From positions 1-41,669 of IMG/VR virus record IMGVR_UViG_3300042507_003861: 41,669 bases of DNA. One strand, written 5' to 3'. Positions within the stretch are counted from its first letter, which is position 1, and each line of letters starts with the position of its first letter. Shown here piece by piece: positions 1 through 41,669 of the stretch. The translations under genes and the position numbers were made by a program. Below the pieces are notes generated by a model. It worked only from the letters and a program-made list of their open reading frames with translations, made no database searches and was not told the origin of the DNA. The stretch comes from a virus.

Positions 1-1
1 G

Positions 2-340
2 GCGATTCCACGTTCGCTCCTTGTCCACTCCAAGATCGGCAAGAAGCAGCGCAAGGCGGCGATGGAGGAGTTCAAAGCCGGAAACCTGCGAACCATGATT
101 GCCACATCATTGGCCGACGAAGGACTCGATCTTCCGAATGTCGAACTACTCATCATGGTGAGTGGCGGTCGGTCGTCGCAGAAGACGATTCAAAGGGCGA
201 GTCGCGCATTGCGAAAAACAGATTCCAAAAACTGTGCGACAATCGTTGATTTTTCGGACAAGTTTCACCCCATCGGAGCGTTCCACGCAAAGAAGCGAAT
301 GAAATGCTACCGTGAACTAGGTTGCGTATTTTTACAATGA
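2..340 (+). CDS. Superfamily II helicase, C-terminal part (5' truncated by window edge)
   Basis: The frame is already open at base 2, so the start lies outside the window. About 112 residues remain. They carry the end of a RecA-like helicase C-terminal domain: a motif IV-like LLVHSKIGKKQR stretch, motif V as TSLADEGLDLPNVELLI, and motif VI as QRASRALRKTDSK, in which the usual QRIGR is QRASR. This is the pattern of UvsW/DEAD-type superfamily II phage helicases that unwind or remodel branched DNA with ATP. The stop overlaps the next start as ATGA, so it is probably co-translated with SSB. The helicase family is clear, but the exact subfamily cannot be told without the N-terminal motifs. Confidence 0.85.
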   Translation, partial: AIPRSLLVHSKIGKKQRKAAMEEFKAGNLRTMIATSLADEGLDLPNVELLIMVSGGRSSQKTIQRASRALRKTDSKNCATIVDFSDKFHPIGAFHAKKRMKCYRELGCVFLQ

Positions 341-690
341 ACACGATGAACGAAGTGACTTCCGCTTCACCAAGCGAAAACTCAGTCTCCCTTATTGGGG
401 AGTTAAGAGCCACAACCAGAAAATCAGAAACAAAAACTGGCGCACTAATGGTTCGCCGCGTGATTTCAATTGCCCGACACTGGACTGACCAAGACGGTCG
501 TTTAATTGAAGATTACGATGATTTTGAGCTTTCTTCTTGGGGTGGAGTTGCGGAACGGATGTTGGAGATATCAACCGGATCTTTGGTGAGAGTTAGAGGC
601 AGGGTAAAAGTAGAGCGATGGATAGATGGGGCGGAGACTAAATCTGCCGTTCGAATCGCCGCTGAACACGTTCAAGTTCTTTGCCTCTAA
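337..690 (+). CDS. ssb: Single-stranded DNA-binding protein (OB fold)
   Basis: This is a 117-residue protein with the order of a bacterial or phage SSB. It has a strand-rich start (SLIGELRATTRKSETKTGALM), the RHWTDQDGR loop where SSBs have SWTDKDG, then WGGVAERMLEISTGSLVRVRGRV, matching the family pattern of a helix followed by GSLVYVEGR. It would coat ssDNA during replication and recombination. The acidic C-terminal tip of E. coli SSB is absent; the protein ends VQVLCL right after the OB fold. The ATG at 337 is chosen because it overlaps the helicase stop as ATGA; a TTG lies 15 bases upstream. It belongs with the helicase, RuvC-like and primase genes. Confidence 0.85.
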   Translation: MNTMNEVTSASPSENSVSLIGELRATTRKSETKTGALMVRRVISIARHWTDQDGRLIEDYDDFELSSWGGVAERMLEISTGSLVRVRGRVKVERWIDGAETKSAVRIAAEHVQVLCL

Positions 691-699
691 GTACTAATT

Positions 700-1164
700 A
701 TGAAAAAATGTTCTGGATGTGGTCTTGAAAAGAATTTGGAGTGCTTTTCGAAAAAAGTGTCATCGAAAAACATTTTGCAGTCGAAATGCAAGACATGCAG
801 TTTGCTCTATCAGGCTGAATACAGATCAAAAAACTCAGAAAGATTACTTCTGCAAAGAAGAGAAAAATACCAGAAGATTAAGTCCGATCCTGTTCGTCGC
901 GCTATATATCTTGAATCCATAAAAATCAACACCGTGCGCTCCCATCAGCGGAATCCAGGAAAACAGCAAGCAAGGATGGCTGTTGATTATGCCATCAGAA
1001 AAAATCAGTTAATCAGGCCAAATTTTTGCAATGAATGTGGTGTTCCGTGCAAGCCTGAGGCGCACCATGAAAGCTATGAAAAAGATCAATGGCTGAACGT
1101 GAGATGGATGTGTAGATCCTGTCATGCAGCCAACCACAGAAAACACAAAGTACTAAGCGAATGA
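700..1164 (+). CDS. HNH endonuclease with N-terminal zinc ribbon (probable homing enzyme)
   Basis: This 154-residue protein has two Cys clusters. The N-terminal one is CSGCG...CKTC (about residues 4-33), followed by a long Lys/Arg-rich helix. The C-terminal HNH/treble-clef core has CNECG, then the HHE catalytic pair, DQWLNVRWMCRSCH and a basic tail (about residues 108-150). The layout matches free-standing phage HNH endonucleases. It looks richer in A and T than its neighbours and interrupts an otherwise tightly packed SSB-RuvC operon, which suits a mobile insertion. Its stop overlaps the next ATG by four bases. Endonuclease activity and homing are inferred from the family; the target site is not known. 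Confidence 0.8.
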   Translation: MKKCSGCGLEKNLECFSKKVSSKNILQSKCKTCSLLYQAEYRSKNSERLLLQRREKYQKIKSDPVRRAIYLESIKINTVRSHQRNPGKQQARMAVDYAIRKNQLIRPNFCNECGVPCKPEAHHESYEKDQWLNVRWMCRSCHAANHRKHKVLSE

Positions 1165-1622
1165 AATCAAACCAAACAATCGTTGCGGTCGATCCTGGTG
1201 TCGGAGGCGGATTCGCGGTCAAAACAGCAGATGAAATTTTGCTCTTTCCAATGCCCGAATCATTGCCCGATATGGCGCAACTACTAAGCGGATTCAAATT
1301 AGCAGATAGCCACTTGTGGATTGAGAAAGTTCCCAAGTTCGTGTCTAAGCTGACACCCGCCGCAAGCGTCGCAACACTCCATGAAAACTACGGCATCATC
1401 CAAGGACTGGCCTACGCTCAAGGGTATGCGCTTCACCGAGTTGAACCCAAGATCTGGCAGGAACCTCTCGGACTCGGCGGTAGAAAGGCGTGCGCCACTG
1501 GTCCTGAGTGGAAGCGAAAGCTAAAATCGAAGGCTCAGGAACTATATCCGAATCTGGATGTCAGTCTCAAGAACTGTGACGCCCTGCTCATTCTCCATTA
1601 CGCTCAAGGAGGCGGCAGATGA
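1161..1622 (+). CDS. RuvC-like Holliday junction resolvase (RNase H fold)
   Basis: This is a 153-residue protein with the acidic residues of RuvC-type resolvases in order: DPGVGGG on strand 1 (D11), an acidic WIEKVP strand (E about 54), VEPKIWQ (E about 95) and CDALLILHYAQ near the end (D about 140). Family members cut branched DNA with two metal ions. In phages they resolve recombination or packaging intermediates. It sits between SSB and the primase operon, starts in an ATGA overlap with the HNH gene and ends in another with a small membrane protein. RuvC-like fold is a confident call; the substrate is inferred. Confidence 0.82.
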   Translation: MKSNQTIVAVDPGVGGGFAVKTADEILLFPMPESLPDMAQLLSGFKLADSHLWIEKVPKFVSKLTPAASVATLHENYGIIQGLAYAQGYALHRVEPKIWQEPLGLGGRKACATGPEWKRKLKSKAQELYPNLDVSLKNCDALLILHYAQGGGR

Positions 1623-1738
1623 TTCGTAGGATGAATCGGCCACCGTCGCCTGAAGAGCTGAAGCAAATGCTCATCGCTGCATTCGCTATGGGCGTCGTCA
1701 TCACTAGCGCGTACTTCATTCTCTTTGTCATCAAATGA
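1619..1738 (+). CDS. Small single-pass membrane protein, 39 residues
   Basis: A short frame opens with ATG inside the RuvC-like stop (ATGA) and closes with a TGA that overlaps the next ATG at 1735. It encodes about 17 polar, Arg/Pro-containing residues (MIRRMNRPPSPEELKQ) and then an unbroken hydrophobic stretch, MLIAAFAMGVVITSAYFILF, ending VIK. The basic N-terminus predicts a cytoplasmic N-terminus and one inner-membrane helix. Precise overlaps on both sides argue that it is translated. The function is unknown; small early membrane proteins of phages often modulate host membranes, but nothing here shows that. Confidence 0.6.
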   Translation: MIRRMNRPPSPEELKQMLIAAFAMGVVITSAYFILFVIK

Positions 1739-1941
1739 GCCAAGAACTCGAAGACCTCAAAGAAGAGCTGGCAGAGTACAAATGGATTTCCAAGGAGCTT
1801 GCGAAAGCACTTGGCTGCGGATGCACAATCGGAGGAGACTTCGATCTATGCATCGACTGCACCGACACGCAGAAAGCATACAAACGAATACAGAAAATAT
1901 ATGAGCCTAAACAGTGCGAACAAAATAGTCAGAATCGCTGA
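1735..1941 (+). CDS. Small Cys-rich protein, 68 residues, unknown function
   Basis: It starts in an ATGA overlap with the 39-residue membrane protein. The N-terminal half is an acidic helix (SQELEDLKEELAEYKWISKE). The middle holds four cysteines as CGC...CIDC (about residues 27-42), which could bind one zinc ion. The end is polar and basic. No family is recognised. Its 3' end overlaps the next gene by 41 bases, starting a run of unusually nested small genes. Confidence 0.6.
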   Translation: MSQELEDLKEELAEYKWISKELAKALGCGCTIGGDFDLCIDCTDTQKAYKRIQKIYEPKQCEQNSQNR

Positions 1942-2113
1942 AGCCGATGAATCAACGCCACGCATCGATTTCGCGTACATCGACAAGAAGTATAAGGAAT
2001 GGCTTGTCCGCCGTGGATTCGCCAGCGAAGAGCAAACTGAACTCGGCATGCGACGTTCCGAAGGTCGTCGCGGTCGTGCGGTCAAACGAATCAATTCCGA
2101 TGAAAGCATCTGA
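1901..2113 (+). CDS. Small basic protein, 70 residues, unknown function
   Basis: The ATG at 1901 is inside the end of the Cys-rich gene (41-base overlap). The frame remains open upstream, but starting earlier would only deepen the overlap. The product has a helical DKKYKEWLVRRGFASEEQ segment and an Arg-rich C-terminal half (MRRSEGRRGRAVKRI), suggesting nucleic-acid binding. It ends 14 bases inside the next gene. No family is recognised. Support comes mainly from its place in a continuous overlapping operon. Confidence 0.5.
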   Translation: MSLNSANKIVRIAEADESTPRIDFAYIDKKYKEWLVRRGFASEEQTELGMRRSEGRRGRAVKRINSDESI

Positions 2114-2306
2114 AATATCCCGAGAACAACTCTTGAAGGAAGCTCCGCGCCTCATTGACTATGCGATTCTTCGAGGTTGGATGAGCAAGCCAGCGAAGCC
2201 AAAACGCAGCGTGGATGGCGGATGGCAAGCGGTTGGAGTCGGCCATCTCGACGACGCTTCTGAAGATGAAATACAAGAACTCAGGAAACAGCTCAGTGGA
2301 AGTTGA
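2100..2306 (+). CDS. Small protein, 68 residues, unknown function
   Basis: The ATG at 2100 overlaps the preceding stop by 14 bases. The protein begins with a helix (MKASEISREQLLKEAPRLID), then a basic loop with SKPAKPKRS, a GGWQAVGVGHLDD turn and an acidic C-terminal helix (EDEIQELRKQL). No known domain is recognised. It overlaps the next gene by 41 bases. Translation by coupling with its neighbours is inferred. Confidence 0.5.
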   Translation: MKASEISREQLLKEAPRLIDYAILRGWMSKPAKPKRSVDGGWQAVGVGHLDDASEDEIQELRKQLSGS

Positions 2307-2451
2307 ACTCCTGTCCGACGACGTAGAGATAAGGATCGGAGAAACCAAGTGGGCTGGCGTGGCCTACATGCGCGAAGGCAAGAGCAAGGTCTACGTTCGA
2401 ACCAAAGCCGAATTCAAGGCCAAGTTCGTTCTGATCGATGCGAAGCCCTAA
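2266..2451 (+). CDS. Small beta-rich protein, 61 residues, unknown function
   Basis: The ATG at 2266 gives MKYKNSGNSS followed by alternating strand patterns (VEVELLSDDVEIRIG, KWAGVAYMREG, KVYVRTKAEF, KFVLIDAKP). This reads like a small all-beta domain. An in-frame start also exists at 2215, but it would overlap the previous gene by 92 bases. The 41-base upstream overlap and 14-base downstream overlap repeat the spacing of the preceding gene pair. No family is recognised. Confidence 0.55.
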   Translation: MKYKNSGNSSVEVELLSDDVEIRIGETKWAGVAYMREGKSKVYVRTKAEFKAKFVLIDAKP

Positions 2452-2662
2452 ACTATACATCGCCGCACAAGAGCAGCTCTTTGCGAAGTTTCAGTCACGC
2501 TCCATCGCCATCCAGCATTGGAGCAAATATCTGATGACTCCCAAAGAGCTTGCTCTCCTTTTCAGCAAGTTAGAGAAATCAAATTCAGTCCTCTCCGAAA
2601 TCGCCAAGACTGATCTTGGTCGAAGCGGGGAGATAGCGAGAAAACAACTTGGAATCGAATGA
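2438..2662 (+). CDS. Small helical protein, 74 residues, unknown function
   Basis: It starts 14 bases inside the preceding gene and ends in an ATGA overlap with the primase, so it is probably translated just ahead of it. The sequence is helical and amphipathic: a basic N-terminus, a central MTPKELALLFSKLEKSN segment and ARKQLGIE at the end. No domain is recognised. Its fixed position before the primase-ATPase suggests a replication accessory role, which is inference from context only. Confidence 0.55.
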   Translation: MRSPKLYIAAQEQLFAKFQSRSIAIQHWSKYLMTPKELALLFSKLEKSNSVLSEIAKTDLGRSGEIARKQLGIE

Positions 2663-4491
2663 ATCAATCAAAAGTAGATCGTGCGCGCGCATGGCTGCGT
2701 AACACGCCAGGAGCCGTCTCAGGTCAGAATGGGCATGGAGCAACCTTCGCAGTAGCAACCTCGCTCATACACGGTTTTGAGCTGAATGCGGGGGATGCCG
2801 AAACGCTCATGCATGAGTACAACTCGAAATGCCTCCCGCCGTGGAAGCCGCATGAACTGGCCCACAAGCTGAACGAGGCCGCAAAAGTAGCGCACGACAA
2901 GCCGCGTGGCTGGCTTCTGGAATCGCATCCCGGCATCGGTCAGGGTGGCACTCCCGTATCGCCTACCGGCAAGTTTGTGGTGCGGAAGATCCAAGCAATT
3001 CCGCAATCGGACTTTCGATTTTCAACCATAGATTTCTTAAAAGCCTGCTTCGAACCGGACGAAGTTGTCTGCATCTGCAATGACATCGTAAGCGACGACG
3101 AAGGTCGGACTCGACCAAACTCCAAGGGTACATTTCTCAAGCGCGACGAATGGATTGAGAAGCATTTCACGCCGCCAATTAGTTCCATGTGGAACGGTCC
3201 TGACAGCCGTGGCGCTTACGTCCGCGTCAACCCGTGCTTCGATGAGAGCGGTTCTGATTCCGGCGTGGCAGCGTTCCGCCATGTCCTGGTCGAGATGGAC
3301 GAGAAGACCAAGGACGAGCAATGGACGATCCTCAAGGAGTCGAAGCTGCCCATGTCTGTCGTCATCGATTCCGGTGGCAAGAGCTTGCACGGCTGGGTGC
3401 GAGTCGAAGCGGCGAACAAGGAGGAATGGAGCGAGCGTCGTGATGTCGTCTATCGCCAGCTAGAGACTCTCGGCATCGATCCGAAGAACAAGAACGCGAG
3501 CAGGTTCAGCCGTCTTGCCGGTGTGATGCGCGATGGAAAGGAGCAGAAGCTGTTGGCCATCAATGTCGGGTCGGTCAACTGGGATGCATTCACGGACTAT
3601 CTGGAGTCGCAGGACATGCCTCAGGAGTTCTCGCTCGATAGCATCATCGAGTACGACCCTAAGAATGATCCTGACAATCTGATCGGCGACAGATGGCTAC
3701 GTCGCGGTTCATCGCTTCTCTTCGTCGGCCAAAGCGGTTGCGGCAAAAGCTCGATGGCCGCGTATCAGGGGATGAAGTGGGCATCCGGCGAAGCGTGGTT
3801 CGGCGTCAAACCTGTGCGCGCGCTCAAGGTGGCCTACATCCAAGCTGAGAACGACATTGCCGATCAGCATGACGCACTCAAAGGCGCTGCTCAGATGACG
3901 TTCGGCAAAGAGAACTGGGAGCGAGGATTGCGGAGTGTTGACATGCTCTTCTTCCGCGAGACGGTTAGGACCGGCTCCGACTTCGCCACAATGCTCCGCC
4001 GTCTCGTTCGCAAGACCAAGGCGGACTTGGTTTACATCGATCCGCTGCTCTCTTACATGGGCGGCAATCCTGCGGACATCGAGGTCTGCGCGAACTTCAC
4101 GCGACATCTGCTCCAACCGATTATGATGGAGACAGGTGTTGTCCTAATACTTGTCCATCACTTCCCCAAGCCGAAGGGTAAGGACGACAAACCGGAGAGC
4201 GTGGCAGATTTGGCCTACTCAGGATTCGGATCGTCCGATCTGACGAACTGGGCGAGAGAGGTGATTGTGATGAAGGAGGTTGGATTCAACAATCCGCGCA
4301 AGTTCATGCTCGGCATGGCGAAACGGGCAGACCGTTCCGGCATGACAGACAAAGAAGGAAAAGTTACCGGATCGATTATGATCCAGCGTGGCACAGGCGG
4401 CGACATCTCATGGAACTACGCGGAGCCTGAGAAGTTCGTCGTGGATAAAGCAGCGGCGAAGAAGCCGTGGACGGGACGACCTAAGCGTTAG
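2659..4491 (+). CDS. Primase-ATPase fusion (AEP-like primase plus RepA-type RecA-fold helicase)
   Basis: This 610-residue protein has three parts. Residues 1-90 resemble a primase-associated helical domain, with the GF.L...A..L...YN..C.PPW pattern. Residues about 200-320 look like an archaeo-eukaryotic-type primase: FRHVLVEMDE carrying catalytic acidic residues, then SGGKSLHGWVRV and SRFSRLAGVMR. Residues about 345-600 are a RecA/RepA-like ATPase with Walker A GQSGCGKS near 357, Walker B DLVYIDPL near 458 and LILVHHFPKPKG near 495. It would prime and unwind DNA at the fork. No polymerase gene is visible nearby. It begins in an ATGA overlap and its end overlaps a convergent gene by 11 bases with no terminator between. 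Confidence 0.85.
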   Translation: MNQSKVDRARAWLRNTPGAVSGQNGHGATFAVATSLIHGFELNAGDAETLMHEYNSKCLPPWKPHELAHKLNEAAKVAHDKPRGWLLESHPGIGQGGTPVSPTGKFVVRKIQAIPQSDFRFSTIDFLKACFEPDEVVCICNDIVSDDEGRTRPNSKGTFLKRDEWIEKHFTPPISSMWNGPDSRGAYVRVNPCFDESGSDSGVAAFRHVLVEMDEKTKDEQWTILKESKLPMSVVIDSGGKSLHGWVRVEAANKEEWSERRDVVYRQLETLGIDPKNKNASRFSRLAGVMRDGKEQKLLAINVGSVNWDAFTDYLESQDMPQEFSLDSIIEYDPKNDPDNLIGDRWLRRGSSLLFVGQSGCGKSSMAAYQGMKWASGEAWFGVKPVRALKVAYIQAENDIADQHDALKGAAQMTFGKENWERGLRSVDMLFFRETVRTGSDFATMLRRLVRKTKADLVYIDPLLSYMGGNPADIEVCANFTRHLLQPIMMETGVVLILVHHFPKPKGKDDKPESVADLAYSGFGSSDLTNWAREVIVMKEVGFNNPRKFMLGMAKRADRSGMTDKEGKVTGSIMIQRGTGGDISWNYAEPEKFVVDKAAAKKPWTGRPKR

Positions 4492-4669
4492 CCTTCTCGC
4501 GCTCGGCACGGCGACGACCTTTCGCAGCGAGCGATTGGAACTTCGCCTTGCCGTATTTTTTGCGGCCAATGGCTGCACTTAATGCAGCAGGATCTTTCAC
4601 ACCCTTCTTCTCAAGACTGCCGATCAGCTTCTCGTAACGACCACCACCGCCAAGTTTCATCTTGTCCAT
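4481..4669 (-). CDS. Small basic phage protein, 62 residues
   Basis: The last gene of the left minus-strand operon. It is Gly/Lys/Arg rich with an AAIGRKKYGKAKFQSLAAKG core and an Arg/Lys-rich end. I recall similar short proteins in many phages near structural genes, without a defined function. The ATG at 4669 has GGTGA four bases upstream. An earlier in-frame ATG at 4702 would add 11 residues but lies inside the HNH gene. Its 3' end overlaps the convergent primase gene by 11 bases. Confidence 0.6.
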   Translation of the reverse strand: MDKMKLGGGGRYEKLIGSLEKKGVKDPAALSAAIGRKKYGKAKFQSLAAKGRRRAEREKANA

Positions 4670-4673
4670 AAAA

Positions 4674-5228
4674 TCACCATGCTTTGCCGAGTTCTGGAAC
4701 ATATTTCTTTTTGCAAATCAACCGATTTTTCGGCTGATCGCGAAGAGGAATCCATCGGCAGTTATCCTTGAAATATCCTAGGTTATTGTCAATTCGATCA
4801 AGGCTGTAGCCATCAGGTCTGTCTCCCATGTCCTCGTAAAAACCTTCAAAAGAGAGCCACTTTTCACAAATTGTGACTCCTTTCAGTCTGTAGTATTTAG
4901 AATAAACGTGAGCAGGATTTAGGCATCTATCCTTCATTTTGATCCACGACCTGTACGATCCAGATCCGTACTTTCCGTGTCTTGTCGATAACTTGAAAAG
5001 CCATTCCGACGCAACGCAGTGATTGCACCTCCAAGGTTTTGACTGCTTGTCGAGCCTTCTGACGACATCAACTCTGACCAGTTTTGAGGTTTTGCAGACA
5101 TCGCATTTTAGGTCAAAAAATTTCCATCGACCTACTTTTACATGCTGGTGATTTGATTCAATAGTTTGCACATCGACAAGATAGCCGAAGTACCAACCAT
5201 TGCAACCCCCCACGCAGCACACGACCAA
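4674..5228 (-). CDS. HNH-type phage endonuclease inserted between two structural-operon genes
   Basis: This protein has up to 184 residues. The N-terminal half has a zinc-ribbon-like CDVC...CNHC pair. The C-terminal half matches a common phage HNH-like family: YRSWIKMKDRCLNPAH, YYRLKGVTICEKWLSFEGFY, DMGDRPDGYSLDRIDNNLGY and the NCRWI signature. The start is uncertain: the longest frame begins with TTG at 5228, and a GTG about 50 bases further in is an alternative. It is richer in A and T than the flanking genes. It overlaps the upstream basic-protein gene by 91 bases, as expected if it landed at that gene's 3' end. Confidence 0.75.
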   Translation of the reverse strand: MVVCCVGGCNGWYFGYLVDVQTIESNHQHVKVGRWKFFDLKCDVCKTSKLVRVDVVRRLDKQSKPWRCNHCVASEWLFKLSTRHGKYGSGSYRSWIKMKDRCLNPAHVYSKYYRLKGVTICEKWLSFEGFYEDMGDRPDGYSLDRIDNNLGYFKDNCRWIPLRDQPKNRLICKKKYVPELGKAW

Positions 5229-5476
5229 TACTTAGGCGTCGTCTTGTCCTTTGCCGTCGCGCAGTTATGCCGCGCGCGGAAGTTCTTACGACGCTCAGGA
5301 TTCGACTTCTTGATCGTCATGTTGGCGTCTCCAAAGCGAACCTTGATGACGTTGCCGTTGTCATTCTTGACGTACACCGCGCTCTTCTTCCGCTCGCCAG
5401 GAGTGTAGAACGGCTTGTTGAGCGTCACCTTACGCCCCTTGTAGGTATTACCTTTTTTGGAGAGAGAGGTTTTCAT
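5138..5476 (-). CDS. DUF5872-like basic virion-associated protein with altered C-terminus
   Basis: This 112-residue protein resembles a small family seen in many phages and some viruses. It has a KGRKVTLNKPFYTPGERKK segment, then VYVKNDNGNVIKVRFGDANM, then NPERRKNFRARHNCATAKDK and TPKYWSCAAW. As I recall, relatives normally end at the W after YWSC. Here the frame runs on for another 23 hydrophobic, poorly conserved-looking residues that lie inside the HNH gene. The stop of the original gene therefore appears to have been displaced by the insertion. The start overlaps the 914-residue gene stop as ATGA. Confidence 0.7.
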   Translation of the reverse strand: MKTSLSKKGNTYKGRKVTLNKPFYTPGERKKSAVYVKNDNGNVIKVRFGDANMTIKKSNPERRKNFRARHNCATAKDKTTPKYWSCAAWGVAMVGTSAILSMCKLLNQITSM

Positions 5477-8217
5477 GGAAGTTCGTTTTCAGCCTCAACC
5501 GCTTGCCTGTACTCCTCTGAGTTCTTTCCAAATTCCTGACGCAAAGACTGTGAAAGTTGATTTGCCGCGCTAACCAAAGAAGCCGCCTCGACATCTTTGA
5601 CAGGAGTCATGGCCAACTTTCGAAGTTCTGGAGACGACAACATTTTTGCCGCAAAACGATAACGAACTTCACTCTTTGAATTCCACAGTCGAGACAGAAA
5701 GGCCAGCGTGGCTGGAACTGTTCCTTGAGCCACATTACCGCCTTGGTATCCAACCAAAAGATAGTTAATTAGACCCCGATTCACATCAGATGCCGACTTT
5801 GCTGGGATTGGCATGTCGGCAATAGCTTTCGCAACCTTTTCAAGTTCTTGTCTTCCAGTAGGACCTAAAAGTGTATTTGCTGTTTCAAATAATGGACTAG
5901 CAACTCGGCCTGCCGTTGTTGGACCTGCCTGAACCCCGGAAGACACAAGGTTAAGAAGTTTTTGACCATCAATCACATCTCCCGTTTTCGACTGCTGAAG
6001 AAGATCGTCGATAAAAAGAGACTGAACATCTCGAAGTACATCTGGTTTTCTTGAGGACAACCTAGAAACAACATTTGCAATTTTTGGCTGATTTATCGGA
6101 TCTGAAACAAATTTTGCGATGTCAAACGCATCTCTATCCACAACCTTGTCGAGTCCAAGTTTCGAAAGCTCAGACCTAACGCGGACATCTTCTTGAACTG
6201 CTTTTTGTGCAAGTTGCTGGAGAGTGTTTTTATCGGTCGTTCCAAGCATTTGCTCGACAAAACGCGGATCAGCATTGACTGATGCCAAATATCCTTCCGG
6301 TGATTTTACAGCAACCCTAATATCTCCAAGTCGAGATTCCGAGATAAACGCGTTTCTAATGTTTGCGTAGTTTGGGAAAAGCCTATTTCTCACAGGCTCT
6401 GGGAGTCCGTTAATCGTTTCAAACATCCTCCCTACGTTAATTCCAGCACCTTTTCTACCAGCTTGAGATGCCGTGCTAACGATTGCCTCCTTAACCAAAT
6501 CAATACCCTTTTGGGCGTTTGAAGAGCCAAAAAGATCGGTTAGTAGACTGAGATTGGTTTCAGCGTTAGATCCGGTGAGCCGAGAAATGATAGCCTCTCC
6601 AGAAAGCCCACCGCCCTCGCCAACTTCCTTGAGAATGCCATCGCTCAAATTACCCCTAAAACGACTGATGTTTTGAGCGTAATTTTGGTTTGCTGCGCCA
6701 AGTGCTTTTTGAAGACGAGGAGACTGTGAGACAGCACTGTCGATTTGATTCGCCGCAATTTCTGCCAGTTGCGCCTTGGTGCGAACATCAACGCCTGGAA
6801 GAATACCAGCTTGCCTGATTTGCTTTGAAAGATTCGATGCCAGATTTCTAGCCTCCTCAAGACTCGCCGTATTTAACAAATCTTCTGCGGCAGCAAGTGT
6901 GGCGCGCTGTCCGGCAGGTGCTGCGATAACAGAAATGTTTCCTCCAGCAGTTTTAGCGAGATTCAGTCCTGTGGAATTTGCAAAGTCTATGAGCGGCTGA
7001 AGATCCACAAGGGTCTGTGAATACTCGGGCAGCTTCTTGGCATCTGAATAAGCCTTGTTCCACGAAGTCCTTGCCGTCTCCAGCGAGTTTTCAGCAAGTT
7101 CTTTCAGGTCATCTCCAATCGAAGCAAGGCTACGTCCAGGTGCAAAAAAAGATTTCCCAACCTGACGAATACGCTGTTCTGCATTGTTTACAGAGTTTGC
7201 CGCTCTATTAGAAAAGTTTTGGACCGCCATCTCGGCTTGCTTCCCAAGACCTTGACGTTGCGGATCGAGAACATCGAAAACCTGACGGCTAATTTCTTGT
7301 GGAGTCCTGTTTCCGCGAGGGGTATTTGCTGCTCGATGAAGGGCAAGTTCATAGAGTTGGCCCATTGTTTCAGGATCAGGTTCTGCTCCTTCTAAAGCCA
7401 TTCTCTTTGAAATAGCCTGAGAATCTATCGCTCCTGCTAAAGAAATCGGAACCTGCTGTCCAGTCGCAGTTTCAATAGTCTGAACTGACCTCAACATTTT
7501 AAGTTGATCAGAGGTCAGGTCAACCGGCCTGAACAAGTTGGCCACAGTCTCCTTGATGAGTGGTAGCTTTCCACCCAATGCCTTTACGCCAGCCATTACG
7601 ACTCGCATTGGCTCTCCAATTACAGGGCCAAGTGCTGTTCCTATTGCGGTTTCTTTAGCAACTTCTGTAACCGCTTCAGTAGGTTCTCCTTTGGCAACAA
7701 GTTCTACGGCTTTTGGAATTGAGGATGCAGCCCCTCCGGTTGCCCCAAGAGTAGCCTGCGCGCCGGTTCTCTGAAGAAGTTTTCCAGCCATTGCCGCACG
7801 GGCCAAAGCTGGAACTCTTGCGGCAAGCATTTCTGGAGCAGCAAATCCAAGCGCAACCGATGCGGCACCTTCAGGGACAGTCTCATCAAACATCGACGGT
7901 GCGCCAGCAGCAGCAAGACGAGCCTCCTCTTGCTGCATCGCCTCGCCCATCCGAGCAGCGTCACTCATCGTCGCTTGCCTGATTTGCTCTGGATTAAGCG
8001 CAGAAACAAGCCCCTGCTCTTCGCGGCGACGCATCTCTCCAACAGTGGCCGACTGTTTTACAGCCTGATTCAACTGAGCTGTCGATCCAACAGCGGCGGC
8101 AGCTTCAACCTGCGGAACAGAAGGTTGATTCGGAACAGCGTTGCTTGACGCTATTCGACGAGCAACTTCTGACTCAAGTCGTTGAAGCAAAGCAGCTTTT
8201 TCAGGTGATAATGGCAT
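5473..8217 (-). CDS. Large internal virion / DNA-ejection-type protein, 914 residues
   Basis: A long, Ala/Gln/Glu-rich, almost wholly helical protein, third of three adjacent genes of this kind. After a polar N-terminus there is an Ala/Gly-rich region at about residues 115-225 (AAPEMLAARVPALARAAMAG, then GATGGAASS and IGTALGPVIGEP) that could insert in a membrane. The rest is amphipathic helix with Asn/Gln patches. Podovirus internal core proteins of this size and place (after the tail-tube genes) are ejected into the host envelope to form a DNA conduit. No lysozyme motif is visible. Function is inferred from position and composition rather than from a recognised domain. Confidence 0.6.
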   Translation of the reverse strand: MPLSPEKAALLQRLESEVARRIASSNAVPNQPSVPQVEAAAAVGSTAQLNQAVKQSATVGEMRRREEQGLVSALNPEQIRQATMSDAARMGEAMQQEEARLAAAGAPSMFDETVPEGAASVALGFAAPEMLAARVPALARAAMAGKLLQRTGAQATLGATGGAASSIPKAVELVAKGEPTEAVTEVAKETAIGTALGPVIGEPMRVVMAGVKALGGKLPLIKETVANLFRPVDLTSDQLKMLRSVQTIETATGQQVPISLAGAIDSQAISKRMALEGAEPDPETMGQLYELALHRAANTPRGNRTPQEISRQVFDVLDPQRQGLGKQAEMAVQNFSNRAANSVNNAEQRIRQVGKSFFAPGRSLASIGDDLKELAENSLETARTSWNKAYSDAKKLPEYSQTLVDLQPLIDFANSTGLNLAKTAGGNISVIAAPAGQRATLAAAEDLLNTASLEEARNLASNLSKQIRQAGILPGVDVRTKAQLAEIAANQIDSAVSQSPRLQKALGAANQNYAQNISRFRGNLSDGILKEVGEGGGLSGEAIISRLTGSNAETNLSLLTDLFGSSNAQKGIDLVKEAIVSTASQAGRKGAGINVGRMFETINGLPEPVRNRLFPNYANIRNAFISESRLGDIRVAVKSPEGYLASVNADPRFVEQMLGTTDKNTLQQLAQKAVQEDVRVRSELSKLGLDKVVDRDAFDIAKFVSDPINQPKIANVVSRLSSRKPDVLRDVQSLFIDDLLQQSKTGDVIDGQKLLNLVSSGVQAGPTTAGRVASPLFETANTLLGPTGRQELEKVAKAIADMPIPAKSASDVNRGLINYLLVGYQGGNVAQGTVPATLAFLSRLWNSKSEVRYRFAAKMLSSPELRKLAMTPVKDVEAASLVSAANQLSQSLRQEFGKNSEEYRQAVEAENELP

Positions 8218-8224
8218 ATTTTTA

Positions 8225-9604
8225 TTACTGTTCGTTCTCTGCCTTCAACTGCTGAATCAAACGCTGCATATCTTCAAGACTCATCGATTCGGTCGATTGC
8301 TCCGTAGATTGGAATGAAACGCCAGGAGCGGAGTACGCTGCCGTCGTTCTGGTTCCAAACGGAGTGGTTGACCAACGCTCATAGAATGACGGAAGAGCCT
8401 TGTCGATGTTTCTTCCAATGGTTCCACGCGCACTCCGCTCAATTCGATTCCGGAATCGATCAAGTTTGATGAGCGAGTTTTTGTCGAAAGATCCACCGAT
8501 TTCCTGAGCGATTCGTTTGCCTTCGCTTTCGGTGACGTTTAATCCTGAAGTGGTTCTTGCAGTGCGATTGACAACCCCCATGAAGTCAGCCAGCAATCCC
8601 AACGCTTCCTGCTTCATTGGATCTTTTTCCGTTTGAATCAACGACCGGATCTTAACTTCAGTGGTCGGAATCGCCCCGAGGAAGTCAGTGAACTTTTTGC
8701 CGGGATACTGTTTTTCAAACTCGGAGATACCGTCTTGAAGAGAGTCAATCGTTTCCATGACGGCAAACTCGTCCTCCAGCTTTGTGGCCGTCTTAGCTTC
8801 AAGCGGCTTGAGACGTCCACCTCCGCCAATAAATGTCTGCCTCAGTTCAGCTTCCTTGACTGGCGTAAGCTCTTGTCCAGAAGCTGCTGCCTTGGCTTTA
8901 GCGGCTTCAATAAACAGATCAGTATTCTTGCCGACTGCTCCGGTCTTTGATTTTTCAAAACTTTCGGCAGCAAGGATAGCTTGGGGTGCGATTTCTTGAG
9001 GAATCTGTCCAGAGTCGATCATGCTCTGAACGGTGTTTTTTCCAAGACGCCCCAAAGCTCCAAGTTTTGACGCTTTTCCGAGCTGCTCTTCTTCCGTGCG
9101 CTTTTTAGCAATTAACGCATCATCAATGACGTACTTTCCATCAGCGGTGCGCGTTAATGCACTATATTTTCGAGCGTCCTCAATTCGTTTTGCCTCAAGC
9201 TGATCTGTGAATGCGGCAAGTTTGGCCTGCTTTTTAATCAGTTCAGCGCGAGCAGAATACGGCTCAAGACCGTTTACCAAACGTGTCGCCTCTTGATTGA
9301 ATTGCTTCGATTTGAATCTCGGAAGAGCTGGCATTGCAGCGCCTTCAGTGGTGCTGTTCAAAAAGTCAGACACCTGCTGATTGAAGTTCTGAAAAGCGTC
9401 GTATTCCAGATTCTGCGCCTCCGACTCTGCAAGCGCATCCGCATACGCCTTCGACTGAATCTTATTCTGAAGATCCGCCTGACGCTGGCGCATGATCTGA
9501 TCAGCCGTCTGCATCTGCAACTGCTCCATCATCCGCTGCTGCGTCTGCGCGCGGTCGAACAGCGATGCGCCTAGCTGAAACGCTTGAAGAGATTGGTCGG
9601 CCAT
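8225..9604 (-). CDS. Internal virion-type protein, 459 residues
   Basis: The N-terminal 110 residues are a Gln-rich coiled-coil-like helix (AQTQQRMMEQLQMQTADQIM and onward) and the remainder is mostly helical with many Lys, Glu and Ala. The sequence has no enzyme signature. It lies between two other probable internal virion proteins, with gaps of only 5 and 7 bases, so all three are one transcript. By position it resembles podovirus internal core proteins such as T7 gp15, although no sequence similarity is claimed. No clear Shine-Dalgarno precedes the ATG. Confidence 0.55.
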   Translation of the reverse strand: MADQSLQAFQLGASLFDRAQTQQRMMEQLQMQTADQIMRQRQADLQNKIQSKAYADALAESEAQNLEYDAFQNFNQQVSDFLNSTTEGAAMPALPRFKSKQFNQEATRLVNGLEPYSARAELIKKQAKLAAFTDQLEAKRIEDARKYSALTRTADGKYVIDDALIAKKRTEEEQLGKASKLGALGRLGKNTVQSMIDSGQIPQEIAPQAILAAESFEKSKTGAVGKNTDLFIEAAKAKAAASGQELTPVKEAELRQTFIGGGGRLKPLEAKTATKLEDEFAVMETIDSLQDGISEFEKQYPGKKFTDFLGAIPTTEVKIRSLIQTEKDPMKQEALGLLADFMGVVNRTARTTSGLNVTESEGKRIAQEIGGSFDKNSLIKLDRFRNRIERSARGTIGRNIDKALPSFYERWSTTPFGTRTTAAYSAPGVSFQSTEQSTESMSLEDMQRLIQQLKAENEQ

Positions 9605-9609
9605 AAGAT

Positions 9610-10482
9610 TTAGAGTCCGAAATTGGACGAGCTGTATTCAGGGAATAGGCTGGTAGATTGCGGCCCTATTTCAGAGGTATTTGTTCTCGGAAAAGAATAA
9701 AGCTCAGGATCGTTCTGGGGATTGTAAGACGATGGCGGTCGATATCCCCCTGGCAGTTGAGACATCAACGCACTCGAAATTCCATATTGCGACAGCGCGC
9801 CGCCAACCTGACCACCAAATCCAGTGACAGCACTCTGCAACGCTTGCTGCATCGGAGAAGCGGAAGCAGCGGCCTGAGCGGCTTGCAAATCGCGTCCATA
9901 CTGAAGCTGTTGCTGCTGCTGCATGAATCCAATTCTTTGGCTCGGTGTAATGAACATGCTGCTAACCGAGAACGGTTGCGCCATACCCACCGCACGCTGC
10001 TGCTGAATGAAACTCTGAGCCTGAGCAAGACCTTGATTCTGGAGCTGCATCCCAGTCAACCCCAAGTCGCGAGCGGTTAGCGCACGACCGAATCCAGATG
10101 CGCCGCCAAATCCTCCAGACAAAGCTCGTCCAGCGGCAGAGCGTTGAACCTGAGCAGAAACCTCTGGTGAGATTTCGCCTCGCAAGGCCGACCCAATGTT
10201 CTTGCCAGCCTGCTGAATCAACTGGTCATAGCCAGGAATCGCGCGACGAAGCTGCGCCTCAAGCTGAGACTGCTCAGCGGCGGTCGTCTTGGTGGCCAAC
10301 TCAGTTGCAGGCTCAAGCGATGCGATATTCTGCTGAATCGCCTTTTGCTGTTCTCCAGCAAAATCAATCGGCTTCAGCTCAGGCACCTTTGGCTTGCGTC
10401 CGCCGAAAAGCCCACCGAGCAAACTACCGGCAGCGGAGATTCCCGCTCCACCCAAAATTGCAGCTCCAAGTCCTATTGCCAT
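9610..10482 (-). CDS. Internal virion-type protein with hydrophobic Gly/Ala N-terminus, 290 residues
   Basis: The first 28 residues are a Gly/Ala-rich hydrophobic segment (MAIGLGAAILGGAGISAAGS, then LLGGLFGG) followed by RKPKVPELKP. The body is Gln-rich helix with repeated QQQ runs, and the C-terminus turns Pro/Ser/Tyr-rich. This composition is typical of small podovirus ejection proteins with a membrane-active N-terminus. AAAGGA lies about 7 bases before the ATG, one of the few good Shine-Dalgarno sites here. It is the first of three tandem internal-protein genes downstream of the tail-tube A-like gene. Confidence 0.6.
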   Translation of the reverse strand: MAIGLGAAILGGAGISAAGSLLGGLFGGRKPKVPELKPIDFAGEQQKAIQQNIASLEPATELATKTTAAEQSQLEAQLRRAIPGYDQLIQQAGKNIGSALRGEISPEVSAQVQRSAAGRALSGGFGGASGFGRALTARDLGLTGMQLQNQGLAQAQSFIQQQRAVGMAQPFSVSSMFITPSQRIGFMQQQQQLQYGRDLQAAQAAASASPMQQALQSAVTGFGGQVGGALSQYGISSALMSQLPGGYRPPSSYNPQNDPELYSFPRTNTSEIGPQSTSLFPEYSSSNFGL

Positions 10483-10498
10483 AAATTATCCTTTTGGT

Positions 10499-11470
10499 TC
10501 AGAACCATTGCGAGAATCCACCGCCATTCAATCCTACACCGACCATGCGTATCGTCGCGACAGCGTCGCCCAGATACTGCATCGTCTGCTCCTGCACAGC
10601 TTGAACAGCTTTGGCTTCGTAGGCCACTGCTTCCTGAATCAAATCGTTCTCTTCCTTTCGAATGGCCATGACCATCAGCTTGATGGCATCAGCGCACGGA
10701 GGAATAAGGTAGTCATTGACGCTCGTCGCGTTGATGTGGCGCATCTTCGCCATCACAGTCACCGGCTTATCCTCGTCGTTGTTACAACGATCTGTCAGGT
10801 AACTGCGACGATACTGCGGCAAAGTTTCATCAGGGTCGTAAACTGCCAGATCCGTTTCCAGAGCGGTCGTCGCATCGTACTCGTACAAACGGCTGACCGT
10901 GTTCGTGGCTTCACGAATGACGCCGGTCAGTTCGATAAATTTCTTGGTAGACTGAACGTACGGCAAAGCGAGCGTCAGCTTTTCTCCGTCAATCCACGCG
11001 CCACCGGACTGCGTTCGAATCCACTGACCGTTCTGATCAACACCTTGCAGCGTGATGGTTTTGCCGACATCCGAAGCGTCGCCAGGGTAGACTCGAAGAT
11101 AGCTGTTAGTACCGCCAGACATGTCGCGGTAAGAAACCACAGTACCACGATCAATAAGCTGCTTCCCAACGCACACTTGATTGCCATTGAGAAGTCCATA
11201 TCCGGTTTCCTGAAACTCGAACCATTGATTGCGAACCGTTCCGACTCCGCAGCAGTCAGCTACAGCCTCGATGGTTTCGATCTGTCGCGGCCAAGTGATG
11301 CAGCCACCTACGGTGTGGATCGTGAAGCGTCCGTACGCTCCAGCCCACAACCCTTTGTGTAGAAGCCTTCGACACGCCTGATTGATGTAATCATAAACGC
11401 GCGCATCATCGACACATACTCCGATGACACGGGCGATTGTGGAGCGAATGTCCTGAACGATTAGCTTCAT
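10499..11470 (-). CDS. Tail tubular protein A / head-to-tail adaptor-like protein, 323 residues
   Basis: The N-terminus has a helical DDARVYDYINQACRRLLHKG segment followed by W and a beta-rich middle. Later parts include ITLQGVDQNGQWIRT, a FIELTGVIREATNTVSRLYE strand-turn unit, and a C-terminal helix with IPPCADAIKLMVMAIRKEEN. I recognise this pattern from podovirus connector proteins of the T7 gp11 type that join the portal to the nozzle. It overlaps the collar-domain gene by four bases and lies in the same operon as the gp12-like gene. The family call rests on memory of the motif pattern and on gene order. Confidence 0.65.
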   Translation of the reverse strand: MKLIVQDIRSTIARVIGVCVDDARVYDYINQACRRLLHKGLWAGAYGRFTIHTVGGCITWPRQIETIEAVADCCGVGTVRNQWFEFQETGYGLLNGNQVCVGKQLIDRGTVVSYRDMSGGTNSYLRVYPGDASDVGKTITLQGVDQNGQWIRTQSGGAWIDGEKLTLALPYVQSTKKFIELTGVIREATNTVSRLYEYDATTALETDLAVYDPDETLPQYRRSYLTDRCNNDEDKPVTVMAKMRHINATSVNDYLIPPCADAIKLMVMAIRKEENDLIQEAVAYEAKAVQAVQEQTMQYLGDAVATIRMVGVGLNGGGFSQWF

Positions 11471-12228
11471 TTGGTGTAATAGACTCGGCCAGTTCGCTTG
11501 ATAAAGTAAACACCGTAAAACGGCGGAAGATTGTTGTGGGCAGCATTTCCACCTGTATTCGCAGCAATAGCGTCAACATCTGGATCTAGCGTTGAGCTTG
11601 GGAAAACTGTCACGTTGTTTGTAAGCGTGGGAGATGATGTTCCGCCGTCCGCAGCTACCCTAGCGCCGTCTTCTCCGCCATGACCGAACACTTTAATCGC
11701 AACATTGTGCGTATGAGTCGGCATTTCAGCCGTCGTCAGCAGGTGTTGATCTTCTCCAGCAACAGCGGTCGAGGTGGTCGTTCCATTGACGCTAACAACT
11801 CCACTCGCCGCAAACGTGCCAGCTCCAACCGGGAATCGAGCTTCGAATGCGGTGTCAATTTCCCACATTGAACCGGCGTAAGGATTGCCAGAGTAGACCG
11901 TTCCATCTCCGCCATCGTACGACAGCACATCAGTGCTTGTTCCAACAAAAATACGACGCTCAGAACTTCCAGCCGCAACCGGATTTTGGCGCGCCCAATA
12001 TCCGCCGTTGAACACCCACCAATTCCCATTCTCATCCAACCACGGATAAATCTGATTGTTCAGCGCAGGAACAGTCGGGCCAAAGTTGAAGAACGAGTTT
12101 CCAATCGCGCTATTAAACGTAGCTTGCGTGCCGCCGATGATATCGTTGGCCAACTGTTGGTAGTTGGACGGACAATAATTGTACGGAAGGCTTGGAGCTG
12201 TGAGCGTGATGAGCGTTAGATTTGCCAT
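11467..12228 (-). CDS. Tail-collar-domain fibre protein, 253 residues
   Basis: The central and C-terminal parts match phage tail collar / Mdp-type domains: an FPVGAGTF segment, the GEDQHLLTTAEMPTHTHNV signature with its His-x-His metal-binding pair, and a final NAAHNNLPPFYGVYFIKRTG block. The N-terminal 100 residues are Asn/Tyr/Trp-rich and probably anchor it to the tail. Such proteins form trimeric tips or short fibres that touch the host surface. Unusually, the gene lies between the two tail-tube genes rather than after them. GGAA precedes the start. Confidence 0.75.
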   Translation of the reverse strand: MANLTLITLTAPSLPYNYCPSNYQQLANDIIGGTQATFNSAIGNSFFNFGPTVPALNNQIYPWLDENGNWWVFNGGYWARQNPVAAGSSERRIFVGTSTDVLSYDGGDGTVYSGNPYAGSMWEIDTAFEARFPVGAGTFAASGVVSVNGTTTSTAVAGEDQHLLTTAEMPTHTHNVAIKVFGHGGEDGARVAADGGTSSPTLTNNVTVFPSSTLDPDVDAIAANTGGNAAHNNLPPFYGVYFIKRTGRVYYTK

Positions 12229-12229
12229 A

Positions 12230-14077
12230 CTATTCCGATGAGTAGAGAAGTGGATTTATGTCGCAACCTTCAAGAATCTTGCACCCCTGGAACGTCCTGC
12301 ACTCGCCAACGGCAGATTCCTGAACGTCGTAAGCGTGAACTCGAATGCTCTTGATGCGGCAGTAACCGGAAATCGAGATGTTAAGCTGAACCTCGTAAAG
12401 ATTCCTGGTTGGAGTGCTGATCGTGGAATTACACGGGATATCCGTAGGAGTCGGCAACCGCATCTTCGGCCTGTACTGAGGCTGAAAGTTGCTTATCGGA
12501 CAAAGGTTATCACACTGCGTCGTAATCGCGCACTCGCTCCATTCCGCCCATTCAAGCCAGCTAGGGTATTGGTCGGGGCGATACTCCACGTTGAATCCGA
12601 CGTTGCCATCTAGCGAGTCGATGAAAATGTCGCCCGAATCGAGCTTCTTCAGTCCAAACGGAAGTTCAAAATTGTAGGCGCGAGTCTGAACCAGCCATTG
12701 AATCTCCTTCTTTGGATCGGATAGATTCGAATCGAACTTGCTGGTCTTGCTGACCTCCCAAATCTGAATCGTGTTGTCCGATCCGCGAGCGATTGCGAAA
12801 CAAGCGTCTCCGTAAGCGTTCTCGGTCTTGAGAATCTGCAACACATCCAATCCGGTCCAGATTCCAGCCCAAGCAGGAGGAAATTTTTTCCTCAGCGAGG
12901 TAATCAGATCGAAATCAAGAACCATCAACGCCTTGTGAATGACGCCCTGAGCGTTGTACCGAGGCTGACTTGTCATCAGCAGACGGTTGTCAAACACGAC
13001 CGCAGAACTGGCCCACAGCAAATTCGTCTGATCGTTCTCTGCGATGTTTAGGATTTCGTTGCTGATGGGTGTATTTCCCCAATCGTTGAACGAACGACGA
13101 GCGATGATGAACGAGCGAACTCCATCGACAGCTCGGTAGAAAACGTCTCCGTTAACCGTGATGGCAGACCTAGAGCCAAGCGCGCCACTGGTCAGCAAGC
13201 TGATAGCCTGAATCGGATAATTCAGGTTCTTCCAAGTATCACGATCTACTGGAGCTTGGATGCTGAAAACGTATCGCGGAGTGAAGACGAGAAGCGGCCC
13301 TTGCCCAAGCGACGTATCTGGATTGCCGGGGACGGCCATTGCCGTGATGCCTCCTGAATCCGACGGAACCGCGAAGTCTCCGCCCTCATTAAGGAAGGTG
13401 TTCTCGGTTTCCTTGAGAACACTGGCTCGCGTTCCATCCCCATAAACGATGTCAGTCGCTCGAAACGAAAACCCGTCAGGAAGCGCGTACCAGATGCGTC
13501 CATTGACGTAGGACATCATCTTCCCGGTCTTTATTTCGTCGTCGGTTGCGCGGCGCAGATTCGTTCCGTTGAAAATCAGCGGCTTGCTGAATCCATCTTG
13601 AATGACGACAAAGTTCTCCGCTTGAACCATCCATCCATCAAGCAGGTTGGAAGGATTCTCAAGATTCGGAGAAACCGTCAAATTCTGGGCGTTATTTTGA
13701 AGGCAGTCGTAAAGCCACACTTTACCACTGATCAGCATCAGAATGAACGTCTGACCGTTGTCTCCGATGTACGGAAGCGCGCACTGGAATGTGCCTGTCA
13801 GACTTTGAGAGCCATAACAATTCTCCGACCATCCATCAGCCGTCACGTTGGTTTGATCTGCCGTAATCTCAGCATTGTCCGCTGTAATCGTCGTGCAGAG
13901 ATTGTAATCCTTCTGAACGAAACCGGGGCGAGGAGAAATGAAACTCTGCCGGAAGCTGGCGTTCACCGCAAACGCCACCTGATTCTTGTCCACCTCAGAC
14001 GGCATGACACCGGAATCAATGCCACCTTCAAAGGTGACAGATCCGTCCGTGTACCTCCGTGGTGCGCGTTCGCTCAT
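12230..14077 (-). CDS. Tail tubular protein B-like nozzle protein, 615 residues
   Basis: It begins with the layout common to phage gp12-like nozzle proteins: FEGGIDSGVMPSEVDKNQVA, then a NASFRQSFISPRPGF stretch. The long middle is beta-rich with propeller-like segments (GDVFYRAVDGVRSFIIARRS, WASSAVVFDNRLLMT). Near residues 66-84 it carries three short ITAD/VTAD repeats. The C-terminal third has several Cys residues and ends without a helix. It would form the distal tail tube with the gp11-like protein. The start is four bases from the stop of the fibre gene upstream. Confidence 0.65.
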   Translation of the reverse strand: MSERAPRRYTDGSVTFEGGIDSGVMPSEVDKNQVAFAVNASFRQSFISPRPGFVQKDYNLCTTITADNAEITADQTNVTADGWSENCYGSQSLTGTFQCALPYIGDNGQTFILMLISGKVWLYDCLQNNAQNLTVSPNLENPSNLLDGWMVQAENFVVIQDGFSKPLIFNGTNLRRATDDEIKTGKMMSYVNGRIWYALPDGFSFRATDIVYGDGTRASVLKETENTFLNEGGDFAVPSDSGGITAMAVPGNPDTSLGQGPLLVFTPRYVFSIQAPVDRDTWKNLNYPIQAISLLTSGALGSRSAITVNGDVFYRAVDGVRSFIIARRSFNDWGNTPISNEILNIAENDQTNLLWASSAVVFDNRLLMTSQPRYNAQGVIHKALMVLDFDLITSLRKKFPPAWAGIWTGLDVLQILKTENAYGDACFAIARGSDNTIQIWEVSKTSKFDSNLSDPKKEIQWLVQTRAYNFELPFGLKKLDSGDIFIDSLDGNVGFNVEYRPDQYPSWLEWAEWSECAITTQCDNLCPISNFQPQYRPKMRLPTPTDIPCNSTISTPTRNLYEVQLNISISGYCRIKSIRVHAYDVQESAVGECRTFQGCKILEGCDINPLLYSSE

Positions 14078-14080
14078 GGT

Positions 14081-15274
14081 TTAAGCCTGAATACGCTGGA
14101 TGGAGAATGACGAATTGACGTTAAACAAAGATGTGTTTGTTGCCGATGTTATAAAAAGTTCGTAGAAATCAGAAATCGAAGCTTGATCTAAAACCTCTAC
14201 AGCAACAGGAGGCTCGTCTACCGCTGATATGCGGTATCCAACACTGTAAATAGGTGTTCCGTTCTTTCTGATTTGTAGAGTTATGTCGTAAACACCGCCA
14301 ACAAATCCATTATGAACTATAGAGCTTAACCTATAATACCCAGAATTTGCCGCAACAAACCTTCCGGTTGCGGGAGTAAACCCTGAAGCGGTATCAATTC
14401 CAGAATAGGTTACTGAAGGGTAGGTGGTCGAATTGAACGGGTTACTTGCAACGGCGCTCATTGTCGGCGCATTTGAAGTAACCCTCCGCGTAAATGTGAC
14501 GTAGCTGAACGCTGCTCCACTGGCCGTCGATGCGATGCTGATCGTGCCAGCGCCAGGAGTAATCGTGACGTTCGAACCAGCGGTCAGGCTTGCGAGAGCA
14601 AATCCAGAACCATTTCCAATGAGCAGTTGGCCATTGGTTGGAGTGGAGGACAGATTTGTTCCACCCTTCGCAATCGGAAGAACACCGCTGATGTCCGCTA
14701 CAGGAACAGAGGCAACAGTCGAAACAGCACCAAATCCACCAGATCCTTGAGTCTTGAGGTAGCCAGCAGATAGCGAATCGAGAGCAGTCTCGTTCGTCAG
14801 CGTGGCGTCTGAAGTGCGGCAAATGTACGACGCGCCAACCGGAGCGCCGCCCGACGCACCAGGAGCGCCAGTCGCCCCAATCGCACCAGCCAGAGTGATA
14901 AGGGAATTAGCCGGAATCAGGGTGGTTGGAACAGCGTTGGCGATTCCAAGGACACCCGCAGCAGGGTTTTGAAGCGTCAGTTGCAGTCCATCAACCGACA
15001 GCACCTGCATATATCCAAGACCCTGAATCGATACGAAGAACTGGCCAGCAACCGATTCTGGCAGAAATTGGGTATTATCTACGAAAACAAGGACGCTCGA
15101 CCCAAGAGCCGGAACAAAAAACGAGGCTGTCGTGTAGGTGAACGAATCGATTCCGTTCGTGCCATTCGTACCGTTGGCTCCCGCAGCCCCTTGAGGGCCG
15201 GGGATATTCACGACTACCGGCTCGGAGTCGCAAGGCTGGCAGCAGCCGGATGAAGAAACAAGTTGCGACGGCAT
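14081..15274 (-). CDS. Collagen-like / C1q-like tail appendage protein, 397 residues
   Basis: After a short N-terminus with GCCQPC there is a brief collagen-like tract (GPQGAAGANGTNGTNG), a beta-rich middle, a second Gly-x-Y block (GAIGATGAPGASGG) and a C-terminal TNF/C1q-like jelly roll (SYVTFTRRVTSNAPTM, then PATGRFVAANSGYYRLSSIV). The whole would make a trimeric surface fibre. The ATG at 15274 is chosen because AAAGGA lies six bases upstream; an in-frame ATG 24 bases earlier lacks one. It heads the left minus-strand structural operon and faces the terminase gene across 54 bases. Confidence 0.75.
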   Translation of the reverse strand: MPSQLVSSSGCCQPCDSEPVVVNIPGPQGAAGANGTNGTNGIDSFTYTTASFFVPALGSSVLVFVDNTQFLPESVAGQFFVSIQGLGYMQVLSVDGLQLTLQNPAAGVLGIANAVPTTLIPANSLITLAGAIGATGAPGASGGAPVGASYICRTSDATLTNETALDSLSAGYLKTQGSGGFGAVSTVASVPVADISGVLPIAKGGTNLSSTPTNGQLLIGNGSGFALASLTAGSNVTITPGAGTISIASTASGAAFSYVTFTRRVTSNAPTMSAVASNPFNSTTYPSVTYSGIDTASGFTPATGRFVAANSGYYRLSSIVHNGFVGGVYDITLQIRKNGTPIYSVGYRISAVDEPPVAVEVLDQASISDFYELFITSATNTSLFNVNSSFSIQRIQA

Positions 15275-15328
15275 AATTTTCCTTTCGCAGAACCTCAAGT
15301 CCAGCGAGAACTATTGCAAGGCCAAACT
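15275..15328. promoter_or_regulatory. Compact divergent intergenic region between fibre and large-terminase operons
   Basis: Only 54 bases separate two long divergent operons, so regulatory signals for both must lie here or inside the first codons of each gene. The visible translation signals are AAAGGA for the minus-strand gene and CAAGG about eight bases before the terminase ATG. I cannot point to convincing -35/-10 boxes. Confidence 0.35.
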
Positions 15329-17014
15329 ATGGCAGAGCAAGCGTCCGAGCATCAACTTATTCAGCACAAGTATGGAATTCGTTCACCGGTCAAGATTCCT
15401 GACCTAGAACTTGAGCTTTACGCATTCCGAAACCGACTCCAGCCGAACGAGGGCGGCTTAGGCACTTTCGACCATTTTGTTAACGCCACCAAGATGCTCT
15501 GGCCCAAGATGAGCTGGAACCCGTGGCTGGAGGCTCAGGTCGAAAGTCTCTGCGAACATGACTACGTTGGCTGGGCGGGATGCGGCGCGAGCGGAAAGAC
15601 TTTTGGGGCAACACTTTTCGCGACAGTCTGGTGGCTGTCTAACCCCGCAAAATCAACCGTCGTTCTTACGTCCACGACGGCAAAAATGATCCGCAAGCGT
15701 ATGTGGGCCAATCTTCAGGATCTTGTTCGGAAATCGCGCGGATTCCCCGGTAATATGGTCGATTCGAAGATGGCGTTACAGGCTATCAAAGGCGACGACC
15801 GGCATTCGATTTCAGCTATTGCCGTCGCCGAAGGCAACACTTCGAAGGCGGTGGCCAACATCCAGGGTATTCACGCCGAGCGAGTGATGGTCATCATCGA
15901 CGAAGCGACGGATACGCCCGAAGCAGCGTTTGAGGCTTGTACCAACCTTTCCAAAGGTTGCCGCGAGTTTAAGATGTTGGTCATCGGTAATCCGGCATCG
16001 AAGTACGACCCACACGGTCGATTCTGCACACCGGCAAAAGGTTGGCGCAGCGTAACGATTGAAGATCAGCATTGGCTGACCGAACGCGGCATGTGCCGAC
16101 GATTCGACGGTATGAAGTCGCCCAACATCAGCGAAGGGCGAACGAAGTACCCATACCTTATAACGCATGATCAGGTGTTATCCGCTATGCGACATGAGGG
16201 TGAGCAAAGCCCTACGTTCTGGAAGTACACGCGCGGATTCTGGAGTCCTGACGGCATGGTCAAGACGGTGTTGTCTGAATCACTGATCGAGACGCACACA
16301 CCTACAAGAAAGTTGGTGTTTACTACGAATATTCAGTCGGTAGCCGGTCTTGACCCAGGATTTGGCGGCGACAGATGCGTTCTCCGCTTTGCCAAGGTTG
16401 GCACTGCTAACGATAAAATTAGCATACTTTTTGGCGATGTGGTTCAGATATCCCCAAACGCTCAGCTAACGGAACCGGTTCACTACCAGATAGCCAACCG
16501 CGTCAAAGAGGAGTGCGGCAAGCGGGGCGTGTCGCCCGACAAGTTCGCTCTCGATTCAAGCGGTGAAGGTGGCGGTCTTGCGGACATTCTGACTCGCGAA
16601 TGGGGTATTGTTCATCGCGTTGAGTTCGGCGGCTCTCCATCGGCCATTCCGGTCAGCGACGAGGATAGTCGGCCATGCAATGAGGCTTACGACCGCAAAG
16701 TGACGGAACTTTGGTTCTCGATGCGTAAATGGGTTGTCGAGGAGCGAGTTGGTGGAATGGACATCGAGACGCTGCAAGAGTTCTGCGCGCGCATGTTCGA
16801 CGATTCCAAGCGGAAGATATCCGTCGAATCGAAGACTGTGATGAAGCAGCGAACCGGCAAATCGCCTGACTTGGCCGACGCAGCTACAGTCTTGCTTGAT
16901 CTAGTCCGCAAAACTGCTGTCCTCGAACCGCGAGCAACCAGAATGGATAAAGTCTGGGAAAAGCTCGTTCGGGATGCCGATTCAATCTATCACGACGAAT
17001 CAATCGAAGAATGA
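15329..17014 (+). CDS. terL: Terminase large subunit (packaging ATPase and nuclease)
   Basis: This 561-residue protein carries the ATPase motifs of TerL: Walker A GCGASGKT near residues 84-91 and Walker B VMVIIDEATD near 186-195. The RNase H-like nuclease follows, with AGLDPGFGGD near 340, ALDSSGEGGG near 407 and SPDLADAATVLL near 512. It pumps DNA into the prohead through the portal and cuts concatemers. The ATG at 15329 has CAAGG at good spacing; upstream in-frame codons overlap the divergent gene. The putative small subunit is 14.5 kb away on the other strand, which is unusual. Confidence 0.93.
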   Translation: MAEQASEHQLIQHKYGIRSPVKIPDLELELYAFRNRLQPNEGGLGTFDHFVNATKMLWPKMSWNPWLEAQVESLCEHDYVGWAGCGASGKTFGATLFATVWWLSNPAKSTVVLTSTTAKMIRKRMWANLQDLVRKSRGFPGNMVDSKMALQAIKGDDRHSISAIAVAEGNTSKAVANIQGIHAERVMVIIDEATDTPEAAFEACTNLSKGCREFKMLVIGNPASKYDPHGRFCTPAKGWRSVTIEDQHWLTERGMCRRFDGMKSPNISEGRTKYPYLITHDQVLSAMRHEGEQSPTFWKYTRGFWSPDGMVKTVLSESLIETHTPTRKLVFTTNIQSVAGLDPGFGGDRCVLRFAKVGTANDKISILFGDVVQISPNAQLTEPVHYQIANRVKEECGKRGVSPDKFALDSSGEGGGLADILTREWGIVHRVEFGGSPSAIPVSDEDSRPCNEAYDRKVTELWFSMRKWVVEERVGGMDIETLQEFCARMFDDSKRKISVESKTVMKQRTGKSPDLADAATVLLDLVRKTAVLEPRATRMDKVWEKLVRDADSIYHDESIEE

Positions 17015-17640
17015 GCAAGGTTACTGGATACAAGGTTCTCAACGAACACATGGTCATCCCCGGCGGATGGCATTACCGAGTTCCTGAGACTGGCATTGAA
17101 ATCATGGGCGGATCATGGCCGCAGCTCCATGAGTTCGTCCGCAACCATTACACGGCGAACGCCATCGCCACACCAAGCAACCTGGACACTTTAATCACCG
17201 AATATGCGTGTCGTAACGGTGCAGATTGCGCTTACAACGAGGTTGAGCTTCCGAAACCCGAAGGTCGAAAGTCACTCCAGATCGGAGATGTCATCCGATT
17301 CAGCATGAGTTTGCTTCATGGACTGACCGTCGGCGGCGGAAAAGTCGATCAAGCGGAGGCAAATCGACGCGCAAGCATCTGTTCAGGATGCCGTTTCAAC
17401 CGGAAGCCGCTCGGATGCACTGGATGTAATGCTCGCGTTCTAAAAGACGCCGTAAAAACCTTCTCGCAGCACGGAAATACGCCGTATGATGAGCAGGTTC
17501 AGAGCTGTGAATTTTGTGGTTGCTTTATCAGAAGCATGGTGTGGTTTCCCATTGAAACACTCCATAAATTTACCGACGCTACAGAGAACGAAAACCTTCC
17601 GGCTCACTGCTGGAAAAAACGACCATGTACGGAAACCTAG
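17011..17640 (+). CDS. Cys-rich zinc-binding-type protein between terminase and portal, 209 residues
   Basis: It starts in an ATGA overlap with terL and ends 16 bases inside the portal gene. The N-terminal half has a GGWHYRVPETGIEI strand region. The C-terminal half has several metal-site-like clusters: CSGCRFNRKPLGCTGC, then CEFCGC and HCWKKRPC. The VDQAEANRRASICSGC stretch and the late VWFPIE...LPAHCW pattern resemble a conserved phage family found beside portal genes, which I know only as uncharacterised. Two zinc knuckles are likely. A role in portal assembly or packaging is inference from position. Confidence 0.65.
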   Translation: MSKVTGYKVLNEHMVIPGGWHYRVPETGIEIMGGSWPQLHEFVRNHYTANAIATPSNLDTLITEYACRNGADCAYNEVELPKPEGRKSLQIGDVIRFSMSLLHGLTVGGGKVDQAEANRRASICSGCRFNRKPLGCTGCNARVLKDAVKTFSQHGNTPYDEQVQSCEFCGCFIRSMVWFPIETLHKFTDATENENLPAHCWKKRPCTET

Positions 17641-19874
17641 CCCAACTGCCGCTTGAAACCATCAACGAAAACGGCAAAGCGCCTGAAACGCGCATAGCCG
17701 ATGCGGCATCAGCTCGCGAAATTTTCCAGAAGCTGATCATGGCCGATCAGTTGCGGAACGTGACGCGCGCCAAGTTGCGCGGTCTTGTTGATGGCAATCC
17801 TCCGTACAATCCTGCGGAACTGCGTCGTAACAACCAAGCGTTCCGAACCAATGTGAACTTCCGTGAATCGGAAGCGTTCCTCACGTTGGCCATGTCTGCC
17901 TTCTACGATGTGTTCGCCGAGGTTCCGACTTACGCCAACATTCGCACCGCTTACGGCAACGACATGGATAAGCGGGAGGAATGGTCGAAGATCATTACCG
18001 AGGAATTCGACCGTCTCCAGAAGATGGACAAAGACTTCGACTACCTCATGCAGCTCTCGCAGCGCGAGATGGTTCTCATTGGAGATGGCCCGTTGATTTT
18101 CGAAGACAGCACCGATTGGCGGTGTAAGGCCATCATGGCAACGGATCTTCTCGTTCCAGATGGAACCAAGTCGAACGTCAGCGACTGGAAAGTGGCTGCT
18201 GTTCGAACCCGCATGGGTGTCGATGATCTTTTCGAGAAGATTCAAGACGAGGAAGCCGCTCGCGCCGCCGGTTGGAACGTGGATTACGTTCGCCAGCGTA
18301 TTCGCGCTGCGATGCCAGAACCGTATCGCTCTGGCGTCCAATACGATTGGGAGTTCTTTCAGCGTCAGCTTCGCTCAAACGACATCACATTCTCGGCTCG
18401 CTCCGAGGTGGTCTTGATGTGCCACATCTTCTACAAGGAGTTCGATGGTCAGATCAGTCATGTCATCATCGATGAGCGTGACAGCGAGGACTTCATGTAC
18501 AAGAAGCTGCGACGCTTCAGCCGGTGGGAACAGGTCATCCATCCGATGTACTACGACCGTGGCGATGGCGAGCATCACGGCGTCAAAGGCTTGGGCATCA
18601 AGATGCTCCAGGCGATGGAACTGAAGAATCGTCTGCGTTGCTCGATGGTTGATAGTGCATTCGCTCGCACCCAGATTCTCTTCCGCCCTCTCAACCCGAA
18701 CGCTCTGAGCAAGACGAGCGTCGTTCAGCAAGGACCGTATGCCATTCTCCCGCCCGACTACGAAGTCATTCAGCAAAACATTGCTGGCGTTCTGGACGCT
18801 CCTATGGCGGTCAACGCGGACCTTGAGAATGTTCTTCAAGGCAACCTCTCTCAGTATCGCCAATCGCTCAACAAGCCGTCGGGCAATCCTCGTACTGCCA
18901 CCGAAGTCCAAGCCATCGTGGCACAGCAGTCAGCAATCGGTAAGACGCAGTTGAGCCGGTATTACAACCAGTTGGATTCTTTCTTTGAGGAACGGTACAA
19001 CCGCGCCTCAAACCCCAACCTGAACCCGATTACCAAGTCGGACAAAGACGCCATTGAATTCCAACGTCGATGCAAGGAGCGTGGTGTTCCTGTTCAGGCG
19101 ATGATAGACATCGATTACGTTGAGGCGACTCGCACGGTCGGCCAAGGTTCTCAATTCGCGAAGCAGCAGCTTCTCGGGACTTTGCTCGGGCTTTCCGGTT
19201 CTCTTCCCGAAGGCGGAAAAGTCAACCTGCTCAAGGACTACATCGCCGCTCAGGTTGGCCAACAAATGGTTGATCGTTATTTGCCGACTCAGATGCAGTC
19301 TGCTCGCATTCAAGATCAGGCCGCTCTTGCCGTGCTGGAGCATTCCTCGCTGCGCCAAGGCAACATGGCAATCGTCACCGATACGCAGAACCACATCGTT
19401 CACATCGACACGCATCTTGCTGCCGCGAACGAGGCTGCTGCATCGCTTCAACAGGGTGGAAATCCGCAGGAGATTGTCCTCTTCCTCCAAGGCATCGGTC
19501 AGCACGTTCAGCAGCACTTGCAGCGCCTGTCCACCGATCCTTCACGCCGTCCGCAGGTCGAGGCTTACACGCAGCAGCTCCAGATGCTTAGCCAGACCAT
19601 CGAGCAGCTTGGCCAGTTGATTCAGGAACAGGCTCAGGCAATGGCGCAGCAACAGCAGGCAATGGCGATTCAGCAGGGCGTCGATCCGAAGACCGCCGTT
19701 CTCAACGCTGAAATTCAGGCAAAAATCGCTCGCCAGAATGCCGAGGTTATGGCCAACATTCAGCGTCAGAACACGAAGGCGATGGCAGATCTGTCACGCC
19801 GGAATGCGAAGACAACCGCTGATATTCAGCGAGCGAATGCAACTGCCGAGTCCAACTTGGCGCGTCAGGGATGA
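17625..19874 (+). CDS. Portal (head-to-tail connector) protein, gp8-like
   Basis: This 749-residue protein has the size and content of large podovirus portals. The N-terminal wing has RDNV-type helices, the middle has the WEQVIHPMYYDRGDGEHHG and GLGIKMLQAMELKNRLRCSM segments typical of portal stems, and there is a PSGNPRTATEVQA stretch before the crown region. The last quarter is a long Gln/Ala coiled coil ending in five 11-residue repeats. Twelve copies would form the packaging channel. The gene follows terL and the Cys-rich gene in one operon. The stop overlaps the glycosyltransferase start by four bases. Confidence 0.85.
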   Translation: MYGNLAQLPLETINENGKAPETRIADAASAREIFQKLIMADQLRNVTRAKLRGLVDGNPPYNPAELRRNNQAFRTNVNFRESEAFLTLAMSAFYDVFAEVPTYANIRTAYGNDMDKREEWSKIITEEFDRLQKMDKDFDYLMQLSQREMVLIGDGPLIFEDSTDWRCKAIMATDLLVPDGTKSNVSDWKVAAVRTRMGVDDLFEKIQDEEAARAAGWNVDYVRQRIRAAMPEPYRSGVQYDWEFFQRQLRSNDITFSARSEVVLMCHIFYKEFDGQISHVIIDERDSEDFMYKKLRRFSRWEQVIHPMYYDRGDGEHHGVKGLGIKMLQAMELKNRLRCSMVDSAFARTQILFRPLNPNALSKTSVVQQGPYAILPPDYEVIQQNIAGVLDAPMAVNADLENVLQGNLSQYRQSLNKPSGNPRTATEVQAIVAQQSAIGKTQLSRYYNQLDSFFEERYNRASNPNLNPITKSDKDAIEFQRRCKERGVPVQAMIDIDYVEATRTVGQGSQFAKQQLLGTLLGLSGSLPEGGKVNLLKDYIAAQVGQQMVDRYLPTQMQSARIQDQAALAVLEHSSLRQGNMAIVTDTQNHIVHIDTHLAAANEAAASLQQGGNPQEIVLFLQGIGQHVQQHLQRLSTDPSRRPQVEAYTQQLQMLSQTIEQLGQLIQEQAQAMAQQQQAMAIQQGVDPKTAVLNAEIQAKIARQNAEVMANIQRQNTKAMADLSRRNAKTTADIQRANATAESNLARQG
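19707..19871 (+). repeat. Five tandem 33-bp coding repeats (11-residue coiled-coil repeats of the portal)
   Basis: The last 55 portal residues split evenly into five 11-residue units: AEIQAKIARQN, AEVMANIQRQN, TKAMADLSRRN, AKTTADIQRAN, ATAESNLARQG. The shared pattern is A-x(4)-A/S-x-I/L-x-R-x-N/G with aliphatic positions every 3-4-4 residues. That is the signature of a right-handed hendecad coiled coil. Recurring cgtcagaa and cgccagaa segments at unit ends point to internal duplication. Confidence 0.8.
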
Positions 19875-20602
19875 AAAACATACACTTCGTTCACGGTCTT
19901 CACGACGACGGATTCAACATCTGCGAACGCATCGCAATCGCTTCAGCATGGATGAACAATCCTGACTGGAGCGTTTTTCTTTGGACTCCACAAGAGCCTA
20001 CCGGCGAGCAGTGGGAAAAGCTCAAATCGAAGGTTCCGGTTCGCTTGATGCCAATCGGAAATCCGAAAACATGGAACGGTAACAACATCCCGCAGCATCA
20101 GCATCGCGCAGACCTGATTCGGCACACCGTTCTGTACGCAATGGGCGGCGTCTACGCTGACACGGACACCATCACGGTTGCTCCGTTTCCAGAAGACTGG
20201 CTAAACCATGACACTGTAATCGGTCGTGAATTCTGCGGGGACGAGCCGACCATTGGCCTTTGCAACGCAATCATGTTCTCGCAGATGCACAGCCGGTTCC
20301 AATGGAAGTGGCTTCAGAAGTGGCAGGAGTTTGACGGGGGAGGGTGGAACGAGATTTCTGTCCAGTATCCGTGGAAACTGCACAAAGAAAATCCGGGGTT
20401 AGCCAAGGCTGTTGATTTTGAAATGCTTGGGTTCATGCATTGCGGCTCACATAGGTATTGGGATGGAATCCACTCTCTGGATGGCTGTTCCATTGCCCAC
20501 TTGTGGCGCACCTACCATGACCAAAAAATGCGCGCACTTACCGAGAATGAAATTTTAAAACGCGAAAACACCTACTGCCTGCATGCTTCAAAATATCTTT
20601 GA
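19871..20602 (+). CDS. Glycosyltransferase with DXD motif (GT32-like)
   Basis: This 243-residue protein matches the sugar-binding DXD glycosyltransferase family (Gly_transf_sug). It has IPQHQHRADLIRHTVLYAMG followed by GVYADTDT (DTD at residues 97-99), the metal and nucleotide-sugar site. Before it there is a Rossmann-like start (MKNIHFVHGL). Members transfer hexoses to lipopolysaccharide or glycan acceptors. The gene starts in an ATGA overlap with the portal stop, so the head and sugar genes are one transcript. Donor and acceptor cannot be told. Confidence 0.85.
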   Translation: MKNIHFVHGLHDDGFNICERIAIASAWMNNPDWSVFLWTPQEPTGEQWEKLKSKVPVRLMPIGNPKTWNGNNIPQHQHRADLIRHTVLYAMGGVYADTDTITVAPFPEDWLNHDTVIGREFCGDEPTIGLCNAIMFSQMHSRFQWKWLQKWQEFDGGGWNEISVQYPWKLHKENPGLAKAVDFEMLGFMHCGSHRYWDGIHSLDGCSIAHLWRTYHDQKMRALTENEILKRENTYCLHASKYL

Positions 20603-21149
20603 CCGAATCTACCTGACTGACGAATGGAACGGCGGTTCCGGTCCTGGCTCGCATCCGTCAAATACCGCAAAATACGTCAAGTTTCTCAACTCGTTCATCC
20701 GAGAAAACAAGATCAAGTCGATCTTGGATGTCGGCTGCGGAGACTGGCAGTTGATGTCGATGATTGATCTGTCTGGGGTTCGCTACAAGGGCATCGATGT
20801 CAGTCCGGTTGCGACGGCATTCGCGAAATCAAAAGCTCCGCTTGGAACCGACATCAGCGCCGATAGCATCGAAGACATTCAAGAATCGTTCGACCTCGTT
20901 CACATCAAGGATGTCTTGCAGCATCTTGAGTTTTCAGAGTGCCGAAGGATTCTCGAAATCATCTCCACTCGTCACAAGTCGGCATTGATCGTAAACGAAC
21001 ATCCCGGTGCATCGAACGACATTCAAAACGGTCAGTTCAGGCCGCTGAGCATTACTGCAGAGCCTTTGTGTTGGCCACGGTCCACGGTCATCAAGGTGTT
21101 CACGAATCCTCTTTTCAGAAAGTCAGTCACCTATATCCACCCAAAATGA
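20583..21149 (+). CDS. SAM-dependent methyltransferase, class I, 188 residues
   Basis: Motif I is present as SILDVGCGDWQ (residues about 46-56), followed by an acidic strand end YKGIDVSP (motif II) and FDLVHIKDVLQHL (motif IV-like). These bind S-adenosylmethionine in a seven-strand Rossmann fold. The NPPY-type DNA adenine motif is absent, so the substrate is more likely a small molecule, glycan or protein. The gene overlaps the glycosyltransferase end by 20 bases. The acceptor is inferred to be a sugar from its neighbours. Confidence 0.8.
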   Translation: MLQNIFDRIYLTDEWNGGSGPGSHPSNTAKYVKFLNSFIRENKIKSILDVGCGDWQLMSMIDLSGVRYKGIDVSPVATAFAKSKAPLGTDISADSIEDIQESFDLVHIKDVLQHLEFSECRRILEIISTRHKSALIVNEHPGASNDIQNGQFRPLSITAEPLCWPRSTVIKVFTNPLFRKSVTYIHPK

Positions 21150-21769
21150 GCAGCCAATACGATGCGCTTAGAAATTTTGTCGCCGACCAATTTCCAAAAA
21201 TGGGCGGCTGGTGCGATTCTGAAAAAGGCTTCGAGATTGGAAAACTTGTCATCGACAACAAGCCACAGCGAATTGCTGAGATAGGCGTCTTCGAAGGCAA
21301 GTCAACGCTCGCACTAGCCTACGCCTGTAAGCTGAACGGAAGTGGCACGGTTTACGCCATTGACTCTTGGAAGAAAGAGGACTGCATCGACGACGAAAAT
21401 GCAGCCAATCAAGAATGGTGGGCGACGCTTGATTTGGACGGCCATTACGAGGCTTTCGTTCGCCACTGTGTCCGTGCAGAAGTTGTTCGCCATATCCAAT
21501 TCTGCCGCATGTCGTCTTGGGATGCGTCGCGATTCCTGCCCGACATGGACATGGTTCACATCGACGCCAATCACGCCGAATGGCCGTCTACGAGCGATGT
21601 CGTCAACTGGCTTCCGAAGCTCAAGGTTGGCGGTTACATCGTGATGGACGATGTGAATTGGGAATCGACGCAGACTGCGATTCGATTTGTGGAAAAATAC
21701 TGCACCCTGATTCAGCGGTATGACCTCAAAGAAAGCGTATTTTCAATTTATCAAAAGACCAAAAAATGA
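21146..21769 (+). CDS. SAM-dependent methyltransferase, Methyltransf_24 type, 207 residues
   Basis: The ATG at 21146 overlaps the previous stop (ATGA). The SAM fold is seen as IAEIGVFEGKSTLALAYA (near residue 43), TVYAIDSWKKED (motif II) and MDMVHIDANHAEWPSTSDVV, where the strand-end acidic DANH is typical of Methyltransf_24 and cephalosporin-hydroxylase-like enzymes. GGYIVMDDVNW follows. Such genes often sit in glycan clusters and methylate sugars. It is a different family from the methyltransferase just upstream, so the cassette has two distinct methylation steps. Confidence 0.8.
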   Translation: MSSQYDALRNFVADQFPKMGGWCDSEKGFEIGKLVIDNKPQRIAEIGVFEGKSTLALAYACKLNGSGTVYAIDSWKKEDCIDDENAANQEWWATLDLDGHYEAFVRHCVRAEVVRHIQFCRMSSWDASRFLPDMDMVHIDANHAEWPSTSDVVNWLPKLKVGGYIVMDDVNWESTQTAIRFVEKYCTLIQRYDLKESVFSIYQKTKK

Positions 21770-22365
21770 TTCCAATTGTCATCACCCAGCGCGGCTCTAA
21801 ACGCATCGATTTTGTAAAAGAAAGCCTCAAGAAAGCTGGAATTGAAAAGTTCAAGTTTTTCCACGGTCTGAACGGTGCAAAGTCTGGGCTTAAGGCAACG
21901 ATTCCGTACACCGAAGATGATCCGATAAATCCCTGCTACATCTGCGCCAAGCACATCGGATGCACCATGTCGCACATCATGCTCTGGAGTGCGCTTGAGA
22001 TGTCCGAAGGTGAGAACTACTGGTTGGTTCTTGAGGACGACGTTGTTTTCCGAGATGGGTGGAAAGAGGCAATCGAGCTTGCGCTGAAGGAGGCTCCAAA
22101 AGATTGGGACATGATTTTTGCCGGATCATGCTGCTCCGCCGGTCGTGTTGAGGAAAAAGTTGGCCACAACTTGTATCGCTGCCATCCGCTTTGCACTCAC
22201 GCCTATCTTGTTCGACGGAAAGCGCTGAAGCCACTTCTTGAAACTACTGTCGAAATTTCGGCGCACATTGATTTGCTTATCTACTTCAAAACGAGGCATC
22301 TTTTGAACTCTTACTCCATCCTCCCAAGGGTGGCCGACCAGTTCGAAACTGAGATTCCAGATTGA
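21766..22365 (+). CDS. Glycosyltransferase family 25 (LPS-type)
   Basis: This 199-residue protein shows the GT25 pattern: an N-terminal MIPIVITQRGSKRIDFVKES, then GCTMSHIMLWSALE and the metal-site YWLVLEDDVVF with EDD at residues 90-92. A later CTHAYLVRRKALKPL block matches the GT25 GxxAYxI...A region. Family enzymes add galactose or glucose to LPS or proteins. It overlaps the methyltransferase stop by four bases, in the same transcript as the portal and scaffold genes. The acceptor is unknown. Confidence 0.85.
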   Translation: MIPIVITQRGSKRIDFVKESLKKAGIEKFKFFHGLNGAKSGLKATIPYTEDDPINPCYICAKHIGCTMSHIMLWSALEMSEGENYWLVLEDDVVFRDGWKEAIELALKEAPKDWDMIFAGSCCSAGRVEEKVGHNLYRCHPLCTHAYLVRRKALKPLLETTVEISAHIDLLIYFKTRHLLNSYSILPRVADQFETEIPD

Positions 22366-22379
22366 TTGGCGAATTCAAA

Positions 22380-23723
22380 ATGAAAGACATCATCCGAGAG
22401 CTGTCTCTTAAAGCACTCAAGCGATTCGCAAATGGCGGTGATGGCCAAGCGGATCTTCTGAATGAAATTGAGGATCTTAAAACGACGCTTGAGATTCGAA
22501 CCAAAGAACATGAGGAGCATTTGACCGAGGTCCGCGAGGAGCGCGATCATTGGCTTGCTCTCTACGATGAAATCAAATTCGCAGCAGAATTCCTAATGAG
22601 CTACGCAAAAAATGACGTTCCCAAGTTGGCCGAACAGGTTGACTGGGAGGTGGGCAAAATTGTCCTGCCTGAAGAAACTGGAACCTATTACTTCAATCCT
22701 GCAATCGTTCAGGAGCCTGATGGTAAGATCATGCTTTTCGCCCGTCGCTGCCGTAACAAGCGCGAGAAGGACGAAGACGTTTACGTCGAAAAGAATGACA
22801 TTGTTATTTTCGAACTCAGCCAGAATCTGCGAGCTACCAAGAAGGCCCTGGCAACGCTGATTTCTCATTATCCGAACGAGCAATTTGAAGACCCGCGCGT
22901 CGTAAAGTTTGGCGACAAGTACGGACTTAGCTGCTGCACGTTCGTCCCATTCAAGTCGTACGCGCACCAAGGGATGTTCCTGCTCGATAAGCAGTTCCTA
23001 AACGTCGGTCGTTTCGATCCGATCTACGGAAACAACTACGCGCAGGCAATGATCAACGATGGCCATGAGAAGAACTGGCTCTACTTCGTCCACGACAACG
23101 CGCCACATATGGTGTATTCGGCCAATCCTCATGTCATAGTGCGCCTTAATGGGCGTCTTGAGAAGGAAGCTGAATACGTCACCGACGAGTTCAACCCTCT
23201 TTGGAAGTTTGGTGAAGTTCGAGGAGGCTCAAATCCAATCTACGTTGACGGTCTGTACTGGACCTTCTTTCACAGCTCCTTGCCGTGGATAAACAAGAAG
23301 CGTCGCTACTACATGGGCGCATACGCATTCGAGGCAAAGCCTCCATTTCGCATCGCTCGGATGACGACTTTGCCGATCCTGACCGGAACAAATCAGCAAG
23401 ACTGGTGGCCGGGGCTTCCGGCGGTCGTCTTCCCGTGTGGTGCATTCTACGACAGTGCAAAGAATCAATTCGTCGTGTCTTACGGCATCAACGATGTTGA
23501 TTGCGGCTACATCAAGCTGCCTCTCGTTGACATGCTTGAGATTGCGAAGGTCATTCGACCGAAGCGCGATGTCGTTAATAAGGAGAACCCAGTCAAACTC
23601 GACGAGGTTCTCGATCCGATTCCCCAAAGGCACAAACTGAAACGAAACAAGAAAACAAAGTATGATCAACTGGCTAAGAGGCTCGAAGAAGGAGAATCCG
23701 AAGAACCTGCTGGAGCTGCCTGA
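22380..23723 (+). CDS. GH130-like beta-propeller glycosidase/phosphorylase-type protein with coiled-coil N-terminus
   Basis: With the ATG at 22380 it has 447 residues; a TTG at 22362, overlapping the previous stop, is an alternative. Residues about 20-65 form a Glu/Lys/Leu coiled coil. The rest has the blade pattern of five-bladed propellers of the GH43/GH130 group: YFNPAIVQEPDGKIMLFARR, QFEDPRVVKFGDKYGLSCCT, RGGSNPIYVDGLYWTFFHSS and FVVSYGINDVDCGY. Family enzymes cleave or phosphorolyse mannosides. It could instead be a sugar-binding propeller. It closes the sugar cassette and its end overlaps the next gene by 62 bases. Confidence 0.65.
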   Translation: MKDIIRELSLKALKRFANGGDGQADLLNEIEDLKTTLEIRTKEHEEHLTEVREERDHWLALYDEIKFAAEFLMSYAKNDVPKLAEQVDWEVGKIVLPEETGTYYFNPAIVQEPDGKIMLFARRCRNKREKDEDVYVEKNDIVIFELSQNLRATKKALATLISHYPNEQFEDPRVVKFGDKYGLSCCTFVPFKSYAHQGMFLLDKQFLNVGRFDPIYGNNYAQAMINDGHEKNWLYFVHDNAPHMVYSANPHVIVRLNGRLEKEAEYVTDEFNPLWKFGEVRGGSNPIYVDGLYWTFFHSSLPWINKKRRYYMGAYAFEAKPPFRIARMTTLPILTGTNQQDWWPGLPAVVFPCGAFYDSAKNQFVVSYGINDVDCGYIKLPLVDMLEIAKVIRPKRDVVNKENPVKLDEVLDPIPQRHKLKRNKKTKYDQLAKRLEEGESEEPAGAA

Positions 23724-23985
23724 CATCAACCTGTCCGACTGGCAGACCGATGGCCAACAGGCTGAACTCGCTCAAATCCTGAGCATGCCCGTCCTTCGCA
23801 TGGCATTACGCATCGTTGCCGAATCAATGCCGGTTCCAATGCCGTCACATGGCAGTAAGGAATCGGACATTATTTTCGCTGCCGGTGTAACCGCTGGCTA
23901 CGCGCATTGTCTTGAAAACCTTCGTAAATTGGCGGTAATTGAAACAGCGAAAGAACCAGAAGCGACATTCGATAAGCAATACTAA
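23662..23985 (+). CDS. Conserved-looking 107-residue protein before the scaffold gene
   Basis: It starts within the last 62 bases of the propeller gene. The protein has a basic N-terminus, a LLELPDINLSDWQTDGQ segment and a helical C-terminus (AAGVTAGYAHCLENLRKLAV). Similar short proteins lie between portal and scaffold genes in podoviruses, and this one probably belongs to that ancestral module rather than the sugar cassette. No function is known. An A-rich leader, not a Shine-Dalgarno, precedes the ATG. Confidence 0.6.
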   Translation: MINWLRGSKKENPKNLLELPDINLSDWQTDGQQAELAQILSMPVLRMALRIVAESMPVPMPSHGSKESDIIFAAGVTAGYAHCLENLRKLAVIETAKEPEATFDKQY

Positions 23986-23991
23986 CAAATT

Positions 23992-25173
23992 ATGGAAGAA
24001 CCACTGAACTCACCTCTCACCAACAGCGGAACAACCCCTGACTTCGGCAGCTCGTTCATCGACGCTTTCAAGGCGAGCGGCATTGATGACGCCGCATCGG
24101 CTGATGAGTCGGCCAATTCTGCCTCGCAGGTTACGGAAGAGCCGAAGGCGACGAAGCAGAAGCCGATCAAGCCAACTGACGCATCCAAGCTCAGCAAAGC
24201 CGAGATGGATATCGAGCGGATGTTTGGTACGAAAAAGCAGCAGGCCGAGGCTCCGACTTCTACGGACGCTGATTCCGATATTCCAGAGACGATCAAGTCT
24301 ACGAAGGCCGCTGATGCTTTCCGCAAGATCAAGGAAGAGAAGGCTTTGCTGGCCAAGCAGTTGGATGAGCTGAAGTCTGGAAAGACTGCCAATCCGAACT
24401 ACGAAGCGCAGCTCAAGACCTTGCAGGAAGAGCGTGACGCGCTTTCCGAGCGTGTTCGCATCCTCGATGTCGAACGTCACCCTGAGTTCGTCAAGAAGTA
24501 CGAAGGCAAGATTAGCGGCGTCTTTGATTCCGTGAAGAACCTTGTCGGAAGCGATGGCGAGAGGCTTGTTGATTTGCTCAAGTCTCCTGAGAGCGAATAT
24601 CGCAACTCGCAGATCGACGACATTGTCGAAGGGCTTTCTCCGTCCAAGAAGGCAAAGCTCGGCGCGCTGATTGTGAAGTACGACGAAATCAATGGCGAAC
24701 GCGCGTCAGAGATTTCCGAGGCGAAAGCTGATTACGACGCCATCATCTCGAAGTACCAGCAGGACAACGAGGAGGGTACTAAGGCTGCGCTAGAGTCGGC
24801 CACCAAGACCTGGGCTAAGGTGAGCGAGAATGCTCGCGCGCTTGAAATCTTTGAACCGCGCGAAGGCGATGATGAGTGGAACACCGAGCTGAATGGCCGA
24901 CTGAGTCTCGCCCAGCAGATCTTCAACGGCGAGAACAGTGAGGAGGATCTTGCCAAGGCGGCTCTGTGGGCCGCTGCTGCGCCAAAGTACCGCGAACTGC
25001 TCTACGCTCAGGTTGAGGTGAACAAACGCCTGCAAGCTGAACTCTCAAAGTATCGCGGAAGCGAGCCTGGAGTTACTTCGAAGGCGACATCTGGAGCTTC
25101 TCGTCCCTCGAACACGAACACCGCCAAGAGCGAGGACTTTGTCGCCAGCGTGATGAAGTCGCTCGGACGCTAA
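23992..25173 (+). CDS. Scaffolding-like capsid assembly protein, 393 residues
   Basis: The N-terminal 110 residues are low-complexity and acidic (Ser/Ala/Asp/Thr). The middle and C-terminal parts are coiled-coil helices (FRKIKEEKALLAKQLDELKS, LQEERDALSERVRILDVERH), and the tail is a basic SKATSGASRPSNTNT segment ending VMKSLGR. Acidic start, helical middle and basic capsid-binding tail are typical of scaffold proteins that shape the prohead. Position after the portal supports this. In T7-like phages the capsid gene follows directly; here it is on the opposite strand 4 kb away. A terminator follows. Confidence 0.65.
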   Translation: MEEPLNSPLTNSGTTPDFGSSFIDAFKASGIDDAASADESANSASQVTEEPKATKQKPIKPTDASKLSKAEMDIERMFGTKKQQAEAPTSTDADSDIPETIKSTKAADAFRKIKEEKALLAKQLDELKSGKTANPNYEAQLKTLQEERDALSERVRILDVERHPEFVKKYEGKISGVFDSVKNLVGSDGERLVDLLKSPESEYRNSQIDDIVEGLSPSKKAKLGALIVKYDEINGERASEISEAKADYDAIISKYQQDNEEGTKAALESATKTWAKVSENARALEIFEPREGDDEWNTELNGRLSLAQQIFNGENSEEDLAKAALWAAAAPKYRELLYAQVEVNKRLQAELSKYRGSEPGVTSKATSGASRPSNTNTAKSEDFVASVMKSLGR

Positions 25174-25180
25174 AGCAAAT

Positions 25181-25220
25181 ATCCCCCGATGGTTCTCATT
25201 ACCACCGGGGGATTTTCGTT
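25181..25220. terminator. Strong bidirectional intrinsic terminator between convergent operons
   Basis: The 13-base arms (25181-25193 and 25201-25213) pair with one mismatch around a 7-base loop; the core is five C against five G. TTTTCGTTT follows on the plus strand, and a weaker T-rich tract follows in the minus direction. It ends the scaffold transcript and probably the lysis transcript, whose last gene stops at 25229. Confidence 0.9.
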
Positions 25221-25228
25221 TAAATCAC

Positions 25229-25372
25229 TTATCTACGGTAAGGACCGCTTCCGCTCGGAACCGGCTGTGGCCTTGGCTTAACCGGCGGCTTCGGCGGCGG
25301 CGACTGCTTGTAAGGTCCGCTGCCGCCCACCTTAACAGACGGCGAACCTTTGTACGGTGCGTTATTGCTCAT
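25229..25372 (-). CDS. Pro/Gly/Lys-rich small protein, 47 residues
   Basis: The ATG at 25372 overlaps the stop of the lipoprotein gene as ATGA, and TAA lies at 25229. The product is low-complexity: NNAPYKGSPSVKVGG, then SGPYKQSPPPKPPVKPRPQP and an end SGSGPYRR. The SGPYK/SGPYR motif occurs twice, with a related APYKGS at the start. No membrane segment or domain is visible. It is the last gene of the lysis operon. Tight coupling supports translation, but function is unknown; a periplasmic linker or wall-interacting role would be speculation. Confidence 0.55.
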   Translation of the reverse strand: MSNNAPYKGSPSVKVGGSGPYKQSPPPKPPVKPRPQPVPSGSGPYRR

Positions 25373-25599
25373 TCTTTTGGGAGTGCATACCAGCCTTCAT
25401 GGATGGTAATACGGTTCTGACTACGCACCGATTTACCGCTCGCGTCAACGACCCAAACCTTAGCCTTAACGTCCTCAGCAAGCCTCACCGGCTCACCGTG
25501 GGGGACGTAAATCACTCGGCTCGCGCAGCTCACGCTCATGCTCGCGCACACGATCAAGAAGACCGCGCTTAAGATCAGGTTGTTTCTTGGCGTCTTCAT
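25369..25599 (-). CDS. Small lipoprotein, probable outer spanin (Rz1-like)
   Basis: This 76-residue protein has a basic start (MKTPRNN), a hydrophobic signal (LILSAVFLIVCASMSVS) and a Cys at residue 25 that fits an imperfect lipobox. The mature part begins ASRVIYVPHGEPVRLAED and continues VKAKVWVVDASGKS to GWYALPKE. It is encoded in a frame overlapping a small membrane protein over 107 bases, as Rz1 overlaps Rz. It would sit in the outer membrane and help disrupt the envelope at lysis. Similar small lipoproteins occur next to holins in phages; the exact family is uncertain. Confidence 0.6.
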   Translation of the reverse strand: MKTPRNNLILSAVFLIVCASMSVSCASRVIYVPHGEPVRLAEDVKAKVWVVDASGKSVRSQNRITIHEGWYALPKE

Positions 25600-25672
25600 T
25601 TGTTGTGTCCTGCTTGGTCAGCGCATGAAGCCAGATGACCAGCTTCATAACGAGGTCGGCCAGGAAGTTCAT
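25493..25672 (-). CDS. Small inner-membrane protein overlapping the lipoprotein gene (inner-spanin-like), 59 residues
   Basis: It starts in an ATGA overlap with the holin stop. Residues 1-19 form one membrane helix (MNFLADLVMKLVIWLHALTK) and the rest is charged and helical (RGLLDRVREHERELREPS). Its last 107 bases are also the first part of the lipoprotein gene in another frame. One N-terminal helix plus a charged helical tail, overlapped by a lipoprotein, is the Rz/Rz1 layout. It is short for an inner spanin, which usually has about 100-150 residues, so it may act by another route. Confidence 0.55.
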   Translation of the reverse strand: MNFLADLVMKLVIWLHALTKQDTTNEDAKKQPDLKRGLLDRVREHERELREPSDLRPPR

Positions 25673-25863
25673 TCCGTCTGTTTAGCGGGTGCAGCAGCGG
25701 CTGATTGCTTGTTCTTCCACATAGACCAAGCGACGCCAGAAATGCTGACAGCAGCACCGGCCAATTCAGCAACCTGATCGGCGCTGGCCAACCCTTTGGC
25801 AACGATGAATCCACCGGCAGCGGTCAGGATGTGGCGGAGAAGAGAGGAGATATTAGCGTTCAT
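25669..25863 (-). CDS. Holin (Pam3-gp28-like), 64 residues
   Basis: The ATG at 25863 gives MNANISSLLRHILTAAGGFIVAKG, an N-terminal hydrophobic helix, then ASADQVAELAGAAVSISGVAWSMW and a polar, Ala-rich tail. RHxLTAxGGxxVAKG followed by a second helix with GVxWSxW is the pattern I know from Pam3-gp28-type putative phage holins. Holins form membrane holes that time lysis. The start overlaps the previous small membrane gene as ATGA, and the end overlaps the inner-spanin-like gene. A longer in-frame start upstream would add a basic segment and is less likely. Confidence 0.75.
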   Translation of the reverse strand: MNANISSLLRHILTAAGGFIVAKGLASADQVAELAGAAVSISGVAWSMWKNKQSAAAAPAKQTE

Positions 25864-26054
25864 TTGTCGTTTTTGAGTTTGCGATAAAGTTCGACTGCTT
25901 TCACGACGCAAGTAAGAAGCGCGGCGAGCGCGCCAAGTGCCAATGACGCAGTCTTGAGATGAGGATCGGAGAATACCGCGTTCCCCAGAATGCCGATGGC
26001 CGGACCACCGACGCCGATTGAGATGTCTCTTAAAAATGCGTGGTGGTCCGTCAT
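25860..26054 (-). CDS. Second small membrane protein of the lysis cassette, 64 residues
   Basis: It has two hydrophobic stretches (ISIGVGGPAIGILGNAVF and TASLALGALAALLTCVVKAV) and a basic C-terminus (YRKLKNDK). It precedes the holin with an ATGA overlap. This is the shape of a class II holin or an antiholin partner; no family is recognised. Two adjacent small membrane proteins in a lysis operon often act as holin and antiholin, which is inference here. Confidence 0.6.
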   Translation of the reverse strand: MTDHHAFLRDISIGVGGPAIGILGNAVFSDPHLKTASLALGALAALLTCVVKAVELYRKLKNDK

Positions 26055-26062
26055 CGTGGTGG

Positions 26063-26221
26063 TTAGTTAGTGTCCGCCTGCGATTGCTTGGCAGCTTCCA
26101 AAATCAGTTCGGCCAGAGGTACGCCGACCTTTGCATTCTGGAAACCGCCAGCCTTGATAGCGATATCGATGAGTTGGAGGAGTTGATTGGCCTGCTCAGT
26201 GGTAAGTTCGATTGTAATCAT
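26063..26221 (-). CDS. Small helical protein, 52 residues, unknown
   Basis: The ATG at 26221 overlaps the stop of the 156-residue gene (ATGA), and TAA lies at 26063. The product is an amphipathic helix pair: MITIELTTEQANQLLQLIDI, then AIKAGGFQNAKVGVPLAELI and a short polar end. The pattern (a strand, ITIELTTEQA, then helices) resembles small phage proteins found near tail and lysis genes. Function is unknown. It is followed by a 41-base leader that begins the cluster of small membrane genes. Confidence 0.55.
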   Translation of the reverse strand: MITIELTTEQANQLLQLIDIAIKAGGFQNAKVGVPLAELILEAAKQSQADTN

Positions 26222-26688
26222 GCCACCGGAGCATCCGAAACAACCGGCTGTTCGTCAACAGCGGCGACAGGAGTTTCCGCATTGACGAGCGGCGGCTCCA
26301 CCTGCGGCAACATCGGAGGCACGATTTCAACCGGCGGCGATGAAGGCTGCGCCGCCCACGGCAGCGGCGGAGCGATGACCGGCGGGTTGATTTGGTCGTT
26401 GATCTGCTGCGTCACGTTGGCTTCGATGGCAGTCTTATCGACGCCGTTGGCGAAGCACCAATCCAGCACCTGCTGCTCGGTCAGATCCTCGTAAGGCGTG
26501 AAGTTCTCGCTCGGCGGAGCGAACGACGCGCTGCCGTAGCAAGTGCCGCTGTAGGTCTTTGCGTCGTCGCCGGTGCCGATGGTTTCGGTGCCGTTGCATC
26601 GCCAGTCGGCGGTGATGACGACATCTGAGTAGGTGCCTTCGACTTTGCGGACGAGAAGGCGTTCGATGATCCAGTTGATGGTAATCAT
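26218..26688 (-). CDS. Tail-associated protein of DUF7936-like type, 156 residues
   Basis: The N-terminal 100 residues read as an uncharacterised phage family: MITINWIIERLLVRKVEGTY, VVITADWRCNGT, then LTEQQVLDWCFANGVDKTAI. The last 55 residues are Pro/Val/Ala/Glu-rich and disordered. Marine and freshwater phages carry similar proteins after the tail-fibre gene, and some are listed as tail-fibre assembly or minor tail proteins. Function is not established. It is seven bases downstream of the S74 fibre gene and belongs to the same transcript. Confidence 0.55.
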   Translation of the reverse strand: MITINWIIERLLVRKVEGTYSDVVITADWRCNGTETIGTGDDAKTYSGTCYGSASFAPPSENFTPYEDLTEQQVLDWCFANGVDKTAIEANVTQQINDQINPPVIAPPLPWAAQPSSPPVEIVPPMLPQVEPPLVNAETPVAAVDEQPVVSDAPVA

Positions 26689-26694
26689 GGGATA

Positions 26695-28122
26695 TTAGGC
26701 TTCGAGTGCTTCAACACGGGCGGTGAGTTCCTGAATGGCTTTCACCAGCACAGGGATAAGGTCTTGGCGAACGGACTTGTAGGGAGCTTCGCCTTCGGGG
26801 GCAGGGTCTGCCCATTCCTCGATGAGGTTAGGGAACACCTGCTCGAACTCCTGAGCAATGAAACCTCTGTCTCCTTTGATGTCCTTACCCTTACCAGCCT
26901 TCCAGTCAAACTTGCGCGGCTTGAGGGCTAGAATCGCACCGAGTCCAACGTCGATATCTTGGACGTTCTCTTTGAATCGCGCATCCGAAAGAGCGGCAAC
27001 GGTTCCACTGGTTGCCGAGATTTGACCGCTGTATGAAACGTAGAACTTGTACGCAGGCGTTCCTCCGGTTGAATACAGCAAATATGAATACGAGCTTGCT
27101 GATGTAGAGCTTCCGACAGTTGCAACATACGGAGCAGTTGAACTGTAAACGCTCTTGATTCCGATTCCGCTGTTTGAACCTGTATCCGTCGTCCCCACCA
27201 GCAAATTCCCGCTCGCGTCGAGCGACATCAATGTTCCGCTACTGTTAGAAAACTTGTACTGCCCCGCGCTGCTTCCGATAAGGAACGTATGAACAGCCCC
27301 GTCATTTACGCCATCGCTTGTGGCGGTCAAAGTGAGTTGTCTGGCTGAATAACCACCACGGAAATAGGCTGTTCCAAGAGTGGCTTGATAAACATCGAGC
27401 TTAGCCGCAGGCGTAACGCCTATGCCCAGCCCCGTAGAATTCAAAGTCATGGCGGTGGAGCCGCCGACGGACCATGTAGAAGTGCCACCGGCTGCAATGC
27501 GATAACACTCAGTCGCATTCGTTCCGAAAATCAGCGGAGTGCCATAACGAGTTTCAATCGTCGAAGTCGTGCTTGTAACAGCAAGGTTAAGGCAGTTCAG
27601 CGATTCAGGATTCGCATCCGAAATACGAACACCAGTCAGCACTTGTAGCGATTGCGTCCCAGTGAACGTAGTAATACCAACACCAACCTGATTCGATCCA
27701 CTAGCCACCTTCAGGGTCGACGTATCCACCGTCAGATCGCCGGTGATGGTGGCGGAGCCAGTGGTAGTTACTCGGCTAGCAATTCCGTCAATGTTTAGAA
27801 CATTAACACCATCCACAGCTATGCCGATGTTTTTTGACGATGGCAGATAAATTCCATTGGTAGGAATTGCCGAAGCCGTGGGGTTAAACGAACCAGCAGT
27901 CAGAGCATCAGTTGCGCTACTGTAAATCAAACCTCCGTCGCCAGCCAGATTGGTTCCGTTGTTGAAGATGACCTGATTGGTTGCGCCAGGAAGTCCAACA
28001 CCTCCACCAAGAGCATTATACAGCTCGGTGAAGTTCTGGTTGGTGTAATCGAACGAAGTGCGAAGCGGAGTTCCCGTTCCGTCGTTCGGTGCTGCGCCGA
28101 TGTTAATGGTTTGTTTTGCCAT
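26695..28122 (-). CDS. Tail fibre/spike with S74 intramolecular chaperone, 475 residues
   Basis: The N-terminus (INIGAAPNDGTGTPLRTSFD, then NFTELYNAL) is a virion-attachment segment common to phage fibres. The middle is a long Gly/Ser/Thr-rich beta shaft. The last 98 residues are an S74 chaperone: LSDARFKENVQDID with the putative Ser-Lys catalytic pair near 379/384, then FDWK, GFIAQEFEQVFP and a C-terminal coiled coil. Relatives trimerise and then self-cleave before the Ser, releasing the chaperone. This is the most likely receptor-binding protein of the right cluster. Confidence 0.85.
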   Translation of the reverse strand: MAKQTINIGAAPNDGTGTPLRTSFDYTNQNFTELYNALGGGVGLPGATNQVIFNNGTNLAGDGGLIYSSATDALTAGSFNPTASAIPTNGIYLPSSKNIGIAVDGVNVLNIDGIASRVTTTGSATITGDLTVDTSTLKVASGSNQVGVGITTFTGTQSLQVLTGVRISDANPESLNCLNLAVTSTTSTIETRYGTPLIFGTNATECYRIAAGGTSTWSVGGSTAMTLNSTGLGIGVTPAAKLDVYQATLGTAYFRGGYSARQLTLTATSDGVNDGAVHTFLIGSSAGQYKFSNSSGTLMSLDASGNLLVGTTDTGSNSGIGIKSVYSSTAPYVATVGSSTSASSYSYLLYSTGGTPAYKFYVSYSGQISATSGTVAALSDARFKENVQDIDVGLGAILALKPRKFDWKAGKGKDIKGDRGFIAQEFEQVFPNLIEEWADPAPEGEAPYKSVRQDLIPVLVKAIQELTARVEALEA

Positions 28123-28150
28123 GTGAAGTATTGAAGGGTTTTACCGTAGA

Positions 28151-28372
28151 TTAAAATTGAGTCTCGTCCGCCGTTATCGTCGTTACGTCAGCCGTAATGG
28201 ACGTCAAATCCGCCGTAAGCGGAAATCCGACCGCGCCGCCAGTGGAATCCGAAATACGATTCAAAAGCGCCAACTCAAGCATATCCACCTCCCACGGAGA
28301 ACGACATCCAGTTGCCGAAACCTCGGCGATAAGCTGAGCAGCTTCGGTACAGGTTATGGATGAGTCGGCCAT
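28151..28372 (-). CDS. Small fibre-associated protein with shared N-terminal module, 73 residues
   Basis: Residues 1-48 are nearly the same as the start of the gene just upstream (28377-28817): ITCTEAAQLIAEVSATGCRS, PWEVDM and LALLNRISD. The last 23 residues are a repeat tract (LTADLTSITADVTTITADE) instead of the beta domain of its paralog. The same short ITAD repeats occur in the tail-tube B-like protein. This suggests a virion-anchored adaptor with an extended beta tail. It lies between two fibre genes. Whether it is incorporated in the virion is not known. Confidence 0.6.
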   Translation of the reverse strand: MADSSITCTEAAQLIAEVSATGCRSPWEVDMLELALLNRISDSTGGAVGFPLTADLTSITADVTTITADETQF

Positions 28373-28376
28373 ATTA

Positions 28377-28817
28377 TTAGTCTGCTACAATGAACCACGC
28401 CGTTCCATTGCTGATGATCGAAACTTTGGACCAGTGCGTCGTCAAAGAATAAGTTGCCGTTCCGTCAATCGTTTCGGAACCAAACGGATCAACAGTGACA
28501 TGGTTCGCGCCAGCATTCACGCGCTTCACGAAGAATATCCGCCCATTGGCCGTTGCCGCCGGGGGAAGCGAAACCGTAATCGCTGCCGCTGTTGAATTGG
28601 CGATAATCGCGAAATCACTCGAAACGATTGAAGTGGACGCCGTAACCGAGCGAACCGTTCCAAACGAAGCAGCATTCGCCGCAGCCGTTCCAGATCCGTC
28701 GGCGATGCGGTTCAGAAGCGCAAGCTTCGCCATATCACGCTCCCACGGTGCGCGACATCCAAGAGGGCTAACCTCGCTTAGCAGCGTTGCCGTTTCAGCG
28801 CATGTAATGTCGGCCAT
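28377..28817 (-). CDS. Small tail-fibre-like protein, 146 residues
   Basis: The N-terminal 45 residues match those of the 73-residue paralog downstream (MADITCAETATLLSEVSPLG, CRAPWERDM, LALLNRIAD). The C-terminal 95 residues look like a compact trimeric fibre tip common at phage and prophage fibre ends: AITVSLPPAATANGRIFFVK, then NHVTVDPFGSETIDGTATYS and WFIVAD. The protein would be a short fibre with a conserved docking module. It is transcribed with the S74 fibre. No Shine-Dalgarno is visible. Confidence 0.65.
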   Translation of the reverse strand: MADITCAETATLLSEVSPLGCRAPWERDMAKLALLNRIADGSGTAAANAASFGTVRSVTASTSIVSSDFAIIANSTAAAITVSLPPAATANGRIFFVKRVNAGANHVTVDPFGSETIDGTATYSLTTHWSKVSIISNGTAWFIVAD

Positions 28818-28836
28818 ACGTTTTTTAGCGTTTCGG

Positions 28837-29133
28837 TTATCGTGCCATCGGACCAGCGCCGCGCTGCATCACCTCGGCGATGAAACCGCCACCACCAGGA
28901 GCAGACCCCCCCTCCATCTCCTCTTCCTCCTCATACTCCTCCTCCTCGCCTCCCTCGGCCATCTTCTTGCCCTTAGACTTCTTCTCGTAACCGGGGATGG
29001 CCATACCATCAATCTCAATGACTTCCGCCTTTCCGTTCTTACCAAGAACGATAGTCGCCATCGTCTGGAAAGCCTCGCCTTCCTTCAAATTCTCGGGGAT
29101 TTCAACGCCTTTGGGAATGGTAAATACCGGCAT
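28837..29133 (-). CDS. Acidic low-complexity protein downstream of capsid gene, 98 residues
   Basis: The first half is ordered (MPVFTIPKGVEIPENLKEGE, then FQTMATIVLGKNGKAEVIEI). The second half has Lys-rich, then Glu-rich runs (GGEEEEYEEEEEMEGG) and a Gly-rich end. Small proteins with an EIPENLKEGEAF pattern are found near capsid genes in related phages, as far as I recall without known function. It lies after the terminator that follows the capsid gene, so it may be transcribed by read-through or from its own promoter. An acidic tail suggests binding to a basic partner. Confidence 0.55.
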   Translation of the reverse strand: MPVFTIPKGVEIPENLKEGEAFQTMATIVLGKNGKAEVIEIDGMAIPGYEKKSKGKKMAEGGEEEEYEEEEEMEGGSAPGGGGFIAEVMQRGAGPMAR

Positions 29134-29269
29134 GAAGCGAGCATCAGACTCATGGCATGTATGTCAATCAAAAACCCCCCACCAGCCTTTCGGGCCGATG
29201 AGGGGCTGCTCCAACAACGGAGCTGTGAGACAAACAACCTATGAGATAATCCGGTGGCCACAATCGCCG

Positions 29270-29307
29270 AAAAGAAAAAACCCGCAAGCATTTTCACGCC
29301 TGCGGGT
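29270..29307 (-). terminator. Intrinsic terminator after the major capsid gene
   Basis: On the minus strand a 10-base GC-rich stem (ACCCGCAGGC pairing with GCTTGCGGGT, with one G-T pair) encloses an 8-base loop and is followed by TTTTTTCTTT. It lies about 50 bases after the capsid stop, so the abundant capsid transcript ends here while some read-through can feed the fibre genes. Confidence 0.85.
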
Positions 29308-29358
29308 CTTTTGAATGCTTAGCGTCAGATGATCCGCGAAGCGTGAGCGTTTGCAGCG

Positions 29359-30606
29359 TTAGCTGCAAATGATCTGGGTCAGAGCGCCTGAACACCGACG
29401 GAAGATGATGGTCATTCCTTGGTTGGTGAAAACAGGCTCCGGGGCATGAATGAACTCAGCGTAGTGCTGACCCTTCTTCTCCAGCGGATCGGCGCAATCC
29501 ACATCGAGCTTGTAGGCACCAGTCACCCACTGCCACTCGCCCATGTAGTTGGTCGGCATCCAGCTCAAATCACCAACACGGTTCACAGGACGCACAATGT
29601 GCGACTTGAAGACATACGGGGTGACGACAAACGCAGCCTCGAACGGAGCGGTCGTCCAGCTCGGGTTGACGCTGAACACAGTACCTTTCGTACCGTTAGC
29701 ACTGGTAAACGGCTGAACCAGCGTGTACTTGCCGCCAGCGTAGGTGAAGCGGGGCGGGAACAGATTCGGCACATGCCGGAAGTTCTTGATGACCCGATTC
29801 GCGCCAATGCGCTTGAGCAACTCCGCGCCAGCGCCACTGCCCTGATCAGCGAACCGCACATCGTCGCGGAACGCGGGGTTGTTCTGAGCGATGCGCTGCG
29901 AAGCCTCCAGACCGATGTAGAGCGGGAACACCGGGCCGTCGCTGGAGTAGCTGATGAAGCCAGAGCTATCAGGATTGGTAGCGCCGTTGCGGATCAGCGT
30001 GGCGGCGGCGACATCAAGCATCTCCTGAGTCAGCTCGGAGGTGGACTGATTCAGCGCCTGACCAGCGGAGCCGGTCTGAATCCAAGGCAGCTCATTCACA
30101 CCGGCAACAATCGTCTCAACCTGAGTGAAGGACGAGTCGGCCACAGCCTTGATGGCGTACTTGGCGAACATGTTCTGGTAACGGGTTTCCCAAGAACGCT
30201 GAGCGCGGATGGAGAGCTTCTCAAGGTACACGCGCAAGAACGCCTCGACGCGATGGTCGAAGGTCAGATCGTCCTTACACAAGAGCGGACCTTTGAGGGC
30301 GAAACGCTCAGGACTCCAGGTAACGGCATTATAGCCGACCGGAACGTCATTGTAGGTGACATCGCAAGCGCCACCGTTATCGCCGGGATTGCCGCTGGCG
30401 AGCGTGATGGCCGACCACTCCTCAGCCGCAGTCGGCTCGATGGAGGTGGTGGTGAACGAGGTCTGGGTCAGACCAGTACCCTGAGGATACTCGCCGCGCT
30501 CAATCATGTTGAGCCACATCGAGCGGTACGAGGCGCGTTTATAAACGTCCTGCGCGAGCGACTCAGTAGCCACCGCGAAGGCGTTGAAGACATTAGGACA
30601 AGCCAT
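29359..30606 (-). CDS. Major capsid protein
   Basis: This 415-residue protein lacks signal and membrane segments and is rich in the mixed alpha/beta content of HK97-fold capsids. Typical features include an N-terminal helical SLAQDVYKRASYRSMWLNMI segment, a long central stretch with FDHRVEAFLRVYLEKLSIRA, and a late VVTPYVFKSHIVRPV...MPTNYMGEW region as I recall from podovirus major head proteins. It has its own strong terminator downstream, as expected for a highly expressed gene. The scaffold gene is convergent and 4 kb away. The stop lies in a 7-bp hairpin (29351-29368). Confidence 0.8.
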   Translation of the reverse strand: MACPNVFNAFAVATESLAQDVYKRASYRSMWLNMIERGEYPQGTGLTQTSFTTTSIEPTAAEEWSAITLASGNPGDNGGACDVTYNDVPVGYNAVTWSPERFALKGPLLCKDDLTFDHRVEAFLRVYLEKLSIRAQRSWETRYQNMFAKYAIKAVADSSFTQVETIVAGVNELPWIQTGSAGQALNQSTSELTQEMLDVAAATLIRNGATNPDSSGFISYSSDGPVFPLYIGLEASQRIAQNNPAFRDDVRFADQGSGAGAELLKRIGANRVIKNFRHVPNLFPPRFTYAGGKYTLVQPFTSANGTKGTVFSVNPSWTTAPFEAAFVVTPYVFKSHIVRPVNRVGDLSWMPTNYMGEWQWVTGAYKLDVDCADPLEKKGQHYAEFIHAPEPVFTNQGMTIIFRRCSGALTQIICS

Positions 30607-30803
30607 GAGATTATGAAATTAAACCGACGTTATCTGCGTTATGGTTGGCCATCCATCCACCACACGGTGGCTGATTATCCAACCTGCTACATGCGGAGTG
30701 TCATTGCCGCTTAGACGGTTTTGCGATGGCTGACCAAGCCTCCGCATTGCTTAAGGTCGTTACGCGCACTGACGCACAAGGGCGACTAAAGTGTCAATCA
30801 CAA

Positions 30804-31328
30804 TTAGTAATTGGCCTCAAACTCATCGGTCAGCTCCGACTGCTCCGCCATGTAGCTCTTGTATCCACAAAGTAGGCCAAGTTTATGAGGTTGGATGATA
30901 TGCTCCTTCGCGATAACTCCACGGAATGTGTACGGACCTGGAAAAGTTCCTGTCATCAGAGCGTAGAAGTCCACTCCGTCGGTTTTCAACCCTTTGCGCG
31001 CATCGACCAATAGCTTTCCATTGTCGTACTTGGTCGTTTTTACATCGATGCGAAATCCCGGTGGCGGCGGGACAATCGCGTCATAGAGCGGATGCGGAGG
31101 ATTACGATCCGTATCCAGATCAGGATAAACATTGAACAGCTTGCAGAAAGCTAACTCGCCGCAGATTCCCTCAAGATCGACCGTATGCGGATCTTCCGCG
31201 CTGATCTTCAGGTTCACCACATTGAAATATCGATTCTTACCATTTCGATTCTTGGCTACGAAATGGGCGAGCTTACGCTCCGCTGTTGATAGAGAAATAC
31301 TTTGACCAATTTTGATTTTATTTAACAT
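30804..31328 (-). CDS. PD-(D/E)XK-type nuclease, 174 residues
   Basis: The core has the nuclease order: GICGELAFCKLF (acidic residue in a helix), YDAIV, RIDVKTTKYDNGKLLVDARK with the D-x-K strand, then VDFYALMTGTFPGPYTFRGV. This matches a phage family of small PD-(D/E)XK enzymes, whose biological role is not settled. The ATG at 31328 is chosen; an upstream start at 31421 would add 31 residues that look out of family. It lies between the small-terminase candidate and capsid genes, which suggests a packaging or DNA-end-processing role. Confidence 0.75.
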   Translation of the reverse strand: MLNKIKIGQSISLSTAERKLAHFVAKNRNGKNRYFNVVNLKISAEDPHTVDLEGICGELAFCKLFNVYPDLDTDRNPPHPLYDAIVPPPPGFRIDVKTTKYDNGKLLVDARKGLKTDGVDFYALMTGTFPGPYTFRGVIAKEHIIQPHKLGLLCGYKSYMAEQSELTDEFEANY

Positions 31329-31506
31329 GGTCAAAAAGGCGGAAAATTTTTGAGGGGGGTATCGTAAACGAAGCCCACCCGCAAAAGGGGGTGCCACCCT
31401 GCCAGTCAAAAAGTGTGCCAACCCCTAGGAAAAACAATCCTTTTCTGTCATTAGCAAATCTAATCCAGTCCATTAGAACGCCAACGATGCCCAATGTGTG
31501 TTATAT

Positions 31507-31950
31507 TCACTTGGTTTCGGATTCGCTCACGACTTGCACCTCCGCGATTCTGTCAGGCATCGATCCGAGTAGATTGATTGAGACGGACGCACTCTCGCCA
31601 GCTTCCGACCAGCCGAACACCAAAGCGGACCGTTTGGCGACTGAACCGAGGATTTGCTCTCTAGTGGATTCATCCTTGATGCCATCAAGAGAGTAGGAAT
31701 CGATTCGCTCGAGCGTCGATGCAGCATCGGCCGCTAGTTTGGAACGGACTAAAGCCGATAGACTTTCTAGGGATTGAGTTTCTTTAGTGGAAACTATGTC
31801 ACGCATCCCCTTCCTGAACTTCGTCCAGTCGTCCCGTGAAGCTTTAGACTGCAGAGTTGACTGAACTATTCCCGTTTCGTCTGAAATCGCTTTCCATGAC
31901 TTTCCGGCCAAGTACAAAGTCTTAGCCTTTTCCCATTGCTTCTCTTTCAT
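31507..31950 (-). CDS. Small terminase-like HTH protein, 147 residues
   Basis: From the ATG at 31950 it begins MKEKQWEKAKTLYLAGKSWK and continues AISDETGIVQSTLQSKAS, a helix-turn-helix like those of phage terminase small subunits. A helical, coiled-coil body and a C-terminal segment (MPDRIAEVQVV) follow. The small subunit recognises the packaging site and hands DNA to TerL. A GTG at 32076 would add 42 residues; AAGG lies eight bases before the ATG, so the shorter form is preferred. It could instead be another HTH regulator. It is on the strand opposite to terL. Confidence 0.55.
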   Translation of the reverse strand: MKEKQWEKAKTLYLAGKSWKAISDETGIVQSTLQSKASRDDWTKFRKGMRDIVSTKETQSLESLSALVRSKLAADAASTLERIDSYSLDGIKDESTREQILGSVAKRSALVFGWSEAGESASVSINLLGSMPDRIAEVQVVSESETK

Positions 31951-32142
31951 GCCAAGTACCTTGCAATCCAAGGCACTGTTTCGCAATCCTTCCTTTTCGC
32001 TCCCTTTCACTTCACCAGGCGTTCCGCTCTCAAAAATTTTCCCCTCGTTTTCCCCAATGAAACCGACCCTTTTCACTCTCTCTCAAAAATATTTTTACTT
32101 TTCTTTTGACTTCCTTTTCCGTCCACCCCACACTGTCCCTAG
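31951..32142. promoter_or_regulatory. Divergent control region between small-terminase and early right operons
   Basis: 192 bases separate the chosen start of the HTH gene from the start of the plus-strand early operon. The segment near 32077-32110 is AT-rich. A plus-strand TTGACT at 32106-32111 could be a -35 box, but no good -10 follows at 16-18 bases. It must supply promoters for two operons if the start choice is right. No operator repeats are seen. Confidence 0.35.
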
Positions 32143-32250
32143 ATGAAACGCATCACCTTGAAACGCATCGCCATCGCCGCCTTCATTATCTTTTCAATCC
32201 TTGCAATCGGCATCGCCGAATCCGTTCTCAATCTAACCCCCAACCACTAA
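32143..32250 (+). CDS. Small membrane protein, 35 residues
   Basis: MKRITLKR followed by a single hydrophobic helix (IAIAAFIIFSILAIGIAESV) and a short polar end; stop TAA at 32248-32250. The basic N-terminus predicts the N-terminus inside the cell. No Shine-Dalgarno is present, but the frame and its position as the first gene of the right early operon support it. Function is unknown. Confidence 0.45.
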   Translation: MKRITLKRIAIAAFIIFSILAIGIAESVLNLTPNH

Positions 32251-32260
32251 AACAAATCCC

Positions 32261-32632
32261 ATGAACTATCCTGAACAAATCCCCGCCGCCTACGCCGCCG
32301 ATTCCAGCCTCGACCGTGCCTATCGCTTAGGCTGGAACCATGGCCATGGCATCGCTTGCCACAATGTCCCGTCAATCGGCGATTCCATCGACTGTTCCGT
32401 CGATTGGATCGGCTTGGGCAAAGTAGTCACTGCCGATAACATCGCAGAGTACCATGAATTACTTTGTTACGCTGCTGAATCCAATTCCCGAGACTATTCC
32501 CCATTCGAATTTACCGCCCACGAATTGAACGAATCCGACGATTCCGAATCCCTTTGGCAAGCTTTCGAATCAGGGATTGCCGATTCGATCCGCAACGACT
32601 TGAAATCCTATTCCTACGCCGAACTGGTTTGA
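32261..32632 (+). CDS. Conserved phage early protein of unknown function, 123 residues
   Basis: It has a conserved-looking YRLGWNHGHGIACHNVPSIG segment with Trp, His and Cys, then DNIAEYHELLCYAAESNSRD and SPFEFTAHELNESDDSESLW. I have seen this pattern in many tailed phages as an uncharacterised acidic protein. The clustering of His and Cys (HGHGIACH) could bind metal. Acidic, DNA-mimic-like composition would suit an anti-restriction protein, but that is speculation. The leader is AACAAATCCC directly before ATG, with no Shine-Dalgarno. Confidence 0.6.
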   Translation: MNYPEQIPAAYAADSSLDRAYRLGWNHGHGIACHNVPSIGDSIDCSVDWIGLGKVVTADNIAEYHELLCYAAESNSRDYSPFEFTAHELNESDDSESLWQAFESGIADSIRNDLKSYSYAELV

Positions 32633-32702
32633 TTCCCGATATCCTGTCCATGAGCAACCGTGGGCAGCAATCGGCAATCACGCCGAATCCAAATCAAATC
32701 CC

Positions 32703-33041
32703 ATGTTATCCAAATCCCAAGAAATCCAAATCCTTACCGCCGCCGCCGATAGTCTCGGCTCCAGCTCCTATTGTGGCGATTGGCTCCGCGAGCAAATCCC
32801 ATTCATCGAATCCGATATTCGCTCAGACTTTGCGCCGGGAATTCTAGCCTCCGCATCGATTCAGGATTGCGCGCGCCGTTGCGCGGAAATGCGCGCCGAC
32901 GCCATGCGTGAGCGTGACAAAATCATTTCCGATGCGCGTAAGGAAGCCGATCAAATCCGCGCGCAAGCGGTACGGTTCGGCGAATTGCAACGCGAAGAAC
33001 TGAAGCGAACATTGAAGGCTATCCTTTCCCGAATCGATTGA
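32703..33041 (+). CDS. Small coiled-coil protein, 112 residues, unknown
   Basis: The N-terminal half contains LTAADSLGSSSYCGDWLRE and PFIESDIRSDFAP-like segments. The C-terminal half is a single charged helix (RCAEMRADAMRERDKIISDA, then RKEADQIRAQAVRFG). No family function is recognised. The stop codon lies in the left arm of a long inverted repeat (33037-33090). The leader AATCAAATCCC resembles that of the previous gene. Confidence 0.5.
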   Translation: MLSKSQEIQILTAAADSLGSSSYCGDWLREQIPFIESDIRSDFAPGILASASIQDCARRCAEMRADAMRERDKIISDARKEADQIRAQAVRFGELQREELKRTLKAILSRID

Positions 33042-33090
33042 TTCCCCGCGAGACGCTATCGGAAACGGTGGCCTCCGGCGGGTAATCAAT
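33037..33090 (+). other. Long stem-loop overlapping the stop codon of the 112-residue gene
   Basis: Thirteen-base arms (33037-33049 and 33078-33090) pair with one mismatch and enclose a 28-base loop that can itself form short GC pairs. No T tract follows, so it is not a standard terminator. It could stabilise the upstream message, reduce read-through or serve as a processing site. Confidence 0.5.
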
Positions 33091-33120
33091 TCCGGTTCCC
33101 GAATCAAAAGCACAAAATCC

Positions 33121-33393
33121 ATGCAAGCAATCCACTCAAAGTATCTACCCGCCACCAATTCACGCGGTTCACGCATCAAGGCCGCGTGTGAACGTGGCTC
33201 CGTGACAATCCCGTATCCTCACGAATTATCGGGCGACGAATGCCACCGGGAAGCGGTTCGAAAACTCGTTGCGCGTTTCTGCGCGGAGGATTTCAAGTCC
33301 TATCAAACCCCGATTGAATCGAATCCTTGGAACCGCTCTTTCGCAACTGGCTCTCTACCCGACGGTTCCTGCGCTCACGTCTTCACTGTCTGA
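33121..33393 (+). CDS. Conserved phage early protein, 90 residues
   Basis: The product starts MQAIHSKYLPATNSRGSRIK and continues with CERGSVTIPYPHELSGDECH, a pattern I know from many phage early regions without an assigned function. A later NPWNRSFATGSLPDGSCAHV block follows. It is beta-rich with conserved Pro/Gly. The leader is AGCACAAAATCC, without a Shine-Dalgarno. Next comes a 79-base gap with another inverted repeat (33401-33446). Confidence 0.6.
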   Translation: MQAIHSKYLPATNSRGSRIKAACERGSVTIPYPHELSGDECHREAVRKLVARFCAEDFKSYQTPIESNPWNRSFATGSLPDGSCAHVFTV

Positions 33394-33472
33394 ACTTTGA
33401 CCTATCCTCCGCGCGCCATGCCGCAAGCGTGACGCGAAAGGGTAGGCCAATCTATCCGCAATCAATCCAAGC

Positions 33473-34075
33473 ATGAAAACCATTCACCAAGTCATTCACG
33501 AAATCCAATTCTTCGACCCTGCCGTCCGCGCATTTGACGCGCATGATCTACCGCAATCCGTCCGCGCGTACCTGCACCATAACTACCGCATGGACGCGCG
33601 CCTGACGGACGATGAGCAGCAATTGGTCGAAACCTCTTTCGAACATTTCGCGGACAATCTCCGCGAAGCATTTCAGGACGATCCTCGCCCGGACGCAACT
33701 CGCTTCTATCTGTTCGACGACCTCAGCCTTTACGTCCGCAGCAATGCCGGACCGGAACTCTGGGCCGACGCGCAGGTATTTGTAGTGGAACGCATTCTCC
33801 CCAACATGCGCCTGACGCGCCTTGAAGCGGACTTGATGCGCGAAATCGGAATGGACGATCAGGTCAGCGAGGTCCGCGACGACTTTTTCTCGGCCTTCGC
33901 GCATGTCCTGCACCGCGATTGCGGCATCCCGCATTGCGACGCGCGCGAACACTGGAACGCCTGGAGCCGTCAAGCTCCCGATTCGCTGACAGAGAGCCTA
34001 GAACTAGGCGGCGGCGAATCAGGCCGCGCCGAAGGTCTTCGTTTCGCGTCCGAATACACCGTCACCAACGCCTGA
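33473..34075 (+). CDS. Hypothetical acidic protein, 200 residues
   Basis: A mostly helical, acidic protein with many Asp, Glu, Arg and Ala residues (LTDDEQQLVETSFEHFADNL, then TRFYLFDDLSLYVRS). The C-terminal part has HVLHRDCGIPHCDAREHW with two Cys and several His. I recognise no family. Many GCGC tracts give it higher GC than its neighbours. It lies in an operon of small early genes with ATG-proximal spacing, and its stop is five bases from the next ATG. Confidence 0.55.
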   Translation: MKTIHQVIHEIQFFDPAVRAFDAHDLPQSVRAYLHHNYRMDARLTDDEQQLVETSFEHFADNLREAFQDDPRPDATRFYLFDDLSLYVRSNAGPELWADAQVFVVERILPNMRLTRLEADLMREIGMDDQVSEVRDDFFSAFAHVLHRDCGIPHCDAREHWNAWSRQAPDSLTESLELGGGESGRAEGLRFASEYTVTNA

Positions 34076-34080
34076 ACCCA

Positions 34081-34335
34081 ATGAAAACCCATACCCCCGG
34101 ACCTTTCCCGCTCAAAATCACGCAAGCTGACGACTTTTTCGTCATCATCACGAATCAGGGAAACCATTACGCGAAGACTTTTGATCCTGCCGCCGCCCAT
34201 TTAATCGCCTCCGCGCCTGACTTACTCTCCGCCCTCGAACGCCTAGTTCACCCAATGGCCGACGACGACGATTTAGACTACGCGCGCGAGGTAATCGCCA
34301 AGGCGAGGGGTTTGGCCGTCAAATCCAACGAATAA
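34081..34335 (+). CDS. Conserved phage early protein (HTPGP/APDLL family), 84 residues
   Basis: The ATG at 34081 gives MKTHTPGPFPLKI, then AAAHLIASAPDLLSALERLV and a charged C-terminus. The HTPGP start and the AxLIAxAPDLLxALE helix are a widespread phage protein pattern of unknown function. A longer in-frame ORF upstream overlaps the previous gene and is not used. The gene is packed between two others with six- and 21-base gaps. Confidence 0.7.
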   Translation: MKTHTPGPFPLKITQADDFFVIITNQGNHYAKTFDPAAAHLIASAPDLLSALERLVHPMADDDDLDYAREVIAKARGLAVKSNE

Positions 34336-34356
34336 ACCTCTATCGCGCATCAAATC

Positions 34357-34722
34357 ATGCATCCATTGCTTCTCTCGGCCCTCATTCAGGTCGAATCCAA
34401 CGGAAACGATCATGCCCGTGGCCGTCATGGCGAGCTTGGCGCGCTTCAAATCAAATCGATCATGGTCCGCGACGTGAATCGGATCATGGGGACGCACTAC
34501 GCGCACCAACAGGTAACGAACCGCGCCATCTCGATCTTCATCGCGGAAAGCTATTTCGCGCACTATGGCCAGCATCTCAGCGACGAATCTTTAGCTCGGC
34601 TCTGGCAAGGTGGGCCAAAAGCCCTTAAAAGATCATCCACGCGCGCGTATGGAAAACGGGTTATGCGAAAGCTCCGCTCGATGGATGAATTCACTGAAAA
34701 GCCCACTTTCACCGCACGGTAA
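34357..34722 (+). CDS. Lysozyme/lytic-transglycosylase-like endolysin, 121 residues
   Basis: The N-terminus reads LLSALIQVESNGNDHARGRH (E13 is the likely catalytic acid), then GELGALQIKSIMVRDVNRI, the Gly-rich loop and following strand of SLT-type transglycosylases. The later ARLWQGGPKALK...YGKRVM part matches the substrate-cleft helix region. The enzyme cleaves peptidoglycan glycan strands. It has no signal peptide, so it would need the holin to reach the wall, yet the holin/spanin cassette lies 8.5 kb away on the other strand. Confidence 0.75.
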   Translation: MHPLLLSALIQVESNGNDHARGRHGELGALQIKSIMVRDVNRIMGTHYAHQQVTNRAISIFIAESYFAHYGQHLSDESLARLWQGGPKALKRSSTRAYGKRVMRKLRSMDEFTEKPTFTAR

Positions 34723-34736
34723 AACAACAGAAACCA

Positions 34737-34982
34737 ATGAAACTAACCATTCAGTCCAAAACCAACGCCCAGACGATTGTCGATCTGTTCAATGCAATCA
34801 TCACTGGTGAATGCGAAACTCAGGGCGTCAAACCGCTCTCAATTTACGACGAGGACAAGCATATCTGCTCCATCACGGACGCGGACGGCCATCAAATCCT
34901 TGAACTGATCATCGAGCGCGAGCAGGGCGACAAGTTGTGTCCGACGTTCGAAGGCAACCCTGATGATGAGAAACTGCCATGA
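34737..34982 (+). CDS. Small acidic protein, 81 residues, unknown
   Basis: The product has a helical N-terminus (TIQSKTNAQTIVDLFNAIIT) and an acidic end (CPTFEGNPDDEKLP). No family is recognised. The leader is A-rich (AACAGAAACCA). The stop overlaps the next ATG by four bases, so it belongs to the translated chain 34737-35496. Confidence 0.5.
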   Translation: MKLTIQSKTNAQTIVDLFNAIITGECETQGVKPLSIYDEDKHICSITDADGHQILELIIEREQGDKLCPTFEGNPDDEKLP

Positions 34983-35242
34983 GCCGCAACATCCCGCTCA
35001 GTGAGCTTATAACGACGCTCGAAAGCCTGTCGGACATGATGCAATCGCCTATGCTCAGAGAGGCATCCTATCGACTCGACACTGCCAACAGCGCGCTATG
35101 CTGCCTTGAACACGCGCTTTTCTACGTCCGCATGTATCGGTCAGCCGATAATACAGGCGATGGCGAGAAGCGACGCCAAGAACTCATCGACGATTCGGAA
35201 GCACTCATCAAAATCATCCGCGAGGGAGGGCTGTATCCATGA
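34979..35242 (+). CDS. Small helical protein, 87 residues, unknown
   Basis: It begins in an ATGA overlap with the previous gene and ends in another. It is almost entirely helical (LITTLESLSDMMQSPMLRE, then ANSALCCLEHALFYVRMY) with an acidic C-terminal helix. No domain is recognised. Coupled translation is the main support. Confidence 0.5.
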   Translation: MSRNIPLSELITTLESLSDMMQSPMLREASYRLDTANSALCCLEHALFYVRMYRSADNTGDGEKRRQELIDDSEALIKIIREGGLYP

Positions 35243-35496
35243 ACCGCAATCTATTCGCCCCGCCAATCTTCAAGGTGCAAATATCCGGCGCGATTGGCTG
35301 GAGCGACTTAAAGGAACGGGTCGTTCGATTCGAAACGCTCGAATACACCACGCGCAAGGAGGCGGAAACGACAGCGCGAGAACTGAACCCAGGCGAGTAT
35401 ACTCAAGGTCGGATTCGCGTCGTCCCGGTTGAAGTGCCGGAGGATTATGATGTGTATCCCACCGCAGAAAGAACAAAAGCAAACCATTCACAATGA
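35239..35496 (+). CDS. Small beta-rich protein, 85 residues, unknown
   Basis: Strand-like segments (FKVQISGAIGWSDLKERVVR, then TTARELNPGEYTQGRIRVVP) and a polar tail ending YPTAERTKANHSQ. No family is recognised. It overlaps the previous gene by four bases, and its stop overlaps the start of the 298-residue frame at 35493 as ATGA, as in the rest of this chain. The DNA methyltransferase ATG lies eight bases after its stop. Confidence 0.5.
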   Translation: MNRNLFAPPIFKVQISGAIGWSDLKERVVRFETLEYTTRKEAETTARELNPGEYTQGRIRVVPVEVPEDYDVYPTAERTKANHSQ

Positions 35497-36389
35497 GCGA
35501 TACATGGATACTTCCAAAGCAATTACACACATTGGCCTATGCGCTGGATACGGAGGCATTGAGCTTGGACTCCAGCGAGCAATCCCAAATATGCGCTCAA
35601 TCGCTCTTTGTGAGGTCGAAGCCTTTGCCGTTGCGAACCTGGTTGCGAAAATGGAAGCGGGACAACTGGAGCCAGCACCTGTTTGGCCGAATCTTAAAAC
35701 CTTCCCTTGGGAATCGTTTCGCGGATGCGTGGACATCCTCACTGGCGGATATCCTTGCCAACCCTTTAGCGCGGCAGGAAAGCGACAAGGAGCGGACGAC
35801 CCGAGACATCTCTGGCCATACATCGCAAGGGGAATTCGGATTCTCCAACCAAGGATCTGCTTCTTTGAGAACGTCGAAGGACATATCTCGCTGGGGTTGT
35901 CCGACGTCATCGAAGACCTGGCAGGAATGGGTTACAGAACGACGTGGGGCATATTCTCAGCGTCTGAAGTCGGCGCACCGCACCAGCGCAAGCGGGTGTT
36001 CATCATGGCCGTCTCCAGTGGCTTCAGAGGTACGGCAGGGATTTCAGGATCGTTCACGCGGTATGAAGGGGAGTCAGGAGAGTCTGACGACGGTGGTCGT
36101 AAAGAACTGGCCGACTCCAAATGCTGCGGATTCGTTTCAGGGAGGAACGACGCAAGGCAATCGCAAAGATCCGAACTTGAGCATAGCTGTGCATGGCCAA
36201 GTAGGCCAAATGAACGGCAGCATGGATGGGAGCCGCCGCGAGTTGTATCGTCTGAACGCTCGATGGGTCGAGACATTGATGGGAGTTCCGGTCGGATGGA
36301 CTATGCCGAGCTGTGCGTCACCTGTGACAATCGAACCGACGAACTTCGACTCCTCGGAAACGGTGTTGTCCCGGCAACAGCCGATCTAG
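35493..36389 (+). CDS. Overlapping second frame of the methyltransferase locus, 298 residues
   Basis: This frame starts in an ATGA overlap with the preceding gene, as its upstream neighbours do, and is open for 298 codons while lying inside the methyltransferase gene from 35504, in the +1 frame relative to it. It is not random-looking. It has WPSPVASEVRQGF and NWPTPNAADSFQGG blocks and a C-terminal RLNARWVETLMGVPVGWTMP segment, which resemble blocks in phage cytosine-methyltransferase-related proteins. It begins MSDTWILPKQLHT, a start I recall from other phage proteins. Whether it is translated is not shown by sequence alone; ribosome profiling or conservation would decide. Confidence 0.55.
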   Translation: MSDTWILPKQLHTLAYALDTEALSLDSSEQSQICAQSLFVRSKPLPLRTWLRKWKRDNWSQHLFGRILKPSLGNRFADAWTSSLADILANPLARQESDKERTTRDISGHTSQGEFGFSNQGSASLRTSKDISRWGCPTSSKTWQEWVTERRGAYSQRLKSAHRTSASGCSSWPSPVASEVRQGFQDRSRGMKGSQESLTTVVVKNWPTPNAADSFQGGTTQGNRKDPNLSIAVHGQVGQMNGSMDGSRRELYRLNARWVETLMGVPVGWTMPSCASPVTIEPTNFDSSETVLSRQQPI

Positions 36390-36424
36390 CGTATCGAACA
36401 CTTGCGCGAGAAATCCTCGGATAA
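35504..36424 (+). CDS. dcm: DNA (cytosine-5) methyltransferase, 306 residues
   Basis: The ATG at 35504 gives motif I as IGLCAGYGGIELGL, motif IV as GGYPCQPFSAAGKRQGADD (catalytic Cys 85), motif VI as FFENVEGH (ENV at 122-124) and motif VIII as QRKRVF. The target region is short and includes WPSRPNERQHGWEPPRVV. Motif X is LRLLGNGVVPATADLAY. It methylates cytosine C5 in a short DNA sequence, most likely to protect phage DNA. No restriction enzyme accompanies it. The gene shares 886 bases with another long frame starting at 35493. It follows a translated chain of small early genes. Confidence 0.92.
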   Translation: MDTSKAITHIGLCAGYGGIELGLQRAIPNMRSIALCEVEAFAVANLVAKMEAGQLEPAPVWPNLKTFPWESFRGCVDILTGGYPCQPFSAAGKRQGADDPRHLWPYIARGIRILQPRICFFENVEGHISLGLSDVIEDLAGMGYRTTWGIFSASEVGAPHQRKRVFIMAVSSGFRGTAGISGSFTRYEGESGESDDGGRKELADSKCCGFVSGRNDARQSQRSELEHSCAWPSRPNERQHGWEPPRVVSSERSMGRDIDGSSGRMDYAELCVTCDNRTDELRLLGNGVVPATADLAYRTLAREILG

Positions 36425-36673
36425 CTTTTCAGCAGATAAAAGGTTGGCCAATCTGAGCATCCAAAACCATGTCATTTCATCGAATCGATTCTAGCGCGGT
36501 CATAGGCGAAACCGTCCGTAGAGCCGCAAAACACCTTCCGAACGCTCTACGGGGCGTTTCTGAGCGATTAAACAGCATTCTCGAATGTCGATTGAGCGGT
36601 GTTTCATCCTTATTCCGCCGACGCCGCGCCACCGCCGTTCAAGGCGGGGGAAGCAGCGAGCGACGAGCGGAAT

Positions 36674-36711
36674 AGCATTCCCGTTTTTAAACGGGATGCT
36701 TACTTATTTTT
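36674..36711 (+). terminator. Probable intrinsic terminator after the methyltransferase operon
   Basis: AGCATTCCCGTTT pairs with AAACGGGATGCT (one bulged T) across a 2-base loop, which in practice opens to about four to six bases. TACTTATTTTTAG follows. It would end transcription from the early operon before the 36813 gene. Pairing is strong; the T tract is interrupted. Confidence 0.65.
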
Positions 36712-36774
36712 AGATAAGCTAGAAGTGGCAAGGCTAAGTTTTCGAGAATCAGAATGAATGTTCTCAATGTATGG

Positions 36775-36803
36775 TTGACAAGAAGTGAATGGTGTTTTAT
36801 GTC
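36775..36803 (+). promoter_or_regulatory. Possible sigma70-type promoter upstream of the paralog pair
   Basis: A perfect TTGACA (36775-36780) is followed by 17 bases and TATGTC (36798-36803), which matches the -10 box only in its first three bases. The start of transcription would be only a few bases before the ATG at 36813, giving a nearly leaderless message. It follows a terminator, which fits a new transcription unit. Confidence 0.4.
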
Positions 36804-36812
36804 TTTCTTCGC

Positions 36813-37295
36813 ATGAGTTACTTATCCAATGGTTCAACCCTAAGGGCAACCTTCCGCAATATGGAGCCGATGAGGCACCATCTCGACCCGTCACAGTCCG
36901 AGGTTATCAGCCATATCCGGCGGACTTTGGACTACAGCGAGGAGGCTGCGGAAAGGGCGTTCAACAGTATGCGGAATCCGAAGAGTGGTGTGCTGCTTTT
37001 CGACCGAGTTCATCGACTCTGGTATGGATGCGATTGGACGCCAGACGAAGAGGATGCGAAGAAGGATTTCTTCACCCAGCGGTTTTCCGAGATGAAACGT
37101 GAAGTCGCCGCGCTTCGCGAAGAGGTTCGCGAGTTCTCTGAAATGAAGAAAAAGATCCACAAGGAATTGGATTCCATTTGGGAGACGATAGAAACTGGCA
37201 AGAATGGCCAACAATCCGACTCAACGAACGAGGATCAAGCGGCTCGCGAGAGACAGCAAGACGCCGCGAAAATGCAGAAGATGTGGCAGGCTTGA
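36813..37295 (+). CDS. Paralog A of a tandem pair of coiled-coil proteins, 160 residues
   Basis: The ATG at 36813 is preferred because residues 1-35 then align without a gap with the start of the next gene (FR at 14-15, RH at 21-22, DP at 25-26, VI at 31-32). The core VLLFDRVHRLWYGCDWTPDE matches ILVFDRIACVWHGRDWRPDD in the paralog. The C-terminal half is a Lys/Glu-rich coiled coil (MKREVAALREEVREFSEMKK). No known domain. A start at 36789 or 36861 is possible but breaks this alignment. Confidence 0.65.
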   Translation: MSYLSNGSTLRATFRNMEPMRHHLDPSQSEVISHIRRTLDYSEEAAERAFNSMRNPKSGVLLFDRVHRLWYGCDWTPDEEDAKKDFFTQRFSEMKREVAALREEVREFSEMKKKIHKELDSIWETIETGKNGQQSDSTNEDQAARERQQDAAKMQKMWQA

Positions 37296-37313
37296 ACCAT
37301 AAATTGAAACGCC

Positions 37314-37697
37314 ATGAAAACCGAAAAACTCTTCAATTCGACCGACGAACACTTTCGCATGATGCCGCCTTCACGGCACAGTGCAGATCCAGCTAGTTCA
37401 TCCGTGATTCAAAAGATCATGGATGCGCTGGACTGCGACATCGATGATGCGGTCAAAACTTTCGACCGACTGAGGAATTGGAGCCAAAACATTCTGGTTT
37501 TTGACAGGATTGCCTGCGTTTGGCATGGCCGAGATTGGCGTCCAGACGACGAGACGACCGAGGACGCATTGCGGCGTGAAGTTGCCGTTCTCATCGCCGA
37601 AGTTCGCCGACTGCGCCAGGAGGTGAACAGCATTCACAAAGGCTTCAACAAGCCATTCCACCGGAACAAATCGAAAAATTTCTACGGAAAGATTTGA
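37314..37697 (+). CDS. Paralog B of a tandem pair of coiled-coil proteins, 127 residues
   Basis: It shares the DRxxxxWxGxDWxPDxE core and flanking helices with the gene immediately upstream, so the two arose by duplication. The C-terminal coiled coil is shorter (VAVLIAEVRRLRQEVNSI) and ends in a basic tail. The ATG at 37314 has an A-rich leader. No known domain. After it comes a 144-base gap with a three-way-junction-like element. Confidence 0.65.
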   Translation: MKTEKLFNSTDEHFRMMPPSRHSADPASSSVIQKIMDALDCDIDDAVKTFDRLRNWSQNILVFDRIACVWHGRDWRPDDETTEDALRREVAVLIAEVRRLRQEVNSIHKGFNKPFHRNKSKNFYGKI

Positions 37698-37746
37698 CAC
37701 CATTCCAGACAACCCCAACACTACGTCCGCAACAATGACCAATTTT

Positions 37747-37830
37747 CTGCAATCGGGAATAGTGCGCGAAGAGAATTCGCGACGGGGTTTTTAATTGGAT
37801 TTTTATCCCTGATTAAACACCCGATTGCAG
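37747..37830 (+). promoter_or_regulatory. Three-way-junction-like structured element upstream of HTH-RecT-RecE operon
   Basis: A closing stem of 11 perfect pairs is formed by 37747-37757 (CTGCAATCGGG) and 37820-37830. Inside it lie a 6-bp hairpin (CGCGAA / TTCGCG, 37765-37781, loop GAGAA) and a second hairpin (TTTAAT / ATTAAA, 37790-37817, with an inner GGAT / ATCC and a TTTT tetraloop). The two arms leave single-stranded joining segments, which is the layout of many cis-regulatory RNAs. The 3' arm ends 11 bases before the ATG at 37842, and TCGATTTTTG follows it. It could also act as DNA, as an operator or replication site. It matches no riboswitch I recognise. Confidence 0.6.
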
Positions 37831-37841
37831 TCGATTTTTGA

Positions 37842-38147
37842 ATGAAAGTTTATACGGCCAAGGCCACAGCAGCGATGCTTCAAATCTGCACCGAGACGCT
37901 AAGGCGAATCGTTCGCAGTGACGGCATCCAGCACAGGAGAATTGGCCGACGAATCCTTTTCACGGAAGCCGACATCGCGGCGATTCTTGAGAGTCGAGCA
38001 ATGACCGGAGCTGTGAATCCGTACGCAAAGAAGACAAACAAACAACCGCAGACAGAGAATACAACCTATGAGCAACCAAGCAGCAACATTGACGGTGGCA
38101 GTGCCGTCGCAGCCAGCGCCGCAACCTCTGAGTCCAGCCAGTCCTGA
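37842..38147 (+). CDS. Excisionase/MerR-like HTH DNA-binding protein, 101 residues
   Basis: Residues 1-50 form a winged-helix HTH_17-type domain: VYTAKATAAMLQICTETLRR, IVRSDGIQHRRIGRR and ILFTEADIAAILES. Such proteins are recombination directionality factors or regulators. The C-terminal half is low-complexity (Thr, Gln, Asn, Ser, Ala) and overlaps the RecT gene by 80 bases. No integrase is visible, so it may regulate the RecT-RecE operon instead, possibly through the structured element just upstream. This link is inferred from position. Confidence 0.7.
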   Translation: MKVYTAKATAAMLQICTETLRRIVRSDGIQHRRIGRRILFTEADIAAILESRAMTGAVNPYAKKTNKQPQTENTTYEQPSSNIDGGSAVAASAATSESSQS

Positions 38148-38898
38148 CTTCTACGACCGCATCGACAGTCCGATGGATGCGGTGAAGACGATGGGCGACT
38201 GGATTAGCCACTCCGGCATGTTCGGATGCGTCAAGCCTGAGCAAGGGTATGTCCTCGCTCTGGAATGCATCGCCAGCCGGATGACTCCGCTCTCATGGAA
38301 GCGCGAGAATCATTTGATCAATGGCAACATCACGATGAAGAGCGAATCGATGCTCTCCGGTCTGATGAATGCCGGATGGGATATCGACTGGGTGCAGTTC
38401 GACATTCAGGCCGCAATCGCCGACTTTAGCAAAGGTGCGAAGAAGGTCCGTGTCTCATTCACCGCAGATGATGCGAAGCAAGCTGGACTAATCCCCGCAA
38501 AGCCAGGAAGCGGCTGGGCGAAGTTCCCTGCTGAGATGCTCCGCGCGCGTCTGATCAGCAAGGCGACTCGCATGCTCGATCCGCGAATCACGCAAGGCCG
38601 CTACACCCCCGAGGAGGTGGCAGACTTCTCCGCCACCCCATCAGCACCCGCTCAACCCGCTCCGACGCGCCAGACGGTCAATGTGACGCCGGAATCAACC
38701 TTCTCGCTTGTAGAGAAACTGGAGCAGATTCTTGAGCCACATTCCGAGACAGCGAATGCGTTTCTCATCAGCAAGAACCTCATCAAGGAAGGTCAGAACT
38801 TCCGCGATGTCAGCACCAAGGTGGCCAACATGATCATCGCCGATGCGGATGGTTTCATCTCCAAGGCTAAGGCGTTCTCAGCTCCCACACTCGAATGA
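38068..38898 (+). CDS. recT: RecT-family single-strand annealing protein
   Basis: The 276-residue product shows the RecT pattern: VKPEQGYVLALECIASRMTP with the LALEC helix, then SWKRENHLINGNITMKSESM, LSGLMNAGWDIDW and AGLIPAKPGSGWAKFPAEML followed by ARLISKATRMLDPRITQGRY. YTPEEVADF ends the conserved core at about residue 190; the rest is a Pro-rich linker and a helical tail. RecT anneals complementary strands and pairs with a 5'-3' exonuclease, and the next gene is that exonuclease. The start overlaps the HTH gene by 80 bases. Confidence 0.85.
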   Translation: MSNQAATLTVAVPSQPAPQPLSPASPDFYDRIDSPMDAVKTMGDWISHSGMFGCVKPEQGYVLALECIASRMTPLSWKRENHLINGNITMKSESMLSGLMNAGWDIDWVQFDIQAAIADFSKGAKKVRVSFTADDAKQAGLIPAKPGSGWAKFPAEMLRARLISKATRMLDPRITQGRYTPEEVADFSATPSAPAQPAPTRQTVNVTPESTFSLVEKLEQILEPHSETANAFLISKNLIKEGQNFRDVSTKVANMIIADADGFISKAKAFSAPTLE

Positions 38899-39689
38899 AC
38901 ATTCTAAACCGCCACGTTAATTTCGACATGCCAGCCGAGAAGTATCACGCCGTTGATGCGCTGAGCAAAAGCATGATGACCAAGATCCTCAAGTCACCGG
39001 CCCATTACAAAGCCGCGCTGGATGAGCATCAGGAGCCGAGCAAGGCGATGCAGCTTGGTACGGCGATTCATACCGCTGTTCTCGAACCGCACCTGTACTC
39101 GCAGGTTGTCGCCGTGATTCCGCCGGATATCGACGGTCGGACGAAGGAAGGCAAAGCGTGGAAGGAGCAGCACAAGAGCCGCATTCACCTGACTCATGCT
39201 GAAGACATCGATGTGCAGGGCGTGGCCAACTCTGTTCGTCGCCATCCGTTCTGGGACATCACGCATCTCGACAACAAGATCGAGGCCAGCGTGTTTGCCG
39301 AGGACGAGGAAACCGGCATTCCTCTCAAAGCTCGCCCTGATCTTTGGGTCGAGGACCACACCCTAGTCGATGTGAAAACGACCGACGATGCTTCGGCTGA
39401 AGCGTTCAGCCGCACAATCACCTCGTTCGGCTACCACATTCAAGCCGCGCACTATTTGGCGATGACCGGAGCGGAGAACTTCATCTTCGTCGCCGTGGAA
39501 CGCAAAGCCCCGTATGCCATCGGCATCTACAAACTGGACATCGAGTGGCTTCAGGCCGGTGAGAACCTTCGCAGGAAGGCCATCTCGACGCTCCACGAGT
39601 GCCGCGCACTGGACAGTTGGCCAGCCTATCCGACAGCAACGCAAACACTTTCATGCCCGAAATGGGTGCTGAATAAATCCGAGAGTTAG
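38895..39689 (+). CDS. RecE/exodeoxyribonuclease VIII-like exonuclease (PD-(D/E)XK)
   Basis: This 264-residue protein carries a RecE-type nuclease core: LSKSMMTKILKSPAHYKAAL and GTAIHTAVLEP, then E130 in KIEASVFAED, D149 in KARPDLW, and D159/K161 in LVDVKTTDDAS, followed by SFGYHIQAAHYLAM with Q183 and Y187. These are the catalytic residues of the family. It digests 5' ends to leave 3' overhangs for RecT. It starts in an ATGA overlap with recT, so the two form a classic Red-like pair. Confidence 0.88.
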   Translation: MNILNRHVNFDMPAEKYHAVDALSKSMMTKILKSPAHYKAALDEHQEPSKAMQLGTAIHTAVLEPHLYSQVVAVIPPDIDGRTKEGKAWKEQHKSRIHLTHAEDIDVQGVANSVRRHPFWDITHLDNKIEASVFAEDEETGIPLKARPDLWVEDHTLVDVKTTDDASAEAFSRTITSFGYHIQAAHYLAMTGAENFIFVAVERKAPYAIGIYKLDIEWLQAGENLRRKAISTLHECRALDSWPAYPTATQTLSCPKWVLNKSES

Positions 39690-39715
39690 ACCACAATCCA
39701 AATCCCTAAAACAAT

Positions 39716-40150
39716 ATGTTCAAAGTAAATCGAAAAGACGCCGGGGGCAGCTACATCAATGCCGAGGGCGAGTACACCGTCACCGTCACCAAGGTCGAGG
39801 AAACGCTCGATGCAAAGGGCCGTGAGGTCTGCAAGGTGACATTCGCAACCGAGGACGGATCGAGCATCGCTGACCGTTTCATCAACCAGGAGAATGTCTG
39901 GTTCCGCGTGAATCAGCTTGTTGCCGCCACCAACCACAACGTACCGGACGGAACCGAGGTGGACTTCCTTGGTAAGAAGGGTAGCTACGCCAACTTCCTG
40001 CGCTCAATGATTGGTCTTGAGCTGGCCATCACTGTCCGTACCGAAGAGTACGAATCGAATGGCGAAAAGAAAAAGGCATATCGCATCAAGAACATGAAGG
40101 CAGCTCCTGCCCCGACTGCCCCCGACTCCGACGAGGAAAAGCCGTTCTAA
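39716..40150 (+). CDS. DUF669-like putative ssDNA-binding protein, 144 residues
   Basis: The sequence EGEYTVTVTKVEETLDAKGR, then VTFATEDGSSIADRFINQEN, WFRVNQLVAATNHN and a KMKAAPAPTAPDSDEEKPF-like acidic C-terminal tail fit the DUF669 family seen beside phage RecT/RecE-like genes. The OB-like strands and a flexible acidic end suggest an SSB-like or recombination-accessory role. A second, unrelated SSB is at 337. Function is inferred. Confidence 0.65.
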   Translation: MFKVNRKDAGGSYINAEGEYTVTVTKVEETLDAKGREVCKVTFATEDGSSIADRFINQENVWFRVNQLVAATNHNVPDGTEVDFLGKKGSYANFLRSMIGLELAITVRTEEYESNGEKKKAYRIKNMKAAPAPTAPDSDEEKPF

Positions 40151-40222
40151 ACTAAGGAAGACGGGGGTGGAGGGGAGCGCATTCCTAGTTAACGCTCAAA
40201 CCTAAGAATTCAATTCGCATCC

Positions 40223-40867
40223 ATGAAAGTCAAAATCGCAGCAATCACAAAACCACTTGTCGGCGACGGCACAATGACCGCATCCGACTTCATCACGTTC
40301 GCAGCGCGGGTCAGCAATCCGAGCAACCAGATGAGCCTGCTCACCGCTCCGAAACTACTGGCCTACTGCATCAAGAACGGCCACTGGAGCATTTTCGAGC
40401 AGGCCAGTATGACGGTCGAGATTCAGACCAGCCGCGCCATCTCCGCTCAGATCATTCGCCATCGCTCGTTCTGCTTCCAAGAATTTTCACAACGGTATGC
40501 GCCGAGTGATTCGCCGGAGCCGGTCGAACTTCGCACTCAGGATCGAGTCAACCGCCAGGGAAGTGGCGACACTTTCGATCAAGACTGGGCTTACGACGCG
40601 GTTGCCAAGTCTGTCGATCTTGCGTTCAAGACGTACCGCTCGCTCCTGCAAGAGGGTGTGAGCCGAGAAACCGCTCGCATGGTTCTTCCGCTCTGCACAC
40701 AAACAACGCTGTACATGACTGGAAACATCCGCTCATGGATTCATTACTTCGAGCAGCGGTGTGCGAAGGGTACGCAGAAGGAGCATCGCCAGATCGCGCT
40801 GGCCATTCGAGACGGCATTTTTGCCGAGCATTTCAAGGTCATCCATGAGGCAATTACGAGCGAATAA
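40223..40867 (+). CDS. thyX: Flavin-dependent thymidylate synthase
   Basis: This 214-residue protein has the ThyX signature RHRSFCFQEFSQRY at residues 79-92 (the RHRxxSxxExSxRY motif with Cys in place of the usual Ser). FAARVSNP near the start and MTGNIRSWIHYFEQRC near 165-180 are typical. It makes dTMP from dUMP with FAD and NADPH and methylenetetrahydrofolate, supplying thymidine for phage DNA. It follows the recombination genes by 72 bases with no ribosome site visible. Length is normal for the family. Confidence 0.92.
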   Translation: MKVKIAAITKPLVGDGTMTASDFITFAARVSNPSNQMSLLTAPKLLAYCIKNGHWSIFEQASMTVEIQTSRAISAQIIRHRSFCFQEFSQRYAPSDSPEPVELRTQDRVNRQGSGDTFDQDWAYDAVAKSVDLAFKTYRSLLQEGVSRETARMVLPLCTQTTLYMTGNIRSWIHYFEQRCAKGTQKEHRQIALAIRDGIFAEHFKVIHEAITSE

Positions 40868-40868
40868 A

Positions 40869-41030
40869 ATGAACAAACCCAAACCCAAACGCCCCGTCGC
40901 TAAGATGTTTGTCGTGTCAGACGACACGCATCGGAGATTGAAGGAATACGCAAAGCGCAAAGGCTATAAGCTGCAATACGTCGCGGACGAAGCGGTGAGT
41001 GAGTACTTGGAAGGAAAGGAAACCAAATGA
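40869..41030 (+). CDS. Small ribbon-helix-helix-like protein, 53 residues
   Basis: The ATG at 40869 gives MNKPKPKRPVAKMFVVSDDT, then HRRLKEYAKRKGYKLQYVAD and EAVSEYLEGKETK. A basic N-terminal strand and two helices fit a ribbon-helix-helix repressor fold. It may act as a dimeric DNA-binding regulator. The next gene starts in its stop (ATGA). The ATG is two bases after the thyX stop. Confidence 0.6.
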   Translation: MNKPKPKRPVAKMFVVSDDTHRRLKEYAKRKGYKLQYVADEAVSEYLEGKETK

Positions 41031-41374
41031 ACATCGAACAAACCAAAGAAGCCATCAAAGTAATGCAGGCATTTGTGGATGGGAAGGAAGTGGAACATTG
41101 GTATTACGAAATGTGGGTAAAGATCCATGTACCGAGGTGGGACTGGGGTAACACAGAATACCGCATCAAACCCACCGCCAAGCTCCGCCCGTGGACTGCG
41201 GATGAGGTGCCGCTGGGTGCGTGGATGAGGAAGAAGCAGGATCTAACATGCAGATGGCTGCTGAGCATGACAGCAAATGATGCGGTCCGTAAAGACATGT
41301 CTGAATGTTCCGAACACTCCACCGACGGCGGCAAAACATGGCACCCGTGCGGGGTGATGGAGGAAGCGAAATGA
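41027..41374 (+). CDS. Conserved phage hypothetical protein, 115 residues
   Basis: It has a helical TKEAIKVMQAFVDGKEVE, then YYEMWVKIHVPRWDWGNTEY and RIKPTAKLRPWTADEVPLG. The dGkxVE...W...YRIKP...RPWTxxEVP pattern is a common phage protein of unknown role. Two Cys and a His-rich end (STDGGKTWHPCG) could bind metal. The stop overlaps the next start as ATGA. Confidence 0.65.
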   Translation: MNIEQTKEAIKVMQAFVDGKEVEHWYYEMWVKIHVPRWDWGNTEYRIKPTAKLRPWTADEVPLGAWMRKKQDLTCRWLLSMTANDAVRKDMSECSEHSTDGGKTWHPCGVMEEAK

Positions 41375-41427
41375 GCAACCAACCAATCAACGACGGAGGA
41401 CCGTTTTCCGTTGACTCTGCGGTTTAA
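41371..41427 (+). pseudogene. Truncated gene fragment (INDGGP-type phage protein), 18 residues
   Basis: MSNQPINDGGPFSVDSAV ends at TAA. The first 11 residues match the start of a common phage protein family that normally continues GGPAFP... for 80-150 residues. An HNH reading frame begins 17 bases later, so the gene was apparently cut by that insertion. Its remainder may lie beyond the window edge. Confidence 0.45.
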
Positions 41428-41444
41428 TTTGCCACAGTGAGCGC

Positions 41445-41669
41445 GTGAAACAAATCACGCTCATTGCACCGCTTAAATCCTACTCTTTGATTTCAGATGA
41501 AGACTTTGAACTCATTTCAGATTCAAAATGGATATTAGGATCAAATGGATATGCTTACAAATCAGGATACAGAAAGCGTGGCGCACAATGTCTCATGCAC
41601 CGAATCATAATAGGTGCAAAACAAGGAGAAGAAGTGCATCACATTAATGGGAACAAACTTGATAATAGG
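41445..41669 (+). CDS. HNH homing-type endonuclease, N-terminal part (3' truncated by window edge)
   Basis: A GTG at 41445 opens a frame running off the window, 75 codons. It contains QITLIAPLKSYSLISDEDFE, then GYRKRGAQCLMHRIIIGAKQ and an HHINGNKLDNR stretch, the HNH core of NUMOD4/HNH_3-type homing endonucleases. The region is clearly AT-richer than its neighbours. It follows the truncated INDGGP-type start. The true start could be an in-frame codon upstream; the rest is out of view. Confidence 0.75.
   Translation, partial: MKQITLIAPLKSYSLISDEDFELISDSKWILGSNGYAYKSGYRKRGAQCLMHRIIIGAKQGEEVHHINGNKLDNR

Follow-up and report, generated by a model that had tools for sequence, protein, structure and literature searches.

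M.EcoHK31I and M.EaeI are C5-methyltransferases made of two polypeptides, and in M.EcoHK31I the gene for the large subunit contains that for the small subunit, in another reading frame. The multispecific methyltransferases of the Bacillus phages SPR, phi3T, and H2 are single-frame enzymes. M.EcoHK31I carries motifs I-VIII and X on its large subunit and motif IX on its small subunit, and its recognition domain has been predicted in the large subunit (PMC3404938). The second subunit of M.AquI holds both motifs IX and X (PMC3404938), and C5-methyltransferases of Bacillus phages carry tandem recognition domains (PMC8936443).

Here, we analyze a locus in a 41,669-nucleotide tailed-phage contig from IMG/VR (record IMGVR_UViG_3300042507_003861, referred to in its entirety as the window), which also encodes terminase, tail fibre, primase, RecT-like, exonuclease, SSB, and thymidylate synthase genes. 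As described in the initial annotation, two plus-strand frames share 886 bases; we refer to them as alpha and beta, the latter lying in the +1 frame of the former (Table 1). We consider it very probable, from sequence comparison, that they encode one C5-cytosine DNA methyltransferase of the M.EcoHK31I kind as two polypeptides. The locus is filed as a variant of that kind because motifs I-VIII and X fall on one subunit and motif IX on the other, with recognition assigned to beta as the difference, and its second polypeptide likewise occupies an overlapping alternative frame. Unlike the small subunit of M.EcoHK31I, the phage beta nearly matches alpha in length and has the more upstream start of the two, and recognition-like cassettes, variable in number, are constrained in beta and not, as the M.EcoHK31I prediction would have it, in alpha. 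The separation of a catalytic half from a recognition half resembles M.AquI, but motif X stays in alpha instead of joining motif IX on the second subunit, and the overlap is nearly complete. The SPR, phi3T, and H2 enzymes each have several tandem recognition modules, whereas the putative recognition modules here are read from the other frame and belong to a second protein.

Table 1. Features of the alpha/beta locus (positions in the window)
Feature	Positions	Strand	Evidence
Alpha, C5-methyltransferase large (catalytic) subunit, motifs I-VIII and X, 306 aa	35504..36424	+	PF00145, phrog_363, AF2, Foldseek
Beta, overlapping +1 frame, putative specificity subunit, 298 aa	35493..36389	+	80/80 alpha relatives, phrog_1008, selection and stop tests
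Double start, ATGs 11 nt apart (beta 35493, alpha 35504)	35493..35506	+	Start positions in 62 relatives
Alpha motif IV, GYPCQPFS with catalytic Cys	35747..35770	+	Invariant in 28 aligned relatives
Beta cassette 1, WPSPVASEVRQGFQDRSRGMKGSQESLTTVVVKN	36006..36107	+	Same cassette cluster in 33 relatives, 16 contexts
Alpha residues 175-283, unstructured passenger over beta cassettes and motif IX	36026..36352	+	pLDDT ~31-57; dNN/dSN 1.89 over cassettes
Beta cassette 2, starting WPTPNAADSFQGGTTQGN	36108..36251	+	Same cassette cluster in 12 relatives, 7 contexts
Motif IX in beta frame, RLNARWVETLMGVPVGWT	36249..36302	+	Beta alignment; +1 frame in two other clades; alpha frame in Gordonia-type enzymes
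Motif X in alpha frame, LRLLGNGVVPATA	36344..36382	+	Invariant core; alpha dNN/dSN 0.06

Layout and conservation of the two frames

The beta ATG overlaps the stop of the upstream gene (35239-35496) as ATGA, an arrangement already recognized in the initial annotation. Across 62 scored sequences, it precedes the alpha start by 2, 5, 8, 11, or 14 nt, in the context ATGACATGG in 30 and AATGTGG in 19. A Shine-Dalgarno-like sequence precedes 26 of the 30 starts of the ATGACATGG class; an obvious one was seen neither in the window nor in most of the scored sequences outside this class. A single ribosome landing site may feed both frames. An alpha start at 35447 or 35450, behind GGAGG, was rejected because stops close that stretch in many relatives. 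We found no Rfam element near the locus and recognized no restriction gene among the neighbours scanned. Three relatives of beta were found in cellular genomes, two of them from Verrucomicrobia, which hints at this phylum as the host. Elsewhere in the window, long open frames of the two strands cover almost identical stretches at 10394-11362 (+) and 10499-11470 (-) and at 29419-30714 (+) and 29359-30606 (-); both pairs are likely mechanical.

We drew 80 alpha relatives from IMG/VR at 49 to 97% identity with the alpha protein as the sole query, so the sample is not biased by beta. A beta homologue is present in the same +1 register in all 80. Homologs that keep the methyltransferase and carry stops in the second frame, which the initial annotation had proposed to look for, did not appear among them, and its reading of two genuine protein products was supported, not refuted. 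Over motifs I-VIII of 62 loci, there is no +1 stop in 10,290 codons, where approximately 238 would be expected; +2 stops are, overall, about as frequent as expected. In the Kagunavirus and Paenibacillus-phage clades, +1 stops are present at the start of alpha and cease only once the beta start particular to the clade has been passed. When synonymous codons of alpha are permuted, the longest open run in the +1 frame has a mean of 0.45 of the gene, compared with an observed median of 0.97, and a run as long arose in 33 of 12,800 permutations over 64 relatives. By these counts, the overlap is real and conserved, a product of neither chance nor decay.

Selection along the overlap

Substitutions were compared between pairs of 75 to 98% identity, which are not independent of one another. 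The ratio dNN/dNS sets changes that alter both proteins against those that alter alpha only, and dNN/dSN sets them against those that alter beta only. In the overlap, these ratios are 0.44 (95% interval, 0.38-0.52) and 0.30, respectively, compared with 0.80 and 0.14 in neighbouring genes of the same phages, which show the usual excess at codon position 3. Judged from this codon-position analysis, which the initial annotation had suggested, both frames are under purifying selection, in keeping with its reading of two encoded proteins. In an excisionase-like gene of the window (37842-38147), two close relatives (L087 and L088) differ much at codon positions 1 and 2; L088 has 6, 5, and 2 changes at positions 1 to 3 and an unchanged 100-base 5' flank, and the gene is perhaps under diversifying selection.

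The constraint changes frame along the locus. Alpha (dNN/dSN) and beta (dNN/dNS) give 0.21 and 0.56 over motifs I-VIII, 1.89 and 0.12 over the cassettes, 0.53 and 0.30 in the motif IX region, and 0.06 and 0.60 over motif X, in a test of the window family that used an alpha-frame alignment without a beta-frame pattern. At alpha positions 1, 2, and 3, the cassettes show 0.235, 0.041, and 0.029 substitutions per codon, respectively, which is the signature of a protein encoded in the beta frame. The constrained frame thus runs from alpha (I-VIII) to beta (cassettes and IX) and back to alpha (X), the order of parts in a normal enzyme (I-VIII, recognition and IX, X). The Kagunavirus and Paenibacillus-phage clades repeat this switch, in a test that favours beta over motif IX and the cassettes because the motif IX region was found by a beta-frame pattern and the cassettes were aligned in the beta frame. 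Over the N-terminal half of beta, dNN/dNS (0.54-0.60) is not clearly below the value over motif X in two clades (0.46-0.61), so amino acid constraint on that half is weak. The main support for this half is the absence of stops; this segment of beta is kept open and weakly constrained and perhaps contacts alpha.

Beta could in principle be an untranslated passenger, held open by constraints on alpha, codon usage, or base composition, and in favour of this, the window taken alone reaches no lower than P ~0.008, with runs this long in 159 of 20,000 synonymous-codon permutations. We find this hardly credible, and excluded by the comparative data short of a flaw common to all tests, since stops are avoided in three clades in which +2 stops are, overall, about as frequent as expected, dSN is 0.30 in the overlap compared with 0.55 in neighbouring genes, and the beta frame is constrained where alpha is not. 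The order of constrained frames would also suit a single chain produced by programmed frameshifting, translated in alpha to motif VIII, in beta for the cassettes and motif IX, and in alpha again for motif X. The first of these joins exists as a plain fusion in one phage locus (L331:1501-2546, identical in L332), in which a frame shift unites motifs I-VIII with the cassettes and motif IX, whereas motif X is left in another frame; it is perhaps a real M.AquI-like rearrangement because the same sequence occurs in two metagenome data sets. Such a chain is nonetheless improbable, as it requires two efficient shifts and explains neither why beta is free of stops over all of motifs I-VIII from its own conserved start nor why mycobacteriophages have a separate second open reading frame (ORF).

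Division of the methyltransferase between alpha and beta

Protein searches, as recommended in the initial annotation, assign alpha to PF00145 (9.7e-32) and phrog_363 (3.4e-55) and beta to phrog_1008 (4.5e-27). Alpha had been credited with all C5-methyltransferase motifs, which overstates its content: the PF00145 match covers profile positions 3-164 of 324 only, and alpha holds motifs I-VIII and X without motif IX, which lies in beta. To phrog_1008, alpha matches only at the end that holds motif X (profile 294-319). AlphaFold models alpha with confidence over most of residues 5-174 and over residues 284-305, with an unstructured stretch separating the two, and the best solved Foldseek matches of the model are M.HaeIII and M.HhaI over approximately 170 aligned columns. 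We infer that the middle of alpha is a flexible passenger and that the remainder folds as a catalytic large domain with SAM and the catalytic cysteine.

Beta contains the blocks WPSP, NWPTPNAADS, and RLNARWVETLMGVPVGWT that had been pointed out in it, and the last of these, in its C-terminal part, is among the most conserved in the beta alignment. Motif IX is in this way carried by a second polypeptide, as in enzymes of the M.EcoHK31I type. Gordonia-type enzymes have motif IX (LSAAFAEWMMGLPAG) in the alpha frame approximately 30 residues before motif X, which is where motif IX belongs. Of the 102 scorable loci in the Kagunavirus and Paenibacillus-phage clades, 86 have it in the +1 frame; in 14 of the 102, the pattern was found in no frame, perhaps because it is strict. 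The label of phrog_1008, DNA methyltransferase, hides that beta matches it through the specificity-like part. The initial annotation had offered, as an alternative to two proteins, an ancestral methyltransferase segment shifted out of frame; this alternative is half right, because the segment does belong to a methyltransferase but is maintained and not decaying. Alpha and beta are accordingly not unrelated, because beta carries motif IX and recognition-like modules that alpha lacks.

Motif IX is preceded in beta by tandem cassettes of approximately 25 to 50 residues, most of them starting with WPTPxAxD or similar. Simple segmentation yielded 214 cassettes in 71 clusters from 64 loci, and one cassette recurs at different positions and beside different neighbours. 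Members of the Paenibacillus-type clade (L256, L262, and L265) show recognizable cassettes lost and reordered. The cassettes are shuffled among relatives, as target-recognition modules are, and probably recognize DNA. Homology with gp79 of mycobacteriophage Phelipe, in which LPTP cassettes, motif IX, and motif X follow the ORF for motifs I-VIII in one frame, places them where a C5-methyltransferase has its recognition domain, between motifs VIII and IX. The joined frame of L331 and L332, with motifs I-VIII, cassettes, and motif IX, also speaks for a single enzyme divided between the two frames.

It is very unlikely that beta is instead an unrelated overprinted protein, for example, antirestriction or regulatory, with an accidental likeness to motif IX. 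In favour of such a protein, Pfam and NCBIfam do not recognize beta, PDB sequences gave no match, and AlphaFold of beta alone, with an alignment from 28 relatives, gave no usable model (pLDDT 42), so its small-domain fold is putative. An accident would, however, have to account for a motif IX that in three clades is found in beta instead of alpha, for the same motif in frame before motif X in Gordonia-type enzymes, and for the single frame of cassettes, IX, and X in Phelipe gp79.

Related arrangements and the proposed split enzyme

A same-strand overlap of this length had been presumed rare, but the layout recurs in at least three divergent phage clades and is common in phages. Overlapping pairs have already been annotated without comment on their function, for example, in Kagunavirus K1ind2 and Paenibacillus phage Leyra. 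Our search of open-licence literature found no description of the overlap in phages, which is weak evidence because only open-licence papers were searchable. A DNA search of E. coli genomes gave 68 prophage relatives, and among the 20 matches listed, the sole label is DNA cytosine methyltransferase. Only beta is annotated, as a hypothetical protein, in Synechococcus phage Sc-Yong805-2 (L339:1762-2862), and only alpha in Enterobacter plasmid pTO42E (L338:1648-2577). The genome of Geminisphaera colitermitum TAV2 (L207:3833-5334) contains a complete alpha/beta pair whose beta frame carries several cassettes, probably in a prophage.

Other phages distribute the parts differently. Gordonia-type loci (L004:2341-3372 and L158-L168) have LPTPTASD-like modules in a +1 frame that ends before the alpha-frame motif IX, which looks like a different split of the same parts. 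In Phelipe and Ryadel (L336:1774-2869 and L337:1780-2719), the halves occupy two ORFs that adjoin or partly overlap, the second of which holds the cassettes, IX, and X. The gp80/gp79 pair of Phelipe and the gp8/gp7 pair of Ryadel resemble the M.AquI form, plausibly as an intermediate or alternative state of the same enzyme.

We propose that alpha acts as the catalytic large domain and that beta would supply the small domain in trans, with the recognition modules and motif IX. The two would initiate 2 to 14 nt apart, often behind one ribosome-binding site, and assemble into an active heterodimer in which both are needed. With several cassettes per beta, one enzyme could methylate several sequences, and such methylation may protect phage DNA from host restriction. 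We lean, by a narrow balance, toward a widespread class of split phage methyltransferases in which one to approximately eight recognition modules, arrayed and shufflable, make up the specificity subunit; the cassettes, open in two frames and functional in beta only, would allow targets to be swapped or added with the catalytic gene intact.

Phage and prophage C5-methyltransferases of this class are frequently entered as a single gene, so databases omit the part that probably determines the methylated sequence or file it as a hypothetical protein. The locus is also a clear natural example of a gene pair along which the constrained frame changes twice, a good test bed for methods to detect overlapping genes. 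If the proposal is true, predicting the specificity of such enzymes and cloning them would require both frames, and it raises a testable correction to the placement of recognition in EcoHK31I-like enzymes.

Follow-up and report, generated by a model that had tools for sequence, protein, structure and literature searches.

An apparently new class of three-way-junction phage RNA, found in the leader of a recombination operon

We analyzed a window of 41,669 bases, an IMG/VR virus record, and found just upstream of its HTH-RecT-RecE operon an element that is apparently a real and previously undescribed class of phage RNA. Covariation shows that the predicted structure, a three-way junction, has been kept in a clade of related operons and in many unrelated environmental phages, although nearly all of its paired bases have changed. 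Judged from sequence, the element probably helps control the mRNA containing it, and it is most likely a cis-acting mRNA domain of a new class, which here would control how a recombination mRNA is translated or how stable it is.

The element occupies positions 37747-37830 of the window, on the + strand. An 11-bp P1 pairs CTGCAATCGGG (37747-37757) with CCCGATTGCAG (37820-37830) and encloses P2 (6 bp, GAGAA loop) and P3, as a preliminary description made from the letters had proposed; the minimum-free-energy RNA fold is the same junction (-34.5 kcal/mol, z -3.8, with none of 200 shuffles as good). After the 5′ arm comes J1/2 (AATAGTG, 37758-37764; class consensus AAUAGAG), a conserved unpaired core, and then the P2 hairpin (CGCGAA-GAGAA-TTCGCG, 37765-37781; loop consensus GAGAN). 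The conserved J2/3, AC(G) (37782-37784), leads to P3 (37785-37809), in which GGG (37785-37787) pairs with CCC (37807-37809) around a variable loop containing TTGGATTTT. The conserved unpaired core is completed by J3/1, TGATTAAACA (37810-37819; class consensus UUGAACA). The 3′ arm ends 11 nt ahead of the HTH ATG at 37842, again as first described, leaving a spacer (37831-37841) that lacks a Shine-Dalgarno sequence and holds the short T run noted after P1 (TTTTT, 37835-37839). The preliminary description had also judged a perfect 11-bp match within such a short stretch improbable by chance. This is true locally (a 360-nt region yields one in 0.35% of its shuffles) but not window-wide: 1.2 such repeats are expected across the window on average, with at least one in 127 of 200 dinucleotide shuffles, so P1 is unremarkable by itself. 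Alone it is weak evidence, and the reality of the feature rests on covariation in relatives.

We therefore turn to the relatives of the HTH and RecT genes collected from viral contigs, in which the sequence upstream of HTH was read. The P1 arms read CTGCAATCGGG, TGGCAACTGGG, TTGGCAACCAAG, CAGCGTTCGGG and others, each time with the complement in place; these are the compensatory changes in the closing stem that the preliminary description had named as support. A MAFFT alignment of 31 distinct HTH-RecT-RecE operon leaders (A1), which was not fitted to the structure, had 95.3% of its cells paired and two-sided compensatory change at 15 of the 20 pairs (nine of 11 in P1, with the same evidence for both arms). 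None of 500 shuffles matched the observed pairing, the number of two-sided pairs or the covariation score, and slid structures, used as a control, reached at most 44% pairing. Kinship inflates the covariation counts in A1, but the slid-structure control retains that kinship. All six pairs of P2 covary, and P3 is the weakest of the three helices (85%-91% of cells paired). The ten top pairs by mutual information in the HTH clade were all predicted pairs of the structure. An extra one (columns 21 and 77 of the alignment) lengthens P2: in a small number of sequences the G of UAGAG and the C of AC (J2/3) switch jointly to C-G. Because the alignments A2, A5 and A6 were fitted to the model, A1 and the blind test of the arms given below bear the weight. 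The likeness to cis-regulatory RNAs that had been suggested is, as to structure, strongly supported by covariation.

The class extends to unrelated phages. A search pattern that fixed core letters only (TAGAG, GAG, AC, GG and GAACA) and left P1 and P2 unconstrained matched 64 stretches of viral contigs, 33 of them new. Since both helices were free in the pattern, their pairing in the new stretches is a blind test. Among the 28 distinct new sequences, P2 had at least five of its six pairs in 25 and all pairs in 20, and P1 had a run of at least five pairs in 21; when arms were swapped between sequences as a control, the corresponding rates were 22%, 6.5% and 4.6%. True new copies scored 37-68 bits with model R1, and model R2 found more copies without the exact pattern, among them two or three per phage in six phages. 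Conservation of the core is partly imposed by the pattern in pattern-found copies, and is not so imposed in the HTH clade or in copies found by the model only. With clade and new copies together (A5, 51 copies), all 20 pairs changed on two sides (P1, 11 of 11), most with at least four pair types, and 95.2% of cells were paired; in A6 the figure was 94.4%. Three pattern matches without P1 and P2 were dropped as chance, and a weak R1 match in the genome collection, which overlaps a long ORF on the other reading, was discarded. The class architecture is a P1 of 5-12 bp, a P2 of 6 bp with a GAGA loop, and P3, around the core AAUAGAG / AC / UUGAACA. By these comparisons the RNA is a wider class that is not tied to the HTH-RecT operon, and the interpretation first offered is borne out in part.

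Other copies lay between or after genes, frequently but not universally near replication or recombination genes. Their neighbours include a RusA-like resolvase, a DnaB helicase with SSB, a DNA polymerase with an exonuclease, a clamp loader, a PAPS reductase and a tRNA-Arg; the contexts examined held no consistent neighbour-gene function hinting at a ligand or protein partner. RecE neighbours the element in two more phages, and in one genome (G139) a promoter-like sequence, a copy and a gene start again follow one another, with RecE as the next gene. Copies followed the last gene of an operon at four loci and lay 0-15 nt after stop codons at six. In a 64-kb phage with three copies (L416), one of them (5057-5128) is directly 5′ of tRNA-Arg(tct) (5130-5206). 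Another copy, with a perfect P1 (L417:1984-2072), lies within a same-strand open frame of 330 aa.

On the sense strand of the HTH clade, G-U pairs outnumbered A-C pairs 42 to 1 with helix end pairs excluded, and the wider sets, with all pairs counted, gave 62 to 11 and 41 to 6 (these cells tally sequences, not independent events). That G-U so far exceeds A-C shows that a sense-strand RNA is what has been conserved, and it disfavours a DNA palindrome, which would lack such a bias. Moreover, the arms of two tandem copies in a single genome are unrelated (CTGCAATCAG vs. CAGCGTTCGGG) while their core is the same, which disfavours recognition of the arm sequence by a single HTH protein. Neither the conserved arms nor the wobbles without strand preference that mark a DNA operator or cruciform were thus found. 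The preliminary description had offered a cruciform operator and an origin among its possibilities, and an inverted repeat ahead of an HTH gene does suggest an operator for the HTH protein; however, P2 covaries too, copies occur in phages distant from any HTH gene, and nothing supports an origin. We regard a DNA element of any of these kinds as highly implausible.

We give almost no credence to an intrinsic terminator or attenuator made of P1 and the T run, another of the early suggestions. A T run does follow P1 of the window's element and of several others, but many relatives lack it, with CCCCC, CCAACGAACC or CATCCC in its place, and P1 encloses about 60 nt where a short loop is required. 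A GC-rich stem with a short loop and a conserved U tract was not found. The start codon, moreover, follows within 9-16 nt, and a terminator would make conservation of the core needless. One frame of the leaders carried a tempting uORF signal (I-E-x-x-E...R-Q-G...I-E-H-P), later excluded by indels and stops: a 1-nt insertion breaks the frame in seven leaders, in-frame stops fall in P2 at three loci, and the start codon is missing in two leaders (L131, on the same contig as L065, and L148).

In the window, a sigma-70-like promoter precedes the element on the + strand (TTGACA, 37694-37699; 17 nt; AACACT, 37717-37722), and its position predicts a probable transcription start at about 37729. The first gene of the mRNA encodes an HTH_17/excisionase-like protein (37842-38147; Pfam PF12728, E 1.2e-10; phrog_66). 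It is followed on the same strand by genes for a RecT-like ssDNA annealing protein (38068-38898; phrog_561, E 3e-9), a RecE-like exonuclease VIII (38895-39689; phrog_412, E 3e-76; DUF3799) and a single-strand DNA binding protein-like (SSB-like) protein (39716-40150; phrog_378, E 2e-10). We infer that the element forms almost the entire 5′ leader of the HTH-RecT-RecE-SSB mRNA in the window phage. Across the clade the order is promoter, RNA (zero, one or two copies), 9-16 nt, start codon. A promoter-like hexamer (TTGACA/TTGCAA and variants), a 17-nt spacer and NANNNT, usually preceded by TGC, were found 4-25 nt 5′ of P1 in 51 of 51 distinct leaders, by a scoring that favoured this form. The interval from the end of P1 to the start codon (ATG, GTG or TTG) is given after start-codon correction: a TTG chosen by script one codon early gave 7 nt, and the ATG gives 10. 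At L039, the P1 of the second tandem copy reaches the ATG itself. Neither T runs nor Shine-Dalgarno motifs show conservation in clade leaders.

Most clade leaders carry one copy, about twenty loci carry two in tandem, and one (L070) carries none. At this locus (2160-2215), the element is cleanly deleted, and the promoter and HTH start, both kept, are joined. The HTH leader is the only site of the element in the window phage and in 20 whole records from its clade. It remains beside HTH where an HNH-endonuclease-like gene splits HTH from RecT; such a gene, of ~170-190 aa and judged HNH-like by eye only, was seen at six loci.

The best explanation, to which we assign a probability of about one half, is that the element is a leader domain that represses initiation, is switched by a factor binding its core, and is reused in cis elsewhere. 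Given that Shine-Dalgarno sequences are largely missing and that P1 ends ~11 nt from the start codon, the leader in its folded form would cover part of the site where the 30S subunit lands and so reduce initiation, and it may also shield the mRNA 5′ end. The fold would be stabilised or released by a protein or small molecule specific for the conserved junction, and such control would make the element a switch for the operon of recombination genes. Other phage mRNAs would employ the same domain, again in cis and for the most part close to genes of replication and recombination. We infer that the element acts in cis on its own mRNA and that, in the window phage, its folded form lies where ribosomes land on the recombination mRNA. 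The promoter directly upstream in all 51 leaders, the 9-16 nt to the start codon and the recurrence of this order in G139 speak for a switch; the clean loss at L070, where promoter and gene were nevertheless kept, counts against one. Because copies also lie after stop codons or before terminators, a pure leader-switch role does not cover them all. An aptamer-like fold with covariation, one of the features expected of a riboswitch, is present; copies lie in 5′ leaders in the window's clade, and elsewhere also after genes or before terminators.

The varied positions (5′ leader, just after stop codons, before terminators or tRNA-Arg) would suit an mRNA processing or stability element that senses nothing and, at either end of a transcript or between its cistrons, halts exonucleases or else attracts or withstands an endonuclease. 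The tandem copies would suit it as well, as would one sub-clade in which P1 begins about at the expected transcription start. A plain stabiliser, however, needs no strictly conserved junction and loop, and in the window's clade the distance to the start codon is conserved, which speaks for a role in translation; we think this account unlikely. A trans-acting RNA or decoy, freed from the mRNA and binding a host factor, could likewise explain a self-contained domain found in varied places and in tandem. It seems to us very improbable: the window has no stand-alone transcription unit for it, and the geometry to promoter and start codon is conserved in the clade.

We also tentatively entertain, as less likely than not, a new, widespread class of phage RNA with a biochemical activity of its own, by which phages of different lineages would set the expression of their replication and recombination genes. 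Candidate activities would be self-cleavage as a ribozyme, action on nucleases or RNA polymerase, or riboswitch-type sensing of a signal specific to infection. A small junction, an invariant unpaired core, variable helices and scattered intergenic positions in phages are what a new class of self-cleaving ribozyme processing phage mRNAs might show. Yet no Rfam covariance model of a self-cleaving ribozyme, hammerhead included, matched, and the junction strands do not read as a hammerhead core, which leaves such a ribozyme improbable.

Three-way-junction riboswitches exist, for example the purine and glutamine riboswitches. The element resembles them in its closing P1, two hairpins, conserved junction nucleotides, placement in a leader just before the start codon and some tandem leaders; it differs in having no Rfam match and another core, and in lying also after genes and before a tRNA. 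The autogenous translational operators of phage replication proteins in T4 (gp32 and gp43) are phage-specific hairpins or pseudoknots. Like them, the element is a structured leader ahead of a phage DNA-replication or recombination mRNA; unlike them, it recurs across unrelated phages and contexts. HK022 put, which acts as RNA, is V-shaped, being built of two stem-loops that no closing stem encloses (PMC9378689). The element is likewise a phage RNA of ~70-85 nt just 3′ of a promoter, so a put-like processive antitermination RNA, binding the emerging RNA polymerase and allowing read-through of terminators, was weighed. The similar size, the position right after the promoter of a long operon and some copies just 5′ of terminator-like hairpins favour it. 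Against it stand the enclosing, covarying P1, the lack of a terminator-like site on the + strand from the element to the end of the window, a frequency of terminators after elements that is not clearly enriched (3/28 vs. 28/460 random stretches), and a fixed start-codon spacing that antitermination would not lead one to expect; we doubt it strongly. The manA and wcaG RNA motifs are phage-associated orphan structured RNAs, mostly metagenomic, linked to exopolysaccharide and photosynthesis genes (PMC2864571). The element too is an orphan structured RNA carried by phages and mostly found in metagenomes, but its associated genes are others and it matches no Rfam family.

At the gathering threshold, Rfam release 15 gave no match in the window, and at E ≤ 1 it gave none in five clade loci and nine loci of unrelated phages; scans of short regions returned chance matches only, to miRNA, snoRNA and lncRNA models. 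Against annotated phages, neither blastn of the element region nor tblastn of the protein at 29359-30606 produced a match. RecT found only distant annotated phages, such as Verrucomicrobia phage P8625, all without the element. In the genome collection one distant RecT was found, in a MAG (L159) lacking the element; 400 genomes from the phylum of this MAG, the only phylum covered and probably not that of a host, lacked it too. The collections searched indicated no host for the phages, and no prior description of the RNA was found in the literature searched, which is part of the whole literature. Structured RNA classes common to unrelated phages are few. This class has a sharp consensus (AAUAGAG / GAGA / AC / UUGAACA) and very strong covariation, and studying it may lead to a hitherto unseen ligand, ribozyme or RNA acting on polymerase. 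Nature supplies leaders with no, one or two copies as well as genomes with several, and with them material for testing how environmental phages control their replication and recombination mRNAs. Annotators could detect the element with a covariance model built from A5.

Most genes of the window phage lack Shine-Dalgarno sequences, and this paucity points to a host with non-canonical initiation. Two adjacent paralogous genes lie 5′ of the promoter (36789-37295 and 37314-37697; 38% identity over 104 aa), and relatives carry similar genes ahead of the operon. On the other side, 3′ of the recombination genes, the window carries a gene for a ThyX-type thymidylate synthase (40223-40867; Pfam Thy1, E 9e-47).
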